Positions 1 through 64,000 of a stretch of DNA of 64,000 nt are shown in pieces (the first letter of the stretch is position 1; every line of letters starts with the position of its first letter). The stretch covers positions 7,095,501 to 7,159,500 of the forward strand of contig NZ_JAZHRV010000001.1 in the NCBI RefSeq assembly GCF_036924595.1. Direction: 5' to 3'. Source of the DNA: Bradyrhizobium algeriense. GTDB lineage: Bacteria; Pseudomonadota; Alphaproteobacteria; Rhizobiales; Xanthobacteraceae. The notes under the pieces were generated by a model. The model saw only the letters and a program-made list of their open reading frames with translations. It did no database searches and was not told the DNA's origin. A program made the translations under genes and the position numbers.

Positions 1-179
1 GGCCTGACGAGACGCCGAGGGGCTATGTCCGCCAGCTCGCGCTGTACCGGGCGGTGCTGGCCAAGCTTTATCCCCAGCGGCTGGTTCGCGCGGCGCTGCT
101 TTGGACCGAAACCGCTGAATTAATGGAAATTTCAGCTCCCGCGCTGGAGGCCGAGCTGGCATCCATCATCTCGGCGTGA
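1..179 (+). CDS. addA: AddA helicase-nuclease, C-terminal end (partial)
   Basis: An open frame enters from the left edge and stops at 177-179. The last 58 codons include GYVRQLALYRAVL, typical of the C-terminal nuclease domain of AddA, where the Q-x-x-x-Y motif (QLALY) belongs to the RecB-type nuclease fold. AddA is the ATP-dependent helicase/nuclease subunit of the AddAB double-strand-break end-processing enzyme. Position immediately upstream of trxA is the usual order in Bradyrhizobium and relatives and supports the call. Only the final part of a protein of well over 1000 residues is present, so start, helicase motifs and integrity cannot be judged. No start codon is claimed; the frame begins at base 3. 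Confidence 0.75.
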   Translation, partial: PDETPRGYVRQLALYRAVLAKLYPQRLVRAALLWTETAELMEISAPALEAELASIISA

Positions 180-186
180 CCCGTGC

Positions 187-215
187 TTGACCCGGCAGGA
201 TCGCGTTCATAGGTT
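187..215 (+). promoter_or_regulatory. candidate sigma-70 type promoter of trxA
   Basis: TTGACC at 187-192 is followed after 17 bases by TAGGTT at 210-215, about 70 bases before the trxA start. The -35 is a good match to the alphaproteobacterial TTGAC core; the -10 is weak. This is a motif reading only. Confidence 0.35.
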
Positions 216-284
216 TGATCCTATCATTGCGGGCGCGATTCTCATCCCGCGCCCCTTAATTCCTAACCGAACGAGGTAATTCCC

Positions 285-605
285 ATGGCCGTTGGCAAGG
301 TTTCTGACGCCGATTTCGAAGCCGAAGTGCTCAAGGCGACCGGGCCGGTGGTCGTCGATTTCTGGGCTGAATGGTGCGGCCCCTGCCGCATGATCGCGCC
401 TGCGCTCGACGAGATTTCCGGCGCCATGGGCGACAAGGTCAAGATCGTGAAGCTGAACGTCGACGAGAGCCCGAAGACGGCCTCGAAATACGGCGTGATG
501 TCGATCCCGACCCTGATGATCTTCAAGGGCGGCGAAATGGCCTCCCGTCAGGTCGGCGCCGCACCGAAGGCGAAGCTGCAGCAGTGGATTACCGCCGCGG
601 TCTGA
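285..605 (+). CDS. trxA: thioredoxin
   Basis: A 106-residue thioredoxin, the normal length of the family. The redox site WCGPC is at residues 30-34 (Cys31, Cys34), preceded by the VVVDFWAEW strand. The cis-proline region SIPTLMIFKGG follows at about residues 73-83. It reduces cytoplasmic protein disulfides and is itself reduced by thioredoxin reductase. The start ATG at 285 is preceded by a purine-rich ACGAGG ribosome binding site. The gene follows addA by about 100 bases with a possible promoter of its own, and ends in a strong intrinsic terminator, so it is probably also expressed alone. Nothing is unusual in the sequence; the call is secure. Confidence 0.97.
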   Translation: MAVGKVSDADFEAEVLKATGPVVVDFWAEWCGPCRMIAPALDEISGAMGDKVKIVKLNVDESPKTASKYGVMSIPTLMIFKGGEMASRQVGAAPKAKLQQWITAAV

Positions 606-631
606 TCGGCTTTCGATTTGCTGATTGTGAA

Positions 632-662
632 ACGGCCGGCGCAACGCCGGCCGTTTTGTTTT
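632..662 (+). terminator. intrinsic terminator of trxA
   Basis: A ten-base-pair GC-rich stem (ACGGCCGGCG at 632-641, CGCCGGCCGT at 645-654) has a CAA loop and is followed by a T-rich run TTTGTTTTG. It lies 30 bases after the trxA stop. Confidence 0.9.
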
Positions 663-686
663 GTGGCGGATGATCTCGTGGCCCGG

Positions 687-800
687 GTGCAGCGAAGCGC
701 AACCTGGGACTCTTATATGCGCGGCGCGAACCCCGGATTGCGTGGAGCCTGTCATCGGGCGCGCATTCGCGCGACCCGTTGGCTCCATCCGGGCTACGAT
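687..800. repeat. Bradyrhizobium-type intergenic palindromic repeat
   Basis: The stretch between trxA and the phosphoesterase gene is repeat material. Bases 744-777 recur exactly, inverted, at 37514-37547. Bases near 775-799 (reverse strand GTAGCCCGGATGGAGCC and on) recur at 53121-53143. An internal palindrome GGGCGCGCATTCGCGCG is present. No coding potential is assigned. Confidence 0.75.
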
Positions 801-803
801 TTT

Positions 804-1544
804 TCAGCCGATCCACCCCGTCGCCAGCGCGGCCGCCAGTTCGGCTTGGCCGTTCTGCCGCGCGAGTGCGGCCATCGTTTCGTGATCATACGGCACGTGA
901 CGGAATGTAACGCGCCACTTGCCATCGACGAGTTCGAGGATCGCATAACGCGCATCCGGCGTGCCGGCTTCAATCACATGCGCAAACGGATGAGTATCGC
1001 GATAGCCGGGTGAGCCGACGCTGCCGGGATTGACGATCAATCGGCCATCGCGAAGCCTGACCGCGCGGGCGAGATGGGTGTGTGCGCAGAGGATCAAGGA
1101 CTGCGTGATGCCCTCGGCATGCTTCTCGATTGCATCCAGCGCTGACAACCGCACGGTGCCGTCAGGCAAAACCGTATCCAGCCAATAGACCTCGTCATGG
1201 TCAGGCGTCGCGTGACAGAGAAAGACCTGATCGCGAAACACGGTGGTCTTTGGCACCGCGCGCAGCCAATCGAGATGGTGCGTTTCGAGCTGCGCATGGG
1301 CGGGGCGATCCCATGATCCCATCTTCTCCGGCGGCCGATCAATCAGATAGCGATCATGATTGCCGAGCACGTGAACGGCATCGAGCGCCACCAGCGCATC
1401 CATGGTGCGCCGCGCGTCGAGCGGGCCGCTCGCCATGTCGCCGAGATTGACGATCTCGCCAATGCCCTGCGCACCGATGTCGGCCAGCACGGCTTCGAGC
1501 GCGAGATAGTTTCCGTGCACATCGGCAATCGCGGCAAAGCGCAT
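804..1544 (-). CDS. metallophosphoesterase family protein
   Basis: A 246-residue calcineurin-like phosphoesterase of the YfcE/MJ0936 type. The metal-binding signatures are in order: ADVHGN with Asp8 and His10, NLGD with Asp36, GNHD at 61-64, and CAHTH in the C-terminal half, followed by NPGSVGSPG. These are the five metallophosphoesterase blocks that hold a dinuclear metal centre. The family cleaves phosphomono- or diesters, and the substrate cannot be told from sequence. It stands alone on the minus strand, with repeat DNA downstream and 271 bases separating it from folC. Start ATG at 1544 begins directly with the first strand MRFAAIADVHG, so the N-terminus is well placed. Confidence 0.88.
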   Translation of the reverse strand: MRFAAIADVHGNYLALEAVLADIGAQGIGEIVNLGDMASGPLDARRTMDALVALDAVHVLGNHDRYLIDRPPEKMGSWDRPAHAQLETHHLDWLRAVPKTTVFRDQVFLCHATPDHDEVYWLDTVLPDGTVRLSALDAIEKHAEGITQSLILCAHTHLARAVRLRDGRLIVNPGSVGSPGYRDTHPFAHVIEAGTPDARYAILELVDGKWRVTFRHVPYDHETMAALARQNGQAELAAALATGWIG

Positions 1545-1815
1545 GTTAATTCCAGCTTTCGACAGTTATGGTTGTACGGCGCTGCAAGAACGATGTTAGG
1601 TCACCTAACTCATTTGGGTGAAACCAGCCTGCAACATTCTTCTTTGGTTCTAGGGCGGAACCCGAGTTCCGACTCGCAGTGTGGCGGTATCTTGGCTAGA
1701 GTTTGCAAAGACCGGGGCTGGCGAATTCATAAGCAATCGATATTTCTACCCGGGGGCCGCTGGAAGCAATTTCAGCGGCCATTTAATTTTCTTCGGACTA
1801 ATTTTTCTTCGGACG
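1545..1815. other. intergenic region with a small tandem repeat
   Basis: No gene is visible. Just beyond the folC stop there are two adjacent copies of a 15-16 base unit, TAATTTTCTTCGGAC at 1784-1798 and the same with one extra T at 1799-1814. The region is AT-richer than its neighbours and must hold the promoter of the phosphoesterase gene, which I could not pinpoint. Confidence 0.6.
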
Positions 1816-3156
1816 TTATCCCGGCGGCGTGCCGTTGATCGCAAGCACATGACCGGCGAGATAGAGCGAGCCGGTGATAAGGATGCGCGGCGGCACTTCG
1901 TATGCCAGCCGCGACAGCGCATGTAGCGCAGCTTCGACGCTTGCAGCATTTTCAACGCGCATGCCGAGCGCGCGCGCCGCATCCGCCAGCCGGTCCGGCG
2001 GCATCGCATTGTCGCGGCCGGGAATCGACACCGCCATGATGTGCCGCGTCAGGCCGGCGAAATTGGCGAGAAATGCACCCGCATCCTTGTTCGCCATCAT
2101 GCCCGCGATCACCACCAGCGGGCGCGACACGCGCTCCTCGAGATCGCCGAGCGCCGCAGCCGTGACACGTCCGCCTTCCGCATTATGCGCGCCATCGAGC
2201 CAGATCTCGCACCCCTTCGGCCCCTGATCGACCAGCGCGCCGGAAACCAGCCGCTGCATCCGGGCCGGCCATTCGGCATTGACGATGCCGGCCTCGAATG
2301 CCGGCATGCTGATTTTGAACGCTTCGATCGCCCGCAACGTTGCGATCGCAAGACCGGCATTATCGAATTGATGCCGCCCGAACAGTTTTGGCGCCGCAAG
2401 ATCCATCAGGCCACGCTCGTCCTGATAGACCAGCCGCCCGCGCTCGACGCCGACATGCCATTGCTGTCCGGCCGCATGCAGCGCCGCGCGCATGCGCTTG
2501 CCCTGCGCCTCGATCACCGACATCGCTTCCGGCGCCTGCTCGGCGCAAATCACCGGCGCGCCGCGCTTGATGATGGCGGCCTTTTCGCCGGCGATAGCGG
2601 TCAGCGTGTCGCCGAGGAATTCCGTGTGATCCATGCTGACGGGCGTGATGACCGTCGCAATCGGCCTGTCGATGACGTTGGTGGCGTCGAGCCGTCCGCC
2701 AAGACCGGTTTCCAGCAGCACGACATCGGCCTCATGCTCCGCGAACAGGCAAAACGCCGCCGCGGTCTCCATCTCGAAAATCGTGATCGGCTCGCCCGCA
2801 TTGACCTGTTCGCAGTGCTCCAGCACCCGGCGCAACTCGGCATCATCAGCCAGCCGGCCGCCGCCCTTCTCGCCGATGCGGAAGCATTCGTTGATCCTGA
2901 CCAGGTAAGGCGAGGTATAGACGTGCACGCGCAGGCCCGCGGCCTCGAGGATCGCGCGCAGATAGGCGATGGTCGAACCCTTGCCGTTGGTGCCCGCGAT
3001 ATGGATCACCGGCGGCAACGTAGCTTCCGGATGGTCGAGCCGCGCCAGCAGGCGGTGCATGCGATCGAGGCTGAGATCGATGCGCTTCGGATGCAGCGCA
3101 CACAGCCGCGCGATCAATTCATCGAGCGGCTGGGGTTTGGCGGCAGGCAGATTCAC
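1816..3156 (-). CDS. folC: bifunctional folylpolyglutamate synthase / dihydrofolate synthase
   Basis: Mur-ligase-type ATP-dependent enzyme that adds glutamate to dihydropteroate and to folates. The P-loop GTNGKGST is at about residues 55-62 when translation starts at the GTG codon 3156-3154. Further family signatures are [13 protein letters not shown] in the middle domain and WLDGAHN in the C-terminal domain. The frame is open further upstream, but that part overlaps accD out of frame. The GTG lies in a GTGA overlap with the accD stop, which fixes the start by translational coupling and gives 446 residues, the normal length. It is the last gene of the trpFBA-accD-folC run. Confidence in function is high and in the start good. 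Confidence 0.93.
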
Positions 3157-4094
3157 GCGTGGGGCGCAGCCGGCACGGCTTCCGGCGCCGAGACGATCTG
3201 CGCCGGATCCGTGACCTGCGGCGAAGGCTTCGAGGCGGCTTCGAGCGCCGGCGATTTGGTCAAGAGCCGGCACAGCCGCGCCAGCGTCGGACGCATCTCG
3301 TGGCGATGCACGACCATGTCGATCATGCCGTGATCGAGCAGATATTCGGCGCGCTGGAATCCTTCCGGCAGTTTCTCGCGGATGGTCTGCTCGATCACCC
3401 GCGCGCCGGCAAAGCCGATCAGCGCGCCGGGTTCGGCGATCTGCACGTCACCCAGCATGGCATAGGATGCGGTGACGCCGCCGGTGGTCGGATTGGTCAG
3501 CACTACGATGTAGGGCAGCTTCGCTTCGCGCAGCATCTGCACGCCGACGGTGGTGCGCGGCATCTGCATCAGCGACAGGATGCCCTCCTGCATCCGCGCG
3601 CCGCCCGAGGCCGCGAACATGATGAATGGCGACTTCTTTTCCACCGCAAGCTCGAGCCCGCGCACGATCGCCTCGCCCGCGGCCATGCCGAGCGAACCGC
3701 CCATGAAATCGAAATCCTGCACCGCGATGACGACGCCGGCGCCCTCCAGCTTGCCGTAACCGACCTTGATGGCGTCGTTCAGCCCGGTCTTGGCGCGCGC
3801 ATCCTTGATGCGGTCGACATATTTGCGCTCGTCGCGGAACTTGAGCGGATCGGCCGTCACTTCCGGCAGCGCGATGTCGTACCAGGTCTCATTGTCGAAG
3901 ATCGATTTAAGCCGCGCCACCGCGCCCATGCGCATGTGGTAGTTCGAGCCTGGAATGACGAACTGGTTGGCCTCGACGTCCTTGTAGAACACGAGCTGTC
4001 CGGAATCCGGGCACTTGATCCACAGATTCTCCGGCGTCTCGCGGCGCAGGATGTTGCGGATCTTCGGCCGGACGACATTGGTGAGCCAATTCAT
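3153..4094 (-). CDS. accD: acetyl-CoA carboxylase carboxyltransferase subunit beta
   Basis: A 313-residue carboxyltransferase beta subunit. With AccA it transfers carboxyl from biotin to acetyl-CoA in the first step of fatty-acid synthesis. Crotonase-fold signatures include [25 protein letters not shown] and [12 protein letters not shown]. The N-terminal zinc ribbon, four cysteines in the E. coli protein, is degenerate here. Only Cys28 remains, and the other three ligand positions read Ser31, Ile47 and Ser50. The surrounding frame (WIKCPDSGQ and NYHMRM) is intact, so this is residue loss and not a truncation. It lies between trpA (103-base gap) and folC (GTGA overlap), an order usual in rhizobia. 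Confidence 0.95.
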
Positions 4095-4197
4095 GTTTCG
4101 CTCCGAATGCGGTTGGACGCATTAACTGGAATATATGGCGGCCCGAATCACTCCGGGCAAGCCGCCCCTTTCGGTCCAATTGGCAAGCAATTGTGGC

Positions 4198-5034
4198 TTA
4201 TTCAGCCGCCTGCTTCGCCCCGCGGACACCCTGCGCCAGGGAGGCCACGAGATCGGCCACCGCCGCGACCGTCTTGGTGGTCGCCTGCCCCTTCGTATCC
4301 AGGCTGTCACGCAACGCGTCGACCAGCGCGGTACCAACCACGGCGCCGTTGGCCTTCTCGGCAATCGCCCGCGCCGCCTGCGGGGTGCGGATGCCGAAGC
4401 CGACACACACCGGCAGTTTGGTGTGGCGCTTGATCCGCGCCACGGCGTCCCCGACGACCGTCGAGTCGGCCGCAGCTGCGCCGGTGATACCGGTGATCGA
4501 GACGTAGTAGACAAAGCCGGAAGTGTTCGCGAGCACGGCCGGCAGGCGCTTGTCATCGGTGGTCGGCGTCGCCAGTCGGATGAAGTTGAGCCCGGCCTTC
4601 AGCGCGGGAATGCACAGCTCGTCGTCCTCCTCAGGCGGCAGGTCGACGAGGATCAGGCCATCGACGCCGGCCGTCTTGGCATCGGCGAGGAACTTGTCGA
4701 CGCCATAGATGTAGATCGGATTGTAGTAGCCCATCAGCACCAGCGGCGTGGTGTTGTCGTCCTTGCGGAAGCCGCGCACCATCTCCAGCGTCTTCTTCAG
4801 CGTCATGCCAGCCTTCAGCGCGCGCAGGCCCGCCGCCTGGATCGAGGGCCCGTCCGCCATCGGATCGGTGAAGGGCATGCCGATCTCGATGATGTCGGCG
4901 CCCGCCTTCGGCAGCGCCTTGATGATGTCGAGCGACGTCGCAGGGTCCGGATCGCCGGCCATCAGGAAGGTGACGAAAGCCGAGCGGCCCTCTTTCTTGA
5001 GTTCGGCAAAGCGTGCGTCGATGCGGGTGGTCAC
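4198..5034 (-). CDS. trpA: tryptophan synthase alpha subunit
   Basis: A 278-residue TIM barrel that cleaves indole-3-glycerol phosphate to indole and glyceraldehyde-3-phosphate; indole is tunnelled to TrpB. The catalytic acids are visible as Glu50 in [12 protein letters not shown] and Asp61 in MADGPSIQ. The phosphate-binding C-terminal segment VGFGIRTPQ is present. The start ATG overlaps the trpB stop by four bases (ATGA), so the two subunits are translationally coupled. Length and motifs match the family with no anomalies. Confidence 0.96.
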
Positions 5035-6248
5035 TGCTTCTTGCCTTTCAAAATCTCCGTGATCTGCGGAATGTCCTTGTCGCCACGGCCGGACAGATTG
5101 ACGACCATCAGATGATCTTTCGGCCGCTTGGGCGCGAGCTCCGTGACCTTGGCGATCGCATGCGCGGATTCCAGCGCCGGCGGGATGCCCTCCAGCCGCG
5201 ACAGCAGCATGAAGGCGGCGAGCGCTTCGTCGTCGGTCGCCGACAGATAGGTGACGCGGCCGGTCTCGTGCAGCCAGGAATGCTCCGGCCCGATGCCGGG
5301 ATAGTCGAGCCCCGCCGAGATCGAATGCGCGTCCTGGATCTGGCCGTCCGCGTCCATCAAGAGATAGGTGCGGTTGCCGTGCAGCACGCCCGGCCGTCCG
5401 CCAGCAATCGACGCCGCATGCAGCTGCGTCAGGCCGTGACCGGCGGCTTCGACGCCAAAAATTTCGACGGAGGGATCATCGAGGAATGGATGGAACAAGC
5501 CCATTGCATTGGAGCCGCCACCGATGCAGGCGATAAGGGAATCCGGCAGACGTCCTTCGGCCTCCATCATCTGCTTGCGGGTCTCGTCGCCAATGACTGA
5601 TTGGAAGTCGCGCACCATCATCGGATAGGGGTGCGGGCCCGCCACCGTGCCGATGCAATAGAATGTGTTGTGCACGTTGGTGACCCAGTCGCGCAGCGCC
5701 TCATTCATCGCGTCCTTTAGCGTGCGCGTGCCCGACTGCACCGGAACGACCTTGGCACCCAGCATCTCCATGCGGAACACGTTCGGCGCCTGACGGGCGA
5801 CGTCGACTGCACCCATATAGACCACGCATTCCAGCCCAAAGCGCGCGCACAGCGTCGCGGTGGCAACGCCATGCTGGCCAGCGCCGGTCTCGGCAATGAT
5901 GCGCTTCTTGCCCATGCGCCGCGCGACCATGATCTGGCCAAGCACGTTGTTCACCTTGTGCGAGCCGGTGTGGTTGAGCTCCTCGCGCTTCAGATAAATC
6001 TTGGCACCGCCGAGATGCTCGGTCAGGCGTTCGGCAAAATAGAGCGGCGACGGCCGGCCGACATAATCCTTCAGGTAGCCGTTCATCTCGGCCTGGAACG
6101 ATGGATCGGCCTTGGCCGCCGCATAGGCCTTTTCCAGATCGAGGATCAGCGGCATCAGCGTTTCCGCGACAAAGCGGCCGCCGAAATTGCCGAAATGCCC
6201 GCGCTCGTCGGGACCGGTGCGGAATGAATTGGGCAGATTTGGATTCAT
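5031..6248 (-). CDS. trpB: tryptophan synthase beta subunit
   Basis: A 405-residue pyridoxal-phosphate enzyme that condenses indole with serine to form tryptophan. The PLP lysine is Lys98 within NHTGSHKVN. The glycine-rich phosphate-binding loop GGGSNAMG and the conserved KREELNHTG motif are present. It overlaps trpF by four bases upstream and trpA by four bases downstream. trpF, trpB and trpA therefore form a tightly coupled unit separate from the other trp genes, the split arrangement common in alphaproteobacteria. No leader peptide or attenuator is visible at this locus. Confidence 0.97.
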
Positions 6249-6904
6249 CGGACCATCAATTCTTCGGTGGCGCGCGCGGCGCGAATGAAATGGCGGATCA
6301 TCTCGGGATCCTTGATGCCGGGCGCGCTTTCGACGCCGGAGGATACATCGACGCCGCCGGCGCAGGTAACGCGGACCGCCTCCGCGACATTGCCGGCGGA
6401 AAGCCCGCCCGAGACCATGAAGGGCAGCTGGAGGTCGAGCTTTTCCAAAACGTGCCAGTCGAACACGGCCCCCAAGCCGCCGGGGCGGGTGGCGCCCCTG
6501 GGCGCGCGGGCATCGAACAGGATGCGATCGGCGACGCTGGCATAGCCCGGCAGCACGGCGAGATCGGCCGACGTTTCGACCGCAATCACCTTCATGACCG
6601 GAAGCGAAAACGTCGCCTTGATGTCACGCACCCGCGCGATGGTTTCCTTGCCGTGCAGTTGCAAGAGATCCGGCCGCAGCGTCTCGACGATGTTTTCCAG
6701 GGTCGCGTCGTCGGCATCGACCGTCAGCGCCACCTTGGCGGCGCGACCCTTGGCCTGCCGGCCGAGTTCCCGCGCCGTCTCGAGGCTGAGATGGCGCGGC
6801 GACGGCGGGAAGAACACGAATCCCACCATGTCGGCACCCGCCTCAAGCGCGGTGTCGAGCGTCTCGCGCGTGGACAGGCCACAAATTTTGACGAGCAGAG
6901 GCAT
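6245..6904 (-). CDS. trpF: phosphoribosylanthranilate isomerase
   Basis: A 219-residue TIM-barrel isomerase that converts N-(5-phosphoribosyl)anthranilate to CdRP in tryptophan synthesis. The catalytic cysteine lies in VKICGLST at residues 6-13. The general acid aspartate is in TVDADD. The phosphate-binding C-terminal strands MVSGGL and VDVSSGVE are intact. The ATG at 6904 gives the canonical N-terminus. It is the first of the trpF-trpB-trpA genes, overlaps trpB by four bases, and is separated from the upstream lapA gene by about 60 bases, so it may share its transcript. Confidence 0.95.
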
Positions 6905-6966
6905 GGTCTCTCGGGCACGGATTTCGAGCCCCGTAACCGACTGGAACAGGGCTGACGGGGCGGGTT

Positions 6967-7359
6967 CTACAACGTCGCGCCCTGCTTGTCTCGCCCTGCG
7001 ACCCCATAGAATCCGTACTGGGACGGTGCCGGAAGCCGCTGCTGATCGACCCGGGAAACCGCCGCCGCAGCCCGCAAATCGGCCGTCTCCGCCCGCGCCC
7101 GGCGGGCATCCGCCTCATGCTGGCGCGCCGCGCGGCGCCAGTGACGCTGCCGGAACCAGGTCGCCATGCCGCCCGCCGCCACCCCCAGAATGGCCACCGC
7201 AATGATCACGGCGAACAGCGGCATCGACACCGCGATCGCCGGATCGGTCGAATTGAAGGGATCGAACGACACCGTCACGAAATGGCGGTTGGCGACCGCA
7301 AAGACGATGAAGATCAGCCCTAGGGGAATGACGACCAGCGCCGTGAAGAACTTTCGCAT
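6967..7359 (-). CDS. LapA domain (DUF1049) membrane protein
   Basis: About 130 residues with two hydrophobic segments near residues 5-25 and 45-68, the second followed by a basic-acidic helical tail (WFRQRHWRRAARQHEADAR). This is the DUF1049/LapA layout: an inner-membrane anchor with a short cytoplasmic coiled coil. In E. coli the homologous LapA acts with LapB in LPS assembly control; whether that holds here is inference. Two in-frame ATGs lie close together. The second (7359) sits six bases after a GAGAG ribosome binding site and is preferred. The gene lies between ihfB and trpF, the usual place in Bradyrhizobium. Confidence 0.85.
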   Translation of the reverse strand: MRKFFTALVVIPLGLIFIVFAVANRHFVTVSFDPFNSTDPAIAVSMPLFAVIIAVAILGVAAGGMATWFRQRHWRRAARQHEADARRARAETADLRAAAAVSRVDQQRLPAPSQYGFYGVAGRDKQGATL

Positions 7360-7445
7360 GACCATCTCTCGTGTTGATGGATATCGGCGGGCGAGACCCC
7401 GCGACGCGGCTACTGATCCCCTGGACCCGAAAAAGCGCCTGCGCG

Positions 7446-7751
7446 CTACGCGCCGGCCTCGGGCGAGCCGTTGTCGCGGTTCAGCCGCTCGCGCATTTCC
7501 TTGCCGGTCTTGAAGAACGGGACGCTCTTCTGGTCGACCGGCACATGCGCGCCGGTGCGTGGATTGCGCCCTGCGCGCGCCGGGCGATGCTTGACCGAGA
7601 AAGCGCCGAAACCGCGCAGCTCGACACGGTCGCCGCGCGCTAGCGCCGCGACGATCTCATCGAGGATCGCGTTCACAATGTTCTCCACATCCCGCTGATA
7701 GAGGTGCGGGTTGTGCTCGGCGATGCGCTGAACAAGTTCGGATTTGATCAT
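7446..7751 (-). CDS. ihfB: integration host factor beta subunit
   Basis: A 101-residue HU/IHF family DNA-bending protein. The start [12 protein letters not shown] at 7751 is the family N-terminus; the frame extends 20 codons further upstream but that part is not homologous. The beta-arm motif [21 protein letters not shown] carries the conserved proline that intercalates in DNA. IHF bends DNA for recombination, replication and sigma-54 promoters, which fits the presence of rpoN elsewhere in the window. The partner ihfA is not in the window. It lies between sppA and lapA in the expected order. Confidence 0.94.
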
Positions 7752-7921
7752 CGAGGTTGGGATCCGGGGTCGTGCGGAATCCATTTCCGTGAAAATACCT
7801 TGAACTGTCAAGACGCTAAATCACTTTTGGGCAACGCGAAATCGCGTGACAGGTACCCCGGAAGGGGTTTGTGACCACACCCGCAGTGCGGGAGAAGGTG
7901 ACGAAGCGCAGCCGATGCGGC

Positions 7922-8902
7922 TCAGTTGGTGGCGGCGGGGCGCCACAGCGCCAACATGCCGTCGAGCGCGAGCTGATCGACCGCCTGGGCAACGCCGGCC
8001 TGCTCGATTTGGCGCGCGATGGAACTCAAGCCGAGCGCATCGAACGCGATGGAGGCTGCCGCGCGCAGGAACGTCAGGTCCCCGAATTGCGGTGTCAGCT
8101 TGAAATCGCGCACCGGCAGGTCGCTCTTGATCTTCTTTTCGGCAACCAGCCAGGCAACGGCGGCTTTTTCATCACCGAGCTGATCGACCAGCTTCAGTTC
8201 GACCGCCTGACGGCCGGTGAACACCCGCCCGTCCGCAACCTTTTCGAGTAGTACTTCGTCCATGCCGCGCCGCTCCTTCACCAGGCCGCGGAACCAGGCA
8301 TAGGAATCCTTCACCAGCGCGTCGAGCGCGGCACGCGCCTCCGGGCTGGTCGGCTCGAAACCGTTGGGCGCGGCCTTCAACGGCGAGGATTTCACTTCCT
8401 CGACCTTGACGCCCACCGTCTTCATCAGCTCGGTGAAATTCGGGAACTGGAACAGCACGCCGATTGAACCGACCAGCGAGCTCTGGCGGGCGACGATATG
8501 ATCGGCGGCCATCGCCGTGATGTAACCGCCCGAGGCGGCCAGCCCCTCGACCACCACGACCAGCGGCTTCTTGGCCTTCAGGCGCACCAGCGCGTCATAG
8601 AGTTGCTCGGAGCCGGCCGTGGTGCCGCCAGGCGAATTGATGTGCACGATGACGGCGGCATGGCTCGATTTCTCCAACCGTTCCAGCGCCTCGACGCGTT
8701 GCTGGTCGCTGCGGATCAGCCCTTCGATGTTGACCCGCGCGATCGATCCCGATGTCGTCAGCGCAGCCGGCCCGCTCCTTGTCGCGATCGCGCCGACGGT
8801 GACGATCGCCGCGATCGCGACCAGCCCAGCCACGACGCGCCAGAAGGTCAACTTGCGGCGGATCCTGCGGCGATCGACGATCACGTCCGAATCGAGCGAC
8901 AT
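7922..8902 (-). CDS. sppA: signal peptide peptidase SppA (short form)
   Basis: A 326-residue inner-membrane serine protease that digests cleaved signal peptides. A single transmembrane helix runs at about residues 21-42 after a basic N-terminus. The Ser-Lys dyad is visible: Ser124 in GLAASGGY and Lys176 in SSPLKAA, 52 residues apart as in the Bacillus SppA. The oxyanion region INSPGGT is at about 89-94. The length fits the single-domain form and not the double-length E. coli enzyme. It follows rpsA with a terminator and a repeat between them, so it probably has its own promoter in 8903-9009. Confidence 0.93.
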   Translation of the reverse strand: MSLDSDVIVDRRRIRRKLTFWRVVAGLVAIAAIVTVGAIATRSGPAALTTSGSIARVNIEGLIRSDQQRVEALERLEKSSHAAVIVHINSPGGTTAGSEQLYDALVRLKAKKPLVVVVEGLAASGGYITAMAADHIVARQSSLVGSIGVLFQFPNFTELMKTVGVKVEEVKSSPLKAAPNGFEPTSPEARAALDALVKDSYAWFRGLVKERRGMDEVLLEKVADGRVFTGRQAVELKLVDQLGDEKAAVAWLVAEKKIKSDLPVRDFKLTPQFGDLTFLRAAASIAFDALGLSSIARQIEQAGVAQAVDQLALDGMLALWRPAATN

Positions 8903-9009
8903 CGAATTTCTCCTGAAGTAACCACCGCGTTTTGCATCCGCAGCGTGAGCGTAGCGTTAGCTGATTACATCAATTGCGACGCAATTTGAAGAAAACAAGG
9001 CCCTGCTTC

Positions 9010-9032
9010 CCTTCTCCCCTTGTGGGAGAAGG
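9010..9032. repeat. short palindromic repeat (CCTTCTCCCC family)
   Basis: A 23-base near-palindrome, CCTTCTCCCC-TTG-TGGGAGAAGG type, recurs exactly but inverted at 42156-42178 and with one changed pair at 42041-42063. It is a typical dispersed intergenic element of this group. It lies between sppA and the rpsA terminator. Confidence 0.7.
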
Positions 9033-9038
9033 AAGAAC

Positions 9039-9068
9039 AAAAAAAGGCCCCGGTCGAAACCGGGGCCT
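9039..9068 (-). terminator. intrinsic terminator of rpsA
   Basis: Read on the minus strand, a ten-pair stem AGGCCCCGGT / ACCGGGGCCT (9059-9068 with 9045-9054) around a four-base loop is followed by a run of seven T. It lies 27 bases after the rpsA stop. Confidence 0.92.
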
Positions 9069-9095
9069 GATGTCGCAGGGCAAGCAGCGAAAAGC

Positions 9096-10796
9096 TTACT
9101 TGTCGCGGTTCTTGAGTGCGGTGCCGAGAATATCGCCCAGCGTCGCTCCCGAATCGGAGGAGCCGTACTGCGCGATGGCTTCCTTCTCCTCGGCGACTTC
9201 CAGCGCCTTGATCGAGACCTGCACCTTGCGGGCCTTCTTGTCGAACTGGATCACGCGGGCATCGACCTTCTCGCCGACGGCGAAGCGTTCGGCGCGCTGA
9301 TCGTTGCGGTCACGGGCGAGCTCGGAGCGCTTGATGAAGGTGGTGAAGTCGGTGCCCGAGATCTTCACCTCGATGCCGGCTTCCTTCACTTCGAGCACTT
9401 CGCAGGTCACGACCGCGCCCTTCTTGACGTCACCCGGCTCGGCGAAGGGATCGCCTTCGAGCTGCTTGACGCCGAGCGAGATGCGCTCCTTTTCGACATC
9501 GACGTCGAGCACCACGGCCTTGACCATGTCGCCCTTCTTGAAGTTGTCGATGACCTGCTCGCCCGGAAGCTTCCAGTCGAGGTCGGACAGATGGACCATG
9601 CCGTCGACGTCGCCGTCGAGACCGAGGAACAGACCGAACTCGGTCTTGTTCTTGACCTCGCCTTCGACGGTGGAGCCGACCGGGAACTTCTCGACGAAGA
9701 CTTCCCAGGGATTGCGCATGGTCTGCTTGAGACCGAGCGAGATGCGGCGCTTGACCGAATCGACTTCGAGAACCTGCACTTCGACTTCCTGCGAGGTCGA
9801 AACGATCTTGCCGGGGTGCATGTTCTTCTTGGTCCACGACATTTCCGAGACGTGGATCAGGCCTTCGATGCCCGGCTCCAGTTCGACGAACGCGCCGTAG
9901 TCGGTGATGTTGGTGACGCGGCCGGTGAAGCGCGCGTTCAGCGGGTACTTCGCCTCGATGCCCTGCCACGGATCGTCCAGCAACTGCTTCATGCCGAGCG
10001 AAATGCGGTGGGTCTCGTGGTTGATCTTGATGATCTTGACCTTCACCGTCTGGCCGATGGTGAGCACTTCGGTCGGGTGGTTGACCCGGCGCCAGGCGAT
10101 ATCGGTGACGTGAAGCAGGCCGTCGATGCCGCCGAGATCAACGAACGCACCGTAATCGGTGATGTTCTTGACCACGCCGTCGATGACCTGACCCTCTTCG
10201 AGGTTCTGCACCAGCTCCTGGCGCTGCTCGGCGCGGGTCTCTTCGAGCACCGTGCGGCGCGACACCACGATGTTGCCGCGGCGGCGATCCATCTTGAGGA
10301 TCTGGAACGGCTGCGAGTTGTTCATCAGCGGAGCGACGTCGCGGATCGGGCGGATATCGACCTGCGAGCGCGGCAGGAAGGCAACGGCACCGTCGAGGTC
10401 GACCGTGAAGCCGCCCTTGACCTGGTTGAAGATGACGCCGTGAACCTTCTCGTTGTTGTTGAAGGCCTTCTCGAGCTTGCCCCAGCTTTCCTCGCGGCGC
10501 GCCTTGTCGCGCGACAGCACGGCTTCGCCGAGCGCATTCTCGATCCGGTCGAGGAACACCTCGACTTCGTCGCCAACCTTGAGATCGCTTTCGCGGCCGG
10601 GGCCGGCGAATTCGCGCAGCGCCACGCGGCCCTCGGTCTTCAGGCCGACGTCGATGACGGCCATGTCCTTTTCAATTGCAACTACCTTGCCCTTGATGAC
10701 GGAGCTTTCCTGCAGATTGCCGCCGGCGAAGGACTCGTCCAGCATTGCAGCGAAATCGTCGCGGGTAGGATTATAAGAAGCAGCAGTCGAAGCCAT
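9096..10796 (-). CDS. rpsA: 30S ribosomal protein S1
   Basis: A 566-residue protein with six S1 RNA-binding repeats, recognisable by the recurring block GxVxNITDYGAFVxLxGIxGLxHVSxxxW and the closing RRISLGLKQ. S1 brings mRNA to the 30S subunit. The start is ATG 10796 (MASTAASYNP). The frame stays open 52 codons upstream, but that part covers a dispersed repeat and is not coding. The gene follows cmk as in most proteobacteria but with an unusually long 764-base gap, containing a possible structured leader and a small ORF on the other strand. A strong terminator follows it. Confidence 0.97.
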   Translation of the reverse strand: MASTAASYNPTRDDFAAMLDESFAGGNLQESSVIKGKVVAIEKDMAVIDVGLKTEGRVALREFAGPGRESDLKVGDEVEVFLDRIENALGEAVLSRDKARREESWGKLEKAFNNNEKVHGVIFNQVKGGFTVDLDGAVAFLPRSQVDIRPIRDVAPLMNNSQPFQILKMDRRRGNIVVSRRTVLEETRAEQRQELVQNLEEGQVIDGVVKNITDYGAFVDLGGIDGLLHVTDIAWRRVNHPTEVLTIGQTVKVKIIKINHETHRISLGMKQLLDDPWQGIEAKYPLNARFTGRVTNITDYGAFVELEPGIEGLIHVSEMSWTKKNMHPGKIVSTSQEVEVQVLEVDSVKRRISLGLKQTMRNPWEVFVEKFPVGSTVEGEVKNKTEFGLFLGLDGDVDGMVHLSDLDWKLPGEQVIDNFKKGDMVKAVVLDVDVEKERISLGVKQLEGDPFAEPGDVKKGAVVTCEVLEVKEAGIEVKISGTDFTTFIKRSELARDRNDQRAERFAVGEKVDARVIQFDKKARKVQVSIKALEVAEEKEAIAQYGSSDSGATLGDILGTALKNRDK

Positions 10797-11344
10797 ATGT
10801 TCTCCAGATGCGGTATTGCCGGCCATTCGGGTTAAAGGGCGTATCGCGCGTGAAGTGTCGGGGTCCGCAAATCCCAACGACCGCGTTTGCGGGAGTGCGC
10901 AAAAGCGGGCCGGCAGCATGCCTGCACGTTCGGTACGTTTGATGTCGCGCATTCCGCAAAAGTGGGTACCGGTTTTGCGAAAAGAATGCGCGTAACGTCA
11001 GAAGTCCGGGGCCTGAAACGAGCGTATCGACTTCAGGAGCCTGGAGCGGGCTTTCCTCCAATGACGGCGGGGGTTCAAACCTCCCGCCGGCCCGCTCGGA
11101 CAGCCCTGATCTTATCGATGGCGGCCCGGATGGGCGTGGATATAGCCCCAAGGGCCATTTTCGGCAAGCCGGAAATGGGCCGATTTACGGGCCCTTAAGG
11201 CTGACGGACGCTAACCATGGGCCCGCGCTTTCAACGCCTTGTTGACCGCATGACGCGAAAGGTCGGCTAGCCTCGGCGGGATGGAACCCGGCCTTAAGCG
11301 CCACCCCCCATACGTTGGCGCCGTCCAAAAAAAGGGGTGCCACC
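10797..11344. other. rpsA upstream region with palindromic repeat and hairpin
   Basis: No conserved gene is visible in these 548 bases. Two structures stand out. Bases 10947-10991 form an imperfect palindrome ending GCGCATT / AATGCGC with inner GCAAAA / TTTTGC arms, a well-known rhizobial dispersed element. Bases 11044-11097 pair at both ends (GAGCGGG with CCCGCTC) and enclose a second stem (GGCGGGGG with CTCCCGCC) whose loop reads TTCAAAC like a tRNA T-arm. On the minus strand this would lie in the rpsA leader about 250-300 bases before its start. The function is unknown. Confidence 0.55.
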
Positions 11345-11515
11345 ATGAAGAGCCTGCTCGCTCTGACCGCCATTGCCGTCTTTACCGTCGCCACAGCCGT
11401 TGCCGGCAAGCCGGCCGCTTTTGCCACCGACAAGGCGATTGCCGCCGCCAAATCGAAGCCCGTCATGATGGCCGAACAGCGACTGCCGTTCGACCGCGCA
11501 CGCTCGAAGAACTGA
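11345..11515 (+). CDS. small putative secreted protein
   Basis: A 56-residue ORF. ATG at 11345 follows an AAGGGG-like ribosome binding site. The first 21 residues (MKSLLALTAIAVFTVATAVAG) look like a signal peptide: a single lysine, then a hydrophobic stretch and small residues before a probable cleavage site. The remaining 35 or so residues are polar, lysine- and alanine-rich and without cysteines. I recognise no family. It lies divergently between rpsA and cmk, and could equally be an unexpressed chance frame; the signal-peptide-like start and ribosome binding site are the only support. Confidence 0.5.
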   Translation: MKSLLALTAIAVFTVATAVAGKPAAFATDKAIAAAKSKPVMMAEQRLPFDRARSKN

Positions 11516-11560
11516 TCGGAAACTTTTACTCAGGAGCCAGCTATCCCGGATTGACGCAGG

Positions 11561-12202
11561 CTACCGAGAACTTCCCCGCCCGGCGCGGACCGCTTCGACG
11601 ATCGCAATGGCAGCCCGAACGCCGCCTTCGATGTCGAGATTTGAATTGTCGAGGATATGGGCGTCCGCCGCCGCCTTGAGCGGCGCGGCGGCGCGGTTTT
11701 TGTCCCGTTCATCGCGCTTGAGGATGTCGGCCAGCACCATCGCCTCGTCGGCGGCTTCGCCACGCGCGAGCGCTTCCAGCGTCCGGCGACGGGCCCGCAC
11801 CTGCGGGTCGGCCACGACAAAGATCTTCACATCGGCATTCGGGCAGATCACGGTTCCGATGTCGCGCCCGTCGAGCACCGCGCCCGGCGGATCGGCCGCG
11901 AACTGGCGCTGAAAATTGACCAGCGCCTCGCGCACGCTGGGTATGGCCGACACGACAGAGGCGGCATCGCCGATGCGCTGCGTCTTCAATTCGGGATGGC
12001 CGAAGCTTTCGGGATCGAGCTCCATGGCAACCGCTACCGCCCGCGCCTCGTCGGTAAGATCAAACCCCTCGTCCAGCAGCCCTTTCGCCACCGCGCGATA
12101 GATCACGCCGGTGTCGAGGTGGCGATAGCCGTAATGGTGAGCGAGCCGCTTGCCGAGCGTGCCCTTGCCGGATGCCGCCGGTCCGTCGATGGCGATAATC
12201 AT
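11561..12202 (-). CDS. cmk: cytidylate kinase
   Basis: A 213-residue P-loop nucleoside-monophosphate kinase that phosphorylates CMP and dCMP. The Walker A motif GPAASGKGT is at residues 6-14. The family motif [11 protein letters not shown] lies in mid-protein, and the LID region [10 protein letters not shown] is present. The preferred start is the ATG at 12202 giving MIIAIDGPA, the usual N-terminus; ATGs at 12211 and 12229 are alternatives. It belongs to the classical aroA-cmk-rpsA series, here interrupted upstream by a frameshifted receptor gene on the other strand. Confidence 0.95.
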
Positions 12203-12371
12203 GGGAGCCATGTGCGACAGAGCGGCCATGTGGTCAAGGCCGCGGAGAGGCGGATGCGTCCAAATGTTTCTCGCCCTGGCCGTTGACCGCCTCTATTCTG
12301 CTGCCAGGCTGTGAATTCATCCATTGATCTGCGGAAAGCCGGCTCGAAATAGCGCCGGCCGGAGGGATACG

Positions 12372-13362
12372 ATGAGCGCGATTTCACGACGTCGTTTTAT
12401 CGGCAGCGCCGCGGCCGCCTCGGCGATCCCGCTGATCGGGTCTTCGGCCCATGCGCAGACCGACTGGCCAACCAAGCCGATCAAGATCATCGCCGGCTAT
12501 CCGGCCGGCGGGCAGACCGATTTGTTTGCCCGCACCTATGGCGAATATATCCGGTCCGAGACCGGCCAGAACGTGACGGTGGAAAACAAGGCCGGCGCTT
12601 CGGGATCGGTCGCAGCCGTTGAAGCCAAGCGCGCCGCGCCAGACGGTTACACGCTGATGTTCACGATCTCGACGACCATGATCATGAACCGCGTTCTGAT
12701 CAAAGACATCCCTTACGACGCCGACAAGGATTTCGTTCTCGTCTCGATCATGCCGGCGGGCAGCCTGCCGTTCGTGGCCGGCGAAAAGACCGGCGCCAAG
12801 ACACTCGCCGAATTTGTCGCCTACGCGAAGAAAGCCGAGAAGGTCAACGTCGGCACCTACGGCGCAGGCTCATACGCGCACATGGCGATCGCCGAAATGA
12901 ACAAGCAGTATGGCCTCAAGATGGAAGCGGTCCACTATCGCGGCGAAGCGCCGATGTGGACCGACCTTGCCGGCGGATTTATCGACGGCGCCCACGGCAG
13001 CTACTCCGCGGCATTGTCCGTCCTGCAGAGCGGCCGCGGCCATGCGGTCGCCGTCTCGCGCAAGCGGATGTCGACATTGCCGGATGTCCCTTCTTTTCGC
13101 AGAGCAGGGCACAACGTCGCGCATCTTCCAGTTGACCGGCTTCCAGTGCTGCGCCGTGCCCACGGGCACGCCGGCGGCCATCATTGAGAAACTGTCAAAA
13201 CTTCTCGTCGCCGGCGGCAAGACCGAAAAGTTGCAGCAACTCATGAAATCATTCGGCGTCGACGATACCGCGATGACGTTCGAGGAGACGCAGAAACTGT
13301 ACAAGGACGAAGCGCCCGTCTGGCTTGAGGCGGTGACGAACCTCGGGCTTGCGCCGTCCTGA
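12372..13362 (+). pseudogene. tripartite tricarboxylate transporter receptor (TctC/Bug), frameshifted
   Basis: ATG 12372 follows GGAGGG at 12361-12366 and begins MSAISRRRFIGSAA, a twin-arginine signal ending near AHAQ. The mature part, from DWPTKPIKIIAGYPAGGQTD, is a Bug/TctC periplasmic binding protein. At 13094-13097 a run of four T breaks the frame: DVPSF is followed in the first frame by nonsense, while the +1 frame continues AEQGTTSRIFQLTG to a proper C-terminus ending at 13362. Removing one T restores about 329 residues, the normal size. No tctA/tctB membrane genes are adjacent. Either a recent pseudogene or a sequencing error. It splits the usual aroA-cmk neighbourhood. Confidence 0.85.
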
Positions 13363-13382
13363 GACGCACGAGCACGCGCGGT

Positions 13383-14720
13383 TTACGAAAACTCCGCGCC
13401 CAGCGAGCGCATCATCGGGATGAAGTCCGGAAAGCTGGTGGTGATGAAAGCCGTGTCATCCACCTTGACCGGCTTGTCGGAGGCCAAGCCCATCACCAGC
13501 GCCGACATCGCGATGCGGTGATCCATGTGGGTGGCGACGAGGCCGCCGCCGGGCACGTGGCCGTGGCCTTCGACGATCAGATCATCGCCCGCGATCTCGA
13601 CCTTGACGCCGTTGACGCGCAGCATGGCGGCGGTCGCCTCCAGCCGATCGGATTCCTTGACGCGCAGTTCCTGCAGGCCGCGCATGATGGTGGTGCCTTC
13701 GGCGAACGAGGCCGCGACCGCCAGCACCAGATATTCGTCGATCATCGAGGGCGCGCGCTCCGGCGGCACCTCGACGCCGCGCATTTTGGAAGCGCGCACG
13801 CGCAAGCGGGCCATCGGCTCGCCGGCATCGCCGCGCACTTCGCTTTCCTCGATCGAAGCGCCCATCTCGCGCAGCGTCGTGAACAGCCCGGTGCGCAGCG
13901 GATTGGTCATGACGTCAGAAAAAGTTACGTCCGAACCCTCGACGACCAGCGCCGCCACGATCGGGAATGCGGCCGAGGACGGATCGGCAGGCACCACGAC
14001 CTCGGCGCCATGCAGTTCGGGCTGGCCCGTCAGCACGATTTTGCGGCCGTGAATGCCTTCATTGACGGAGATGATCTCCGCGCCGAAATGTTTCAGCATC
14101 AGTTCGGTGTGGTCGCGGCTGGCTTCCTGCTCGATGACGGTCGTGATGCCGGGCGCGGCAAGCCCCGCCAGCAGCACCGCCGACTTGATCTGGGCCGAAG
14201 CCACGGGGGTCCGGTACAGGATCGGCACGGGATCGCGGGCGCCGTGCAGCGTCAGCGGCAGGCGGCCGCCTTCCTTGCTCTCACCGGCTTTGGCACCCAT
14301 CAATTCCAGGGGATCGAGGATGCGGCGCATCGGGCGGGAGCGCAGCGAGGCGTCGCCGTCGAACACGGCAGTGATCGGGCAGCCGGCGACCGCCCCCATC
14401 ACCAGCCGGCAGCCGGTGCCGGAATTGCCGAAATCGAGCGGGGAAGCCGGCTGGGCAAAGCCCGCCACGCCCACCCCGTCGACCTGCCAGGCAAACGGAC
14501 CGGTCCGTTCGACCCGGGCGCCCAGCGCCTGCATGGATTTGGCGGTATTGAGGACGTCCTCTCCCTCGAGCAGGCCGGAAATCCTGGTTTCGCCGACCGA
14601 AAGCGCCCCCAGGATGAGGGCGCGGTGCGAAATCGACTTGTCGCCGGGAACGCGGACTTTGCCGCTCAGTGGACCGCTTGCACGGGATTCCAGCGGGCTT
14701 TGGGTGGTTGAATGGGTCAA
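13383..14720 (-). CDS. aroA: 3-phosphoshikimate 1-carboxyvinyltransferase (EPSP synthase)
   Basis: A 445-residue EPSP synthase, sixth step of the shikimate pathway. Signatures: [16 protein letters not shown] for the phosphate/PEP site, [12 protein letters not shown], and [13 protein letters not shown] with KESDR near the C-terminus. Overall it resembles the class II (Agrobacterium CP4-like) branch, but the residue that is Ala100 in CP4 is Gly here (FGNSGTGCR), the residue associated with glyphosate sensitivity. The start is probably TTG 14720 (LTHSTTQ), eight bases after AAGGA; a GTG at 14753 is also in frame. It is convergent with the frameshifted tctC and divergent from the FYDLN gene. Confidence 0.95.
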
Positions 14721-14863
14721 GATGGTGGTCCTTTGCGGGGGCGGAAGTACCACAGGGGCCCTACGACGTCACGCGGCCGTCAAATGCTTCAAAGCGCTAT
14801 TGACACCAGCCCCTTAACTAGCCAAGTGAAGCACCGTTTTTCAGAATTTCCCAGGATCCACAC

Positions 14864-15289
14864 GTGGCCAAATCCGATCTCGGAACCAAACGCATTTGCC
14901 CGACGACGGGTAAGAAATTCTACGATCTGAACAAGAACCCGGTGATCTCGCCCTACACTGGCGAGGTCGTGCCGATTGCACCAATTGCGCCGCCCCGGGC
15001 CGCCCGTGGCGATGCCGCACGCGCCGCGGCTGCCGCTTCAGCCACCGCCGCTGCCGATTTGCCCGAGGCCGCCGAGGCCGAAGAGTTGGTTTCGCTCGAA
15101 GAGGCCGACGCCGAAGAGAATACCGGCAAGGTCAAGGCCGTGGTTCCCGAATCGGAAGACGACATCGAGATCGACGAGACCATCGAGGGCGATGACGACG
15201 ACGATTCCACCTTCATTCCCGACGAGGAAGAAGGCGATGAGGACGTCACCGACATCATCGGTGATGTCGGAGGCGACGAAGAGACTTGA
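14864..15289 (+). CDS. TIGR02300 family (FYDLN acid domain) protein
   Basis: A 141-residue protein starting at GTG 14864 (MAKSDLGTKRICPTTGKKFY), with CAGGA upstream as ribosome binding site. The first 40 residues hold the motif that names the family, KKFYDLNKNP followed by VISPYTGE. The middle is alanine-rich and the last 60 residues are extremely acidic (runs of Glu and Asp ending in DEEEGDEDVTD). The family is restricted to alphaproteobacteria and its function is unknown. Neighbours are aroA, divergent, and tRNA-Ala just downstream, the normal setting in this group. The acidic tail suggests binding to a basic partner, which is inference. Confidence 0.9.
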   Translation: MAKSDLGTKRICPTTGKKFYDLNKNPVISPYTGEVVPIAPIAPPRAARGDAARAAAAASATAAADLPEAAEAEELVSLEEADAEENTGKVKAVVPESEDDIEIDETIEGDDDDDSTFIPDEEEGDEDVTDIIGDVGGDEET

Positions 15290-15354
15290 GATCGGCCCAG
15301 AACTGTGGTTCAGGGTCATTGCCCGCACGCTGATTTGAAGCGCTGCGATTCTAC

Positions 15355-15430
<76 letters not shown>

Positions 15431-15530
15431 CGCTTCGCCCTTCGGGCTTCGCGTGGCGCAGCCACGAGAGGCCCGAAGGACGAAGCGTGGTGCCCGGCGT
15501 AGCCCGAAGGGCGAAGACGGGCTGGTAGAC
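15431..15530. repeat. CTTCGCCCTTCGGGC-type palindromic repeats
   Basis: The segment starting right after the tRNA CCA end is built of short inverted units: CGCTTCGCCCTTCGGGCTTCG, then CGTGGCGCAGCCACG, then CCCGAAGG and CGAAGCGTGG, and later GCCCGAAGGGCG. These pair with one another into a long hairpin. It is a dispersed intergenic element and not a gene. Confidence 0.65.
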
Positions 15531-15569
15531 GTTGCGTGATAGGCTCTGATCGCAATCTCGCGGATTGTC

Positions 15570-15808
15570 ATGTGGTACGTCTACATCATCCGCAGCCTCA
15601 GTTTCCCCGAACAAGAATACATCGGTGCAACCGCGGATTTGAAACGGCGGATACCCGAGCACAACGCAGGCAAATCCGCGCACACCGCAAAATTCAAGCC
15701 TTGGGAACTGATTGGTACTGCGCCTTTCCTGACAAGTACAAAGCGCTGGCCTTCGAGAAATATCTAAAATCCCACTCCGGCCGCGCCTTCGCCAAGAAGC
15801 GCCTCTAA
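15570..15808 (+). pseudogene. GIY-YIG family nuclease domain protein, frameshifted
   Basis: Starts MWYVYIIRSLSFPEQEYIG with the two strand motifs of the GIY-YIG fold (VYI and YIG), followed by ADLKRRIPEHNAGKSAHT, the usual arginine-containing helix. At about 15712 the frame breaks. The +1-equivalent frame continues WYCAFPDKYKALAFEKYLK and ends normally with AFAKKRL at 15808. Inserting one T into ATTGG restores a protein of about 80 residues, the size of the small stand-alone UPF0213-like members. These small genes are often multi-copy in Bradyrhizobium. Probably inactive as it stands, unless this is a base-calling error. Confidence 0.8.
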
Positions 15809-15818
15809 CCCCGCCCTC

Positions 15819-16277
15819 CTACTCCCCCAACACCGCATTCAACCGATCGCGCAACGCGACGATCTCGTTCTTCATCGCCATGAGTTCGCCGACCGAGCAG
15901 GCTGACGCCGCGAGAATCGATTGCGGCACCGCTCTCGCTTTCTCGCGCAGCGCTTCGCCCTTTGGCGTCAGCGCGATCAGCACCTGGCGCTCATCCTCTG
16001 TGCTGCGGGTGCGCCTGACCAGTTCGGCCGCCTCCAGCCGCTTGAGCAGCGGCGTCAGCGTGCCGGAATCCAGCAGCAGCCGTTCGCCGATGTCTTTCAC
16101 CGGCACGCCGTCGCGCTCCCACAGCACCAGCATGACCAGATATTGCGGATAGGTCAGAGCGAGTTTGTCGAGCAGCGGCTTGTAGACGCGGTTGAACGCG
16201 TGCGCGGTGGAATACACCGCAAAGCAGAGCTGATTATCGAGCCTCAGCGGCAGGTCGGCCGCGTGTTTCCTGGCCAT
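15819..16277 (-). CDS. ohrR: organic hydroperoxide resistance regulator OhrR (MarR family)
   Basis: A 152-residue MarR-type winged-helix repressor. The DNA-binding region runs through VKDIGERLLLDSGTLTPLLKRLE with the wing RTRSTEDERQVLIALT. The reactive peroxide-sensing cysteine is Cys18 in DNQLCFAVYS. A second cysteine in ASACSVGE near the C-terminus suggests the two-cysteine disulfide type. Start ATG at 16277 gives the family N-terminus; the frame is open upstream but covers the operator region. It is divergent from ohr, and two inverted repeats between the genes are its likely operators. Oxidation by organic hydroperoxides should release it and induce ohr. Confidence 0.93.
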   Translation of the reverse strand: MARKHAADLPLRLDNQLCFAVYSTAHAFNRVYKPLLDKLALTYPQYLVMLVLWERDGVPVKDIGERLLLDSGTLTPLLKRLEAAELVRRTRSTEDERQVLIALTPKGEALREKARAVPQSILAASACSVGELMAMKNEIVALRDRLNAVLGE

Positions 16278-16338
16278 CACAACCTCGTCAACGGACCGCG
16301 CCCCTATCCTTGATCTGGAACCGTAAGCGCTTGATTTC

Positions 16339-16352
16339 AATTGTATACGATT
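16339..16352. promoter_or_regulatory. OhrR operator 1 (ohrR-proximal)
   Basis: AATTGTATACGATT is an inverted repeat centred on GTATAC with one mismatch between arms, about 60 bases upstream of the ohrR start. It resembles known OhrR boxes built of ATTGTATAC-AAT halves. It probably serves autoregulation of ohrR. Confidence 0.65.
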
Positions 16353-16379
16353 AGATCGTGGGCTTTGCAATAATTTATA

Positions 16380-16404
16380 TTGCGCACAATCAAATTGTGT
16401 GCAA
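16380..16404. promoter_or_regulatory. OhrR operator 2 (ohr-proximal)
   Basis: TTGCGCACAAT at 16380-16390 and ATTGTGTGCAA at 16394-16404 form an 11-base inverted repeat with a single mismatch and a three-base spacer, 40 bases upstream of the ohr start. Position and symmetry fit repression of ohr by an OhrR dimer. Confidence 0.7.
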
Positions 16405-16443
16405 TGCATTATCCATCGAAACGGCGAACCCAGGGAGAACCAC

Positions 16444-16869
16444 ATGTCCGTGAACGTGCTCTACAAGACCAGCGCCAAGGCCACCGGCGGCCGTGACGGC
16501 ACCGCTGCGACCCTCGACGGCGCGCTCGACGTCAAGCTCGCGACCCCGAAAGAACTCGGCGGCGGCGGTGGCGCCGGCAACAATCCCGAGCAGCTGTTTG
16601 CGGCCGGCTATGCGGCCTGCTTCATCGGCGCGATGAAGTTCGTAGCTTCGCAAGGCGGCCCGAAGGTACCCGCGGACGCCACTGTCACTTCCACCGTCGG
16701 CATCGGCCCGCGTTCGGCTGGCGGCTTTGGCCTCGATGTCGAACTCGCCGTCTCGCTGCCCGGCGTTGCAAAGGCGGATGCGGAAGCCCTGGTCGCGAAG
16801 GCGCATCAAGTGTGCCCGTATTCCAACGCCACCCGCGGCAACATCGATGTCCGCCTGACGGTCGTGTAA
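16444..16869 (+). CDS. ohr: organic hydroperoxide resistance protein
   Basis: A 141-residue Ohr/OsmC-fold thiol peroxidase that reduces fatty-acid and other organic hydroperoxides. The two catalytic cysteines are in their family contexts: Cys59 in [10 protein letters not shown] and Cys124 in [13 protein letters not shown]. The N-terminal [12 protein letters not shown] and the arginine-bearing region are intact. ATG 16444 follows GGGAGAA as ribosome binding site, and the frame upstream belongs to the operator. It is regulated with ohrR by the two inverted repeats in the shared intergenic region, and a hairpin follows the gene. Confidence 0.96.
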
Positions 16870-16900
16870 CGACCGGCGGTCGTCTGACGACGGGATTCGA

Positions 16901-16932
16901 ACGGCCCGCCGCTGATACCGGCGGGCCGTTCA
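16901..16932 (+). terminator. hairpin terminator after ohr
   Basis: A ten-pair stem ACGGCCCGCC (16901-16910) / GGCGGGCCGT (16920-16929) lies 32 bases after the ohr stop. The T-tract is short (TT then CACC), so it is a probable but weak terminator. Confidence 0.6.
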
Positions 16933-17065
16933 CCCCACAGAATTTTCCGCAAGCTTTGCTGCGGCGGCGGCGTCATGCGCCCTGTGCGCGAGACGCCATT
17001 GCCGCCGCGCCTGAAGACCGCTAGCTCAAGACTTCGATTTTCTCCTTGAGCGAAGGTTCTTGTCC

Positions 17066-18271
17066 ATGAGTTCTGTAGCCGCTCCCGGCGCAATGACCGG
17101 CCTGCGCGTGATCGATCTGACGCGTGTGCTCGGCGGCCCCTATTGCACGCAAATCCTCGCCGACCACGGCGCCGACGTCATCAAGGTCGAACCGCCGGCC
17201 GGCGACGAGGTGCGCGACTGGGGCCCTCCGTTCCATGAGGAAGACGCGGCCTATTTCGTCGGCATCAACCGCAACAAGCGCTCGATCGGGCTCGACCTCG
17301 CCTCCGAAGGCGGCCGCGCAGTGCTGCTGAAGATGCTCGAGACCGCCGACGTCCTGATCGAGAATTTCAAGCCGGGCACGCTCGACAAATGGGGCATCGG
17401 CAACGACGTGCTGCGAGCGAAATTTCCAAAACTGGTGCATTGCCGGATTTCCGGCTTCGGCGCCGACGGCCCGCGCGGCGGCAATCCCGGCTATGATGCG
17501 ATCATCCAGGCCATGACCGGCATGATCGCGGCGACCGGCTCGCCCGAAAGCGGCCCGATGCGGATCGGCGTTCCCCTGGTCGACATCACCACCGGGCTTT
17601 ACGCGGCGATCGGCATCCTGATGGCGCTGTCGGAGCGGCAGCGCTCGGGTCTCGGGCAGTTTCTGGAAACCACGCTGTACGAGACCGGTCTGGCGATCAT
17701 GCATCCGCACACCGCGAATTATTTCATGCATGGCAAGCCGCCGGGGCTGACCGGCAACGAGCACCCCAATCTGGTGCCGTATGCGATCTTTCCGACCAAG
17801 ACCGACAACATCTTCATCGGCGTCGGCAATGACGGCACCTTCCGCAAGCTCGCCAAGGAGATCGGCAAGCCCGAGCTCGGCACCGATCCGCGCTTTGCCC
17901 GCAACAAGGACCGCATTGCCAACCGTGAGGCGCTGCGTGCCGAACTCGCCGCCGTGTTCAGCCAGCACGAGGCGGAGCCGCTCTGCAATCGCCTGCTGGC
18001 GGCCGGGCTACCCGCAGGTCCGGTGCAGAAGATCGACCAGGCGCTGAACAATCCGCATACGCTGCATCGCGGCGATATCATTGAGAAGGATTGGTACAAG
18101 GGCGTCGCCTCCCCGATCCGGCTGGAACGAACAAAACCGAGCCTGCGCCGGACGCCGCCGAAATTCAGCCAGCACACATCAGAGGTGCTGGGCGAGTTCG
18201 GCTATTCCAAGGGTGAGATCGAGGCGCTGGTCGCCAAGGGCGCGGTCTGCGGCGACGAGCGCAAGCGCTGA
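17066..18271 (+). CDS. CaiB/BaiF family (class III) CoA-transferase
   Basis: A 401-residue class III CoA-transferase. The family N-terminus GLRVIDLTRVLGGPYCTQILADHGADVIKVEPP is at residues 12-44. The catalytic aspartate is Asp173 in VPLVDITTGLYA, aligned with Asp169 of formyl-CoA transferase. These enzymes move CoA between carboxylic acids without a phosphate intermediate; the acid used here cannot be read from sequence. Start ATG 17066 has AAGG eight bases upstream; a TTG two codons earlier is also open. It is monocistronic, with repeats on its 3' side before ugpB. A second family member lies at 59630-60799. Confidence 0.9.
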   Translation: MSSVAAPGAMTGLRVIDLTRVLGGPYCTQILADHGADVIKVEPPAGDEVRDWGPPFHEEDAAYFVGINRNKRSIGLDLASEGGRAVLLKMLETADVLIENFKPGTLDKWGIGNDVLRAKFPKLVHCRISGFGADGPRGGNPGYDAIIQAMTGMIAATGSPESGPMRIGVPLVDITTGLYAAIGILMALSERQRSGLGQFLETTLYETGLAIMHPHTANYFMHGKPPGLTGNEHPNLVPYAIFPTKTDNIFIGVGNDGTFRKLAKEIGKPELGTDPRFARNKDRIANREALRAELAAVFSQHEAEPLCNRLLAAGLPAGPVQKIDQALNNPHTLHRGDIIEKDWYKGVASPIRLERTKPSLRRTPPKFSQHTSEVLGEFGYSKGEIEALVAKGAVCGDERKR

Positions 18272-18282
18272 ACGTGATCGCC

Positions 18283-18400
18283 CCTGCGAACGCAGGGGCC
18301 CATAACCACAGGGGCGTTGAAAAAAGCGGCTGCCACAGCGTCTCAAAGTGGGGCCGCGGGGAATGGGTCCCTGCGTTTTCGCAGGGACGACAGTGCATGC
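18283..18400. repeat. CCCTGCG...CGCAGGG palindromic repeats
   Basis: Two short palindromes flank this gap: CCCCTGCGAACGCAGGGG at about 18282-18299 and TCCCTGCGTTTTCGCAGGGA at about 18370-18389. They share the CCCTGCG core and are a common dispersed intergenic element. The rest of the region before ugpB shows no gene. Confidence 0.6.
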
Positions 18401-18533
18401 CTTCGCCTATTTTCCCGCTTCCCTCCGCGCACACTTCCCCAATACCATCCTTTCGCTTATACGGTCATTTGCACGTCATCCGGCGCTGTTATCGCGCGAA
18501 ACGAAGGTGACGACCCCAACCCGGAGGAATTCC

Positions 18534-19847
18534 ATGGCACTTCGACAATTCGGCGCAGCGGCGGCAGTGACTGTTGCGCTGGCGTTCGCCACGCCTGCTT
18601 ACGCTTTGACCGAGATCCAGTGGTGGCACGCCATGTCCGGCGGCAACAACGACATCGTCAACAAGCTCGCCGCGGAATTCAACGCCAGCCAGTCCGACTA
18701 CAAGGTCGTTCCGACCTTCAAGGGCAGCTATCCCGACACCATGAATGCCGGCATCGCCGCCTTCCGCGCCGGCAACGCGCCGCATATCATGCAGGTGTTC
18801 GAGGTCGGCACCGCCACCATGATGAGCGCCACCGGCGCCATCAAGCCGGTCTACCAGCTCATGAAGGATGCCGGCGAGCCCTTCGATCCCAAGGCCTATC
18901 TGCCGACCATTACTGGCTACTACTCGACCTCCAAGGGCGACATGCTGTCGTTCCCCTTCAATTCCTCGTCGATGGTGATGTGGATCAACAAGGACGAGTT
19001 GAAGAAGGCCGGCATCGCCGAAATTCCAAAAACCTGGCCGGAAGTGTTTGCTGCCGCGAAGAAGCTTAAGGCCGCCGGACACGAGACCTGCGGCTTCTCC
19101 AACGCCTGGGCATCGTGGGCGCACATCGAACAATTTTCGGCATGGCACAACGTGCCGATCGGAACCAAGGCCAACGGCCTCGATGGTTTCGACACGGTTC
19201 TGACCTTCAACTCGCCGCTACATGTGAAGCATTTGCAGAACTTGATCGACCTGCAAAAGGACAAGACCTACGACTATTCCGGCCGCGAAAATAAGAGCGA
19301 AGCCCGCTTCGGTTCGGGCGAATGCGCGATCTTCCTGACCTCGTCAGGTTACTACGCCACCGCCAAGAGCACCGCCAAGTTCGACTTCACCTCGGCGCCG
19401 ATGCCCTATTACCCCGACGCGGCCGGCGCACCGCAGAACTCGATCATCGGCGGTGCATCGCTGTGGGTGATGGGCGGCAAGAAGCCCGATGAATACAAAG
19501 GCGTGGCGAAATTCTTCACCTTCCTGTCCGACACCAACCGTCAGGCCAAGCTGCACCAGGAATCCGGCTATCTGCCGATCACCAAAGCTGCCTATGAGAA
19601 GACCAAGGCCGACGGCTTCTACGAAAAAAACCCGGTACCGGAGACCCCGCTAAAGGAGCTCACCAACAAGGAGCCGACCGAGAATTCGCGCGGCCTGCGC
19701 TTCGGCAACATGGTGCAGATGCGCGACGTCTGGGCCGAGCAGATCGAAGCGGCCCTCGCCGGGCAAAAAACCGCGCAGCAAGCGCTTGATGAGGCCGTCG
19801 CCAAAGGCAATGCGATGTTGCGAACGTTCGAAAAGACGGCAAAGTAG
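18534..19847 (+). CDS. ugpB: sn-glycerol-3-phosphate ABC transporter, substrate-binding protein
   Basis: A 437-residue periplasmic binding protein. The signal peptide MALRQFGAAAAVTVALAF with cleavage near PAYA is followed by LTEIQWWHAMSGGNNDIVN, characteristic of UgpB. Later family blocks include GNAPHIMQVFEVGTATMM and FPFNSSSMVMWINKDEL. It delivers glycerol-3-phosphate and glycerophosphodiesters to UgpAE. Start ATG 18534 has a strong GGAGG at 18522-18526; upstream in-frame ATGs lie in repeat DNA. First gene of ugpB-ugpA-ugpE-ugpC. In many bacteria this system is under PhoB; I did not identify a Pho box. Confidence 0.93.
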   Translation: MALRQFGAAAAVTVALAFATPAYALTEIQWWHAMSGGNNDIVNKLAAEFNASQSDYKVVPTFKGSYPDTMNAGIAAFRAGNAPHIMQVFEVGTATMMSATGAIKPVYQLMKDAGEPFDPKAYLPTITGYYSTSKGDMLSFPFNSSSMVMWINKDELKKAGIAEIPKTWPEVFAAAKKLKAAGHETCGFSNAWASWAHIEQFSAWHNVPIGTKANGLDGFDTVLTFNSPLHVKHLQNLIDLQKDKTYDYSGRENKSEARFGSGECAIFLTSSGYYATAKSTAKFDFTSAPMPYYPDAAGAPQNSIIGGASLWVMGGKKPDEYKGVAKFFTFLSDTNRQAKLHQESGYLPITKAAYEKTKADGFYEKNPVPETPLKELTNKEPTENSRGLRFGNMVQMRDVWAEQIEAALAGQKTAQQALDEAVAKGNAMLRTFEKTAK

Positions 19848-19928
19848 ACAGTCGGCATTGGCTCCCCCTCCACGCCGGAAGGGGAGCCGGTCTGACACCT
19901 AAGCGCGGAAGGCTGTAAAGCGCCCTAG

Positions 19929-20810
19929 ATGGAAAAGTCGGTCGTCTTCAACAACAGGCTGTTGCCATATTTACTGCTCGTGCCGCAGCTCATCATCACA
20001 TTCGTATTCTTCTACTGGCCGGCGAGCCAGGCGGTCTGGCAATCCTTCCTGCGCGAGGACGCGTTCGGATTGCATTCGGAATTTGTTGGGTTGGAAAATT
20101 ACCAGAGCCTGTTCGCCGATCCCAGCTATTACAAATCGATGCTGACGACGGTGATTTTCTCCTCGCTGGTCGCGGCATTGTCGCTCTCCATTGCCTTGCT
20201 GTTCGCGACCCAGGCGGACAAGAACCTGAAAGCCGCCGGCGGCTACAAGACCCTGATGATCTGGCCCTATGCGGTGGCGCCCGCGGTCGCGGGGGTGTTG
20301 TGGATATTCATGTTCCATCCCACGCTTGGCACGCTGGCGCGACCGCTGCGCTGGATGAATTTCGACTGGAATCCGCTGCTGAATGGCAACCACGCCATGG
20401 CGCTCGTGGTGATGGCCGCGGTGTGGAAACAGATTTCCTATAATTTCCTGTTCTTTCTCGCCGGGCTGCAATCGATCCCCAAAAGCGTGCTGGAAGCCGG
20501 CGCGATCGACGGCGCCGGCCCGATGCGGCGGTTCTGGACCATCACCTTTCCGCTGCTGTCGCCGACCACGTTCTTTCTCCTGGTCGTCAATGTGGTCTAC
20601 GTCTTCTTCGATACGTTCGGCATCATCGACGCCGTCACCGGCGGCGGTCCGGCCGGCGCGACCACCACCATGGTCTACAAGGTGTTTGCCGACGGACGGC
20701 TCGGCGGCGATCTCGGCGGCTCGGCGGCGCAATCGGTGATCCTGATGGTGATCGTGATCGCGCTGACCGCGATCCAGTTCAAATATGTCGAGCGCAAGGT
20801 GCAGTACTGA
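19929..20810 (+). CDS. ugpA: sn-glycerol-3-phosphate ABC transporter permease
   Basis: A 293-residue permease with six hydrophobic segments starting [20 protein letters not shown]. The EAA loop that contacts the ATPase reads [19 protein letters not shown] at about residues 190-208. The motif [21 protein letters not shown] in the last third is typical of UgpA. It forms the membrane channel with UgpE. It lies 81 bases after ugpB; its stop overlaps the ugpE start (TGATG at 20808-20812), giving translational coupling. Nothing unusual is seen. Confidence 0.93.
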
Positions 20811-21658
20811 TGGTCGAGCACCGCCCGCTCAGCGACATCATCGCCTACACGATTCTGACGCTCGGCATCTTCATCGTCGCCTTTCCTGTCTATCTGGCGC
20901 TGATTGCTTCCACCCATGACGCCGCCACCGTTGTCGGCGGCAACATGCCGCTGACGCCAGGCGGCCATACGCTGGACAACTACTACCGCGCCATCTTCGT
21001 CGGCGGTGCGCGCGCCATCCGCGAGCCGGTCGGGCAGATGCTGATGAACTCATTCATCTCGGCGATCGGCATCGCAATCGGCAAAATCTTCATCTCGATC
21101 CTGTCGGCCTACGCCGTGGTGTATTTCCGCTTTCCGTTCCGCAAGACCGCGTTCTGGATCATCTTCGTCACGCTGATGCTGCCGGTCGAGGTGCGTATCT
21201 ATCCGACTTACAAGGTGATCGCCGACCTGCATATGCTCGACACCTATGCCGGGCTGATCCTGCCGCTGATCGCGTCCGCTACGGGCACACTGCTGTTCCG
21301 GCAATTCTTCATGACCATCCCCGAGGAATTGCTGGAGGCGTCGCGGATCGACGGCGCAGGACCGTTCCGCTTCTTCTGGGACACGCTGCTGCCGCTGTCG
21401 GTGACGACGATCGCAGCCCTGTTCGTGATCCAGTTCATCTATGGCTGGAATCAATATCTGTGGCCGCTTCTGATCACCACGCAGGATTCGATGCAGACCA
21501 TCGTCACCGGCATCAAGAAGATGCTGTACACGACCGACGAACTCGCCGAGTGGCAGCTCGCGATGGCGACCGCCATTCTCGCAATGCTGCCACCGGTCGC
21601 GGTCGTCGTGTTCATGCAGCGGCTGTTCGTGCGCGGACTGGTCGAGACGGAGAAGTAG
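20810..21658 (+). CDS. ugpE: sn-glycerol-3-phosphate ABC transporter permease
   Basis: A 282-residue permease, second channel subunit. It has six predicted membrane helices and an EAA loop [20 protein letters not shown]. The C-terminal region [16 protein letters not shown] matches UgpE. The ATG overlaps the ugpA stop by one base and the gene is followed after seven bases by ugpC, so the three genes must be co-expressed. Length and motif order match the family. Confidence 0.93.
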
Positions 21659-21665
21659 GGTAGCC

Positions 21666-22757
<1,092 letters not shown>

Positions 22758-22760
22758 TTC

Positions 22761-22793
22761 GTCATTCCGGGTTCGCTTCGCGCCCGGAATGAC
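22761..22793. repeat. GTCATTCCGGG inverted repeat after ugpC
   Basis: GTCATTCCGGG (22761-22771) and CCCGGAATGAC (22783-22793) form a perfect 11-pair stem around an 11-base loop. There is no T-tract. It is a familiar dispersed element of this genus that may double as an mRNA 3'-end stabiliser or weak terminator. Confidence 0.65.
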
Positions 22794-22839
22794 ATCGGAA
22801 ATCGCCCGCCGCGGCCGATTTGCACAGCTTTCAGAGGCG

Positions 22840-22869
22840 CTTGAACCGTTCCCAAATCACCCCCATATT
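22840..22869 (+). promoter_or_regulatory. sigma-32 (RpoH) type heat-shock promoter of hsp20
   Basis: CTTGAA at 22840-22845, a 15-base spacer, then CCCCATATT at 22861-22869. This matches the RpoH consensus (CTTGAA ... CCCCAT-T) very closely and predicts a transcript starting near 22876, about 80 bases before the hsp20 ATG. Confidence 0.8.
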
Positions 22870-22875
22870 CTCTGG

Positions 22876-22957
22876 TGACCGGACGGCAAGTCGGCCGGCC
22901 GGTTGAATGGGGCGCCGCAAGGGCCCCTCAAAGTCGCTTCGAGAGGACTTTGTAATG
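22876..22957 (+). ncRNA. ROSE-type RNA thermometer in the hsp20 5' UTR
   Basis: The predicted leader ends in a hairpin in which the ribosome binding site AGGA (22944-22947) faces TCGCT (22934-22938), the U-U/C-GCU motif of ROSE elements, within the longer stem AAAGTC / GACTTT. Just upstream, GGGGC...GCCCC (about 22908-22927) forms the preceding hairpin. Length, order and distance to the ATG (7 bases) match Bradyrhizobium ROSE elements, which block translation until heat melts the last hairpin. Confidence 0.8.
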
Positions 22958-23380
22958 TCTCGTGTTCCTTCGTTATCCAGTCCGTTCCTGCTTGGGTTCG
23001 ACGAAATCGAGCGTGCGCTCGATCGCGTCGTCAAAGGCGCCGACGGTTATCCTCCCTACAACATCGAGCGGTGTGACCGTGCCAACGGCCAGCCCGAACG
23101 GTTGCGCATCACGCTCGCGGTAGCGGGTTTTACCCGCGACCAACTCGATGTAACCACTGAGGAAAACCAGCTCGTGATCCGGGGCCGCCAGCAGGACGAC
23201 AAGGCCCGGCAATACATCCATCGCGGCATCGCCGCGCGCCACTTCCAGCGCACCTTCGTGCTGGCAGAGGGGATGCTGGTGCTGGGCGCGGATCTGAAAA
23301 ACGGGCTGTTGTCGATCGACCTCGCCAGGCCGGAGCCTGAAAGGGTCGTTAAGACAATTGCTATCAATGAGCACGAATAA
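22955..23380 (+). CDS. Hsp20 / small heat-shock protein (IbpA-like)
   Basis: A 141-residue alpha-crystallin domain chaperone that holds unfolding proteins. Family features: an N-terminal SSPFLLGFDEIERALDR, the start of the domain PPYNIERCDRANGQPERLRITLAVAGF, and the beta-strand motif QLVIRGRQ. The C-terminal region contains VLGADLKNGLLSIDLARPEP. ATG 22955 is fixed by the ROSE hairpin and AGGA directly upstream. Expression should be doubly heat-controlled by the RpoH-type promoter and the RNA thermometer. The DUF1150 gene 49 bases downstream is a constant companion. Confidence 0.95.
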   Translation: MSRVPSLSSPFLLGFDEIERALDRVVKGADGYPPYNIERCDRANGQPERLRITLAVAGFTRDQLDVTTEENQLVIRGRQQDDKARQYIHRGIAARHFQRTFVLAEGMLVLGADLKNGLLSIDLARPEPERVVKTIAINEHE

Positions 23381-23429
23381 TGGAACAAGTAGCGGACTCG
23401 ACCGCTTAGACCCAGAAGGAGTCGAGACC

Positions 23430-23696
23430 ATGAGTGACGTGAGTGTTACCTTCGAATCCGAAAAGGTTTCCGTTGAGGCACTGGCCCATCTTGGTGAAGG
23501 CCACATCGCCTACGTGAAGCAAGTCCGTTCCGAGGACGTGCCGGGACTGTTTCCGCAGGCGCCGAAAATCGCGCCAGGGCTGAAACTGTTCGCGCTGCAT
23601 GCCGCCGACGGCACCCCGATCATGCTGACCGACAGCCGCGAAGCGGCGATCGCCAACGCATGGAGCAACGAGCTTCAGGCTGTCAGCGTGCACTGA
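23430..23696 (+). CDS. DUF1150 family protein
   Basis: An 88-residue protein starting MSDVSVTFESEKVSVEALA at ATG 23430, with AGAAGGA upstream. The family block is GEGHIAYVKQVRSEDVPGLFPQAP followed by LKLFALHAADGTPIMLTDSREAAI. DUF1150 proteins are small alphaproteobacterial proteins, function unknown, regularly encoded next to hsp20 genes, as here. It probably shares the heat-inducible transcript. An upstream in-frame ATG at 23358 lies inside hsp20 and has no ribosome binding site. A role with Hsp20 is inferred only from linkage. Confidence 0.88.
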   Translation: MSDVSVTFESEKVSVEALAHLGEGHIAYVKQVRSEDVPGLFPQAPKIAPGLKLFALHAADGTPIMLTDSREAAIANAWSNELQAVSVH

Positions 23697-23849
23697 GGCG
23701 GTTTGCCGTTGTCACTGACGCAGCACTTGCTGCTGTCACTGACACAACTTCGCTGGCGTCGTTCACGTGATGCCGAGCGAGTGTGAGAAGAGGGTTTCGG
23801 ATACGCGGGCCTCGCCCGCGTATCGTCCTTCATAATAATTTCGAGTTCC

Positions 23850-25538
23850 TCACGCCGCGCGCACGGTCGAAAGGAATTTCTCCACCTCACCCTTGAGATG
23901 ATTGCTCTGTCCCAGCAGGGACCGGGCCAGCCCGTGCACATGCGTCGATGCCGCGCCGGTATCGGTCGCGCCGCGGTTGACGTCGGTGATGCTGCCCGCG
24001 ACCTGCGTGGCTCCCTGCGCCGCCTGCTGCACGTTGCGCGAGATTTCCTGCGTCGCAGCGCCCTGCTCTTCCACAGCTGCCGCGATCGCCTGCGAGATTT
24101 CCGCGATGCGGCCGATGGTGCCGCCGATTTCCTGAATGGCGGATACCGACTGATTGGTCGCCGACTGCATCTGGCCGATCTGCTCGCTGATTTCCTCGGT
24201 CGCTTTCGCGGTCTGCGCGGCAAGCGCCTTGACCTCGGATGCGACGACGGCAAACCCCCGTCCCGCCTCGCCGGCGCGCGCCGCCTCGATGGTGGCGTTC
24301 AGCGCCAGCAAATTGGTCTGCTCCGCAACCGCGCTGATCATCTTGACCACTTCGCCGATCCGGCTGGCGGACTGGGCGAGATCGGCAATCCGCGCATTGG
24401 TCTGTTCGACCTGACTGACCGCCTCGCGGGAGATCTTGTGCGAATCCTGCACCTGGCGGCTGATCTCCGACACCGACGAGGCCATCTCTTCCGCGGCCGC
24501 CGCGGCGGATTGCGCGTTGGCCGAGGATTGCTCCGATGCGGAGGCGACGGTCGCGGAGAGTACCTGGGTCACTTCGGCGGTCTTGGTCAGTTGTCCGGCC
24601 GATGATTCGAGTTCGGAGGAAGCGGTCGATACGGTCTGGATGATTTTTCCGATCGCGGAATCGAAGCCGTCCGCCATCTGCTGCATCGCGGCCTTGCGGT
24701 CGCCTTCCGCCTTCCGCTTCAGGTTGGACTGCTCCTGTTCCATCGACTGAACGCGCTGCGCGTTGTCCTTGAAGACCTGGACCGCGCGCGCCATGGCGCC
24801 GACTTCATCGCCGCGGCTGAGCGCCGGAACCGAAACATTGAGGTCGCCACCAGCGAGCCCCTTCATCACGTCAGTCATTGCCGCGATCGGGCGAATGACG
24901 CCGAATGCCACGCCGAAAATGCCGGCGCCGATGACGAGAAACACCGCGGCCGAAACGCCCCACAATACCCAGGTGAATGTGCTGACGCGCCCCGTCGCCG
25001 CGACTTCCGTCGCCGCGTTCTGGTCGTTGGTCTGCTTGACGATGTCGTCGATGATGGCACGGTGCGCGGTATACCGCGCGGTGATTTCAGCATAGGACTT
25101 CGCCGCCGCGGCGCTGTCGCCCTTGGCGAGCGCAGGCAGCAGCCCCTCCTGGATCGCGGTCCAGAAGCGGCGCACCTCGCTATCGGATTTATCCACCAGC
25201 TTGGTCTTGAGCGCCGGGTCGAGGTCGGACTTGACCCAGAAGTCCCGCCGCTCGTCATATTCCTTCTTGAGCTGCGCGATCCGCTCGCGATGCGCCGCAA
25301 GCTGCGCCGGATCGTGCAGCACGAGGGTGGCCTCGAGATAGGCCTCGATGACGTATTCCGGCGGCGGCAGAATGTCGGCGATCAGGTCGTTGCCGAGCTT
25401 GATCTGGTTATAGAGCGGACCGCCGACCTTGAGCTGCGACAGCCCGTAAACGCTGGTGGCAATCACGGCACCGAGGCCTAATGCGGTAACTAGTCCAAAA
25501 ATCAATATCGCGCGCGAAATCGTCAGCCGCAGCGTCAT
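23850..25538 (-). CDS. methyl-accepting chemotaxis protein
   Basis: A 562-residue receptor. One transmembrane helix lies at residues 9-32 and a second at about 190-213, bounding a periplasmic sensor of about 155 residues that looks helical, four-helix-bundle type ([19 protein letters not shown] region). A HAMP domain follows ([19 protein letters not shown]), then the long MA signalling coiled coil with the conserved tip [21 protein letters not shown] (slightly shortened here). It signals to CheA/CheW; no other chemotaxis genes are nearby. The ligand is unknown. Downstream of ptsN on the same strand. Confidence 0.93.
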
Positions 25539-25654
25539 GGCAATGTTCTCCGGGTAATGAAAAATCCCAGCGAATGCAATAACTGCTATTTAGCTTAAAA
25601 TTGCGTTTATCCGGTCCGCTACCAACCGGAGAAACCGCTGGTCCCCTTGACGAA

Positions 25655-26116
25655 CTACGCCGCGCTCGCCGGCGGCAGGGCGAGCACCGAATAGATCGCC
25701 TGGGCATCGCGCGAGGCCCGCAGCTTCTTGGCGACGTCCTGGTCGCGCAACAGCCGCGCGATTCGCGCCAGCGCCTTCAGGTGATCGGCGCCGGCGCCTT
25801 CCGGCGCCAGCAGCAGGAAGATCAGGTCGACCGGCTGGCCGTCCATCGCCTCGAAATCGATCGGGCGCTCCAGCCGGGCAAAGAGTCCGAACAGCTTTTC
25901 CAGTTTCGGCAGCTTGCCGTGCGGAATGGCGACGCCGTAGCCGACGGCGGTGGTGCCCAATTTCTCCCGCTGCAACAGCACCTCGAACACCGAACGTTCG
26001 TTCTGGCCGGTCAGGGCGGAGGCGCGCGCCGCCAGCTCCTGCAGCGCCTGCTTCTTGCTGATGACCTTCAAAGCGGGGAGAATCGCCTCGGGTGCGACCA
26101 GATCGGTAATCGTCAT
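25655..26116 (-). CDS. ptsN: PTS IIA-like nitrogen regulatory protein
   Basis: A 153-residue EIIA-Ntr protein. The phosphorylated histidine is His66 in YGVAIPHGKLPKL. It receives phosphate from NPr in the nitrogen PTS and regulates transport and metabolism by protein contacts. It has the typical PTS-EIIA type 2 fold blocks EVLLQREKLGTTAVGYG and VDLIFLLLAPEGAGADHLKALARIAR (abridged). It closes the lptCAB-rpoN-hpf-ptsN series conserved across proteobacteria, 225 bases after hpf. Confidence 0.95.
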   Translation of the reverse strand: MTITDLVAPEAILPALKVISKKQALQELAARASALTGQNERSVFEVLLQREKLGTTAVGYGVAIPHGKLPKLEKLFGLFARLERPIDFEAMDGQPVDLIFLLLAPEGAGADHLKALARIARLLRDQDVAKKLRASRDAQAIYSVLALPPASAA

Positions 26117-26341
26117 GGGGCGTTCCGAGGTGAATTGAACCGTCAGGTTGCGAGATAGGTTCTAGAACCGGGGCGTCAAGAAGATCGGGAGGCGGGCTTA
26201 GACCCGGGTCCCGATTTGGGGGCTTCTACTCCAACGCATGCGCGGTGCCAACTCCCGAAGGGCCAGTTCATGCGCCCTATGCTTAAGGGCGCGGACCATA
26301 GGGAGGGTGGCTGGGGGCGTCAATGCCATCGGGAAGATATC

Positions 26342-26944
26342 TCAGGGGGTAACCGAGGGGGGATCGACCCAGCCGACATTGCCATCCGTCCGGCGGTAAA
26401 TGATGTTCACCCGGCCGCTGGAGCCGTGCTGAAACACGACGCAGGCGGCCCCGGTCAGGTCGAGTTCCATAACCGCTTCGCTGACCGAAAGCCGCTTCAG
26501 CGACGTGGTCGCCTCGGCAATGATGACCGGGCTATAGGAGGTAACCTCCTCGTCGCCCTCCGCCGGCGCCTCGATCACATAGCTCGGCGCATCGAGCCCC
26601 GGCCCATCCATCTCAGCGAGCGCCGCGGAGGCCGCATAGGCCTTGCGGGCCGAGCGGTCCTTCAGCCGACTCTTGTAGCGGCGCAGGCGCTTCTCGATCA
26701 TCAGCAGCGCCTGGTCGGCGCTGGCATAGGCATCGGTGGCGTTGGAATCGGCCTCCAGCGTAATCCCGGAATCCAGATGCAGTGCGCAATCGGTACGGAA
26801 GCCGAAGCCATCCTTGCTCAGCGTGATGTGGCCGGAATAATTGCCGTCGAAATACTTTCGCAGGACCTCATCGGTGCGCTCGCTGACGCGCGAACGAAGG
26901 GCGTCGCCGACACTGATGCTTTTCCCGGAGATCCGAAGGGTCAT
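26342..26944 (-). CDS. hpf: ribosome hibernation promoting factor, long form
   Basis: A 200-residue long HPF. The N-terminal S30AE/YfiA domain covers about residues 1-100 (MTLRISGKSISVGDALRSRV, then the basic helix MIEKRLRRYKSRLKDR). The C-terminal dimerisation domain covers the last 55 residues (VSEAVMELDLTGAACVVFQH ... GRVNIIYRRTDGNVGW). It binds idle 30S subunits and pairs 70S ribosomes into 100S dimers. Start ATG 26944 follows GAGG; a codon four residues upstream is also in frame. It is downstream of rpoN. Confidence 0.94.
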   Translation of the reverse strand: MTLRISGKSISVGDALRSRVSERTDEVLRKYFDGNYSGHITLSKDGFGFRTDCALHLDSGITLEADSNATDAYASADQALLMIEKRLRRYKSRLKDRSARKAYAASAALAEMDGPGLDAPSYVIEAPAEGDEEVTSYSPVIIAEATTSLKRLSVSEAVMELDLTGAACVVFQHGSSGRVNIIYRRTDGNVGWVDPPSVTP

Positions 26945-27074
26945 TTGGTGCCTCACTTGATGCCTCGACTACTCTGGTAGTTCGATGTTGGAGGGTGAGT
27001 CCTTTCGATGAACCGGTGTCTCTTTCCCGCTCACGGCGGGGAACCGAGACTATCGCGATTTGACGCGAACGCAA

Positions 27075-28730
27075 TCAGGCCGGGGCCGTATCGCGGGACC
27101 GGTCAGAGGAAGTGGCGGGAGCGGAAAGGGCGTTACCGAGCATGCTCTGTTTGTCGCGGCGGCGCTGGACCGAGGAAGGAATGCGCATCGCTTCGCGGTA
27201 TTTCGCGACCGTGCGTCGGGCAATATCAATGCCGGATTCGCGCAATCGTTCCACGATAGTGTCATCCGAGAGGATCGCGCTTGGGGCTTCCGCGTCGATC
27301 AATTGCTTGATGTGGTGACGGACCGCTTCCGCCGAATGCGCCTCGCCGCCATCGGCCGACGCGATCGAGGCGGTGAAGAAATATTTGAGCTCGAAGCTGC
27401 CGCGATTGGTCGCCATATATTTGTTGGCGGTAACCCGCGACACCGTCGATTCGTGCATCTGGATCGCGTCCGCCACCGCCTTCAGATTCAGCGGCCGCAG
27501 ATGCGCGACGCCATGGGTGAAGAAACCGTCCTGCTGGCGCACGATTTCGGTGGCCACTTTCAGGATGGTGCGGGCGCGCTGATCCAGCGCGCGAACCAGC
27601 CAGGTCGCGTTCTGCAGACAATCCGTGAAATAGGATTTGTCGCCGTCCTTGCGGATCGTCTTCGACAGCTCGGTGTAATAGACCTGATTGACCAGCACGC
27701 GCGGCAACGTGTCGCTGTTGAGCTCGACATGCCAGCCGCCGTCCGGGCCGGGCCGCACATAGACGTCAGGCACCATGGTCTGCGTGCGCGCCGAACCGAA
27801 TTTCAGGCCGGGCTTGGGATCGAGGCGGCGGATTTCACCGATCATGTCGGTGATGTCTTCGTCGTCGACGCCGCACAATTTGCGCAGAGAGGCGATGTCG
27901 CGCTTGGCCAGCAGATCGAGATTTTCCACCAGCGCTTGCATCGCGGGGTCGTAGCGGTTGAGTTCGCGGAGCTGAATTGCGAGGCACTCGCTCAAATTCC
28001 GCGCACAGACGCCGGGCGGATCGAATTTCTGCAGCACGGTCAGCACCGCATCGACATCCCCTTGCGAGGCGCCCAGCCGCTCGGCGGCCTGTCCCAGATC
28101 CGGCGGCAGGTAGCCGGCATCGTCGACGAGATCGATCAGATACTGCCCGATCATGCGCTGCGCCGGCGCGCTGAACGCCACCGCAAGCTGTTCGGCGAGG
28201 TGGCTGCCGAGCGTCACCTCGGCGGCGACGAAGGCTTCCAGATTGTAGTCGTCGTCGTTGGAGGCGCCGCCGCCCCATTCGGTGTAGGCGGTCGGTGCCG
28301 CATCCTGCGCCACCCGAGCGGCGGCTTCGGCGGGCTCTTCGGAAAAGACGTTGTCGAGCGGGGTGTCCAGCGTCTGTTCGATCTCGGTGCGGCTGCCGAG
28401 GTCACGGTTCAGCCAGTCCTCCTGGCCGGGCTCGAAGGCCTCGCCGGCGGGGCCTGACGCCATATCGGAGGCATCGCCGCCCTCGTCGCCATAGCTGCCG
28501 GAATCGCCCGAATCGGAGAATTCGGCACGCTCAGTGGCCGGCTCGCCCGCCACCGGGGCTTCGGGACCGTCGCTGGCCCGGTCCAGGAGCGGATTGCGCT
28601 CCAGCTCCTCCTCGACGAAAGCCGACAGGTCGAGATTCGACAATTGCAGCAGCTTGATCGCCTGCATCAATTGCGGCGTCATCACCAGCGACTGCGACTG
28701 GCGGAACTCTAGTCTCTGCGTCAGCGCCAT
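27075..28730 (-). CDS. rpoN: RNA polymerase sigma-54 factor
   Basis: A 551-residue sigma-54. Region I is the glutamine/leucine-rich N-terminus (RLEFRQSQSLVMTPQLMQAIKLLQLS) that contacts the activator, shown here only in part. Region II is the acidic linker at about residues 55-150. The core-binding and DNA-binding region III follows, with the RpoN box ARRTVAKYRE about 30 residues from the end. It directs transcription from -24/-12 promoters for nitrogen and other functions. The gene lies 94 bases after lptB in the standard lpt-rpoN-hpf-ptsN order. Confidence 0.97.
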   Translation of the reverse strand: MALTQRLEFRQSQSLVMTPQLMQAIKLLQLSNLDLSAFVEEELERNPLLDRASDGPEAPVAGEPATERAEFSDSGDSGSYGDEGGDASDMASGPAGEAFEPGQEDWLNRDLGSRTEIEQTLDTPLDNVFSEEPAEAAARVAQDAAPTAYTEWGGGASNDDDYNLEAFVAAEVTLGSHLAEQLAVAFSAPAQRMIGQYLIDLVDDAGYLPPDLGQAAERLGASQGDVDAVLTVLQKFDPPGVCARNLSECLAIQLRELNRYDPAMQALVENLDLLAKRDIASLRKLCGVDDEDITDMIGEIRRLDPKPGLKFGSARTQTMVPDVYVRPGPDGGWHVELNSDTLPRVLVNQVYYTELSKTIRKDGDKSYFTDCLQNATWLVRALDQRARTILKVATEIVRQQDGFFTHGVAHLRPLNLKAVADAIQMHESTVSRVTANKYMATNRGSFELKYFFTASIASADGGEAHSAEAVRHHIKQLIDAEAPSAILSDDTIVERLRESGIDIARRTVAKYREAMRIPSSVQRRRDKQSMLGNALSAPATSSDRSRDTAPA

Positions 28731-28824
28731 GAGGCCAAGAACCGATCCACTGAAAAGTTGGTCCGATTCTTGCTTATATTAGTCCAGAGCCCTTGTACAC
28801 GGCTTGACGCGTGCGAAAAAAGGG

Positions 28825-29853
28825 TTAGAGGCGGAATTCCTCGCCAAGGTAAAGGCGGCGTACATCCGGATCGTTGACGATTTCTTCCGGACTGCCCTCT
28901 GTCAAGATCTGCCCGGCATAGACGATGTAGGCGCGGTCGGTCAGCCCTAGCGTTTCGCGCACATTGTGGTCGGTGATCAGGACGCCGATGCCGCGGTTGG
29001 TGAGATGGCGAACGAGATCCTGAATGTCGCCGACCGCGATCGGATCGATGCCGGCAAAGGGTTCGTCGAGCAGCATGTAGTTCGGACGCGTCGCCAGTGC
29101 GCGCGCGATTTCGACGCGGCGGCGCTCGCCGCCGGACAGCGCAATCGAGGGCGATTTGCGCAAGCGCGTGATGTTGAATTCATCGAGCAGCGAATTGAGT
29201 TCGGCCTCGCGCTTCTTCCTGTTGGGCTCGACGACCTCGAGCACGGCGCGGATGTTCTGCTCCACGGTGAGGCCGCGGAAGATCGAGGCTTCCTGCGGCA
29301 GATAGCCGATGCCGAGCCGCGCGCGCTGATACATCGGCAGCTTGGTGACGTCGTGGCCGTCGAGTTCGATGGCGCCGCGATCCGCCTTGATCAGTCCGGT
29401 GATCATGTAGAACACCGTGGTCTTGCCGGCGCCGTTCGGGCCGAGCAGGCCGACCGCCTCGCCGCGGCGAACATAGATGCTAACACCGCGCACGACCTGG
29501 CGGGTGCCGAAACTCTTTTCAACGCTGTGCACGGCGAGGAAGCCGGGCCGCTTGATCAGCCGCGGCGCTTCGCCGCCATTGGGCTTGGTGTTGGACTTGG
29601 CGTTGGACTTGGAGCGAGGCGCCTGCGCACGGGGACGCGAGTCGCGCGGCGGCTCGACGTCGGGCTGCGGCTGCGGCAAGTCCAGCCCGGGCAGTGCGGC
29701 GGAGCGCGCCATCGGCGGCCCATCGTGCACCGGGCTCTTCAGCATGTCGCCGAAGGAATCGCCGAGCGCGGTGATGTCGTCGCGCGAACGCGCAAATCCG
29801 GGAGCACCGCGTTTCGCGGGGCGTCGACGGAACATGCCGAGTAAATCCACCAT
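28825..29853 (-). CDS. lptB: LPS export ABC transporter ATP-binding protein, with N-terminal extension
   Basis: A 342-residue protein. Residues about 104-342 are LptB: Walker [10 protein letters not shown] at 138-146, signature [15 protein letters not shown] from 239, and Walker [12 protein letters not shown] from 260. It energises the Lpt bridge that moves LPS to the outer membrane. Residues 1-100 are an extension absent from E. coli LptB, basic and proline-rich with a low-complexity stretch ([15 protein letters not shown]). The extension is in frame with no alternative ATG next to the domain, so it is probably real. It lies between lptA and rpoN. Confidence 0.93.
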
Positions 29854-30046
29854 CCCGCTTCGCTTACGCCTTTCACGGTGATTCCGCGACGCGTCCGCCG
29901 GCGAATCGCTTCGCTAGCGAACCATGAATGAATGGATGTCCTGCCCAGCGAAACACCCCGCTGTGCGCCCTGCCCAGTAGATACAGCCTCGCACCGCCAG
30001 CTTCAACTGCACGAGCCCTAAATATTCTTTAAGGCACTGATCTGTC

Positions 30047-30748
30047 TTATTTTTTGCCGGGAATCAGCGACGGTATGGCCACCGGAGCCTGCTTCGCGCC
30101 ACCCGATCCGGACCCGCAATTCTCTCCCTGTATGAACATGCCCTGCACCTTGTTGGTGTCGGATTCGACGCGCGACACGCCGGTCGTCATATCGACCTTG
30201 AGGCGGTCGCCTTTGAGCACGTTCTTGCACTGGGTGAGCACGACTCCACCCGCCATGGTGATGAGGTTGGCCCGCGTGTCGAAGATCGCGGTCTCCCCGG
30301 TCACGACCTGGTCCTTCTGCGTGACCACGACAGAGCCCCTGGCCTCCAGCCGGCGGATCGATGAACTGCCGCCAGGCCCGGGGGTCGCCGACTGCATCGA
30401 CCCGGATTTCGATCCCTTCGGCGCGGCGGGCTGCGGCGCGGCCGGCGCAGGCGTCGCCGGCGCCGGGCCGGAATCGTAAAACACCACCAGAAACTTCGAG
30501 GTCATGGTGGTGTCGCCCTGCACGACCTTCACGTTTCCGGAGAAGGTCGCCTCCTTTTTCTTGTCGCGCATTTCGAGCGACGCCGCCTCGATCTGAATCG
30601 GCTGATCGCGGTTTTGCGAAAAGCCCTGCATCGCATTCGGCACGCCCGACATGGCGCCTTGCGCCAAGGCGTCACCGGAGGCGATCAACGCGAGCGCAAG
30701 CGCTGCGGCCGCAAAACTGCGCGAGAAGAACTGCATCATTGATATCAT
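30047..30748 (-). CDS. lptA: LPS transport periplasmic protein LptA
   Basis: A 233-residue OstA-type protein. The N-terminal signal peptide (MQFFSRSFAAAALALALIAS, cleavage near ALAQ) sends it to the periplasm, where LptA units form the bridge for LPS between LptC and LptD. The OstA domain has the pattern QIEAASLEMRDKKKEATFSG and TFSGNVKVVQGDTTMTS; a proline/alanine-rich insert follows at about residues 96-125. The first ATG at 30748 overlaps the lptC stop (ATGA), which favours it, though ATGs three and four codons on fit a signal peptide better. Confidence 0.92.
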   Translation of the reverse strand: MISMMQFFSRSFAAAALALALIASGDALAQGAMSGVPNAMQGFSQNRDQPIQIEAASLEMRDKKKEATFSGNVKVVQGDTTMTSKFLVVFYDSGPAPATPAPAAPQPAAPKGSKSGSMQSATPGPGGSSSIRRLEARGSVVVTQKDQVVTGETAIFDTRANLITMAGGVVLTQCKNVLKGDRLKVDMTTGVSRVESDTNKVQGMFIQGENCGSGSGGAKQAPVAIPSLIPGKK

Positions 30749-31476
30749 TTCGTGTTGGCTGACTTGCCCGAGATTGACCGCGTCCTCGGCGGTGGCGGCG
30801 GTTCAGGCTCGGGCTCAGGCGCCGGTGGGCTTTCCATGATCAGGTTCATCACGACATTGCCTTCGAAGCGCACGATCTCGCCGCTGTTGATGATCCTGAG
30901 CCGGTCGGCGGTGAGCGTGCCGTTCAGCAGCTTGACGTCGACAGGCTCGTCCGACGTCACCGTTCCCTTGTTGATGTCGACATAGGCCTGCGAAAGCTTG
31001 GCCTCGTAACCGGTGGAGGATTGCAGGAAGATGTCCTTGCGCAGGTCCAGCATCTGCTGCTTGCTGTCGAAAAATCCCGTGCGCGCATCCATGGTCACCG
31101 TGCTCTTGTCCTCCATCATGACCTTGGCCCGCAGCGTCTGCAGCTCGACGTGATCGGGGTCGGTCAGATCCTGAATCGCGGCCTTGGCCCACAATTCGTA
31201 TGGACGCTGGTCGGTCGAGAAACCCGCGAGGTGCGGCGTTTCCATGGTGATCTTGGTGCCGGAGACCACGAGATTGCTGATGTCGACGGGCAGCTTCGCC
31301 AGCCCAGCCTGGAACGGGTTCAAGAAGACCTGGATCAGGACGATACTGGCCAGGGCCAGCAGCACGGCCGCCGGGACCGCGACCCGCAGCAACCGCACCA
31401 TCCGGCTGTGGCGGGCGGCCGCGGCAAAGCGGGCCTCCATTCCGGTGACATAGGCTGGGTTCTGTACCGAGTTCAC
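30745..31476 (-). CDS. lptC: LPS export ABC transporter periplasmic protein LptC
   Basis: A 243-residue bitopic protein. One transmembrane helix (LLRVAVPAAVLLALASIVLI) lies at about residues 28-48, followed by a periplasmic LptC/OstA-like beta jelly roll. It connects the LptBFG ATPase to LptA. The preferred start is GTG 31476 (NSVQNPAYVTGMEARF), which has GGAG eight bases upstream. The frame is open 26 codons further without a ribosome binding site. It has a C-terminal proline-rich tail (PPAPEPEPEPPPPPRTR). It overlaps lptA by four bases. Confidence 0.9.
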   Translation of the reverse strand: MNSVQNPAYVTGMEARFAAAARHSRMVRLLRVAVPAAVLLALASIVLIQVFLNPFQAGLAKLPVDISNLVVSGTKITMETPHLAGFSTDQRPYELWAKAAIQDLTDPDHVELQTLRAKVMMEDKSTVTMDARTGFFDSKQQMLDLRKDIFLQSSTGYEAKLSQAYVDINKGTVTSDEPVDVKLLNGTLTADRLRIINSGEIVRFEGNVVMNLIMESPPAPEPEPEPPPPPRTRSISGKSANTK

Positions 31477-31616
31477 CGTTGCTCCAAGGGGCCGCCAGGA
31501 ACGACAAGACAGCGTCATTCTACCCGCAATCGCGGGATTATGCAGCCTGGACACGCGCTATGAGTGTGACCGAAACGGGGCGGAAGCAGGTACCCCGGCG
31601 CTTCAAATGGTCTCGT

Positions 31617-32231
31617 TCACGAATGCGCGAAGATGTCCTCGGCCTCCCAGCCGCCGAGATCGAGCTTGGCCCGGGTCGGCAGGAAGTCGAAACAGGCTTG
31701 CGCCAGCGGCGCGCGGCCTTCGCGCGCCAGCATGGCGTCGAGGCGCTCGCGCAAGGCATGCAGATGCAGCACGTCGGACGCGGCATAGGCGAGCTGCGCC
31801 TCGCTGAGGCTCGCTGATCCCCAGTCGCTCGACTGCTGCTGCTTCGACAGGTCGATATTGAGCACCTCGCGCACCAGATCCTTCAGGCCGTGCCGGTCGG
31901 TATAGGTGCGGGTCAGCCGCGAGGCGATCTTGGTGCAGTAGACCGGCTGCGGCATCACGCCAAACGTGTTGTAGAGCACGGCGACATCGAACCGGGCGAA
32001 GTGAAAGATTTTTGTGATGGCCGGATTGGCCAGCAGCGCCTTCAGGTTCGGCGCATCGGTGTGGCCTTGCGGGATCTGGATGACGTCGGCGCTGCCGTCG
32101 CCGTTCGACATCTGCACCACGCAGAGCCGGTCGCGATGCGGATTGAGCCCCATGGTCTCGGTATCGATCGCCACCGAATCCTTGTAGCGGGACAGATCGG
32201 GCAGATCGCCGCGATGCAGGCGGATGGTCAT
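31617..32231 (-). CDS. ribonuclease D-like 3'-5' exonuclease
   Basis: A 204-residue DEDDy exonuclease. The metal-binding acids are Asp23 and Glu25 in VAIDTETMGL, an aspartate in FHFARFDVAVLYNTFG, and the final Tyr-x3-Asp in AYAASDVLHLHAL. This corresponds to the catalytic domain of RNase D without the HRDC domains, the short form widespread in alphaproteobacteria. The likely substrate is structured RNA 3' ends. It stands upstream of lptC with 140 bases between, and is the first gene of the lpt run on this strand. ATG 32231 gives the family N-terminus MTIRLHRGDLP. Confidence 0.9.
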   Translation of the reverse strand: MTIRLHRGDLPDLSRYKDSVAIDTETMGLNPHRDRLCVVQMSNGDGSADVIQIPQGHTDAPNLKALLANPAITKIFHFARFDVAVLYNTFGVMPQPVYCTKIASRLTRTYTDRHGLKDLVREVLNIDLSKQQQSSDWGSASLSEAQLAYAASDVLHLHALRERLDAMLAREGRAPLAQACFDFLPTRAKLDLGGWEAEDIFAHS

Positions 32232-32455
32232 GAAGGAAAGCCTCGTATTTCAGGGTCGATTCGACGGAAACACTAGCGCCCGGAGCCGCGGGAGGCGAGC
32301 GGTTGGGCATGGCTTATAGGACGGGAAATGGCAGCTTGGTGGCGATTTTGTCCGCTTACAGGACGTTCGGCTGCCAAGTCAGCTGCCATATTGGCTGCCA
32401 TGGGTGCCACGGCGACGCCGCCATCGTTGCGGCCGGCTTCGAGAGCACGAGCCAA

Positions 32456-32614
32456 TCAGGCGGTCTTCCCCTCAGACGATTTCGGCGGCTGAAGCTCCGG
32501 GCTATTGGCCCAGCGGTCGAGATTCTCGATAACATCAGCATGGCTCGGCCGCAGTGGAGGCGGCGGTGTCTGCTCTTCGGACAGCTTGCGCGGTAGCTTG
32601 ATGTTCTCGGTCAT
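32456..32614 (-). CDS. small hypothetical protein
   Basis: A 52-residue ORF starting MTENIKLPRKLSEEQ at ATG 32614. It is hydrophilic, with a proline run TPPPPLRPSHADVIENLDRW and no membrane segment. A second ATG two codons upstream (32620) and one at 32662 are in frame. I do not recognise a family. Codon use (third positions mainly G/C) resembles genuine local genes, and the stretch ADVIENLDRWA could be a short helix. It stands alone between the exonuclease gene and the TPR lipoprotein gene. A real short gene is likely but unproven. Confidence 0.5.
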   Translation of the reverse strand: MTENIKLPRKLSEEQTPPPPLRPSHADVIENLDRWANSPELQPPKSSEGKTA

Positions 32615-32835
32615 GGGCATGCTCCACGCCGCAAGCATGCGCTCGCGCAGACCCAAAATCAACCATTAACACATTGTTTTTACTGTTGTATTTAGCTAAT
32701 TTGGCGTCGAAATCGCGTTAGATGGAACCAGTACCAAAGAAGTCCGCCCGCGGGACATAATGGCCCGGCGATCTCGAACCCGGCGCGCCCTCCACGACGA
32801 CCAAATCCTCGGCGAATTGGTACCGGGGTGAAGCT

Positions 32836-34134
32836 ATGGTTCGCGACGTCATCTTGCTGCTCGGGCTTGCCCTCGACCTCGCCGCCTGCTCGCCATCCGG
32901 CGACTTCGCGGCATGCACGGCCGGCGACGGCGGCCCTGACGCGATCAGCGCCTGCTCGCGGATCGTCCTGGTCGCGGAAATCCCGCTGCTCGGCCTGCAA
33001 TTCGATGACCGCGACCTCGCCAAGGTTTACATGGCGCGTGGGCGCCATCTCGCCGCCAAAGGCGATCTCAAGGGCGATCTCGATACGGCGATCGGCGATT
33101 TCGGCAAAGTGATCCGGCTCGAGCCGCGTGATACGCAGGCATTGCTCGAGCGCGCCGCGGCCTACCAGAAGCGCGGCGACTTCGATTTCGCCATCGCCGA
33201 CCTGAGCGAGCTGATCGGCCGCGACCCGCGGCGGGCAAGCCATTACGCCGCACGCGGCAAGGCCTATCAGACAAAGGGCGACGACGAGCGCGCGCTCAAG
33301 GACCTCAGCCAGGCGATCGTGATGGATCCGGGCGATCCGTTCTACAAGGTCGCTCGCGCGGCGAGCCACCGCCGCAAGCGCGACTACGACGGCGCCATTA
33401 CCGACGCCGCCGCGGCAATCGCGATCCAACCCTACTTCGCCGTGTTCTATGTCGAGCGGGCCGACAGCCTGCTGCGCAAAGGCGGCAGCACCGAACGCGC
33501 GCTCGCCGACCTCGATCAGGCGATCAAGCTCGAGCCCGGCCTGGCCATCGCACACAGCCGCCGCGCCGTCGTCCTGACCTTGATGAAAGCGCACGGCGAG
33601 CCGCTCGCCGAAGCCGAGGAAGGCGTACGGCTCGATCCGAAGTCAGCCGAGGCGCGGGTGACGCGCGGCATGATTGCGCTCGGCGCCGCCCAGCGCGAGC
33701 GCGCGGCGGCCGACTTCAACGAGGCGATCCGCCTCGATCCGAAACATGCCGAGGCCTACGAGGCCCGCGGCATCCTGCGGCGCGCCGACGGCGACCTCGA
33801 TGGCGCCATCCGGGATTTCGGCGAGGCGATCCGCCTCGACCCGCGCATGGTCGGCCCCCATGTGCAGCGCGGCGGCATGTTTCGCGAGCGTGGCGCGCAC
33901 GACAAGGCGCTCGACGACTTCACGCTCGCGATCCGCAACGCGCCGATGCAGGCGGGCCTCTATATCGAGCGTGCGCAAAGCCACGAGAAGCTCGGCCGGC
34001 TGCCGGAAGCGCTCGACGATTTCCGCGTCGCGCGCGGGCTCGACCCGCGGATGCCCGCCGCAAGCGAAGGCTATGCGCGCGTCGAGGCGGCGTTCGCGGC
34101 GAGCGGCCGGCCAAAGCCGTCGGGAAATCCCTGA
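32836..34134 (+). CDS. tetratricopeptide-repeat lipoprotein
   Basis: A 432-residue protein. The N-terminus MVRDVILLLGLALDLAAC ends in a lipobox LAAC (Cys18), so it is probably an anchored lipoprotein, although aspartates at 4 and 14 are unusual in a signal sequence. The rest is about ten 34-residue TPR units, seen in the recurring pattern A-x-x-D-x-x-x-A-I-x-L-x-P at near-regular spacing (examples: GDLDTAIGDFGKVIRLEP, ADFNEAIRLDPKHAEA). TPR arrays mediate protein contacts. The partner is unknown and neighbours give no clue. ATG 32836 is the first in-frame start. Confidence 0.85.
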   Translation: MVRDVILLLGLALDLAACSPSGDFAACTAGDGGPDAISACSRIVLVAEIPLLGLQFDDRDLAKVYMARGRHLAAKGDLKGDLDTAIGDFGKVIRLEPRDTQALLERAAAYQKRGDFDFAIADLSELIGRDPRRASHYAARGKAYQTKGDDERALKDLSQAIVMDPGDPFYKVARAASHRRKRDYDGAITDAAAAIAIQPYFAVFYVERADSLLRKGGSTERALADLDQAIKLEPGLAIAHSRRAVVLTLMKAHGEPLAEAEEGVRLDPKSAEARVTRGMIALGAAQRERAAADFNEAIRLDPKHAEAYEARGILRRADGDLDGAIRDFGEAIRLDPRMVGPHVQRGGMFRERGAHDKALDDFTLAIRNAPMQAGLYIERAQSHEKLGRLPEALDDFRVARGLDPRMPAASEGYARVEAAFAASGRPKPSGNP

Positions 34135-34225
34135 GTTCGGCGCGCAAGGGAGCCTATCACTGATTTGGCAGATCCGGCGCGTGAACCTGCCAGAAGGTCC
34201 GACGGCACGGCCTGTATCTGCTGCT

Positions 34226-35827
34226 TCAATGCTGAATTCGATACAGCACGGCAAACGGCGCGGCATGCACCGGCGTCAGACCTTCAGGCGTTGACGGAAG
34301 AAGCGCCGGCGGGTCGATCAGCAGCACGGCGTCGAAGTCGGCACGCCAGCTCTTCAGGTACGGCGCCTGCTTCAGCCTGGCGGCAGGCGCATCCGCGTCG
34401 GAAAGCCAGGCAAAATCCACCGGGCCGCCGGGAGACTGCGACAGCGACCTGAACTCCGCCGTCACCTCCATCGGCTGTTGTGCGGGATCTGCGAATAGCA
34501 GGGGCCAGGACGCGCGCTGTTCGATCACCATCAACGCGCTCAACTGACCGTCGAGCCGGGAAATTCCGGGCAGCGCCCATTCCGGTCGTTCGGCATAGGT
34601 CCCGCTCGCCCGCGGGCCATGGGCGATCATCACCCGCGAAGCGGGCGCGATCTGCGCCATCGCTCCGCGTAGCTCCGCCAAGGTCTGCCGATGGTCAATC
34701 CAGGTTGCGGCGATGTAAATCGTGCGAGCGCCGATCAGCGTCGCGAAGATCACGCCGGCCACCAGGGCCTGTCGCGGGCTCAGCGATGGCCTGAACCCGG
34801 CGAAGAAGAGCAATCCAACGATCATTCCGAGGCGAACGTCGACGAAGGTGCCACCTTTGATCTCGGAAGGCGCCATCAGATAGACCATCGCCAGAATTCC
34901 GAGAGCGATCCAGACCCCCGGGCTCACGCGCGTGCCCCGCCAGGCGATGGCAAGGAAGCCGATGACAATCACCGTCGTCCACAGCGTCAGCGAAATATTC
35001 GTGGTCATGAATGGCGTCAGCAACGTCCACAATTTGTAGCCCACGCCGGCGATCGGCGCCGGAGCCGCCGCGCCCGCGGCCAGCGGAGCCGCCAGATACA
35101 GCACCACCGCCGGGCTGATCGCGATCGCGAGCAAGATCCCTGTCCGCGTCACTTCGGCCGCCGTCAATTTTCCGGCGTGGCGTGAGGCGGCCAGACGCGC
35201 GATCTCGTCGGCACCGATCAACAACGCGAACACCAGCACGCCAAACAGATGGCAGAAGAACAGTACGGGCGTCGCCACCACGGCGTACGCGACCGCAGCC
35301 AGTGCTTCACCGCGCCGTCGCAGTACAATCCAGCCGGCCGCGGCCGCGAAGGCCAGTCCCAGCCCCAGCAGAAAGTTCATGAATCCAAGATGGAAGATAC
35401 CGTTAAAAGCGAGGGTGCCTGACGCCAGCGGCCAATATGAAAATTCACCGAAGACGCCACGGCTAAAGACGACCACGCCCGCCACTGGCGCGAAAAGACT
35501 GAAGGCCAGCAGGATCCGGCCCCCGACGTGAACATCGGTGAGTCTCAAAAGTCCGGCGCCGAGCACATCCATGCCCAAATTTGGAATCAATCCCCAACGC
35601 GGAAGATACATCTGCGACAGCACGGGATCGCCCGGATGCGCCAGCACGAAGTAACGTGCCAAATGGTTTGGATAGTCCAGTATGGGGGGCACATCGACGA
35701 GGAAGAGGGGAATCGCCAGCACGACCACAAGCGCCAGCGCCGTCAGGAGCCAGCGCGAACTCGGTCCGCGCTGCGCGGACATGTCGACTTGCCCTTCTTG
35801 AGGACGGTCAGCGGCGGCCGAATTCAT
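34226..35827 (-). CDS. polytopic membrane protein of unknown function
   Basis: A 533-residue protein with roughly ten hydrophobic segments, beginning WLLTALALVVVLAIPLFLVD at about residues 24-43. The first periplasmic loop holds DVPPILDYPNHLARYFVL. A short acidic-aromatic motif after the first helix is common in GT-C type membrane glycosyltransferases, so a lipid-linked sugar transferase is possible but not shown. The C-terminal 130 residues are soluble. An internal ATG at residue 16 could be the start. It is convergent with the TPR gene. I recognise no specific family; homologues appear to exist only as hypothetical proteins as far as I know. Confidence 0.7.
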   Translation of the reverse strand: MNSAAADRPQEGQVDMSAQRGPSSRWLLTALALVVVLAIPLFLVDVPPILDYPNHLARYFVLAHPGDPVLSQMYLPRWGLIPNLGMDVLGAGLLRLTDVHVGGRILLAFSLFAPVAGVVVFSRGVFGEFSYWPLASGTLAFNGIFHLGFMNFLLGLGLAFAAAAGWIVLRRRGEALAAVAYAVVATPVLFFCHLFGVLVFALLIGADEIARLAASRHAGKLTAAEVTRTGILLAIAISPAVVLYLAAPLAAGAAAPAPIAGVGYKLWTLLTPFMTTNISLTLWTTVIVIGFLAIAWRGTRVSPGVWIALGILAMVYLMAPSEIKGGTFVDVRLGMIVGLLFFAGFRPSLSPRQALVAGVIFATLIGARTIYIAATWIDHRQTLAELRGAMAQIAPASRVMIAHGPRASGTYAERPEWALPGISRLDGQLSALMVIEQRASWPLLFADPAQQPMEVTAEFRSLSQSPGGPVDFAWLSDADAPAARLKQAPYLKSWRADFDAVLLIDPPALLPSTPEGLTPVHAAPFAVLYRIQH

Positions 35828-36285
35828 GCGAAACCCGGTGTCACTCGATCCGGCCTGGCAGCTGAGAAGCCCGGCCGGGATTTAATGGGATCTGCGCGGC
35901 TCACATCGGCCCCGCGGCAGCCGCCGACGACAGGGTCGCCTTCAAGAACCGCTATCAGACCGTCGCAAGTTGCATACTGGCAGTTAAATCATTCTTACGT
36001 TGCGCGCTTGATGGTGATCAGGGTTGATGGGATTTGATCGGTTTCAGCGCCCAACCGGAGTGAGCATCGTCGTGACCAGCATTGACCGGCAAATTCGCAA
36101 GGCGGAGTCCGCTGTTAAAGGGCGCTCGCTCGATGCTCGGCGATTCCATAGATCCTGAAAATCAACAGCTCCTTGATGAGACAGAAGCGATCTGGGCTTC
36201 GTCCACGCAGCAGCGACGCGGCGACTAGCTGCCGCCGCCGGCGGATCAAACCGCCCGCATTTTCGCGAATCATGGGCAAGGGCAA
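35828..36285. other. gene-free stretch before tRNA-Leu
   Basis: About 460 bases without a supportable gene on either strand. ORFs here run into the tRNA or lie against it. No strong hairpin, repeat or promoter motif was recognised. It should contain the promoter of the membrane protein gene at 34226-35827. Confidence 0.5.
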
Positions 36286-36372
<87 letters not shown>

Positions 36373-36518
36373 CCGGGCGGGTTAGTAAGGAACGGTCACG
36401 CGCTTGTCAAATCGCTTCAATGCCGCCCAAATACGCTGTACAGCGGCCGCGTGTTGGCGTATCGCGAATCCGCTAAATTCAACCGATATCTCTCGAATTC
36501 GACCCGCAGGAATTGACC

Positions 36519-37487
36519 ATGGCATCGAACCTGGAAACGCTCGTCACGGTTTTTGGCGGATCGGGGTTTCTGGGGCGAAACGTGGTCCGGGCGCTGGCCA
36601 AGCGCGAATACCGGATCAGGGTGGCGGTGCGTCGGCCGGAACTGGCCGGGCACCTGCAGCCACTCGGCCGGGTCGGCCAGATCCACGCCGTGCAGGCCAA
36701 TCTGCGCTATCCGGCATCCGTCGAGGCGGCGATGCGCGATTCGCAAGTCGCAATCAACCTGGTCGGCACCCTGGCCGAGAGCGGCGCGCAGACCTTTGAC
36801 GCCGTACAGGCCAAGGGCGCCGAAACGGTCGCCAAGGCCGCCGCTGCCGCAGGCGCCCGGATGGTGCACGTGTCCGCGATCGGCACCGACGAGAACTCGC
36901 CCTCGGGCTATGGCCGCTCCAAGGCATCGGGCGAAAAGGCCGTGCTGGCCGCCGTCCCCTCCGCCACGATCCTGCGGCCCTCGGTGGTGTTCGGCCCCGA
37001 GGATCAGTTTACCAACCGCTTTGCGGCGCTGGCCCGGATATCGCCCTTCCTGCCGCTGATCGGCGGCGGCGTGACCCGGATGCAGCCGGTCTATGTCGGC
37101 GACGTCGCGACCGCGGTGGCCAATGCCGTCGACGGCAAGACCGCATCTGGGGCGACCTACGAGCTCGGCGGGCCGGAAGTGCTGACGATGCGCGAGATCA
37201 TGGAAGTCATCCTCGCGATCACCGGGCGCAAGCGCATGCTGATTTCGCTGCCGTGGGGTTTGGCGAAGATGCAGGCGATGTTCCTGCAGTTCGCGCCGGG
37301 CATGCTGAAGCTGACGCCGGACCAGGTGATGATGCTGCAGTCCGACAATGTGGTATCGGACGCGGCGAAGTCCGCGGGCCTCACGCTGGCAGGCCTCGGC
37401 ATCACGCCGGAGTCGATGCAGGCGATCGCCCCGCAATATCTCTGGCGCTTCCGCGCCGCCGGGCAGTTCCAGCGCATGAGCGTGTAG
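36519..37487 (+). CDS. NDUFA9-like NAD(P)-binding protein (complex I accessory type)
   Basis: A 322-residue extended short-chain dehydrogenase-like protein. The Rossmann nucleotide motif VTVFGGSGFLGRNVVRAL is at about residues 8-25, followed by IRVAVRRPE. It lacks a clear YxxxK catalytic pair of classical epimerases (GYGRSKASGE is the equivalent area). Overall it matches the alphaproteobacterial homologues of mitochondrial complex I subunit NDUFA9. These may help assemble or stabilise respiratory complex I; activity is unproven. Start ATG 36519 follows CAGGAA; a TTG two codons earlier is possible. It is upstream of a repeat and convergent with uppP. Confidence 0.88.
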   Translation: MASNLETLVTVFGGSGFLGRNVVRALAKREYRIRVAVRRPELAGHLQPLGRVGQIHAVQANLRYPASVEAAMRDSQVAINLVGTLAESGAQTFDAVQAKGAETVAKAAAAAGARMVHVSAIGTDENSPSGYGRSKASGEKAVLAAVPSATILRPSVVFGPEDQFTNRFAALARISPFLPLIGGGVTRMQPVYVGDVATAVANAVDGKTASGATYELGGPEVLTMREIMEVILAITGRKRMLISLPWGLAKMQAMFLQFAPGMLKLTPDQVMMLQSDNVVSDAAKSAGLTLAGLGITPESMQAIAPQYLWRFRAAGQFQRMSV

Positions 37488-37493
37488 TTTTTC

Positions 37494-37618
37494 GTAGGGT
37501 GGGCAAAGCCACCGGGTCGCGCGAATGCGCGCCCGATGACAGGCTCCGCGCGCCCACCATTGCGAGCTCGGTGTTGGATGGTGGGCACGGCGCAAGAACG
37601 CCTTTGCCCACCCCTACG
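37494..37618. repeat. nested palindromic repeat (GTAGGGTGGGCAAAG family)
   Basis: The outer arms GTAGGGTGGGCAAAG (37494-37508) and its partner ending TTTGCCCACCCCTAC (37602-37616) flank an inner element at 37514-37547, which is an exact inverted copy of 744-777. The whole lies between two convergent genes. The same outer arms make the repeat at 49768-49853. Confidence 0.75.
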
Positions 37619-37638
37619 AATCCAACAATTTTGGATCC

Positions 37639-38445
37639 CTACCGCCCCAGCGCCAGCGCGATCAGGCCGAGCGTGCCGAGGATGACGCGCCACCACGCGA
37701 AGAACGTGAACCCGTGGCGGGTGACATAGGTCAGGAACGTCTTCACCACGATCGCCGCGGTGATGAACGACACCACGAATCCGATCGCGATGACGCCGAT
37801 ATGGTCGACCGTCATCTCGCCGCGGTTCTTGTAGAAATCATAGGCGAACGCGCCGACCATCGTGGGGATCGCGAGAAAGAACGAGAACTCCGCCGCCGAT
37901 CGCTTGTCGCCGCCGAGCAGCATCGCCGCCACGATGCTGGCGCCGGAGCGCGATACGCCCGGAATCATCGCGACGCATTGCGCGATGCCGATCCACAGAT
38001 ACATCATCAGCGGATAGCGCGTGGCGTCGTCCTCGCGCGGCTTGAGATTGAGCTGATCGACCCACAGCAGGATCGCGCCGCCGACGATCAGCGTGAAACA
38101 CACCACCCACGGATTGAAGAGCAATTCCTTGATGTACTTGCCGACAGCCAGGCCGACGACCACCGCCGGCAGGAACGCCACCAGCACGCCGATCACGAAC
38201 CGGCGATCGTCGGGATTGGTGAACATGCCGAGGGCTACGCGTGACAGCTTGACGAAATAAAGCATCACGATCGCAAGAATCGCCCCGAGCTGAATCAGGA
38301 TCACAAAGCTCTGCCAGAAGGCGCCCTCGCCAAGGCCGAAGAAGCGTTGCGCCAGCAGCATATGGCCGGTGGAGGAAACCGGGAGAAATTCCGTGATACC
38401 CTCGATGATGCCGAGAATCACCGCCTTCACTGCATCAGACATCAT
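37639..38445 (-). CDS. uppP: undecaprenyl-diphosphatase
   Basis: A 268-residue BacA/UppP integral membrane phosphatase that recycles the lipid carrier undecaprenyl pyrophosphate for peptidoglycan and other envelope polymers. The two active-site blocks are present: EGITEFLPVSSTGHML at residues 15-30 (glutamate-rich motif) and PGVSRSGASI in the second half. About eight hydrophobic segments are seen. Loss or gain of the gene affects bacitracin sensitivity in the family. Two adjacent ATGs (38445, 38442) are possible starts. It is monocistronic, convergent with the NDUFA9-like gene. Confidence 0.95.
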   Translation of the reverse strand: MMSDAVKAVILGIIEGITEFLPVSSTGHMLLAQRFFGLGEGAFWQSFVILIQLGAILAIVMLYFVKLSRVALGMFTNPDDRRFVIGVLVAFLPAVVVGLAVGKYIKELLFNPWVVCFTLIVGGAILLWVDQLNLKPREDDATRYPLMMYLWIGIAQCVAMIPGVSRSGASIVAAMLLGGDKRSAAEFSFFLAIPTMVGAFAYDFYKNRGEMTVDHIGVIAIGFVVSFITAAIVVKTFLTYVTRHGFTFFAWWRVILGTLGLIALALGR

Positions 38446-38622
38446 GCTGTGGTCCGTTTTTGACTGGAAAAGCCGGGCCCTTCTCGCCTATTCGATCCCA
38501 TGCCGCAATCGCAAAAAAACGGCAAAACACCATTGTCTCGCGCGTTTGCTTGGCTAGTGTCGCGATTCGCATGACGCGGCTTGAGGGTTCCTCCAGCGCC
38601 GCGACTTTGACTTAGGGATTTT

Positions 38623-39315
38623 ATGTACACGCTCTATCATCATCCGTTCTGTCCGCATTCGCGCTTCATTCGCCTGGTGCTGGGCGAACACGGCCTCGAC
38701 CTGCGCCTGGTGGAAGAACGGGCCTGGGAGCGGCGTGAAGGGTTTCTCGTGCTCAATCCTGCGGGCACCACGCCTGTCTTGATGGCTGACGGATTTCCGC
38801 CGATTCCGGGCGCCGGGATCATCGCCGAATATCTCGACGAGACGCACGGCCTGGAGGCGGGCGAGCGGCGACTGTTGCCGGCCTCGATGGCCGAGCGTGT
38901 CGAGGTGCGCCGGCTGATGGCGTGGTTCAACGAAAAATTCTTCGAGGAGGCGTCGAACCCGCTGGTGATCGAGCGCATCTACAAGCGTTTCATGAGCGAG
39001 GAGAATGGCGGCGGCGCGCCGGCAACAGACGTAATCCGCGCAGCCAAGGTCAATGTGCGCTATCATCTGGCCTATATCGGCTGGCTGGCGCAGACGCGGA
39101 ACTTCCTCGCCGGCGACCGGCTGACCTACGCGGATCTCGCCGCCGCGGCGCATCTTTCGGCGATCGATTATCTGGGCGATGTGCCATGGCACGAGGACGA
39201 GGCGGCAAAGGCGTGGTACGCGCGGGTAAAATCCCGCCCGTCGTTCCGCCCGCTGCTCAGCGAATGGCTGGCGGGCGTGCCGGCGTCGCGGACCTACGTG
39301 GACCTCGACTTCTGA
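38623..39315 (+). CDS. glutathione S-transferase family protein
   Basis: A 230-residue GST-fold protein. The N-terminal thioredoxin-like domain opens [22 protein letters not shown] (a CPHS site in place of the usual Ser/Tyr) and has the cis-proline area [14 protein letters not shown]; both are slightly shortened here. The helical C-terminal domain contains [20 protein letters not shown], the typical second-domain motif. A substrate cannot be assigned. The ATG at 38623 has no strong ribosome binding site (TTAGGG upstream). Its stop touches the presumed start of queG (CTGA), so the genes are coupled. Confidence 0.88.
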
Positions 39316-40502
39316 ACAAGGGCGCTAAACTCTCCGCCGCCGATCTGAAGGCCGCGCTCAAGCGCGAGGCGGAGACGCTCGGCTTCGACTGCATCGGCGT
39401 CACCGATCCCGACGCGATCGGCACTGCCGGCAAATATTTTCGCGAATTCCTCGATGCCGGCGCGCATGGCGACATGGACTGGCTCGCCGCCCAACCCGAA
39501 CGGCGGATGGATCCGCGCGTGCTGTGGCCCGGCGTGCGCTCGATCATCATGCTCGGCGTCAATTATGGACCCGATGACAATCCGCTCGCGCTTCTCGAAC
39601 AACGTGCGCGCGGCGCAATCTCCGCCTATGCGCAGGGCGACGACTATCACGACGTCATCAAGAAGCGGCTGAAGATGCTGGCGCGATGGCTGGTCGCCGC
39701 GTCAGGTGACGAGGTGAAAGTATTCATCGATACCGCAGCGGTGATGGAAAAGCCGCTGGCGCAGGCGGCGGGGCTCGGCTGGCAGGGCAAGCACACCAAC
39801 CTGGTCTCGCGCGAGTTCGGCTCGTGGCTGTTTCTCGGCGCGATCTTTTCCGCATCCGACCTGCCGCGCGACGCGGCGGACGGCGATCATTGCGGTTCCT
39901 GCAATGCTTGCCAGGAGATCTGCCCGACCGCGGCGTTCCCTGCGCCCTACAAGCTCGATGCGCGGCGCTGCATCTCCTATCTGACGATCGAAAACAAGGG
40001 CCCGATCCCGCGCGAGTTTCGCAAGAGCATCGGCAACCGCATCTATGGCTGCGATGATTGCCTCGCCGTGTGCCCGTGGAACAAGTTCGCGCAGCAAGGC
40101 CGCGAGGCGAAACTGGCCGCGCGGGCGGAGTTACGTGCGCCGTCGCTGGCGGAGCTGGCGCGGCTCGACGACGCCGCCTTCCGCGCGCTGTTTACCAAAT
40201 CGCCGGTCAAGCGCATCGGCCGCGACCGTTTTGTCCGCAACGTGCTGATCGCGATCGGCAACGCGGGTGATGCATCGCTGGCGCCGGCGGCCGAACGCCT
40301 GCTGGATGATGCAAGCCCGCTGGTTCGCGGTGCCGCGGTGTGGGCGCTGTCGCAGCTGATGGAGCGGGAGAGGTTTGACGCGCTGGCGGCGAACGCGGTC
40401 GGCGTCGAGACGGATGAAGATGTCCGCTCGGAATGGCGGCAAACCTCCGTCGTCATGCCCTGCGAAGGCGGGGCATCCAGTACTCCCGGGCATCTCGGCT
40501 GA
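39264..40502 (+). CDS. queG: epoxyqueuosine reductase
   Basis: Cobalamin-dependent Fe-S enzyme for the last step of queuosine synthesis in tRNA. Two 4Fe-4S motifs are seen: [12 protein letters not shown] and [12 protein letters not shown]. Upstream lie [14 protein letters not shown] and [16 protein letters not shown]-like repeats follow ([14 protein letters not shown]). The start is uncertain. ATG 39264 lies inside the gst gene, while a CTG at 39312 in CTGA exactly at the gst stop would give the usual N-terminus [15 protein letters not shown]. No better start exists. The last 15 or so residues ([15 protein letters not shown]) read through a dispersed repeat, so the natural C-terminus was probably replaced. 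Confidence 0.93.
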
Positions 40503-40600
40503 ACCGATATGTCACGGCGTACTGGATCGTCCGCCCCAGTGCGCAATTGCGCGCAAGGCGGACGATGAGAGGGACATCCAAATCCGCCATGGTCGCTCGC
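40451..40600. repeat. TCATGCCC...GGGCATCCAG repeat overlapping queG 3' end
   Basis: GTCATGCCCTGCGAAGGCGGG followed by GCATCCAGTA is the core of a dispersed palindrome also seen at 45296-45318 as ATGCCCGGG / CCCGGGCAT. It continues with GTCACGGCGTACTGGATCGT and GCGCAATTGCGC. It covers the last codons of queG and the gap before the thioesterase gene. Confidence 0.65.
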
Positions 40601-40601
40601 C

Positions 40602-41408
40602 ATGACAAAAAATCAGCCTTTCTTCACCCACGATCGCGTCAACGATAGCTTCATGCCCACGCCGGTTGCGAACGGAGCCTGGGACCCCAATTCCCTGCAC
40701 GGCCGTGTCGTTGTCGGCCTGCTCGCCCATGTGATCGAGCAGCGCCACGGCTCCGACGATTTCGTGCCGGCGCGGCTCACCGTCGACATGTTCCGCCTTC
40801 CCAACATCACGACGCCGATCGAGGTCACGACCCGGCTTATCCGCGACGGCATGCGCATCAGGGTGGTGGAAGCCGAGTTCATCAGTGGCGGCACCCGCAT
40901 GGCGCGCGCCTCCTGCCAGTTGTTGCGCAAGACGGAAAACGCGCCGGGCAATGTCTGGTCGCCGCCGAACTGGGATGCGCCGAAGCCGTCGGACATTCCA
41001 AAGCCCACCGATCCCAGGCTCGGCATGAACGGCAAATGGACCACGCGGCCGATCGTAGGCCACATGGGTGCGCTCGGGCCGCGGCGGCTGTGGATGAGCG
41101 AGGTGCGCGAACTCGTCGAGGGCGTGCCGATGTCGCCCTTCGTGCATGTCGCCACCGGCGCCGACTTCGCCAGCCCGTTCGCCAATGCCGGCGACCAGGG
41201 CCTCGGCTACATCAACAGCGACGTCACGCTCCATCTGCATCGCTTGCCCGTCACGCCATGGGTCGGCTTCGAGGTCGTCAACCACCACGCCACCGACGGC
41301 ATCGCAATCGGCGAATGCTGGCTCTATGACGAGCAGGGTCCGATCGGGACGTCCACGGTCGCGGCGCTCGCGCAGCGCAAGCCGACGACCAACGTGCCGC
41401 CGCCGTAG
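40602..41408 (+). CDS. acyl-CoA thioesterase domain (TesB-like) protein
   Basis: A 268-residue protein with a double hot-dog layout. The first half begins FFTHDRVNDSFMPTPVANGAW and contains DDFVPARLTVDMFRLP, a thioesterase II-like motif; the second half contains YINSDVTLHLHRLPVTPWVGFEV and TDGIAIGECWLYDEQGPIG, close to the end typical of TesB-type C-terminal domains. It would hydrolyse acyl-CoAs, with chain length unknown. The start ATG 40602 has no clear ribosome binding site. Neighbours queG and a SnoaL-like gene do not constrain its pathway. Confidence 0.82.
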   Translation: MTKNQPFFTHDRVNDSFMPTPVANGAWDPNSLHGRVVVGLLAHVIEQRHGSDDFVPARLTVDMFRLPNITTPIEVTTRLIRDGMRIRVVEAEFISGGTRMARASCQLLRKTENAPGNVWSPPNWDAPKPSDIPKPTDPRLGMNGKWTTRPIVGHMGALGPRRLWMSEVRELVEGVPMSPFVHVATGADFASPFANAGDQGLGYINSDVTLHLHRLPVTPWVGFEVVNHHATDGIAIGECWLYDEQGPIGTSTVAALAQRKPTTNVPPP

Positions 41409-41540
41409 TTGCCGCAGCCGTCATTGCCTGCGACAAACGCGAAGCGTTTGCGCAAGGGAGCGTAGCGACGAAGCAATTCACTCTTCCTTTGTGGCGCTAT
41501 GGATTGCTTCGCTTCGCTCGCAATGACGTGGAGAGACCGT
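41409..41540. repeat. GCGAAGCGAAGCAATCC-type repeat
   Basis: Between the thioesterase and SnoaL-like genes the sequence GTCATTGCCTGCGACAAACGC, then GTAGCGACGAAGCAATTCA, then TGGATTGCTTCGCTTCGCTC with CAATGACG is a folded-back dispersed element (outer GTCATTGC / GCAATGAC). No gene was found. Confidence 0.65.
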
Positions 41541-41543
41541 CAC

Positions 41544-42011
41544 TTACGCCAAATGCCGCTTCATCTCCGGCCGCGCCTTCAGCGCGGCGCCTTGCTTGGC
41601 AACGATCTTGACGATGCGCTCCGGCGCAAACTTGATGTCGACAAAGGCCGGCGCGGTGTTGGCGACCTCGTGGTACTCTGCGATCTTGCCATCGCACAGC
41701 CGCATGATGGCCACGCCCTCGAACATTGCCCGCGCCCCCTCGGCTTCCGGCAGCGTCGAGCGGTAGCTGAAGGTGTAGCGCGCATACAGCGTCCGTCCGT
41801 CGCTGACGGGATCGTGCATGTCCCAGCGAAAATCGGTGGCCGTGCGATAGAACCAGTCGTCGATCATCCCTGCGATTTTCGCGCGGCCTTCGAACGCGCC
41901 GTAAAACACGTCGTGATAGACGCCGTCTTCGGTGAACAGTTCCGCGAACGCCTTGCCGTTGCGCTGCTCGACGGCGTCGCAGAAGGCGCGGAGCATGGTG
42001 GATGCGTTCAT
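41544..42011 (-). CDS. SnoaL-like / nuclear transport factor 2 family protein
   Basis: A 155-residue NTF2-fold protein: helices LRAFCDAVEQRNGKAFAELF, then DGVYHDVFYGAFEGRAKIAGMIDDWF, then beta strands including RTLYARYTFSYRSTLPEAEGA and KIAEYHEVANTAPAF (shown shortened). This is the pattern of SnoaL-like small-molecule isomerases/hydratases, and also of non-enzymatic members. The conserved pocket residues His and Asp (YHDVFY) are present, so an enzyme is possible. The C-terminal basic tail KARPEMKRHLA is unremarkable. It lies after a repeat and before an alpha/beta hydrolase on the same strand; the two may be unrelated. Confidence 0.8.
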   Translation of the reverse strand: MNASTMLRAFCDAVEQRNGKAFAELFTEDGVYHDVFYGAFEGRAKIAGMIDDWFYRTATDFRWDMHDPVSDGRTLYARYTFSYRSTLPEAEGARAMFEGVAIMRLCDGKIAEYHEVANTAPAFVDIKFAPERIVKIVAKQGAALKARPEMKRHLA

Positions 42012-42040
42012 GGCGTTGTCTCCCCGCTCGCTTTTTCTTC

Positions 42041-42178
42041 CCCTCTCCCCTTGTGGGAGAGGGTGGATCGAATGAGCGTCAGCTCATTCGAGACGGGTGA
42101 GGGGTCTGTCTCCGCGGATAGAGACCCCTCATCCGCCTTCGCTATCGCGAAGGCACCTTCTCCCACAAGGGGAGAAGG
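42041..42178. repeat. inverted pair of CCTTCTCCC-type repeats
   Basis: CCCTCTCCCC-TTG-TGGGAGAGGG at 42041-42063 and the inverse CCTTCTCCCA-CAA-GGGGAGAAGG at 42156-42178 flank a middle with GAGCGTCAGCTC and paired GGTGAGGGGTCTG / CAGACCCC-like arms. Together they can form a large hairpin between convergent-free minus-strand genes. A copy of the unit is at 9010-9032. Confidence 0.7.
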
Positions 42179-42193
42179 AAGGAAGAGAAAAAC

Positions 42194-42988
42194 TCACCCC
42201 ATCTCCGCCACCGCCGCCATGATCCGTGCGATGTCCTGCGGGCGCGACAGGCGGTGGTCGCCGTCCTGGATCATGGTCAGTACCACGTCCTCCGCCGGCA
42301 GCCGGTGCGCCAGCGCGAAGGCGTGCTGCCAGGGCACATCAGGATCCTGCGCGCCCTGCAGGATGCGCACCGGGCATCCGACCTCGATGGCGCTGCCGAG
42401 CAGCAGATGGTTGCGGCCCTCCTCGATCAGCGCGCGCGTGATCGGATAGGGCGCGCCGTCGCCATACTCCGACGGCCGCATCCACACGCCCTTGGTGCTG
42501 ATCTCCTCGCGAACCTCGTCAGAGAAAGCGTTCCACATCAATTGCTCGGTGAAATCAGGCGCCGGCGCAATCAGTACCAGCCCGGCGAGCGTCGCCTGCT
42601 TCGCCTCGCGGCTTGCGATGGCGCGCGCCAGCAGCAGCGCCATCCAGCCGCCCATCGACGAACCGATCACGACCTGCGGCCCCCGGCAGAACTGCTCGAA
42701 CACGGCGATGGCCTCTTCCAGCCAGCGGCCGATGGTGCCGTCGATGAAAGCGCCGCCCGATTCGCCATGGCCGGAATAATCGAACCTGATACAGGCGCGG
42801 CCATGTTCCGCGGCCCAGGCGTCCAGCGCCAGCGCCTTGGTGCCCCTCATGTCGGAATTGAAGCCGCCCAGCCAGAACAGCCCGGGCCCGCCGCCGTCAC
42901 GGGCGCGCACCGCGATCCGGCGCTGGCCAGCGCCCTCTCCCACCTCGATAAAGGTCGGTTCCTGGTCGATTGGTGCTGAATTGGTCAT
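42194..42988 (-). CDS. alpha/beta hydrolase
   Basis: A 264-residue alpha/beta-fold hydrolase. The nucleophile elbow is GSSMGGWMALLLA with the active serine; an earlier strand motif is FWLGGFNSDMRGTKA and the oxyanion region lies before FDYSGHGESGG. Later GAQDPDVPWQHAFAL supplies the acid and DGDHRLSRP the catalytic histidine. Sequence style matches the short serine hydrolases of the palmitoyl-protein thioesterase ABHD10-like group in alphaproteobacteria. The substrate is unknown. Start ATG 42988 (MTNSAPIDQEPTFIEVGEG) is preferred over the upstream open frame. Confidence 0.87.
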   Translation of the reverse strand: MTNSAPIDQEPTFIEVGEGAGQRRIAVRARDGGGPGLFWLGGFNSDMRGTKALALDAWAAEHGRACIRFDYSGHGESGGAFIDGTIGRWLEEAIAVFEQFCRGPQVVIGSSMGGWMALLLARAIASREAKQATLAGLVLIAPAPDFTEQLMWNAFSDEVREEISTKGVWMRPSEYGDGAPYPITRALIEEGRNHLLLGSAIEVGCPVRILQGAQDPDVPWQHAFALAHRLPAEDVVLTMIQDGDHRLSRPQDIARIMAAVAEMG

Positions 42989-43211
42989 GGATCTGTCACT
43001 CTCGCCCCGTTGCTTTGTCCGTGAGCGCACTTCATCGGTCAAGCACGACCGCCCGGCGCTTGCGGATCGGCCCGCCGCGCTATATTTGCCGCACGTGACC
43101 GAAATGCCTCGCATTTGACGGTTTTCGGGCGCAGAGCGTGAGTTCGCTTGCTGTTATCAGCGTATTGCTTCAAACTACGGCCCTTCCTTTCACAACTTTG
43201 GAGAGTTACCC

Positions 43212-43751
43212 ATTCGCCGTCCCAACAGAGCCCCGCCCGCTGCAACCAAAGACGGGCCGCGCACCAATGATGATATCCGCAACGCGCAGATCCAGCTGAT
43301 CGATCAGACCGGCCTCAACCACGGAACAGTCGAGACCGTGGTCGCCATCAAGATGGCCCTCGAGGCGGGCATGGATCTCGTCGAGATTTCGCCGAACAAC
43401 AATCCTCCCGTTTGCAAGATTATGGACTACGGGAAGTTCAAGTATTCGGCACAGAAGAAAGCTGCCGAGGCCCGCAAGAAGCAGAAGATCGTCGAGATCA
43501 AGGAGATCAAGCTGCGGCCGATGATCGACGATCACGATTACGACGTGAAGATGCGCGCGATGCAGCGGTTCTTCGAGGAAGGCGACAAGGTCAAGATCAC
43601 CTTGCGCTACCGTGGCCGTGAAATGGCGCACCAGGAGATCGGCACCAAGCTTCTGGACAAGGTGAAGGCCGATGTCGCCGAGTTCGCCAAGGTCGAGCAG
43701 GATGCACGTTTCGAAGGACGCCAGGTCGTGATGGTGCTGGCGCCGCGCTGA
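43212..43751 (+). CDS. infC: translation initiation factor IF-3 (AUU start)
   Basis: A 179-residue IF-3 that prevents 30S/50S joining and discriminates start codons. Translation begins at ATT 43212-43214, seven bases after GGAGAG, and runs [20 protein letters not shown] into the conserved IF3 N-domain; no ATG or GTG start exists nearby upstream. Starting at the first GTG (43338) would remove 42 conserved residues. Blocks include [20 protein letters not shown] and the C-domain [13 protein letters not shown]. The rare AUU start is the basis of IF-3 autoregulation in E. coli. A terminator follows, so rpmI-rplT are transcribed separately. Confidence 0.96.
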
Positions 43752-43779
43752 TTTGAATTCAGGATCGGACGATATGAAA

Positions 43780-43815
43780 CGGCCCGTCAGATATCCGACG
43801 GGCCGATTTCGTTGT
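43780..43815 (+). terminator. intrinsic terminator of infC
   Basis: CGGCCCGTC (43780-43788) pairs with GACGGGCCG (43797-43805) over an eight-base loop, followed by ATTTCGTTGTTTG. It lies about 30 bases after the infC stop, facing the opposite-strand gene that begins its 3' end at 43824, so it may serve both. Confidence 0.8.
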
Positions 43816-43823
43816 TTGAAAAG

Positions 43824-44252
43824 TCAGCCGCGCGTAGCCTGCCAGGTACCGTTACAATAGTCACCGGTGATGATGCCGCGCCACCAGCCCGCACCGTAGC
43901 TGCCTACAAGCCGGCCGCCGCCGCTGGCGTGGGACGCGCCGACCGAAACCCTGACCGCAACAACGCCCGCGCGACTAACTGATCCCGAAACCCTGCCGCC
44001 GCCGGCCGATGAAACCCGGCTGCCGATGACAGTGAAGGGAACACTGTAGCCTGAACTGCAATTGCCCCGCGTGGTGGCGAAGACTACGTTCCAGGTTCCG
44101 TCATAGGCTCGGATTGCCCTGGCCCCCCTCGCGGCTTCGGCGGTCACCGGGGCCGCCAGGACGGCTAGCGCGGCGAAAACGGGAAGCCAGCGCGCGGTGC
44201 GAAGGCCGGGAGAAGCGTCAAAACTGGCAATCGATCGCTGAAAACGGGTCAT
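43824..44252 (-). CDS. putative secreted glycine/serine-rich protein
   Basis: A 142-residue protein starting MTRFQRSIASFDASPG at 44252, with a signal-like segment LPVFAALAVLAAPVTAEAARG at about residues 24-44. The mature part is small, rich in Gly, Ser, Val and Arg, with two cysteines (NCSSGYSV and GDYCNGTWQ) that could form one disulfide. The pattern YDGTWNVVF...GTW resembles short beta-structured secreted proteins of alphaproteobacteria. I know no named function. It is convergent with infC. The frame is open 26 codons upstream without support. Confidence 0.7.
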   Translation of the reverse strand: MTRFQRSIASFDASPGLRTARWLPVFAALAVLAAPVTAEAARGARAIRAYDGTWNVVFATTRGNCSSGYSVPFTVIGSRVSSAGGGRVSGSVSRAGVVAVRVSVGASHASGGGRLVGSYGAGWWRGIITGDYCNGTWQATRG

Positions 44253-44470
44253 TGTTCCTACTCCGCACGGGATGTTTAACGACGTCAGCGATAGGTAGCG
44301 GCGTGGGGAGCCGCGGTTCATCATTGCCAATTGGCGCTTCCTCTGCCATAAGCCCGACCTTCATCGCCCGGCTGATCAAGGGCTGCCGTGTCGATGTCCG
44401 TGCGGGTTGGTTCGTTTTCGAAAAAACCTGAGCACTTTCAACGCTCTAACGAGCATTTTAAGCCGCAAAA

Positions 44471-44491
44471 GCGCCCCTCGGGCGCATTTTT
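44471..44491 (+). terminator. hairpin with T-tract in the rpmI leader (terminator or attenuator)
   Basis: GCGCCC (44471-44476) and GGGCGC (44480-44485) around CTC are followed by ATTTTTC, ending 22 bases before the rpmI start. A GC stem plus T-run this close to the start suggests control of rpmI-rplT-pheS by early termination, or that the upstream signal ends here. Confidence 0.6.
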
Positions 44492-44513
44492 CTGTGGCCG
44501 ATAGGAGAGCCAA

Positions 44514-44714
44514 ATGCCCAAGCTGAAGACCAAGTCAGGCGCTAAAAAGCGCTTCAAGGTGACTGCCACCGGCAAAGTGATGCACGCCCAGCGCGGCAAG
44601 CGCCACGGCATGATCAAGCGGACCAAGAAGCAGATTCGTCAGCTCCGCGGCACCCGCGTGCTGTTCAAGACCGACGGCGACAACGTCAAGAAGTACTTCT
44701 TGCCGAACGCCTGA
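44514..44714 (+). CDS. rpmI: 50S ribosomal protein L35
   Basis: A 66-residue highly basic protein, [20 protein letters not shown], with the conserved [21 protein letters not shown] 44514 follows AGGAGAG. The gene pairs with rplT 78 bases downstream. In the family, L35 and L20 are co-regulated by L20 binding to mRNA; a T-run hairpin stands directly upstream here, although I cannot show an L20 site. Length is normal. Confidence 0.97.
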
Positions 44715-44792
44715 TCGCGCTCGCATTCCGCTAAAGCCGGCCGCGTCCGCGCGGCGATCCATCACCGATTTAAAAATTCAAGGATAGCAGTC

Positions 44793-45152
44793 ATGTCTCG
44801 CGTCAAACGCGGTGTGACCTCTCACGCCAGGCACAAGAAAGTCTACAAGGCCGCCAAGGGTTTCCGCGGCCGCCGCAAGAACACCATTCGCGCCGCCAAG
44901 GCTGCGGTCGAGAAGGCCGGGCAATACGCCTTCCGTGACCGCAAGCGCAAGAAGCGCACCTTCCGCGCGCTCTGGATCCAGCGCATCAATGCCGCCGTGC
45001 GCCCGTTCGGCATGACCTACAGCGTCTTTATCAACGGTCTGTCGAAGTCGGGCATCACGGTCGACCGCAAGGTGCTGTCGGATCTCGCCATCACCGAGCC
45101 GGCGGCGTTCCAGGCGATCGCCGAGAAGGCCAAGGCCGCGCTCGCGGCGTAA
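44793..45152 (+). CDS. rplT: 50S ribosomal protein L20
   Basis: A 119-residue protein, [23 protein letters not shown], matching L20 throughout, including [19 protein letters not shown]. It is an early assembly protein of the 50S subunit and often represses its own operon. ATG 44793 follows AAGGATAG. It is followed after 213 bases, containing a palindromic repeat, by pheS. Confidence 0.97.
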
Positions 45153-45290
45153 AGGCGCTGGCGGCCTGAGCCGTCGCCCTTGGTTCTTCTGCGATGTTTG
45201 AGGTCGTTATGGCCGGGTAAAAAGCGCGAAGCGCGTCTTCGCGCTAGACGTCCCGGCCATCCAGGCCTTCCTTCTCGCAACGCTGTAAGA

Positions 45291-45324
45291 CGTGGATGCC
45301 CGGGACAAGCCCGGGCATGACGGG
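45291..45324. repeat. ATGCCCGGG...CCCGGGCAT palindrome
   Basis: ATGCCCGGG (45296-45304) and CCCGGGCAT (45310-45318) with spacer ACAAG are flanked by CGTGG and GACGGG. It is a typical dispersed intergenic repeat, located between rplT and pheS. The related core TCATGCCC...GGGCAT is at 40451. Confidence 0.75.
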
Positions 45325-45365
45325 CTAGGAGCATCGGCTTTAGCATCCTAGTCAAAAGGATCGCC

Positions 45366-46448
45366 ATGACCGACCTAGCTCAACTCGAATCCCAGATTCT
45401 CGCCGATGTCGCCGCCGCCGGCGATGAAGCCGCCCTCGAAGCCGTCCGCGTCGCAGCGCTCGGCAAGAAAGGCTCGATCTCGGCTTTGCTCGCCACGCTC
45501 GGCAAGATGTCGCCGGACGAACGGAAGACGCAAGGCGCCGCCATCAATCTCGCCAAGGACAAGGTCACCCAGGCGCTTTCCGCGCGCCGCGACATCCTGA
45601 AATCGGCGGCGCTCGATGCCCGGCTTGCTTCGGAAACCATCGACGTCACGCTGCCGCTGCGCGAGGCGCCCGCGGAAGCCGGCCGCATCCATCCGCTGAG
45701 CCAGGTGTTCGAAGAGGTCAACACGATCTTCGCCGACATGGGATTTGCGATTGCCGAAGGTCCCGATATCGAGACCGACGATTACAACTTCACAAAACTG
45801 AATTTCCCCGAGGGCCATCCGGCGCGGGAAATGCACGACACCTTCTTCTTCAACCCGAAGGAGGATGGCTCGCGCATGCTGTTGCGCACGCATACGTCGC
45901 CGGTGCAGGTGCGCACGATGCTGAGCCAGCAGCCGCCGATCCGCGTGGTCTGCCCGGGCCGCACCTATCGCATCGATTCGGATGCGACGCATACGCCGCA
46001 GTTCCACCAGGTCGAGGGCCTCGTCATCGACAAGGGTTCGCATCTCGGCCACCTCAAATGGATCCTGCACGAGTTCTGCAAGGCGTTCTTCGAGGTCGAC
46101 CACATCAACATGCGGTTCCGCCCGTCGTTCTTCCCGTTCACCGAGCCCTCGCTCGAGGTCGACATCCAGTGCCGGCGTGACAAGGGCGAGATCCGTTTCG
46201 GCGAAGGCGAGGACTGGCTCGAGATTCTCGGCTGCGGCATGGTGCACCCGAACGTGCTGCGCGCCTGCAACATCGATCCCGACGTCTATCAGGGCTTCGC
46301 CTGGGGCATGGGCCTCGACCGCATCGCGATGCTGAAATACGGCATCGCCGATCTCAGGCAATTGTTCGACAGCGACGTCCGCTGGCTCAATCACTACGGC
46401 TTCAAGCCGCTCGACGTCCCGACGCTCGCGGGGGGATTGAGCACGTGA
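45366..46448 (+). CDS. pheS: phenylalanine-tRNA ligase alpha subunit
   Basis: A 360-residue class II aminoacyl-tRNA synthetase alpha chain. An N-terminal coiled coil ([20 protein letters not shown] region) binds tRNA. The catalytic core has [19 protein letters not shown], the motif 2 region [17 protein letters not shown] and motif 3 [14 protein letters not shown]. It acts as an alpha2-beta2 enzyme with PheT. Start ATG 45366 has AAAGGA upstream. pheT follows after 109 bases of repeat-like DNA. Confidence 0.97.
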
Positions 46449-46557
46449 ACGCCGCCGAGACTGCCGTTGCGGAGAGCGCCCCCACCCTGACCCTCCCAGC
46501 GCGAGCGAAGCTCGTCGCGACCCGCGCGCGGGAGCGGGGACAAGAGAAGCAAACACC

Positions 46558-48966
46558 ATGAAATTCACGTTCTCCTGGCTGAAGGAACATCTCGACACCG
46601 ACGAGCCGCTGGAAAAGCTTGCCGACAAGCTCACCATGATCGGGCTCGAGGTCGAGAACATCGAGGACAAGGCGAAGGCGCTGGCGCCGTTTTCGATTGC
46701 GCGGGTGATTTCCGCCGAGCAGCATCCGAATGCGGATCGCCTGCGGGTGTGCATGGTCGATACCGGCGACGGCGGCGCACCGGTGCAGGTGGTATGCGGA
46801 GCACCGAATGCACGCGCCGGCCTCGTCAGCGTCTTTTCGCCGCCCGGCACGTTCATCCCCGGCAAGAACATCACGCTCGGCGTCGGCACCATCAGGGGCG
46901 TCGAGAGCCGCGGCATGCTGTGCTCGGCGGCTGAGCTCGAGATTTCCGAGGATCATGACGGCATCATGGAATTGCCGGCGGATGCGCCCATCGGCAAGGG
47001 CTATGCCGAATGGGCAGGCCTCGGCGATCCCGTGCTCGAAATCAATCTGACGCCGAACCGCCAGGACTGCACCGGCGTGCACGGCATCGCGCGCGATCTC
47101 TCCGCCGCCGACATGGGCAAGCTCATCGATCCCGGTATCAAACCGGTCAAGGGCGAATTTCCCTGCCCGGTGAAGGTGACGGTGGAAGACGCCACGTTGT
47201 GTCCGGGCTTCGCGCTACGGCTGGTGCGCGGCGTCAAGAATGGCCCCTCCCCCGAGTGGCTGCAGAAGCGGCTGACGTCGATCGGATTGCGGCCGATCAA
47301 CGCGCTGGTCGACATCACCAATTTCATGACTTACGACCGCGCCCGGCCGCTCCACGTGTTCGACGCCAGGAAGGTGAACGGCAATCTCACCGTGCGCCGG
47401 GCCAAGCAAGGCGAAAGCCTGCTGGCGCTCGACGGCCGCACCTACACGCTCGATCCCGCGATCTGCGTAATCGCGGACGAGCACGGCGTCGAATCGCTGG
47501 CCGGCATCATGGGCGGCGAGACGTCCGGCTGCGACGAGAACACGACCGACGTGCTGATCGAATCGGCTTTATGGAACGAGATCAACATCGCTCAGACCGG
47601 CCGCAAGCTCGGCATCAATTCGGATGCGCGTTATCGGTTCGAGCGCGGCGTCGATCCGGCCTTCATGGTGCCGGGGCTCGAGCTTGCGACCAAACTCGTC
47701 ATCGAGCTCTGCGGCGGCACGCCATCGGAGAACGTGGTCGTCGGTAACGCCTTCGGCGAGGACCGCATCATCGACTTCCCGCTGAGCGAGGTCAAACGTC
47801 TGGCGGGAATCGAAGTGTCGCTGGTCGAGATGCGGCGCATCCTAAGCCATCTCGGCTTCATGGTCGCCGGCAGCGGCCCGGTGGTGAAGGTCGCTGTCCC
47901 CTCGTGGCGCACCGATGTGCACGGCAAGGCCGACATCGTCGAGGAGATCGTGCGCATCGTCGGCGTCGACAAAGTGCCGATGACATCGTTCGAACGCGGC
48001 GACGACGCCCGCAAGCCGGTGCTGACCACGATCCAGAACCGCACCCGCCGCGCCAAGCGCGCGCTGGCGGTGCGCGGTATGGTGGAGGCGGTGACCTGGT
48101 CGTTCATTTCCAAACCGCATGCCGAATTGTTCGGCGGCGGACAGGCTGAGCTCGCGCTCGCGAACCCGATCGCCTCCGACCTCTCCGACATGCGGTCGAG
48201 CCTGCTGCCGGGCCTCGTCGCCGCGGCGCAGGCCAACGCCAACCGCGGTTATCAGGACGTCGCGCTGTTCGAGGTCGGCCAGATCTTCAAGGGCGACAAG
48301 CCCGAGAACCAGTTCGTTGCGGCCTCAGGCGTGCGCCACGGCTTTGCGTCCTCGAAAGGCATGGGTCGTCATTGGTCGGGCTCTGCCATGACCGATGCGC
48401 TCGATGCCAAGGCCGATGCGTTCGCCGTGCTCGCGGCCGCCGGCGCGCCGATGCAGGCGCTGCAGGTCGTGCAGGGCGGCGCGAGCTGGCTGCATCCCGG
48501 GCGCTCCGGCACCATCCAGATCGGCCCGCAGAACGTGCTGGGCTATTTCGGCGAGCTGCATCCGCGCACGCTGGAAGCGCTCTGTGCCGATGGCCCCTTG
48601 ATGGCGTTCGAAGTCATCCTCGACCGCATTCCCGACGCCAAGAAGAAGCCGACCCGGGCCAAGCCGCCGCTTGAACTCTCCGCCTTCCAGCCGGTGTCGC
48701 GCGACTTTGCCTTCATCGTCGATCGCGGCGTAAAGGCCGGCGACATCGTGCGTGCGGCGCAGGGCGTGGATAAGAAGCTGATCACGGATGTGACGGTGTT
48801 CGACGTCTACGAAGGCAAGGGCATCGATCCGAACAAGAAGTCGATCGCGATTGCCGTGACGATCCAGCCGCGCGAAAAAACCCTGACGGACCAGGAGATC
48901 GATGCAGTGGCGACGAAGATCGTGGCCGAGGTGACGAAGAAGACCGGCGGCACGTTACGGGCATGA
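46558..48966 (+). CDS. pheT: phenylalanine-tRNA ligase beta subunit
   Basis: An 802-residue beta chain. Domains in order: [14 protein letters not shown], then the N-terminal tRNA-binding OB-fold ([20 protein letters not shown]), B3/B4 editing domain (residues about 210-380), B5 domain, an inactive synthetase-like core ([20 protein letters not shown]), and the C-terminal ferredoxin-fold anticodon-binding FDX-ACB domain ([14 protein letters not shown] region). It edits Tyr-tRNA(Phe). ATG 46558 is the family start. TSUP exporter gene follows after 6 bases. Confidence 0.97.
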
Positions 48967-48972
48967 TGCCGC

Positions 48973-49743
48973 ATGAACCCTGCGGCGCTCATTCCGGCTG
49001 ACGTCGGCATCAACGCGGCGATCGCGATCTCTGCGGTCGCCTTCATCTCGGGAACGGCGCGAGGATTTTCCGGATTCGGTTCGGCGCTGATCTTCATGCC
49101 GCTCGCCAGCTCCATCGCCGACCCGCGGCTCGTGGCCGCGCTGCTCCTGATCATCGATTTCGTCGCCGCCGCGCCGCTGCTGCCGGGCGCGTGGCAAAAG
49201 GCCGATCGCAAGGCGACCGCCATCATGGTGACAGGCGCGCTGATCGGCGTCCCGATCGGCACCTATTTCCTCAGCCGGCTCGAACCCGTGACGACGCGCT
49301 GGATCATTTCCGGCTTCGTCTTCGCACTGCTGTTGCTGTTGCTGTCGGGCTGGCGCTACCGCGGCAAGGACCACGCGGCGGTCTCGGTCGGCATCGGCGG
49401 GCTATCCGGCTTTTGCAGCGGGCTCGCCCAGACCGGCGGCCCGCCGATCGTCGGCTACTGGCTCGGCCGCCCGCTTCCGTCCGTGATCGCCCGCGCCAAT
49501 ATCCTGCTGTTCTTCGGCGCGTCGGATCTCTTTTCCGCCGTCAGCTACGCCGCGGCCGGACTGATCACGATGAATGCGATCCTTTTCGCGCTCGTGGTCG
49601 GCCCGGTCTATGCCGTCGGCGTCTGGTTCGGCGCCTCGCTGTTCGGCAAAGCCAGCGAAACCGTATTCCGCGCGATCTGCTACGCGCTGATCGCGGCGGC
49701 CGTTATCTTCGGCCTGCCGGCGCTGGATGGCGTGCTGCGCTGA
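48973..49743 (+). CDS. TSUP (TauE/SafE) family membrane transporter
   Basis: A 256-residue membrane protein with eight or so hydrophobic segments and the TauE/SafE signature GFSGFGSALIFMPLASS near residues 34-50, repeated as LSGFCSGLAQTGGPPIVGYW in the second half. These are internally duplicated carriers for sulfite, sulfonates or other organic anions. The direction and substrate are not determined. It is six bases after pheT and may share its transcript. A large inverted repeat follows. Confidence 0.88.
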   Translation: MNPAALIPADVGINAAIAISAVAFISGTARGFSGFGSALIFMPLASSIADPRLVAALLLIIDFVAAAPLLPGAWQKADRKATAIMVTGALIGVPIGTYFLSRLEPVTTRWIISGFVFALLLLLLSGWRYRGKDHAAVSVGIGGLSGFCSGLAQTGGPPIVGYWLGRPLPSVIARANILLFFGASDLFSAVSYAAAGLITMNAILFALVVGPVYAVGVWFGASLFGKASETVFRAICYALIAAAVIFGLPALDGVLR

Positions 49744-49767
49744 CGCTGCCTCAAGCTGCGTAGATCT

Positions 49768-49853
49768 GTAGGGTGGGCAAAGCGTAGCGTGCCCACCATC
49801 AAGAGCGAGATCTACGTTGGCATGGTGGGCACGCTTCGCTTTGCCCACCCTAC
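49768..49853. repeat. 86-base inverted repeat (GTAGGGTGGGCAAAGC family)
   Basis: The 32-base arms at 49768-49799 and 49822-49853 are inverted copies with one mismatch, spaced by 22 bases. Their outer 15 bases equal the arms at 37494-37616. It lies between two convergent genes and could act as a bidirectional transcription stop. Confidence 0.8.
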
Positions 49854-49863
49854 GATTCCTGCA

Positions 49864-50532
49864 TTAACCCATCACCAGATCGCAATACGCATAACCGTCG
49901 CGCTCGACGCGTTCGCCTGTCGTGACCATAAGCCGCCGCGAAAACATCGGCCCCGCCACCACGCAGGTGTGAAACTCACCGTTCTCGCCGCAAGCGTCGA
50001 CGCCTTCGGGCAAATCGGCCAGCAAGGCCGCATCGAATGCGCGGCCGGCAAACGCCGCCGGCAACTGCTTCAGATCGACGGTGGCGATATGCGCCTCCAG
50101 CCCGCTTGCGATCATCGCCTGCGCCAGTTCCGCCGTCGGCCGTTCCCACAGCGGAAACACCGGCGTGATGCCGGTGCCCGCGAGTTTCTGTTCGCGATAG
50201 GCGCGGATATCTCTGAGAAAAAGATCGCCGAAGATCATGTGCGTGATGCCGTCAGCGACGGCCTGCGCGATCGCCTCGCCCATCCGCGTCTCGTAGATCT
50301 CGTTCGGACAGGGATAGGGGATCGGCACGATCCGCTGTGGCAAACGAGCGGCTTCGCATTGCGCCTGCAGTATCTCCTGCCGCACACCGTGGATCGATAC
50401 CCGGCCGAACGTCTCGGTCACCGTGGTCAGCGCACCGACCACATCGAACTCGCCCGCGCGCATCACTTCAGACAGCGCAAAGGCCGAATCCTTGCCGCTC
50501 GACCAGGAGATCAGTGCTTTCGGGCGTGCCAT
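49864..50532 (-). CDS. Dph6-like ATP pyrophosphatase (adenine nucleotide alpha hydrolase)
   Basis: A 222-residue PP-loop protein. MARPKALISWSSGKDSAFALSE carries the SGGxDS-type loop of ATP pyrophosphatases. Later PYPCPNEIYETRMGEAI, FGDLFLRDIRAYRE and LWERPTAELAQAMI follow the order seen in diphthine-ammonia ligase (Dph6) homologues. Bacteria lack diphthamide, so the bacterial members are presumed to amidate or adenylate another target; nothing here names it. ATG 50532 overlaps the stop of the upstream amine oxidase gene (ATG and TGA share one base), so the two are translated together. Confidence 0.85.
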   Translation of the reverse strand: MARPKALISWSSGKDSAFALSEVMRAGEFDVVGALTTVTETFGRVSIHGVRQEILQAQCEAARLPQRIVPIPYPCPNEIYETRMGEAIAQAVADGITHMIFGDLFLRDIRAYREQKLAGTGITPVFPLWERPTAELAQAMIASGLEAHIATVDLKQLPAAFAGRAFDAALLADLPEGVDACGENGEFHTCVVAGPMFSRRLMVTTGERVERDGYAYCDLVMG

Positions 50533-51932
50533 CAGTTGATCGAGGATCCCTGCCCGCGCCGCCGCTGTTTCGCCGGCCGCGCCTCCGGCTCGGGATCCTT
50601 CAATGCACCGATCCGCCGCAACGCCGATTCCGCAGCGCGCTCGCCGCTTTCCCAGGCGCCGTCGATCGTACCCCATAGCGTTTCATGGGTGGCCTCGCCG
50701 GCCAGATAGATGCAGCCGAACGGTTCGGCCAAAGCCTTTCGCGAGGACTGCCCGCCGGGCCCGGCCGCCGACATCGCGCCGAGCGCGAACGGCGCGGCGT
50801 TCCAGCGCGTCGCGCTCGACTTCTTCACCGCGGCCGCAGCCTCGCTGCCGTACAGTTTCGTCAGCCATTCCACCGCAAACGCCACCATGGCCTTCTCGCC
50901 CTGCGCGGAGAGATCGCGGCCGAACGAACCGCCGACGTCTATCGTGCAGAGCGACGACCCGCCGATATTGGCTGATATCAGCGCTGTCTTCGTCGAATTG
51001 CTCTGTTCGATAACGACGTCGTCACGGGCGAGGCCCAGCGGATTGCCCGCCATCTGCAGCGCGATCCGGTCGTAGCTGCCGAGGCTCAGTTTCGAAGCCG
51101 CGTCGAGCATACGCTTCGGGATATCAGGCGCGAACTTGATATTGCCGGCGGCCAGCACGTTGGTCGACGCAGTGACCACCGCGGCACGCGCGGTGATCCT
51201 TCCCGCCGGCGTTTCCACGCTGACATCGCGGTTGCTCCAGACAATGCGATTGGCCGGTGTCGACAGCGACAGCGGCACCTGCTCGCCGAGCTTTGCGATC
51301 AGCGTGCCCAATCCCTGACGACAGCCGATCGCGGTATTGCGATCCTGCGCGCGGGCCTTGTCGCCGACGGAGACATCTTTCAAATCCTTGCCCGCGAAAC
51401 TGGCGCCCAGCACAAATTCCACCGTGTCGGCCCAGTCGCCGAGGTCCTTCGGCAGCACGGAGGCACAGGAGACGTCGAACCGCCGCGCGGCGTCGTCGAT
51501 CGCGCGATTGGCGCGAACCAGCGCGGCGAGAAATTGCTCGGTCTCGCCGGCGCGGGCGTTGCGGCGGCCGATGCGGATCTTCTGGCCCGAGGGCGCGGTC
51601 GTGATCTCGAGGCCGGCTGCGCGCGCCAGCTTGATCATCGGATTGGTCTCGGGATTGTGCATCCAGCGCGCGCCGCGATCGAACGGCACCTCGAAGGTCG
51701 AACTATCAGTCTGGCAGCGGCCGCCGATCTGGCTCGCCGCCTCCACCACGATCACCTTGCGGTTCGCCGCCATGATCCGCCGCGCCGCAGCAATGCCGGC
51801 CGCACCCGCGCCGATCACCACAACGTCAGCTTCCCGCGGCAGCGGCGCGGCCCCCGCACGCCCCCCGCAAAAAACCGGAATAGCTGCCAGACCAGCGGAC
51901 GCCGACAGGAAGGTGCGGCGGGTCATTGTCAT
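50532..51932 (-). CDS. flavin-containing amine oxidase, Tat-exported
   Basis: A 466-residue FAD-dependent amine oxidase. MTRRTFLSASAGLAAIPV is a twin-arginine signal with cleavage near GGRAGA. The dinucleotide-binding VVVIGAGAAGIAAARRI follows at about residues 35-51, and the FAD-binding C-terminal CIYLAGEATHETLWGTIDGA is conserved. Folded with FAD it would be exported to the periplasm to deaminate amines to aldehydes with hydrogen peroxide; the substrate is unknown. Its stop overlaps the start of the Dph6-like gene, an uncommon coupling. Confidence 0.87.
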   Translation of the reverse strand: MTMTRRTFLSASAGLAAIPVFCGGRAGAAPLPREADVVVIGAGAAGIAAARRIMAANRKVIVVEAASQIGGRCQTDSSTFEVPFDRGARWMHNPETNPMIKLARAAGLEITTAPSGQKIRIGRRNARAGETEQFLAALVRANRAIDDAARRFDVSCASVLPKDLGDWADTVEFVLGASFAGKDLKDVSVGDKARAQDRNTAIGCRQGLGTLIAKLGEQVPLSLSTPANRIVWSNRDVSVETPAGRITARAAVVTASTNVLAAGNIKFAPDIPKRMLDAASKLSLGSYDRIALQMAGNPLGLARDDVVIEQSNSTKTALISANIGGSSLCTIDVGGSFGRDLSAQGEKAMVAFAVEWLTKLYGSEAAAAVKKSSATRWNAAPFALGAMSAAGPGGQSSRKALAEPFGCIYLAGEATHETLWGTIDGAWESGERAAESALRRIGALKDPEPEARPAKQRRRGQGSSIN

Positions 51933-52121
51933 GTCATGGTTTCCGGAACCTGAAAGGAGCGAGAACAGCTAGCGAACTGTGCCGCATCTCACGTAACGCA
52001 GCAACACTCATGGTAAATCAATCATGATTGATCCGTTTGGCGCATGAACTAAATTGAAACGGCTTGCGACCATGATAAGGAAACAAAAAAAGCGGGAGAA
52101 AAGCCGCTCTGGGGGAGTTTC

Positions 52122-53108
52122 ATGGGCGTAATGCTCGATACGATCGGCCAGGTGATTGCGGGCTACCTGCAGAAGGAAGTCCCGGGCTATGAGCCGTTCA
52201 CACCCAGCGACCCCGAGCATCTGCGCGGCGTCATCGAGCCCGGCGACGTGCTGCTGGTCGAAGGCAACAACCGCATCTCCGGCATCATCAAATACCTGAC
52301 ACAGTCCACCTGGTCGCACGGTGCGCTTTACGTCGGCCCGGTCGACGGCGCGTTCGAACCCGACGGCGAGCCGCACGTCCTGATCGAGGCCAATATCGGC
52401 GAAGGCGTGACCTCGGCGCCGCTGTCGAAATATTATCCCTATCACACCCGGCTCTGCCGCCCGATCGGCCTGTCCTATGAGGACCGCACCACGGTGTGCC
52501 GCTACGCCATCAACCGGATCGGCTTCGGCTACGACACCAAGAATATCGTCGACCTGATGCGTTATTTGATCCCGCTGCCGGTGCCGCAGCGCTGGCGCCG
52601 CCGCATGATCGCGTTCGGCTCCGGCGATCCCACCAAAATCATCTGCTCGGCGCTGATCGCGCAGGCGTTCGACGCCGTGCGCTACCCGATCCTGCCCAAG
52701 ATCACGCGTGCCGCCTCAAGAAAGGCCCGGCGCGAGATCCTGCATATCCGCGATTCCTCGCTCTACATGCCGCGCGATTTCGACATCTCGCCCTATTTCG
52801 AAATCGTCAAACCCACCATCGTGCACGGCTTCGACTACACGGCCCTGCATTGGGCCGACAAGCAGAAGCCGCTCCAGGAGGTAGCGGGCGAATTCGGTGT
52901 GTTTCCAGAGGTCAAGTCGCCGCCGCTTGTTCCTGAAGAGATTGACCAAGAAGCGCCGCTTCCGGCTGAAGAAGTGACGGTTGAAGAAGTGGCCTGCGAA
53001 ACGATGATGATCGAACGCGTCACCGTCTCGGAACATTATCTCGCTGTCGAATACGTCCCGGTCCGCGCGCCGGAGCGGCGCATGAAGCCGCGCGAGATCG
53101 TGGCGTAG
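52122..53108 (+). CDS. YiiX/YebB-like permuted NlpC/P60 cysteine hydrolase
   Basis: A 328-residue protein. The core is at residues 36-190: GDVLLVEGNNRISGIIKYLT, His66 in TWSHGALYVG, and Cys175 in KIICSALIAQAF. The order His before Cys is that of circularly permuted papain-like amidases (YiiX/YebB, LRAT-like). Such enzymes cleave amide or ester bonds in peptides or lipids. No signal peptide is seen, so it is cytoplasmic or membrane-associated. The last 100 residues are acidic and lack similarity to known domains. Start ATG 52122 follows GGGGGAG. It is convergent with the TonB receptor. Confidence 0.82.
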   Translation: MGVMLDTIGQVIAGYLQKEVPGYEPFTPSDPEHLRGVIEPGDVLLVEGNNRISGIIKYLTQSTWSHGALYVGPVDGAFEPDGEPHVLIEANIGEGVTSAPLSKYYPYHTRLCRPIGLSYEDRTTVCRYAINRIGFGYDTKNIVDLMRYLIPLPVPQRWRRRMIAFGSGDPTKIICSALIAQAFDAVRYPILPKITRAASRKARREILHIRDSSLYMPRDFDISPYFEIVKPTIVHGFDYTALHWADKQKPLQEVAGEFGVFPEVKSPPLVPEEIDQEAPLPAEEVTVEEVACETMMIERVTVSEHYLAVEYVPVRAPERRMKPREIVA

Positions 53109-53120
53109 GGGCAAGAATTC

Positions 53121-53148
53121 GTAGCCCGGATGGAGCCAACGGGGCTAC
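53121..53148. repeat. GTAGCCCGGATGGAGCC repeat copy
   Basis: GTAGCCCGGATGGAGCCAAC at 53121-53140 equals the reverse complement of the end of the 744-800 element, here truncated to a short GTAGCCCG / CGGGGCTAC hairpin. It lies in a 48-base gap between two convergent genes. Confidence 0.7.
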
Positions 53149-53156
53149 ACGATTCC

Positions 53157-55367
53157 CTAAAACCTCCCCGCCAGCGTCAGCCGCACCGCCAGCGGCTCGG
53201 CCGGATGCACATGCCGGTCCGCGACGCCGCCGATCGGTTCGCCCGGCAACCGCGACAGATAGTAATACTCGATCTGGTTGGTCCGCGCGTTGAAGAGATT
53301 GAGCACGTCGAGCTGCAGTTTTAAACCATTGTCGAAGCGGTAGCCGGCTCGTGCGTTGAAGATCAGCGACGCCAGCGAACGGACGCTATCGTCCTCAATC
53401 AGCGGACGCGGGCCGAAATAGCGCGCCTTCAATGCACCAAACCAACCAGTCTCGCTGCCCAAGGTGATTGCGCCGCTCGCGATCCACGCCGGCGCGCCCG
53501 GGATGAAATTGCCGGCGGCATCGAAATCGGTGAAGCGCGCGCGGGTATAGGCAACGTCCAGATCGAATGATAGCCACGGCTTCGGCTTGTATTGGTTCAC
53601 CCACTCCACGCCAACCCGGCGGCTCGGCCGGCTGGCCTCAGTGGTGCCGGCGTCGCCCACGAACAGCAGTTCGGAGTCGAAATCGAGTACAAAGACAGCG
53701 ACCGAGCTTGTGAGTCCCTCGATCGCTTTCGTGCGGAAGCCAAGCTCGGCGCCCTTCGATCGCACCAATAGCGGCACGCGATCCTGCGGCGTCACCTTGT
53801 CGATCGGATCGACCGTGATCGTCGCGCCGCGGATGTCATTGCTGTGCAGGCCGTAGCCGGCATTGCCGTAGAACTCAGTCTTGTACCAGGGGCCAAGCAC
53901 GATGCCGGCTTTCGGGCTCGTTATCGTCGCCTGGGCATTGCCTGAATTTTCCGGCGTGTCGCTGAGGACGCGGCCGGCGAAAACGTCCTCGCGGATGCCA
54001 ACAGTGGTGCGCAGCCAGTCGTTCCAGCGCGTCGTTGTGTCGGCCCAGATGCCGACATTGCCTTCCTGCACGCGGTCCTCGCGCACGGTCGAAAGCACCG
54101 CACGCTGCTCCGTCTTGAACAGACCGACATGGATGTCGTCGTAGCGGCTTTGCATTCCGACGCGGGTTTGCGTCTCGAAGCCGCCAAACCGCCAATCGAA
54201 GGCATGCCGTGCGTCGAAGCCACCAAGGGTGCGGCGATCGAGCTGGTTGAACTGGTCGCCATTGACGGGATTATCGAGGAAATAAGTGAAGTTGTTGAAG
54301 AGCTGCAGGTCGGAGCGCACGACGTAGGCGTTGACCTTGCTCTGGCCGTACTCGCTCGATTGCGCCCAATTGCCGGACAGGCTGAAGCGGCTGGCCGTCC
54401 CGCCATCGGTGGGATCAAGCGAGCCGAAGCGGCCGATGATGCCCTGATCGATGGCGCGCTGCGCCACCTGGTCGGTCGAATTCCAGCCGTTGGAATAAGC
54501 CATCGCGGTCAGCGTGAGCCCATCGGTCGCGGTGCCCTGGCTGTAGCGCAGCACGCCGTTCATTTTCCGCACATTGTCCGGAACGTCCCACGGCCCATCG
54601 TATTTGATGCTCTCGACCGCCGCGAGCATCGTGCCCGCGCCGACCGCGGTCGATCCCGCCGCCACGCCGCGCCGGTAATCGAAGCTGCCAAATGTGACCT
54701 CGGCTAGATTTTTCGGCAGCTTGTTAAGGTAGTCGATCGCGACGGACCCGGCGGAGCTGAAATCGCCCACATCGGCGTAGTACGGACCCTTGCGGACATT
54801 CACCGATTGAATCAGCTCAGGGATCAGGAAGTTGATATCGGCGTAGCCCTGCCCGTGGCCATGCGTTGGCACGTTGACAGGCATGCCGTCGACCTTGATG
54901 GAGAGATCTGTCCCGTGGTCAAGGTTGAAGCCGCGTAGGAAATACTGATTGGCTTTACCTTCTCCGGAATGCTGGGTGACGATCAGACCGGGCACGACTT
55001 CCAGCGCCTCGCCGACACGCACGAATGGCACTGCGTTCACCTGTTCGCCGGTAAAGCTTATCGCGCTGGCGGCGGTGGGCTGCAGGGCGGCGGCGCCATC
55101 GGATGAAGTGCCGGGCGTGACGCCGCCTGCGCCCGCGGTGACCGGCTGGTTCGAGCGAACGGCGGTTCTGCTCCGCGCACCACGATTTTGCGGCTGTTTT
55201 GGCCGAGCGATCCGCTTGGGCGGCGTTGCGTTGGGAGCCGTGATGGTCACCGGTGGAAGCTGGTCAGGCTGAGACGCCGTCCACTCCTGCCCCTCGGCGG
55301 GGAGCATCAGAACGGCAGAAGAAGCCGTAGCGGAAAATATCCGCAACAAGACCCTGCGCACCGCCAT
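53157..55367 (-). CDS. TonB-dependent outer-membrane receptor, NikR-controlled
   Basis: A 736-residue receptor. After a signal peptide (MAVRRVLLRIFSATASSA) comes a proline/basic linker of about 70 residues, then the plug (FTGEQVNAVPFVRVGEALEVVPGLIV, shortened; contains FLRGFNLDHGTDLSIKVDGMP). The barrel ends with a final aromatic LAGRF. The plug loop PTHGHGQGYADINF adds histidines next to the plug that could bind metal. A perfect NikR operator lies between this gene and nikR, so the likely cargo is nickel chelate. Its own ATG 55367 is close to this site. Function inferred from regulation and family. Confidence 0.85.
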   Translation of the reverse strand: MAVRRVLLRIFSATASSAVLMLPAEGQEWTASQPDQLPPVTITAPNATPPKRIARPKQPQNRGARSRTAVRSNQPVTAGAGGVTPGTSSDGAAALQPTAASAISFTGEQVNAVPFVRVGEALEVVPGLIVTQHSGEGKANQYFLRGFNLDHGTDLSIKVDGMPVNVPTHGHGQGYADINFLIPELIQSVNVRKGPYYADVGDFSSAGSVAIDYLNKLPKNLAEVTFGSFDYRRGVAAGSTAVGAGTMLAAVESIKYDGPWDVPDNVRKMNGVLRYSQGTATDGLTLTAMAYSNGWNSTDQVAQRAIDQGIIGRFGSLDPTDGGTASRFSLSGNWAQSSEYGQSKVNAYVVRSDLQLFNNFTYFLDNPVNGDQFNQLDRRTLGGFDARHAFDWRFGGFETQTRVGMQSRYDDIHVGLFKTEQRAVLSTVREDRVQEGNVGIWADTTTRWNDWLRTTVGIREDVFAGRVLSDTPENSGNAQATITSPKAGIVLGPWYKTEFYGNAGYGLHSNDIRGATITVDPIDKVTPQDRVPLLVRSKGAELGFRTKAIEGLTSSVAVFVLDFDSELLFVGDAGTTEASRPSRRVGVEWVNQYKPKPWLSFDLDVAYTRARFTDFDAAGNFIPGAPAWIASGAITLGSETGWFGALKARYFGPRPLIEDDSVRSLASLIFNARAGYRFDNGLKLQLDVLNLFNARTNQIEYYYLSRLPGEPIGGVADRHVHPAEPLAVRLTLAGRF

Positions 55368-55441
55368 GCCCCCGCATGTTTACTGCTACAAGTCTGAGAG
55401 CAACTGCACCATACCCAACCCGACATTCGCTAGCAAGGACA

Positions 55442-55469
55442 GTATGACGATACAATAGAAATATCATAC
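55442..55469. promoter_or_regulatory. NikR operator between the TonB receptor gene and nikR
   Basis: GTATGA (55442-55447) and TCATAC (55464-55469) are separated by exactly 16 bases, identical to the E. coli NikR consensus GTATGA-N16-TCATAC. It lies 23 bases upstream of the nikR ATG and 75 bases upstream of the receptor start on the other strand. Confidence 0.88.
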
Positions 55470-55491
55470 CGGGACCAACACGGAAATCAGG

Positions 55492-55932
55492 ATGCAACGG
55501 ATCACCATCACCATTGAAGACGATCTGCTCGCCGAGATCGATGCGGCGGCGGAAGCCCGCGGCTATCAAAACCGCTCCGAGATCATCCGCGATCTCGCCC
55601 GCGCCGGACTGCAGCAAAGCGCCGAGGACGCAACTCCTTCAGGCCAATGCGTCGCTGCCCTAGTCTATGTCTACGATCACGCCGCGCGCGACCTGTCGAA
55701 ACGGCTGGTGCAGAATTTCCACGGCCGCCACGATCTGTCGCTGGCGACGCTCCATGTCCATCTCGACGACGACTCCTGCATGGAGGTGACGGCGCTGAAG
55801 GGAGGGAGCGGCGAGGTCCGGCACTTTGCCGACCACATCATCGCCGAGCGCGGCGTGCGCTACGGCCGCGTGGTGATGATCCCGACGGCATCCGACAAGA
55901 AACCGAAGGCGCGCAAGCACGGCCACGACTAG
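55492..55932 (+). CDS. nikR: nickel-responsive regulator NikR
   Basis: A 146-residue ribbon-helix-helix/ACT-domain repressor. The DNA-binding beta strand is MQRITITIEDDLL, with helix RSEIIRDLARAGL. All four nickel ligands of E. coli NikR are conserved: His77, His88, His90 and Cys96 (NFHGRHDLSLATLHVH and DDDSCMEV). On nickel excess it binds GTATGA-N16-TCATAC sites; the perfect copy upstream means it controls the divergent TonB receptor and its own gene. No nikABCDE genes are in this window. Confidence 0.95.
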   Translation: MQRITITIEDDLLAEIDAAAEARGYQNRSEIIRDLARAGLQQSAEDATPSGQCVAALVYVYDHAARDLSKRLVQNFHGRHDLSLATLHVHLDDDSCMEVTALKGGSGEVRHFADHIIAERGVRYGRVVMIPTASDKKPKARKHGHD

Positions 55933-55959
55933 CGTGGAGGCAAGAAGGCGTAGCCCGGA

Positions 55960-56235
55960 TTACCTGTCTGAACGGCCGATCACGGCCATCAGCTCCGCGA
56001 TCTTTTCCCGCTGATCGGCCTTGTTGCCGCTGGTGATCGCGTGCTCGACGCAATGCGACACATGATCCCGCAAGACCTCTTCCTCGACACGCCGCAGCGC
56101 GGCCCGCACGGCTGATATCTGCGTGACGATGTCAATGCAGTAGCGATCCTCCTCGACCATCTTGGACAGGCCGCGGACCTGGCCCTCGATCCGGCTGAGG
56201 CGCTTTTGGCAGGAAGCCTTGATGTCTTTTCGCAT
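55960..56235 (-). CDS. csoR: CsoR-family metal-sensing repressor
   Basis: A 91-residue DUF156 all-helical repressor. The copper-type ligand triad is present with family spacing: Cys33, His58 and Cys62 (C-x24-H-x3-C, as in RYCIDIV and DHVSHCVEH). The helices are MRKDIKASCQKRLSRIEGQV and VEEEVLRDHV. It is divergent from the copper ATPase gene, with a TATACCCC-TAC-GGGGTATA palindrome between them, the CsoR operator type. The metal is inferred as copper(I) from the ligand set and the neighbour; the nickel/cobalt RcnR set (His in place of the last Cys) does not fit. Confidence 0.88.
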   Translation of the reverse strand: MRKDIKASCQKRLSRIEGQVRGLSKMVEEDRYCIDIVTQISAVRAALRRVEEEVLRDHVSHCVEHAITSGNKADQREKIAELMAVIGRSDR

Positions 56236-56243
56236 GCGGCCTA

Positions 56244-56262
56244 TATACCCCTACGGGGTATA
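56244..56262. promoter_or_regulatory. CsoR operator between csoR and copA
   Basis: TATACCCC (56244-56251), spacer TAC, GGGGTATA (56255-56262): a perfect inverted repeat with GC core and AT flanks, the known operator shape of CsoR-type regulators. It lies 9 bases upstream of the csoR start and 20 upstream of copA. Confidence 0.8.
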
Positions 56263-56281
56263 GGTTTCAAGGACCGAGCGG

Positions 56282-58672
56282 ATGATGAACAAGAATGAAA
56301 ACGCCGAGCGAAACGGCGCGTCAAAGAGCGCCTGCTGCGACCACGCCAGTCACAGCCAGCACGATCATCACACCCACACCGCTGCAACCCTCCGCGATCC
56401 CGTCTGCGGCATGAGCGTCGACCCCGCGACCAGCAAGCACCGCTTCGACTACCGCGGCGAGACCTTCCATTTCTGCTCGGCCGGCTGCCGTACCAAATTC
56501 GCCGCCGATCCCGTCTCCTATCTGGAAAAGGACAGCAGGCCGAAGGCCGCGGTGCCGGAAGGCGCCATCTACACCTGCCCGATGCATCCCGAGATCCGCC
56601 AGGTCGGCCCCGGAAGCTGCCCGATCTGCGGCATGGCGCTGGAGCCGGAGGTCGCGAGCCTCGATGCGCCGCCCAATCCGGAACTCGCCGACATGACGCG
56701 CCGCTTCTGGATCGGCCTCGTGCTCGCGCTGCCGGCCGTCGTCCTGGAAATGGGCGGGCACCTCGTCGGCGGCCATGGCTTCCTCGATCCGACGCTGTCG
56801 AACTGGATCCAGTTAGCGTTTGCCACGCCGGTGGTGCTCTGGGCCGGCTGGCCGTTCTTCGTGCGCGGCTGGCAATCGCTCGTCACGCGCCATCTCAACA
56901 TGTTCACGCTGATCGCTGTCGGCACCGGCGTGGCCTATGTCTACAGCGTCATCGGCACCGTCGCGCCCGGAATCTTCCCGTCGACCTTCCGCGGCCATGG
57001 CGGCGCGGCCGCCGTCTATTTCGAATCCGCGGCCGTCATCACCGTCCTCGTGCTGCTCGGCCAGGTGCTCGAACTTCGCGCGCGAGAGGCGACATCAGGC
57101 GCGATCAAGGCGCTGCTGCAGCTCGCGCCGAAAACCGCGCGCCGGATCGGCGATGACGGCGCCGATCACGAGGTGGAAATCGATACGCTTGCAGTTGGCG
57201 ATCATCTGCGCGTGCGCCCGGGCGAGAAGGTGCCAGTCGACGGCGTCATCCTCGAAGGCCGCTCCTCGCTCGACGAATCGCTGGTGACCGGCGAATCCAT
57301 GCCCGTCACCAAGGAGCCGGGCGGCAAGGTGATCGCAGGTACGCTCAACCAGTCCGGCGGCTTCGTCATGCGCGCCGAAAAAGTCGGGCGCGACACGCTG
57401 CTTTCCCAGATCGTCAAGATGGTGGCGGATGCGCAGCGTTCCCGCGCGCCGATCCAGCGGCTGGCCGATCAGGTTTCCGGCTGGTTCGTGCCTATCGTCA
57501 TCCTCGTCGCGCTGCTCGCGTTCGGCGCCTGGGCCTGGTTCGGGCCGGAGCCACGCATGGCGTTCGGCCTGGTCGCCGCCGTCAGCGTGCTCATCATCGC
57601 CTGTCCCTGCGCACTCGGCTTGGCTACGCCGATGTCGATCATGGTCGGCGTCGGGCACGGCGCACAGGCCGGCGTGCTGATCAGGAACGCCGAAGCGCTC
57701 GAGCGCATGGAGAAGGTCGACACGCTGGTGGTCGACAAGACGGGAACGCTGACCGAGGGCAAGCCGAAGGTGGTCGCCATCGTACCGGCAGACGGATTTG
57801 AGGAAGCCGGCATTCTGCGGCTGGCCGCGACCGTCGAGCGCGCCAGCGAACATCCGCTGGCTGACGCCATCGTACGGACGGCCAAAGAGCGCAATCTCGA
57901 TTTAGGCAAGGTGGAAGAGTTCCACTCGCCGACCGGCAAGGGCGCCACCGGCAAGGTCGACGGCAAGGCGATCGTGCTTGGCAATGCGAACTTCCTGCAG
58001 TCGCTTGGCATCGACGCACATTCATTGAACGATAAGGGCGAACGTCTGCGCGGCGACGGCGCGACCGTGATCAACATGGCGGTCGACGGCAAACTTGCGG
58101 GATTGTTTGCCATCGCCGACCCCGTGAAAGCGTCGACACCGGACGCGCTGAAGGCGCTGGCGGCTGATGGCATCAAGGTCATCATGCTCACGGGCGACAA
58201 CAGGACCACGGCGAATGCCGTCGCGCGGAGCCTCGGCATCGCCGATGTCGAGGCGGAGGTGCTGCCCGACCAGAAGAGCGCTGTCGTGGCCAAGCTCCAG
58301 AAGGCCGGAAAGGTCGTCGCGATGGCCGGCGACGGCGTCAACGATGCGCCGGCGCTCGCCGCCGCCGAAGTCGGCATCGCCATGGGCACCGGCACCGATG
58401 TTGCGATGGAGAGCGCTGGCATCACGCTGCTGAAGGGCGATCTGGTCGGCATCGTCCGCGCCCGGCGGCTCTCTCAGGCGACGATGAGTAATATCCGGCA
58501 GAATCTGTTCTTCGCCTTCATCTACAACGCCGCCGGCATCCCGATCGCCGCGGGCATTCTTTATCCCGCGTTCGGCCTGCTGCTGTCGCCGATCATCGCC
58601 GCTGCGGCGATGGCGCTGTCTTCGGTGAGCGTCGTCGGCAATGCGCTACGGCTAAGGATGACGCGGCTGTAA
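56282..58672 (+). CDS. copA: copper-type P1B ATPase with YHS domain
   Basis: A 796-residue metal-transporting ATPase. A His-rich N-terminus (residues 20-34) is followed by a YHS domain ([20 protein letters not shown], about 38-82) and a heavy-metal-binding domain ([20 protein letters not shown], about 98-121), in place of the usual HMA domains. The metal motif CPC is at 441-443, the phosphorylated aspartate at 485 in DKTGTL, and the TGE loop at 337-339. It exports monovalent copper (or silver) to the periplasm. Regulated with csoR by the palindrome upstream. Confidence 0.92.
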
Positions 58673-58674
58673 GT

Positions 58675-59622
58675 TCACGCCGCCCTGGCTGCCGTCCCGC
58701 GCGGCAAGCCTGCGCGCGCCAGTCCGCCATACAGCGCCTCGCCCGGCATTTCCGATTTCAGGATCGCGCGCACCGCGACCAGCTTCTCGATATCAATCCC
58801 GGTGGCAAATCCCTTGCTCTCGCACAGGAACACCAGGTCCTCGAACACCACATTCCCGGTGGCGCCCGGCGCGAACGGGCAACCGCCGAGGCCGCCCAGC
58901 GATCCATCCAGCACGCGCGCGCCGGCATCGAGCGCGGCGGAGGCGTTGGCGATGCCCATCCCTCTTGTGTCGTGCAGGTGAATGCAGATCGGCTTTGAGC
59001 CTGCGATCTTCACCGCAGCCGCCGTCAGTTCACCGACCTGCCTCGGCCCGGCATAACCAACCGTGTCGGCAATCGCGACCATGTCGACGCCGGCCTCGAA
59101 CAGCTTTTCCGTCAGCCGCAGCACTTCCTTGGGATCCACGGCCCCGACGATCGAACAGCCCAACGCCATCGAAATCGCGGAGTTCACCACCGGCTTGTGC
59201 GCGCTGGCGTCGCGCAGCTCACAAAGCCGCCTGACGTTGGCAATCGCTGACTCGCGTGAGCGGTTGGCGTTGGCCTGGCTGTGTTCTTCCGTGGCCGAGA
59301 CCACCGTCGCCACTTCGGCGACGCCGGAGGCCAGCGCCTCGTTGACCCCACGCTCGTTCAGCGTCAGCGCGATGCCGTAGGCGCCGGGCAGCGAGGCCAC
59401 GGTCCCGATGATGTCGCGCACGTCGGCGAATTGCGGAAAGGTCTTTGCCGGCAGGAACGAGCCGACCTCGAAGTGCCGCACGCCCGCGGCATATTCATCG
59501 CGCATCCAGCGCTGTTTGGCGGAGGTCGACGGAAATGCCTTCACGAGCTGCAGGCCGTCGCGCAGGCCCACCTCGCGCAGGATGATTTTGCTGTCGGGAT
59601 AGAGTTCCTGGACACGGGTCAT
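58675..59622 (-). CDS. hydroxymethylglutaryl-CoA lyase family protein
   Basis: A 315-residue DRE-TIM lyase. The metal/catalytic signature IILREVGLRDGLQL is at residues 14-27; HLHDTRGMGIANA carries the two metal-binding histidines; the flexible cysteine loop GLGGCPFAPGATGN is near the end. It would split HMG-CoA to acetyl-CoA and acetoacetate, or a related 3-hydroxy-3-methylacyl-CoA such as citramalyl-CoA. It is 7 bases after a CaiB-type CoA-transferase gene, so the pair probably activates an acid and then cleaves it. Confidence 0.88.
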   Translation of the reverse strand: MTRVQELYPDSKIILREVGLRDGLQLVKAFPSTSAKQRWMRDEYAAGVRHFEVGSFLPAKTFPQFADVRDIIGTVASLPGAYGIALTLNERGVNEALASGVAEVATVVSATEEHSQANANRSRESAIANVRRLCELRDASAHKPVVNSAISMALGCSIVGAVDPKEVLRLTEKLFEAGVDMVAIADTVGYAGPRQVGELTAAAVKIAGSKPICIHLHDTRGMGIANASAALDAGARVLDGSLGGLGGCPFAPGATGNVVFEDLVFLCESKGFATGIDIEKLVAVRAILKSEMPGEALYGGLARAGLPRGTAARAA

Positions 59623-59629
59623 GGCAGCC

Positions 59630-60799
59630 TCATGCGGCGTTGTGTTTGGAAGACGGGTCTTGCTTGTCGAGTTCAGCGCGAACGGCTTCGGTATCGGCGC
59701 CCAGTACCGCCACCTTCAGCCCTTCGCCGATATTGCCGCCGTTCCACTCCACCGGCAACGCTGGAACGCGGAACGGCGCGCCGTCGGCATTGAAATTCCG
59801 CACCAGGCCGCCGGGACGCAGCACATGCGGGTCCTGCAGCAGATCCTCGGGGCGGTTGATCGGCGAATAGGCGATATTCAACGCATCGAGCTTTGCCGAC
59901 AGATCAGCGATCTTCCAGCCTTTGATCACTTCGGCAACGCGCGGAATGATTCTCCCACGCGCCAGAATGCGGTCTGTGGTGTTGCGCAGGCTCGGGTCGT
60001 CGGCAAATTCCTGCAGTCCGAACTCGCGGCAGAAACTCCACCAATGGCCCTCGGTGACGACGCCGATGAACATGCGCTCGCCGTCCGCTGTGTCGAAGAT
60101 GTCGTAGATCGGCCAGGCGTGCTCGCGCTCCGGCATCGAGCGCGGCTTCCTGCCGGTCATCTCATATTCGACCATGTGTTGCGCGACCAGGAACAGGCAG
60201 TTCTCGAACAGGCCGATGCGGATGTTGGCGCCGTCCCTCTTGCCGCCCCGCTTCTCGTAAAGCGCGGCGAGAATCGCAATCGCGCCAAACATGCCGCCCA
60301 TGATGTCGTTGGCGGAGGAGCCGATGCGTTGCGGCTTCTCGCGCGTCCCGGTCATGGCGGCGAGCCCCGACATCATCTGCACGACCTCGTCCAGCGCCGG
60401 CCGATGCTCGTACGGACCGGAGAGAAAACCCTTGTGACCAGCGACAATCAGATGCGGGTGTCTGCGGCGCAACTCCCTGGTGCCGAGCCCCTGTTTCTCG
60501 AGCTGGCCGTCGCGAAAATTTTCCACGAACACGTCGGCGCTTTCGAGCAGCCGATGCAGGATTTCGAGATCCTCCGCCTTGGCTAAATCAAGCACGACGC
60601 TGCGTTTGCCGCGGTTGAACAGCGGAAAGAACGAGGTTCCCATACCGCCAAGAGAACGTGTCTTGTCGCCCACCGGCGGCTCGACCTTGATGACCTCAGC
60701 GCCCAGTTGCGCGAGGATCATGCCGCAGGTCGGGCCCATCACCATATGGGTCATCTCAACGACCCTCACGCCGTCAAGCGGCAATCCCGTTCCGGTCAT
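59630..60799 (-). CDS. CaiB/BaiF family (class III) CoA-transferase
   Basis: A 389-residue class III CoA-transferase. The N-terminus GVRVVEMTHMVMGPTCGMILAQLGAEVIKVEPPVGD (shortened) is typical; the catalytic aspartate is Asp165 in SSANDIMGGM. It is directly upstream of, and likely co-transcribed with, the HMG-CoA lyase-type gene. Together they could convert a free dicarboxylic acid such as HMG, itaconate or citramalate to its CoA ester and cleave it. That pathway is inference from linkage. Confidence 0.88.
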   Translation of the reverse strand: MTGTGLPLDGVRVVEMTHMVMGPTCGMILAQLGAEVIKVEPPVGDKTRSLGGMGTSFFPLFNRGKRSVVLDLAKAEDLEILHRLLESADVFVENFRDGQLEKQGLGTRELRRRHPHLIVAGHKGFLSGPYEHRPALDEVVQMMSGLAAMTGTREKPQRIGSSANDIMGGMFGAIAILAALYEKRGGKRDGANIRIGLFENCLFLVAQHMVEYEMTGRKPRSMPEREHAWPIYDIFDTADGERMFIGVVTEGHWWSFCREFGLQEFADDPSLRNTTDRILARGRIIPRVAEVIKGWKIADLSAKLDALNIAYSPINRPEDLLQDPHVLRPGGLVRNFNADGAPFRVPALPVEWNGGNIGEGLKVAVLGADTEAVRAELDKQDPSSKHNAA

Positions 60800-60999
60800 C
60801 GTGTGTCTCTCTCCGTAGCCGTCTTTTGACGCTCAACCTAGGCCTTCGACGGCCCTTGGGAAGGCACAATCTGTCAGACGCTGCCATTCGCTGCCGCATA
60901 ACGCCGGCGCCGCCCCACGACCGGGCCAAAACCGGCACTTGTCGAACGGCTCGCGTATATCTACCTCTCGCGAAGGTTTTCACGAGAGGTTGAACCGCC

Positions 61000-61752
61000 A
61001 TGTTGGACGCCGCCGTCAAGGCGCTTTCGCAGATCCTGTCGCCGCCGATGCGCACCATCCTGTGGCGCTCGATCGGGCTGGCGCTGGTGCTGATTACGGT
61101 GCTGGCCATCGGCTTGCAGCGCGGGTTGAGTTGGTTCGCCGAATACGGCGAGGGCTGGGCCGAAGCGATGCTGGGGCCGGGCTTCCACACGTCGCTCAAC
61201 ATCCTTTCCTGGATCATCTCGATCGCGGCCGGGCTCGGCGTCGTGCTCGGCGGCATTTTCCTGATGCCGGCGGTGACCTCGCTGGTGGCGAGCGTGTTCG
61301 TCGACGACGTCGCCGAGCATGTCGAGCGCGAACATTATCCGGCGGAGCGCCCCGGCGACGCGCTGCCGCTCGGCGTCGCGATCCCCGAGGGCATCAAGAC
61401 GGCGCTGCTGACCATTTTGGTCTATCTGATCGCGCTGCCCTTTGTGCTGTTCGCCGGCGCGGGCTTCCTGATCTTCTTCATCGCCACCGCCTGGCTGTTG
61501 GGGCGCGAATATTTCGAACTCGCGGCGATGCGTTTCCGCTCGCCCGCTGAAGCCAAGGCGATGCGCAAGGACAATGCGGCGACCGTGTTCACCGCGGGCC
61601 TGTTCATCGCAGCTTTTGTCTCGATCCCAATCGTCAACCTGGCGACGCCATTGTTCGGCATGGCCTTCATGGTCCACATGCACAAGCGCCTCTCCGGCCC
61701 GCGGCCGGAACTGATCGAGCCGGCGCGGCGGCAGGAAATATCGGCACGCTGA
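61000..61752 (+). CDS. EI24 domain (CysZ-like) membrane protein
   Basis: A 250-residue protein with four hydrophobic segments: residues about 25-44 and 66-92, then 131-165 and 201-225. The conserved EI24/CysZ features include SPPMRTILWRSIGLALVL near the start, VDDVAEHVEREHYP between segments and WLLGREYFELAAMR following the third. CysZ members carry sulfate for cysteine synthesis; EI24 family proteins of alphaproteobacteria are of uncertain function. ATG 61000; the gap upstream to 60799 has no other gene. It is convergent with the efflux gene. Confidence 0.82.
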   Translation: MLDAAVKALSQILSPPMRTILWRSIGLALVLITVLAIGLQRGLSWFAEYGEGWAEAMLGPGFHTSLNILSWIISIAAGLGVVLGGIFLMPAVTSLVASVFVDDVAEHVEREHYPAERPGDALPLGVAIPEGIKTALLTILVYLIALPFVLFAGAGFLIFFIATAWLLGREYFELAAMRFRSPAEAKAMRKDNAATVFTAGLFIAAFVSIPIVNLATPLFGMAFMVHMHKRLSGPRPELIEPARRQEISAR

Positions 61753-61762
61753 TCGGCGCCGT

Positions 61763-63391
61763 TCATTGCGACACGGTCACCCCGCACTTCCGCAGCACAT
61801 TTTTCGCGAAACCGAACGGTGCCGGCGTGAAGGGGCCCGGCGGCGCGCGGGTGATCAGGGCGACGAAGAACAGTGCCGCCATTGCCAGCCAGAAGCACAG
61901 CCAAAATCCGTCGATATAGGCGAGCACGTTGGCTTCGCGCTGGACCCGCGCCGACAACGTCCCAAGCGCCCGCGCCAGGGCGGCGCCCACGCCATGGCTG
62001 GCAAAATAGTCCCCGAGTTGCTTGAGCAGGCGCGTCACGTCGAGGCTGCCGCTTTGGATGTGCAGCCCGAGATAATTGGAATGGATCTGCTCGCGCACGC
62101 GCAGCCAGGTGCCCATCAGCGCCACGCCGATCTCGGCGCCGCCGAGCCGCATGATCTGGATATAGGCGGCGAATGACGTCGCGCGGGTCGGGTCGGAATT
62201 GGACAGCGCGAGGATGATGATCGGCAACAGCGTGAGTGCCTGCCCGATCGACTGCAGGATCACGATGCCGACGAAATCGCCGCGTGCCCAGTCATGAGTC
62301 AGTTGCGTTCCCCACAGATTGGCGGCAGCGAACGCCGAAAAACCGAGGACCACCACGGCGCGCGCATCGAAATGCCGAAGCAGGACGATCGAGAATGGCA
62401 CCAGCACCACCATGGGCAAGGCGCCGAAGGTCAAGAGCAGAACGCCGCTTTGTTCGGGCCGCATCAGGCCCACAACGCTGAGAAAATTCGGTACCAGCGA
62501 CGAGTTGGAGAGGCTGGTCAAGGTATACAGCAGGATGACGACCAGCGAGAGCCCGACATTGCGCGAGAACAGCACGTTGACGTGCGCCCAGGGTTGGCGA
62601 ACCAGCATCTCGTTGATCAGAAAGGCGATGAACAGCGCAGCCCCGGCGAGCAACAGCGCCATCACCGTGCCCGATTCCAGCCAGTCCAGACGATTGCCCT
62701 GATCGAGACCGGCATAGATCATCGAGACGGAGGTGCCGAGCAGCAGCATCCCGCCCCAATCAGCGTGCCTCAGCAGGTCGCGGTTAACAGGTTCGCTGGG
62801 CGTGCCGAGATAGATCATCAGGCCCATCAGTGGCGCTATCACCACGCCCTGCCAGTACAGCCACTGCCATCCCAGATGGTCGACATAGAAGCCGACCAGC
62901 GAGGTGGAGGTGTCGAGCGCGAACCCGACCCTGATCGAATAGATCGAGATCGCCGGCAGCCACCATTTGATCGGCAAATTGCGCAAGATGATCATCAGCG
63001 TCGCCGGCACGAAGGTGCCGAGCAGCATGCCATGCACGATGCTGAGCGCGATCAGCGTGAGGTAATCGTGCACGAACGGGATCACCAGCGAGATCAGGGC
63101 ATAAACCAGGCTCGGAATGCCGAGCACGCGGCGCATCCCGAACACGGTCGCAAGCCACGCCACCGCCGGCGCGACGAATATCTGCGAGCCGATGCCCGCG
63201 GTAGAGAGCCAGGCGCCCTCGTCGAAGCCGAGCGAGAACGCGCCGCGCAGATCAGGCAGGCCTACCGACGTCAGCCGGCTGTCGAAGTTCGCCAGAAACG
63301 CACCGAGCAGCACCGCGCCGACCGCGAACAGCGGCCGCGGCGCGATCCCGCCGCGCGAAACCGGTCCGCGGTCGAGGTCATTTTCCGCCAT
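61763..63391 (-). CDS. DHA2 (EmrB-like) multidrug efflux MFS permease
   Basis: A 542-residue major-facilitator protein with 14 hydrophobic segments, the DHA2 (14-TMS) arrangement. The first helix is LFAVGAVLLGAFLANFDSRL. The start at 63391 (MAENDLDRGPVSRGG) overlaps the 3' end of the upstream HlyD-type gene by 14 bases; a longer frame to 63574 is a shadow of that gene. With the membrane-fusion protein next to it, it forms an EmrAB-type pump across the envelope. Substrates are unknown. Confidence 0.9.
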   Translation of the reverse strand: MAENDLDRGPVSRGGIAPRPLFAVGAVLLGAFLANFDSRLTSVGLPDLRGAFSLGFDEGAWLSTAGIGSQIFVAPAVAWLATVFGMRRVLGIPSLVYALISLVIPFVHDYLTLIALSIVHGMLLGTFVPATLMIILRNLPIKWWLPAISIYSIRVGFALDTSTSLVGFYVDHLGWQWLYWQGVVIAPLMGLMIYLGTPSEPVNRDLLRHADWGGMLLLGTSVSMIYAGLDQGNRLDWLESGTVMALLLAGAALFIAFLINEMLVRQPWAHVNVLFSRNVGLSLVVILLYTLTSLSNSSLVPNFLSVVGLMRPEQSGVLLLTFGALPMVVLVPFSIVLLRHFDARAVVVLGFSAFAAANLWGTQLTHDWARGDFVGIVILQSIGQALTLLPIIILALSNSDPTRATSFAAYIQIMRLGGAEIGVALMGTWLRVREQIHSNYLGLHIQSGSLDVTRLLKQLGDYFASHGVGAALARALGTLSARVQREANVLAYIDGFWLCFWLAMAALFFVALITRAPPGPFTPAPFGFAKNVLRKCGVTVSQ

Positions 63392-64000
63392 CCGTGCCCG
63401 CCTGGCCGGTATTGATATGGGTGACGACGGACATCCCGGGCAGCAGGCGCTCCAGCAGCGGCTGGTTCTTGTCCAACTGAATCCGGACCGGGACGCGCTG
63501 AACCACCTTGGTGAAATTGCCGGTGGCATTGTCCGGCGGCAGCAACGCGAATTGCGAACCGCTCGCCGGCGCAATCCGCTCGACGCGACCGCGCAGTTTT
63601 TCGTTCGGGAAACTGTCGACGCTGATCTCGACGGGCTGACCGGGTTCGACCTGGGTCAACTGCGTTTCCTTGTAATTGGCGATCACATAGACGTTCGGCA
63701 GCGGCACGACGTTGATGAGGTTGGTGCCGATATTGACGTAATCGCCCGGCTGCACCTGCCGCTCGCCGGTGACGCCATCGAACGGCGCCACGATTTTGGT
63801 GTAGCCGAGCTTGAGTTTGGCCGCGGCCAGCGTCGCCTTGGCGCCCTCGAGGTCGGCGGCACGCTGCTTCTTGGTGCCCGACAGCACGTCGAGCTGGTGA
63901 CGTTGCGCGGCGATGACGGCACGGCTCGCGCGCACGTCCGCCTGCGCCTTGGCAAAGGCCGCAGTCGCCTGTTCGAGCTTCTGGCGCGTTCCGGATTCGG
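63378..64000 (-). CDS. HlyD/EmrA-type membrane fusion protein (partial)
   Basis: The C-terminal 206 residues are in the window; the frame continues past base 64000, and the N-terminus is missing. Visible are the second half of the coiled-coil hairpin (KQRAADLEGAKATLAAAKLKLGYT), the lipoyl/barrel strand IVAPFDGVTGERQVQPGDYV, and the beta-barrel VIANYKETQLTQVEPGQPVEI. This is an EmrA-type adaptor bridging the inner-membrane pump with an outer-membrane channel. It overlaps the MFS gene by 14 bases; the two are one operon. The 3' end reads TGQAGTDGGK. Confidence 0.9.
   Translation of the reverse strand, partial: ESGTRQKLEQATAAFAKAQADVRASRAVIAAQRHQLDVLSGTKKQRAADLEGAKATLAAAKLKLGYTKIVAPFDGVTGERQVQPGDYVNIGTNLINVVPLPNVYVIANYKETQLTQVEPGQPVEISVDSFPNEKLRGRVERIAPASGSQFALLPPDNATGNFTKVVQRVPVRIQLDKNQPLLERLLPGMSVVTHINTGQAGTDGGK

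What the first reader, a model, noticed from the sequence alone, without database searches (positions are those of the whole stretch)
55368..55932. Perfect NikR operator between a TonB-dependent receptor and nikR
GTATGA (55442-55447) and TCATAC (55464-55469) are spaced by exactly 16 bases, identical to the E. coli NikR consensus. All four NikR nickel ligands (His77, His88, His90, Cys96) are conserved in the adjacent nikR. The divergent TonB receptor at 53157-55367 is therefore very probably nickel-repressed and a candidate outer-membrane nickel-chelate importer. Its plug loop carries the histidine pair motif THGHGQGYAD. No nikABCDE genes are in the window, so receptor and inner-membrane importer would be unlinked.
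Basis: partly seen in the sequence, partly recalled or inferred. Interest (0 to 1): 0.78.

Follow-up and report, generated by a model that had tools for sequence, protein, structure and literature searches.

The report
Nickel-switch site controlling a metal receptor
A soil bacterium of the Bradyrhizobium kind carries a textbook DNA switch for its nickel sensor in front of a gene for an outer-membrane nutrient importer, and the switch is kept in many relatives, so the importer very probably brings in nickel; this kind of system was already predicted, and this is a well-supported further case.

Summary
Confirmed: GTATGA-N16-TCATAC lies at 55442-55469 between nikR and a divergent TonB receptor. 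The 8.1 Mb genome has two exact copies (about 0.1 expected); the other precedes a second TonB receptor beside the urease cluster. Of 77 testable related receptor loci, 59 keep the site (54 exactly), including 19 of 32 with no nikR in the locus, so the receptor itself is a target. In 296 family genomes site and NikR co-occur (95 both, 5 site only, 58 NikR only, 138 neither). Of 29 other sites in the genus, 15 precede a NicO-type nickel permease, 11 of these followed by a homologue of this receptor. Best explanation: nickel-loaded NikR represses the receptor, and probably nikR, by covering overlapping promoters; the receptor imports nickel, probably as a chelate. Binding, repression and transport are untested. 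The histidine pair is equally conserved where NikR is absent, so it does not support NikR control. Searches found no NiFe hydrogenase and no NikA over cut-off in this genome; urease is the likely consumer. Bll6948 of Bradyrhizobium is a published predicted nickel receptor: a new member of a known kind.

The parts
55442..55469 (.). NikR operator GTATGA-N16-TCATAC, 22 bases before the nikR start codon and 74 bases before the receptor start codon
   Evidence: Exact match; conserved in related loci; co-occurs with NikR
55492..55932 (+). nikR, nickel-responsive repressor, 146 aa; ribbon-helix-helix plus NikR_C; ligands His77, His88, His90, Cys96
53157..55367 (-). TonB-dependent receptor, 736 aa, probable outer-membrane importer of a nickel complex
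55450..55455 (-). Receptor -35-like hexamer TTGTAT inside the operator spacer
   Evidence: Sequence and alignment; inference
55427..55432 (-). Receptor -10-like hexamer TAGCGA (TAGCGT in many relatives), preceded by TGC, 17 bases downstream of the -35-like hexamer
   Evidence: a conserved block after the site in 60 aligned sequences; inference
55451..55456 (+). TACAAT, possible nikR -10 on the opposite strand, overlapping the receptor -35-like hexamer; no good -35 for it was seen
   Evidence: Sequence; its complement TTGTA is in 28 of 40 sites with nikR in the locus and 0 of 19 others; inference, confounded by clade

Best explanation
The 28-base site is a real NikR operator shared by two divergent genes. 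When nickel in the cell is sufficient, Ni-NikR binds it, covers the receptor's -35 region (and probably the nikR promoter) and blocks transcription. When nickel is scarce, NikR leaves and the receptor is made, so that a nickel complex is pulled across the outer membrane by TonB energy. Inner-membrane entry would use a separate permease, probably the NiCoT-like one at the urease locus, and the nickel would mainly serve urease. Shown by computation: the site, its conservation, its link with NikR, and its recurrence before nickel permeases and receptors. Inferred: binding, repression, nickel as cargo, the chelator, the partner permease and the promoter elements.
For: Two exact sites in the genome, about 0.1 expected, both in front of TonB receptors. 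Of 77 testable related loci 59 keep the site with at most 1 mismatch, 19 of them among 32 loci without nikR in the fetched locus; control stretches downstream, available for 77 of 80 loci, never had fewer than 3 mismatches. Site against NikR in 296 family genomes: 95 both, 5 site only, 58 NikR only, 138 neither; own genus 23, 0, 0, 4; reversed-pattern control in 2 of 296. Of the 32 loci without nikR, 31 lie in genomes that could be searched: 17 of 20 with NikR keep the exact site against 1 of 11 without (Fisher p 6e-5). Of 29 other own-genus sites, 15 precede a homologue of a NicO permease (11 of them followed by a receptor homologue), 10 a receptor homologue directly, 1 the second receptor type, 3 nothing recognised (NicO assignment of the representative). 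Among 30 site loci from other genera the site also precedes a NiCoT-like permease (2) and a DUF4198-CbiM pair (1). Named relatives: pHCG3 with hyp genes, nikR and receptor; B. guangxiense plasmid with exact box, HoxN/HupN permease, receptor and hydrogenase genes.
Against: No binding, expression or uptake data. 58 of 153 NikR-bearing family genomes have no exact site; they may use divergent sites. Among receptor loci 18 of 77 lack the site at 1 mismatch or better, 5 of them with nikR in the locus. One genome without a NikR match keeps the exact site (L046), three with NikR lack it before the receptor (L063, L094, L095), and 5 of 296 have the site without NikR. 3 of 29 genus sites and 2 of 30 sites from other genera have no recognised target. 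The 49% identical receptor on Cupriavidus pHG1 lies by HoxN but its stretch has no site better than 3 mismatches, and the pCMU01 receptor stretch none better than 4. Relatives of the receptor persist in 11 genomes in which no NikR was found, so the receptor is not used only under NikR control. The inner-membrane partner is not identified. Related genomes are not independent, so the p-values overstate the evidence.
Confidence: 0.85

Rival explanations
1. The site serves only nikR autoregulation; the receptor is a bystander that happens to be divergent.
For: The site ends only 22 bases before the nikR start codon, and 40 of 45 receptor loci with nikR have it. In 8 of 30 site loci from other genera the site is near a nikR homologue with no receptor homologue found in the 3 kb read.
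Against: 19 of 32 receptor loci without nikR keep the exact site upstream of the receptor, and sites recur directly before receptors and NicO-type permeases in other genomes of the genus.
Confidence: 0.04
2. NikR does repress the receptor, but its main cargo is not a nickel complex (for example cobalt, zinc, or a ligand whose uptake must stop when nickel is high).
For: The receptor persists in genomes without NikR. A 57% identical receptor on pCMU01 lies about 3.4 kb from cobalamin-synthesis genes. The nearest solved structures are PqqU, a PQQ importer, and YncD, at 18-19% identity. A marine survey groups Bll6948 with receptors labelled nickel and cobalt (PMC3400609, passage).
Against: Repeated coupling to NicO/HoxN permeases, nikR and hydrogenase genes and, for the second receptor, urease.
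Confidence: 0.09
3. The site is a chance palindrome.
For: A 2-mismatch scan of the genome is mostly noise (51 against 29 reversed).
Against: Two exact copies against about 0.1 expected, both before TonB receptors; conservation and co-occurrence.
Confidence: 0.01

Closest known systems
Bll6948 of Bradyrhizobium and pHCG3_081 of Oligotropha/Afipia carboxidovorans, predicted nickel TonB receptors (Rodionov et al. 2006 as cited in PMC7142613 for Bll6948; table in PMC3400609 for both; passages)
   Same: Same genus or family. On pHCG3 a 49% identical receptor is divergent from nikR with a 1-mismatch site between them, the same layout as here. That this gene is pHCG3_081 is inferred, not checked by locus tag; the Bll6948 sequence itself was not compared.
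   Different: The pHCG3 copy sits with hydrogenase maturation genes; the window copy sits beside csoR/copA-like genes in a genome where no NiFe hydrogenase was found.
FrpB4 and FecA3 of Helicobacter pylori (known here through citations in PMC11247825 and PMC5385501, passages; original papers not read)
   Same: TonB receptors repressed by nickel through NikR; H. pylori also has operators shared by nikR and a divergent transport operon (exbB-exbD-tonB, PMC5385501 passage).
   Different: H. pylori NikR recognises an A/T-rich pseudo-palindrome, not the strict GTATGA-N16-TCATAC; kinship of the receptors was not tested.
E. coli NikR-nikABCDE
   Same: Operator (as recalled from the literature) and repressor with aligned ligands.
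   Different: The target here is an outer-membrane receptor; no NikA over cut-off in the genome.

Membership tests
NikR repressor | Ribbon-helix-helix plus NikR_C domain, equivalog score | tested here: met
   PF01402 and PF08753 over cut-off; TIGR02793 193 bits against 175
NikR repressor | Nickel ligands His, His, His, Cys | tested here: met
   His77, His88, His90, Cys96 align with the E. coli ligands (E. coli numbers recalled)
NikR repressor | Nickel-dependent binding to the operator | not testable with these tools
   Needs a binding assay
TonB-dependent transporter | N-terminal plug and C-terminal beta-barrel | tested here: met
   Plug and barrel over Pfam cut-offs; AlphaFold model, mean pLDDT 80.7, matches PqqU, FecA, FhuA and others; barrel strands were not counted
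TonB-dependent transporter | TonB box and signal peptide | not tested
   LPPVTITAP near residue 38 looks like a TonB box by recall; most of residues 1-95 of the model are below pLDDT 50
NikR-regulated nickel TonB receptor | NikR operator in the receptor promoter, kept in related loci | tested here: met
   59 of 77 loci, tracking NikR
NikR-regulated nickel TonB receptor | Genomic coupling of the receptor family with nickel transport or nickel enzymes | tested here: met
   11 of 29 genus sites have permease then receptor; pHCG3, pHG1, p53363
NikR-regulated nickel TonB receptor | Nickel transport | not testable with these tools
   Needs uptake assays
PqqU receptor | NCBIfam NF041535 cut-off | tested here: not met
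   49 bits against 1200; fold match only at 18-19% identity

The most novel reading that the evidence does not exclude
In a Bradyrhizobium sub-clade the receptor is coupled to an approx. 880-residue fused MFS/spermidine-synthase protein: downstream and co-directional in 11 of 80 receptor loci (10 of these 11 with the exact NikR box, L054 with a 2-mismatch remnant), and in one further genome divergent from a receptor homologue with the box between them. This could be a nickel-repressed aminopropyltransferase that makes and exports a nickel chelator which the receptor re-imports, that is, a self-made nickelophore pathway. A search of the window's genome found no homologue (the tool warns that an empty answer alone proves little), so there the chelator would be borrowed from plants or other microbes.
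Probability: 0.08. Interest if true: 0.75.

Novelty: new member of a known kind. Interest (0 to 1): 0.3.

Why it matters
How Gram-negative soil and nodule bacteria bring scarce nickel across the outer membrane is known mainly from Helicobacter; in Bradyrhizobium, as far as the passages I saw tell, it rests on prediction. This locus offers a clean test: one perfect operator, two divergent genes, a second operator at the urease locus, and relatives in which NikR and the site are missing together. If true, urease and, in relatives, hydrogenase and hence hydrogen recycling in legume nodules could depend on a nickel-chelate receptor.

Tried and rejected
Treating 1- and 2-mismatch sites in the genome as further regulon members: rejected, since the reversed pattern gives more than half as many.

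Using the histidine pair THGHGQGYAD as evidence for NikR control: rejected, it is invariant in all 27 aligned receptors, 10 of them from genomes in which no NikR was found.

Filing the receptor as PqqU or BtuB: rejected on scores. NikABCDE as inner-membrane partner: no NikA over cut-off; the 30 sub-threshold relatives are taken as the general peptide-binding family. The strong NicO hit at 6064273 is a His-rich protein that I take for an efflux pump only because the neighbouring ORF resembles a CzcA-type pump by eye.

The receptor-like fragment at 5706315-5706479 was searched for the liv/NiCoT synteny of relatives; no clear synteny (only 28-31% identity ABC hits).

Papers not held and so not read: Rodionov et al. 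2006, Schauer et al. 2007 and 2008, Noinaj et al. 2010; they are cited through other papers or recalled. Papers seen only as passages: PMC2667541, PMC7689651, PMC9733117, PMC10457146, PMC11247825, PMC5385501, PMC3400609, PMC7142613. All others were seen only in search listings.

Full report
What is there. The window lies in an 8.10 Mb single-contig genome whose nearest named relatives by receptor are Bradyrhizobium (up to 97% identical). At 55442-55469 stands GTATGACGATACAATAGAAATATCATAC, a perfect GTATGA-N16-TCATAC. 22 bases separate it from the nikR start codon and 74 from the receptor start codon. nikR passes the NCBIfam equivalog model and aligns with E. coli NikR so that His77, His88, His90 and Cys96 fall on the nickel ligands (E. 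coli numbering recalled). The divergent gene is a plug-and-barrel TonB receptor, whose model (mean pLDDT 80.7) is nearest to PqqU/YncD at 18-19% identity.

More than chance. From base composition about 0.1 exact sites are expected in the genome; there are two. The other, at 841536-841563, lies in front of a second, 28% identical TonB receptor whose stop overlaps the start of a DUF4198 gene. Upstream of it are a NiCoT-like permease with the motif RHATDADHV (weak TIGR00802 match far below cut-off; no Pfam match; signature compared with the table in PMC7689651, passage) and a urease cluster: urease alpha and beta subunits, UreE, UreF, a CobW/HypB/UreG-domain protein, UreD and a urea transporter. 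Sites with 1-2 mismatches are mostly noise.

Conservation. The 80 best receptor relatives of 557 in the named genome collection were fetched; 77 have enough upstream sequence. 54 carry the exact site and 5 one mismatch; a control stretch downstream, available for 77 of the 80, never came below 3 mismatches. nikR is within the fetched locus in 45 of the 77; 40 of these have the site. Of the 32 without, 19 have the exact site, so the site belongs to the receptor and not only to nikR. For 31 of those 32 the whole genome could be searched for NikR: 20 have NikR, and 17 of these keep the exact site (exceptions L063, L094, L095); 11 gave no NikR, and 10 of these lack the site (exception L046). L054, without NikR, shows a 2-mismatch remnant. 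Site and regulator thus seem to be lost together.

Co-occurrence at family level. Among 296 genomes of the family, 100 have an exact site and 153 have NikR: 95 both, 5 site only, 58 NikR only, 138 neither (Fisher p 5e-30, not corrected for kinship). In the own genus 23 have both and 4 neither. The reversed pattern is found in 2 of 296.

What the sites stand before. All 29 other own-genus sites counted (22 genomes) were read. 15 precede a homologue of the permease in L157, itself a NicO-family protein (346 bits); the other 14 were assigned by tblastn, 13 at 80-90% and one (L167) at 52% identity. In 11 of the 15 a homologue of the window's receptor follows in the same direction. 10 sites precede a receptor homologue directly, 1 the second receptor type with its DUF4198 gene, and 3 nothing recognised. 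Of 30 site loci that the tool cut out from other genera, 17 have a receptor homologue, 2 a NiCoT-like permease (weak NCBIfam matches below cut-off), 8 a 38-42% nikR homologue alone, 1 a DUF4198-CbiM pair, 2 nothing recognised. Named plasmids: Afipia carboxidovorans pHCG3 has hypF, hypD, hypE and hypB, a permease, nikR and a divergent 49% identical receptor with a 1-mismatch site between; B. guangxiense p53363 has an exact box, a HoxN/HupN permease, a receptor and hydrogenase genes; Cupriavidus necator pHG1 has hydrogenase, HoxN and a receptor within 10 kb but no box in the stretch; Methylorubrum pCMU01 has a receptor about 3.4 kb from cobalamin genes and no box in the stretch.

How it probably works. 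In 60 aligned sequences (59 loci plus the window) the half-sites are nearly invariant, and a block after the site is also conserved. It reads, towards the receptor, as a -35-like TTGTAT or TTGACA inside the spacer, about 17 bases, then TGC-TAGCGT in many (in the window TTGTAT, 17 bases, TAGCGA). NikR on its operator would cover the -35. On the other strand the same bases read TACAAT, a fair -10 for nikR, though I see no good -35 for it; TTGTA occurs in 28 of 40 sites with nikR in the locus and 0 of 19 others. This suggests overlapping divergent promoters, but the loci are related, so it is only a suggestion.

The cell. The search found no NiFe hydrogenase large subunit in the genome (it rang in 5 of 14 control genomes) and no NikA over cut-off, and one strong NicO protein that looks like an efflux pump. 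Urease is therefore the likely nickel consumer, and the weak NiCoT-like permeases at 840515 and 2150114 are the candidate inner-membrane importers (the second scores 28.8 bits against the NicO cut-off 27.7 as a whole protein). A 55-residue match 76% identical to the receptor at 5706315-5706479 may be what is left of a second copy.

What is known. Published tables list Bll6948 of Bradyrhizobium as a predicted nickel receptor, citing Rodionov et al. 2006 (PMC7142613, passage), and group it with RPA_4757 and pHCG3_081 as nickel/cobalt receptors (PMC3400609, passage). PMC11247825 (passage) lists it among TBDTs known to act on nickel, although PMC7142613 marks it as predicted. nikR near copA and csoR in B. 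diazoefficiens is noted in PMC10457146 (passage). The finding is thus a well-supported new member of a known, largely predicted kind. In nine paper searches (most list at most 20 papers) I recognised, from titles and abstract openings, no experimental test of NikR control of a TonB receptor in Bradyrhizobium; subscription papers are mostly not in that library.

Most novel reading. In 11 of 80 receptor loci a fused MFS/spermidine-synthase protein (NF037959, 73 bits against cut-off 40; one representative tested) follows the receptor, and in one genome it is divergent from a receptor homologue across the NikR box. That association, seen in two arrangements, could mark a nickel-chelator pathway, but nothing about the enzyme's product is known and no homologue was found in the window's genome.

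Noticed in passing
55960-56235 (-) and 56282-58672 (+): CsoR/RicR-like repressor (below the RicR cut-off) and a divergent copper-type P-ATPase with YHS and HMBD domains lie directly after nikR; a similar neighbourhood is described in B. diazoefficiens (PMC10457146, passage).
   Followed up: partly
L062:6297-8999 and ten further loci; L168:3025-5658: Fused MFS/spermidine-synthase protein next to the receptor in a Bradyrhizobium sub-clade, downstream in 11 of 80 loci and divergent in one further genome; in nine loci also a homologue of a 2OG-FeII_Oxy_5 protein (one representative tested).
   Followed up: partly
L003:9537-12658: Second exact NikR box in the genome, before another TonB receptor and a DUF4198 gene, beside the urease cluster.
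   Followed up: yes
L198:7322-7471 (genome 5706315-5706479): Short stretch 76-84% identical to the receptor's C-terminal part, probably a remnant of a lost second copy.
   Followed up: partly
L046: Exact NikR box before the receptor in a genome with no NikR match; draft assembly gap or recent loss.
   Followed up: no
52122-53108 (+): Peptidase_C92 (YaeF/YiiX-like) protein just downstream of the receptor, in convergent orientation.
   Followed up: no
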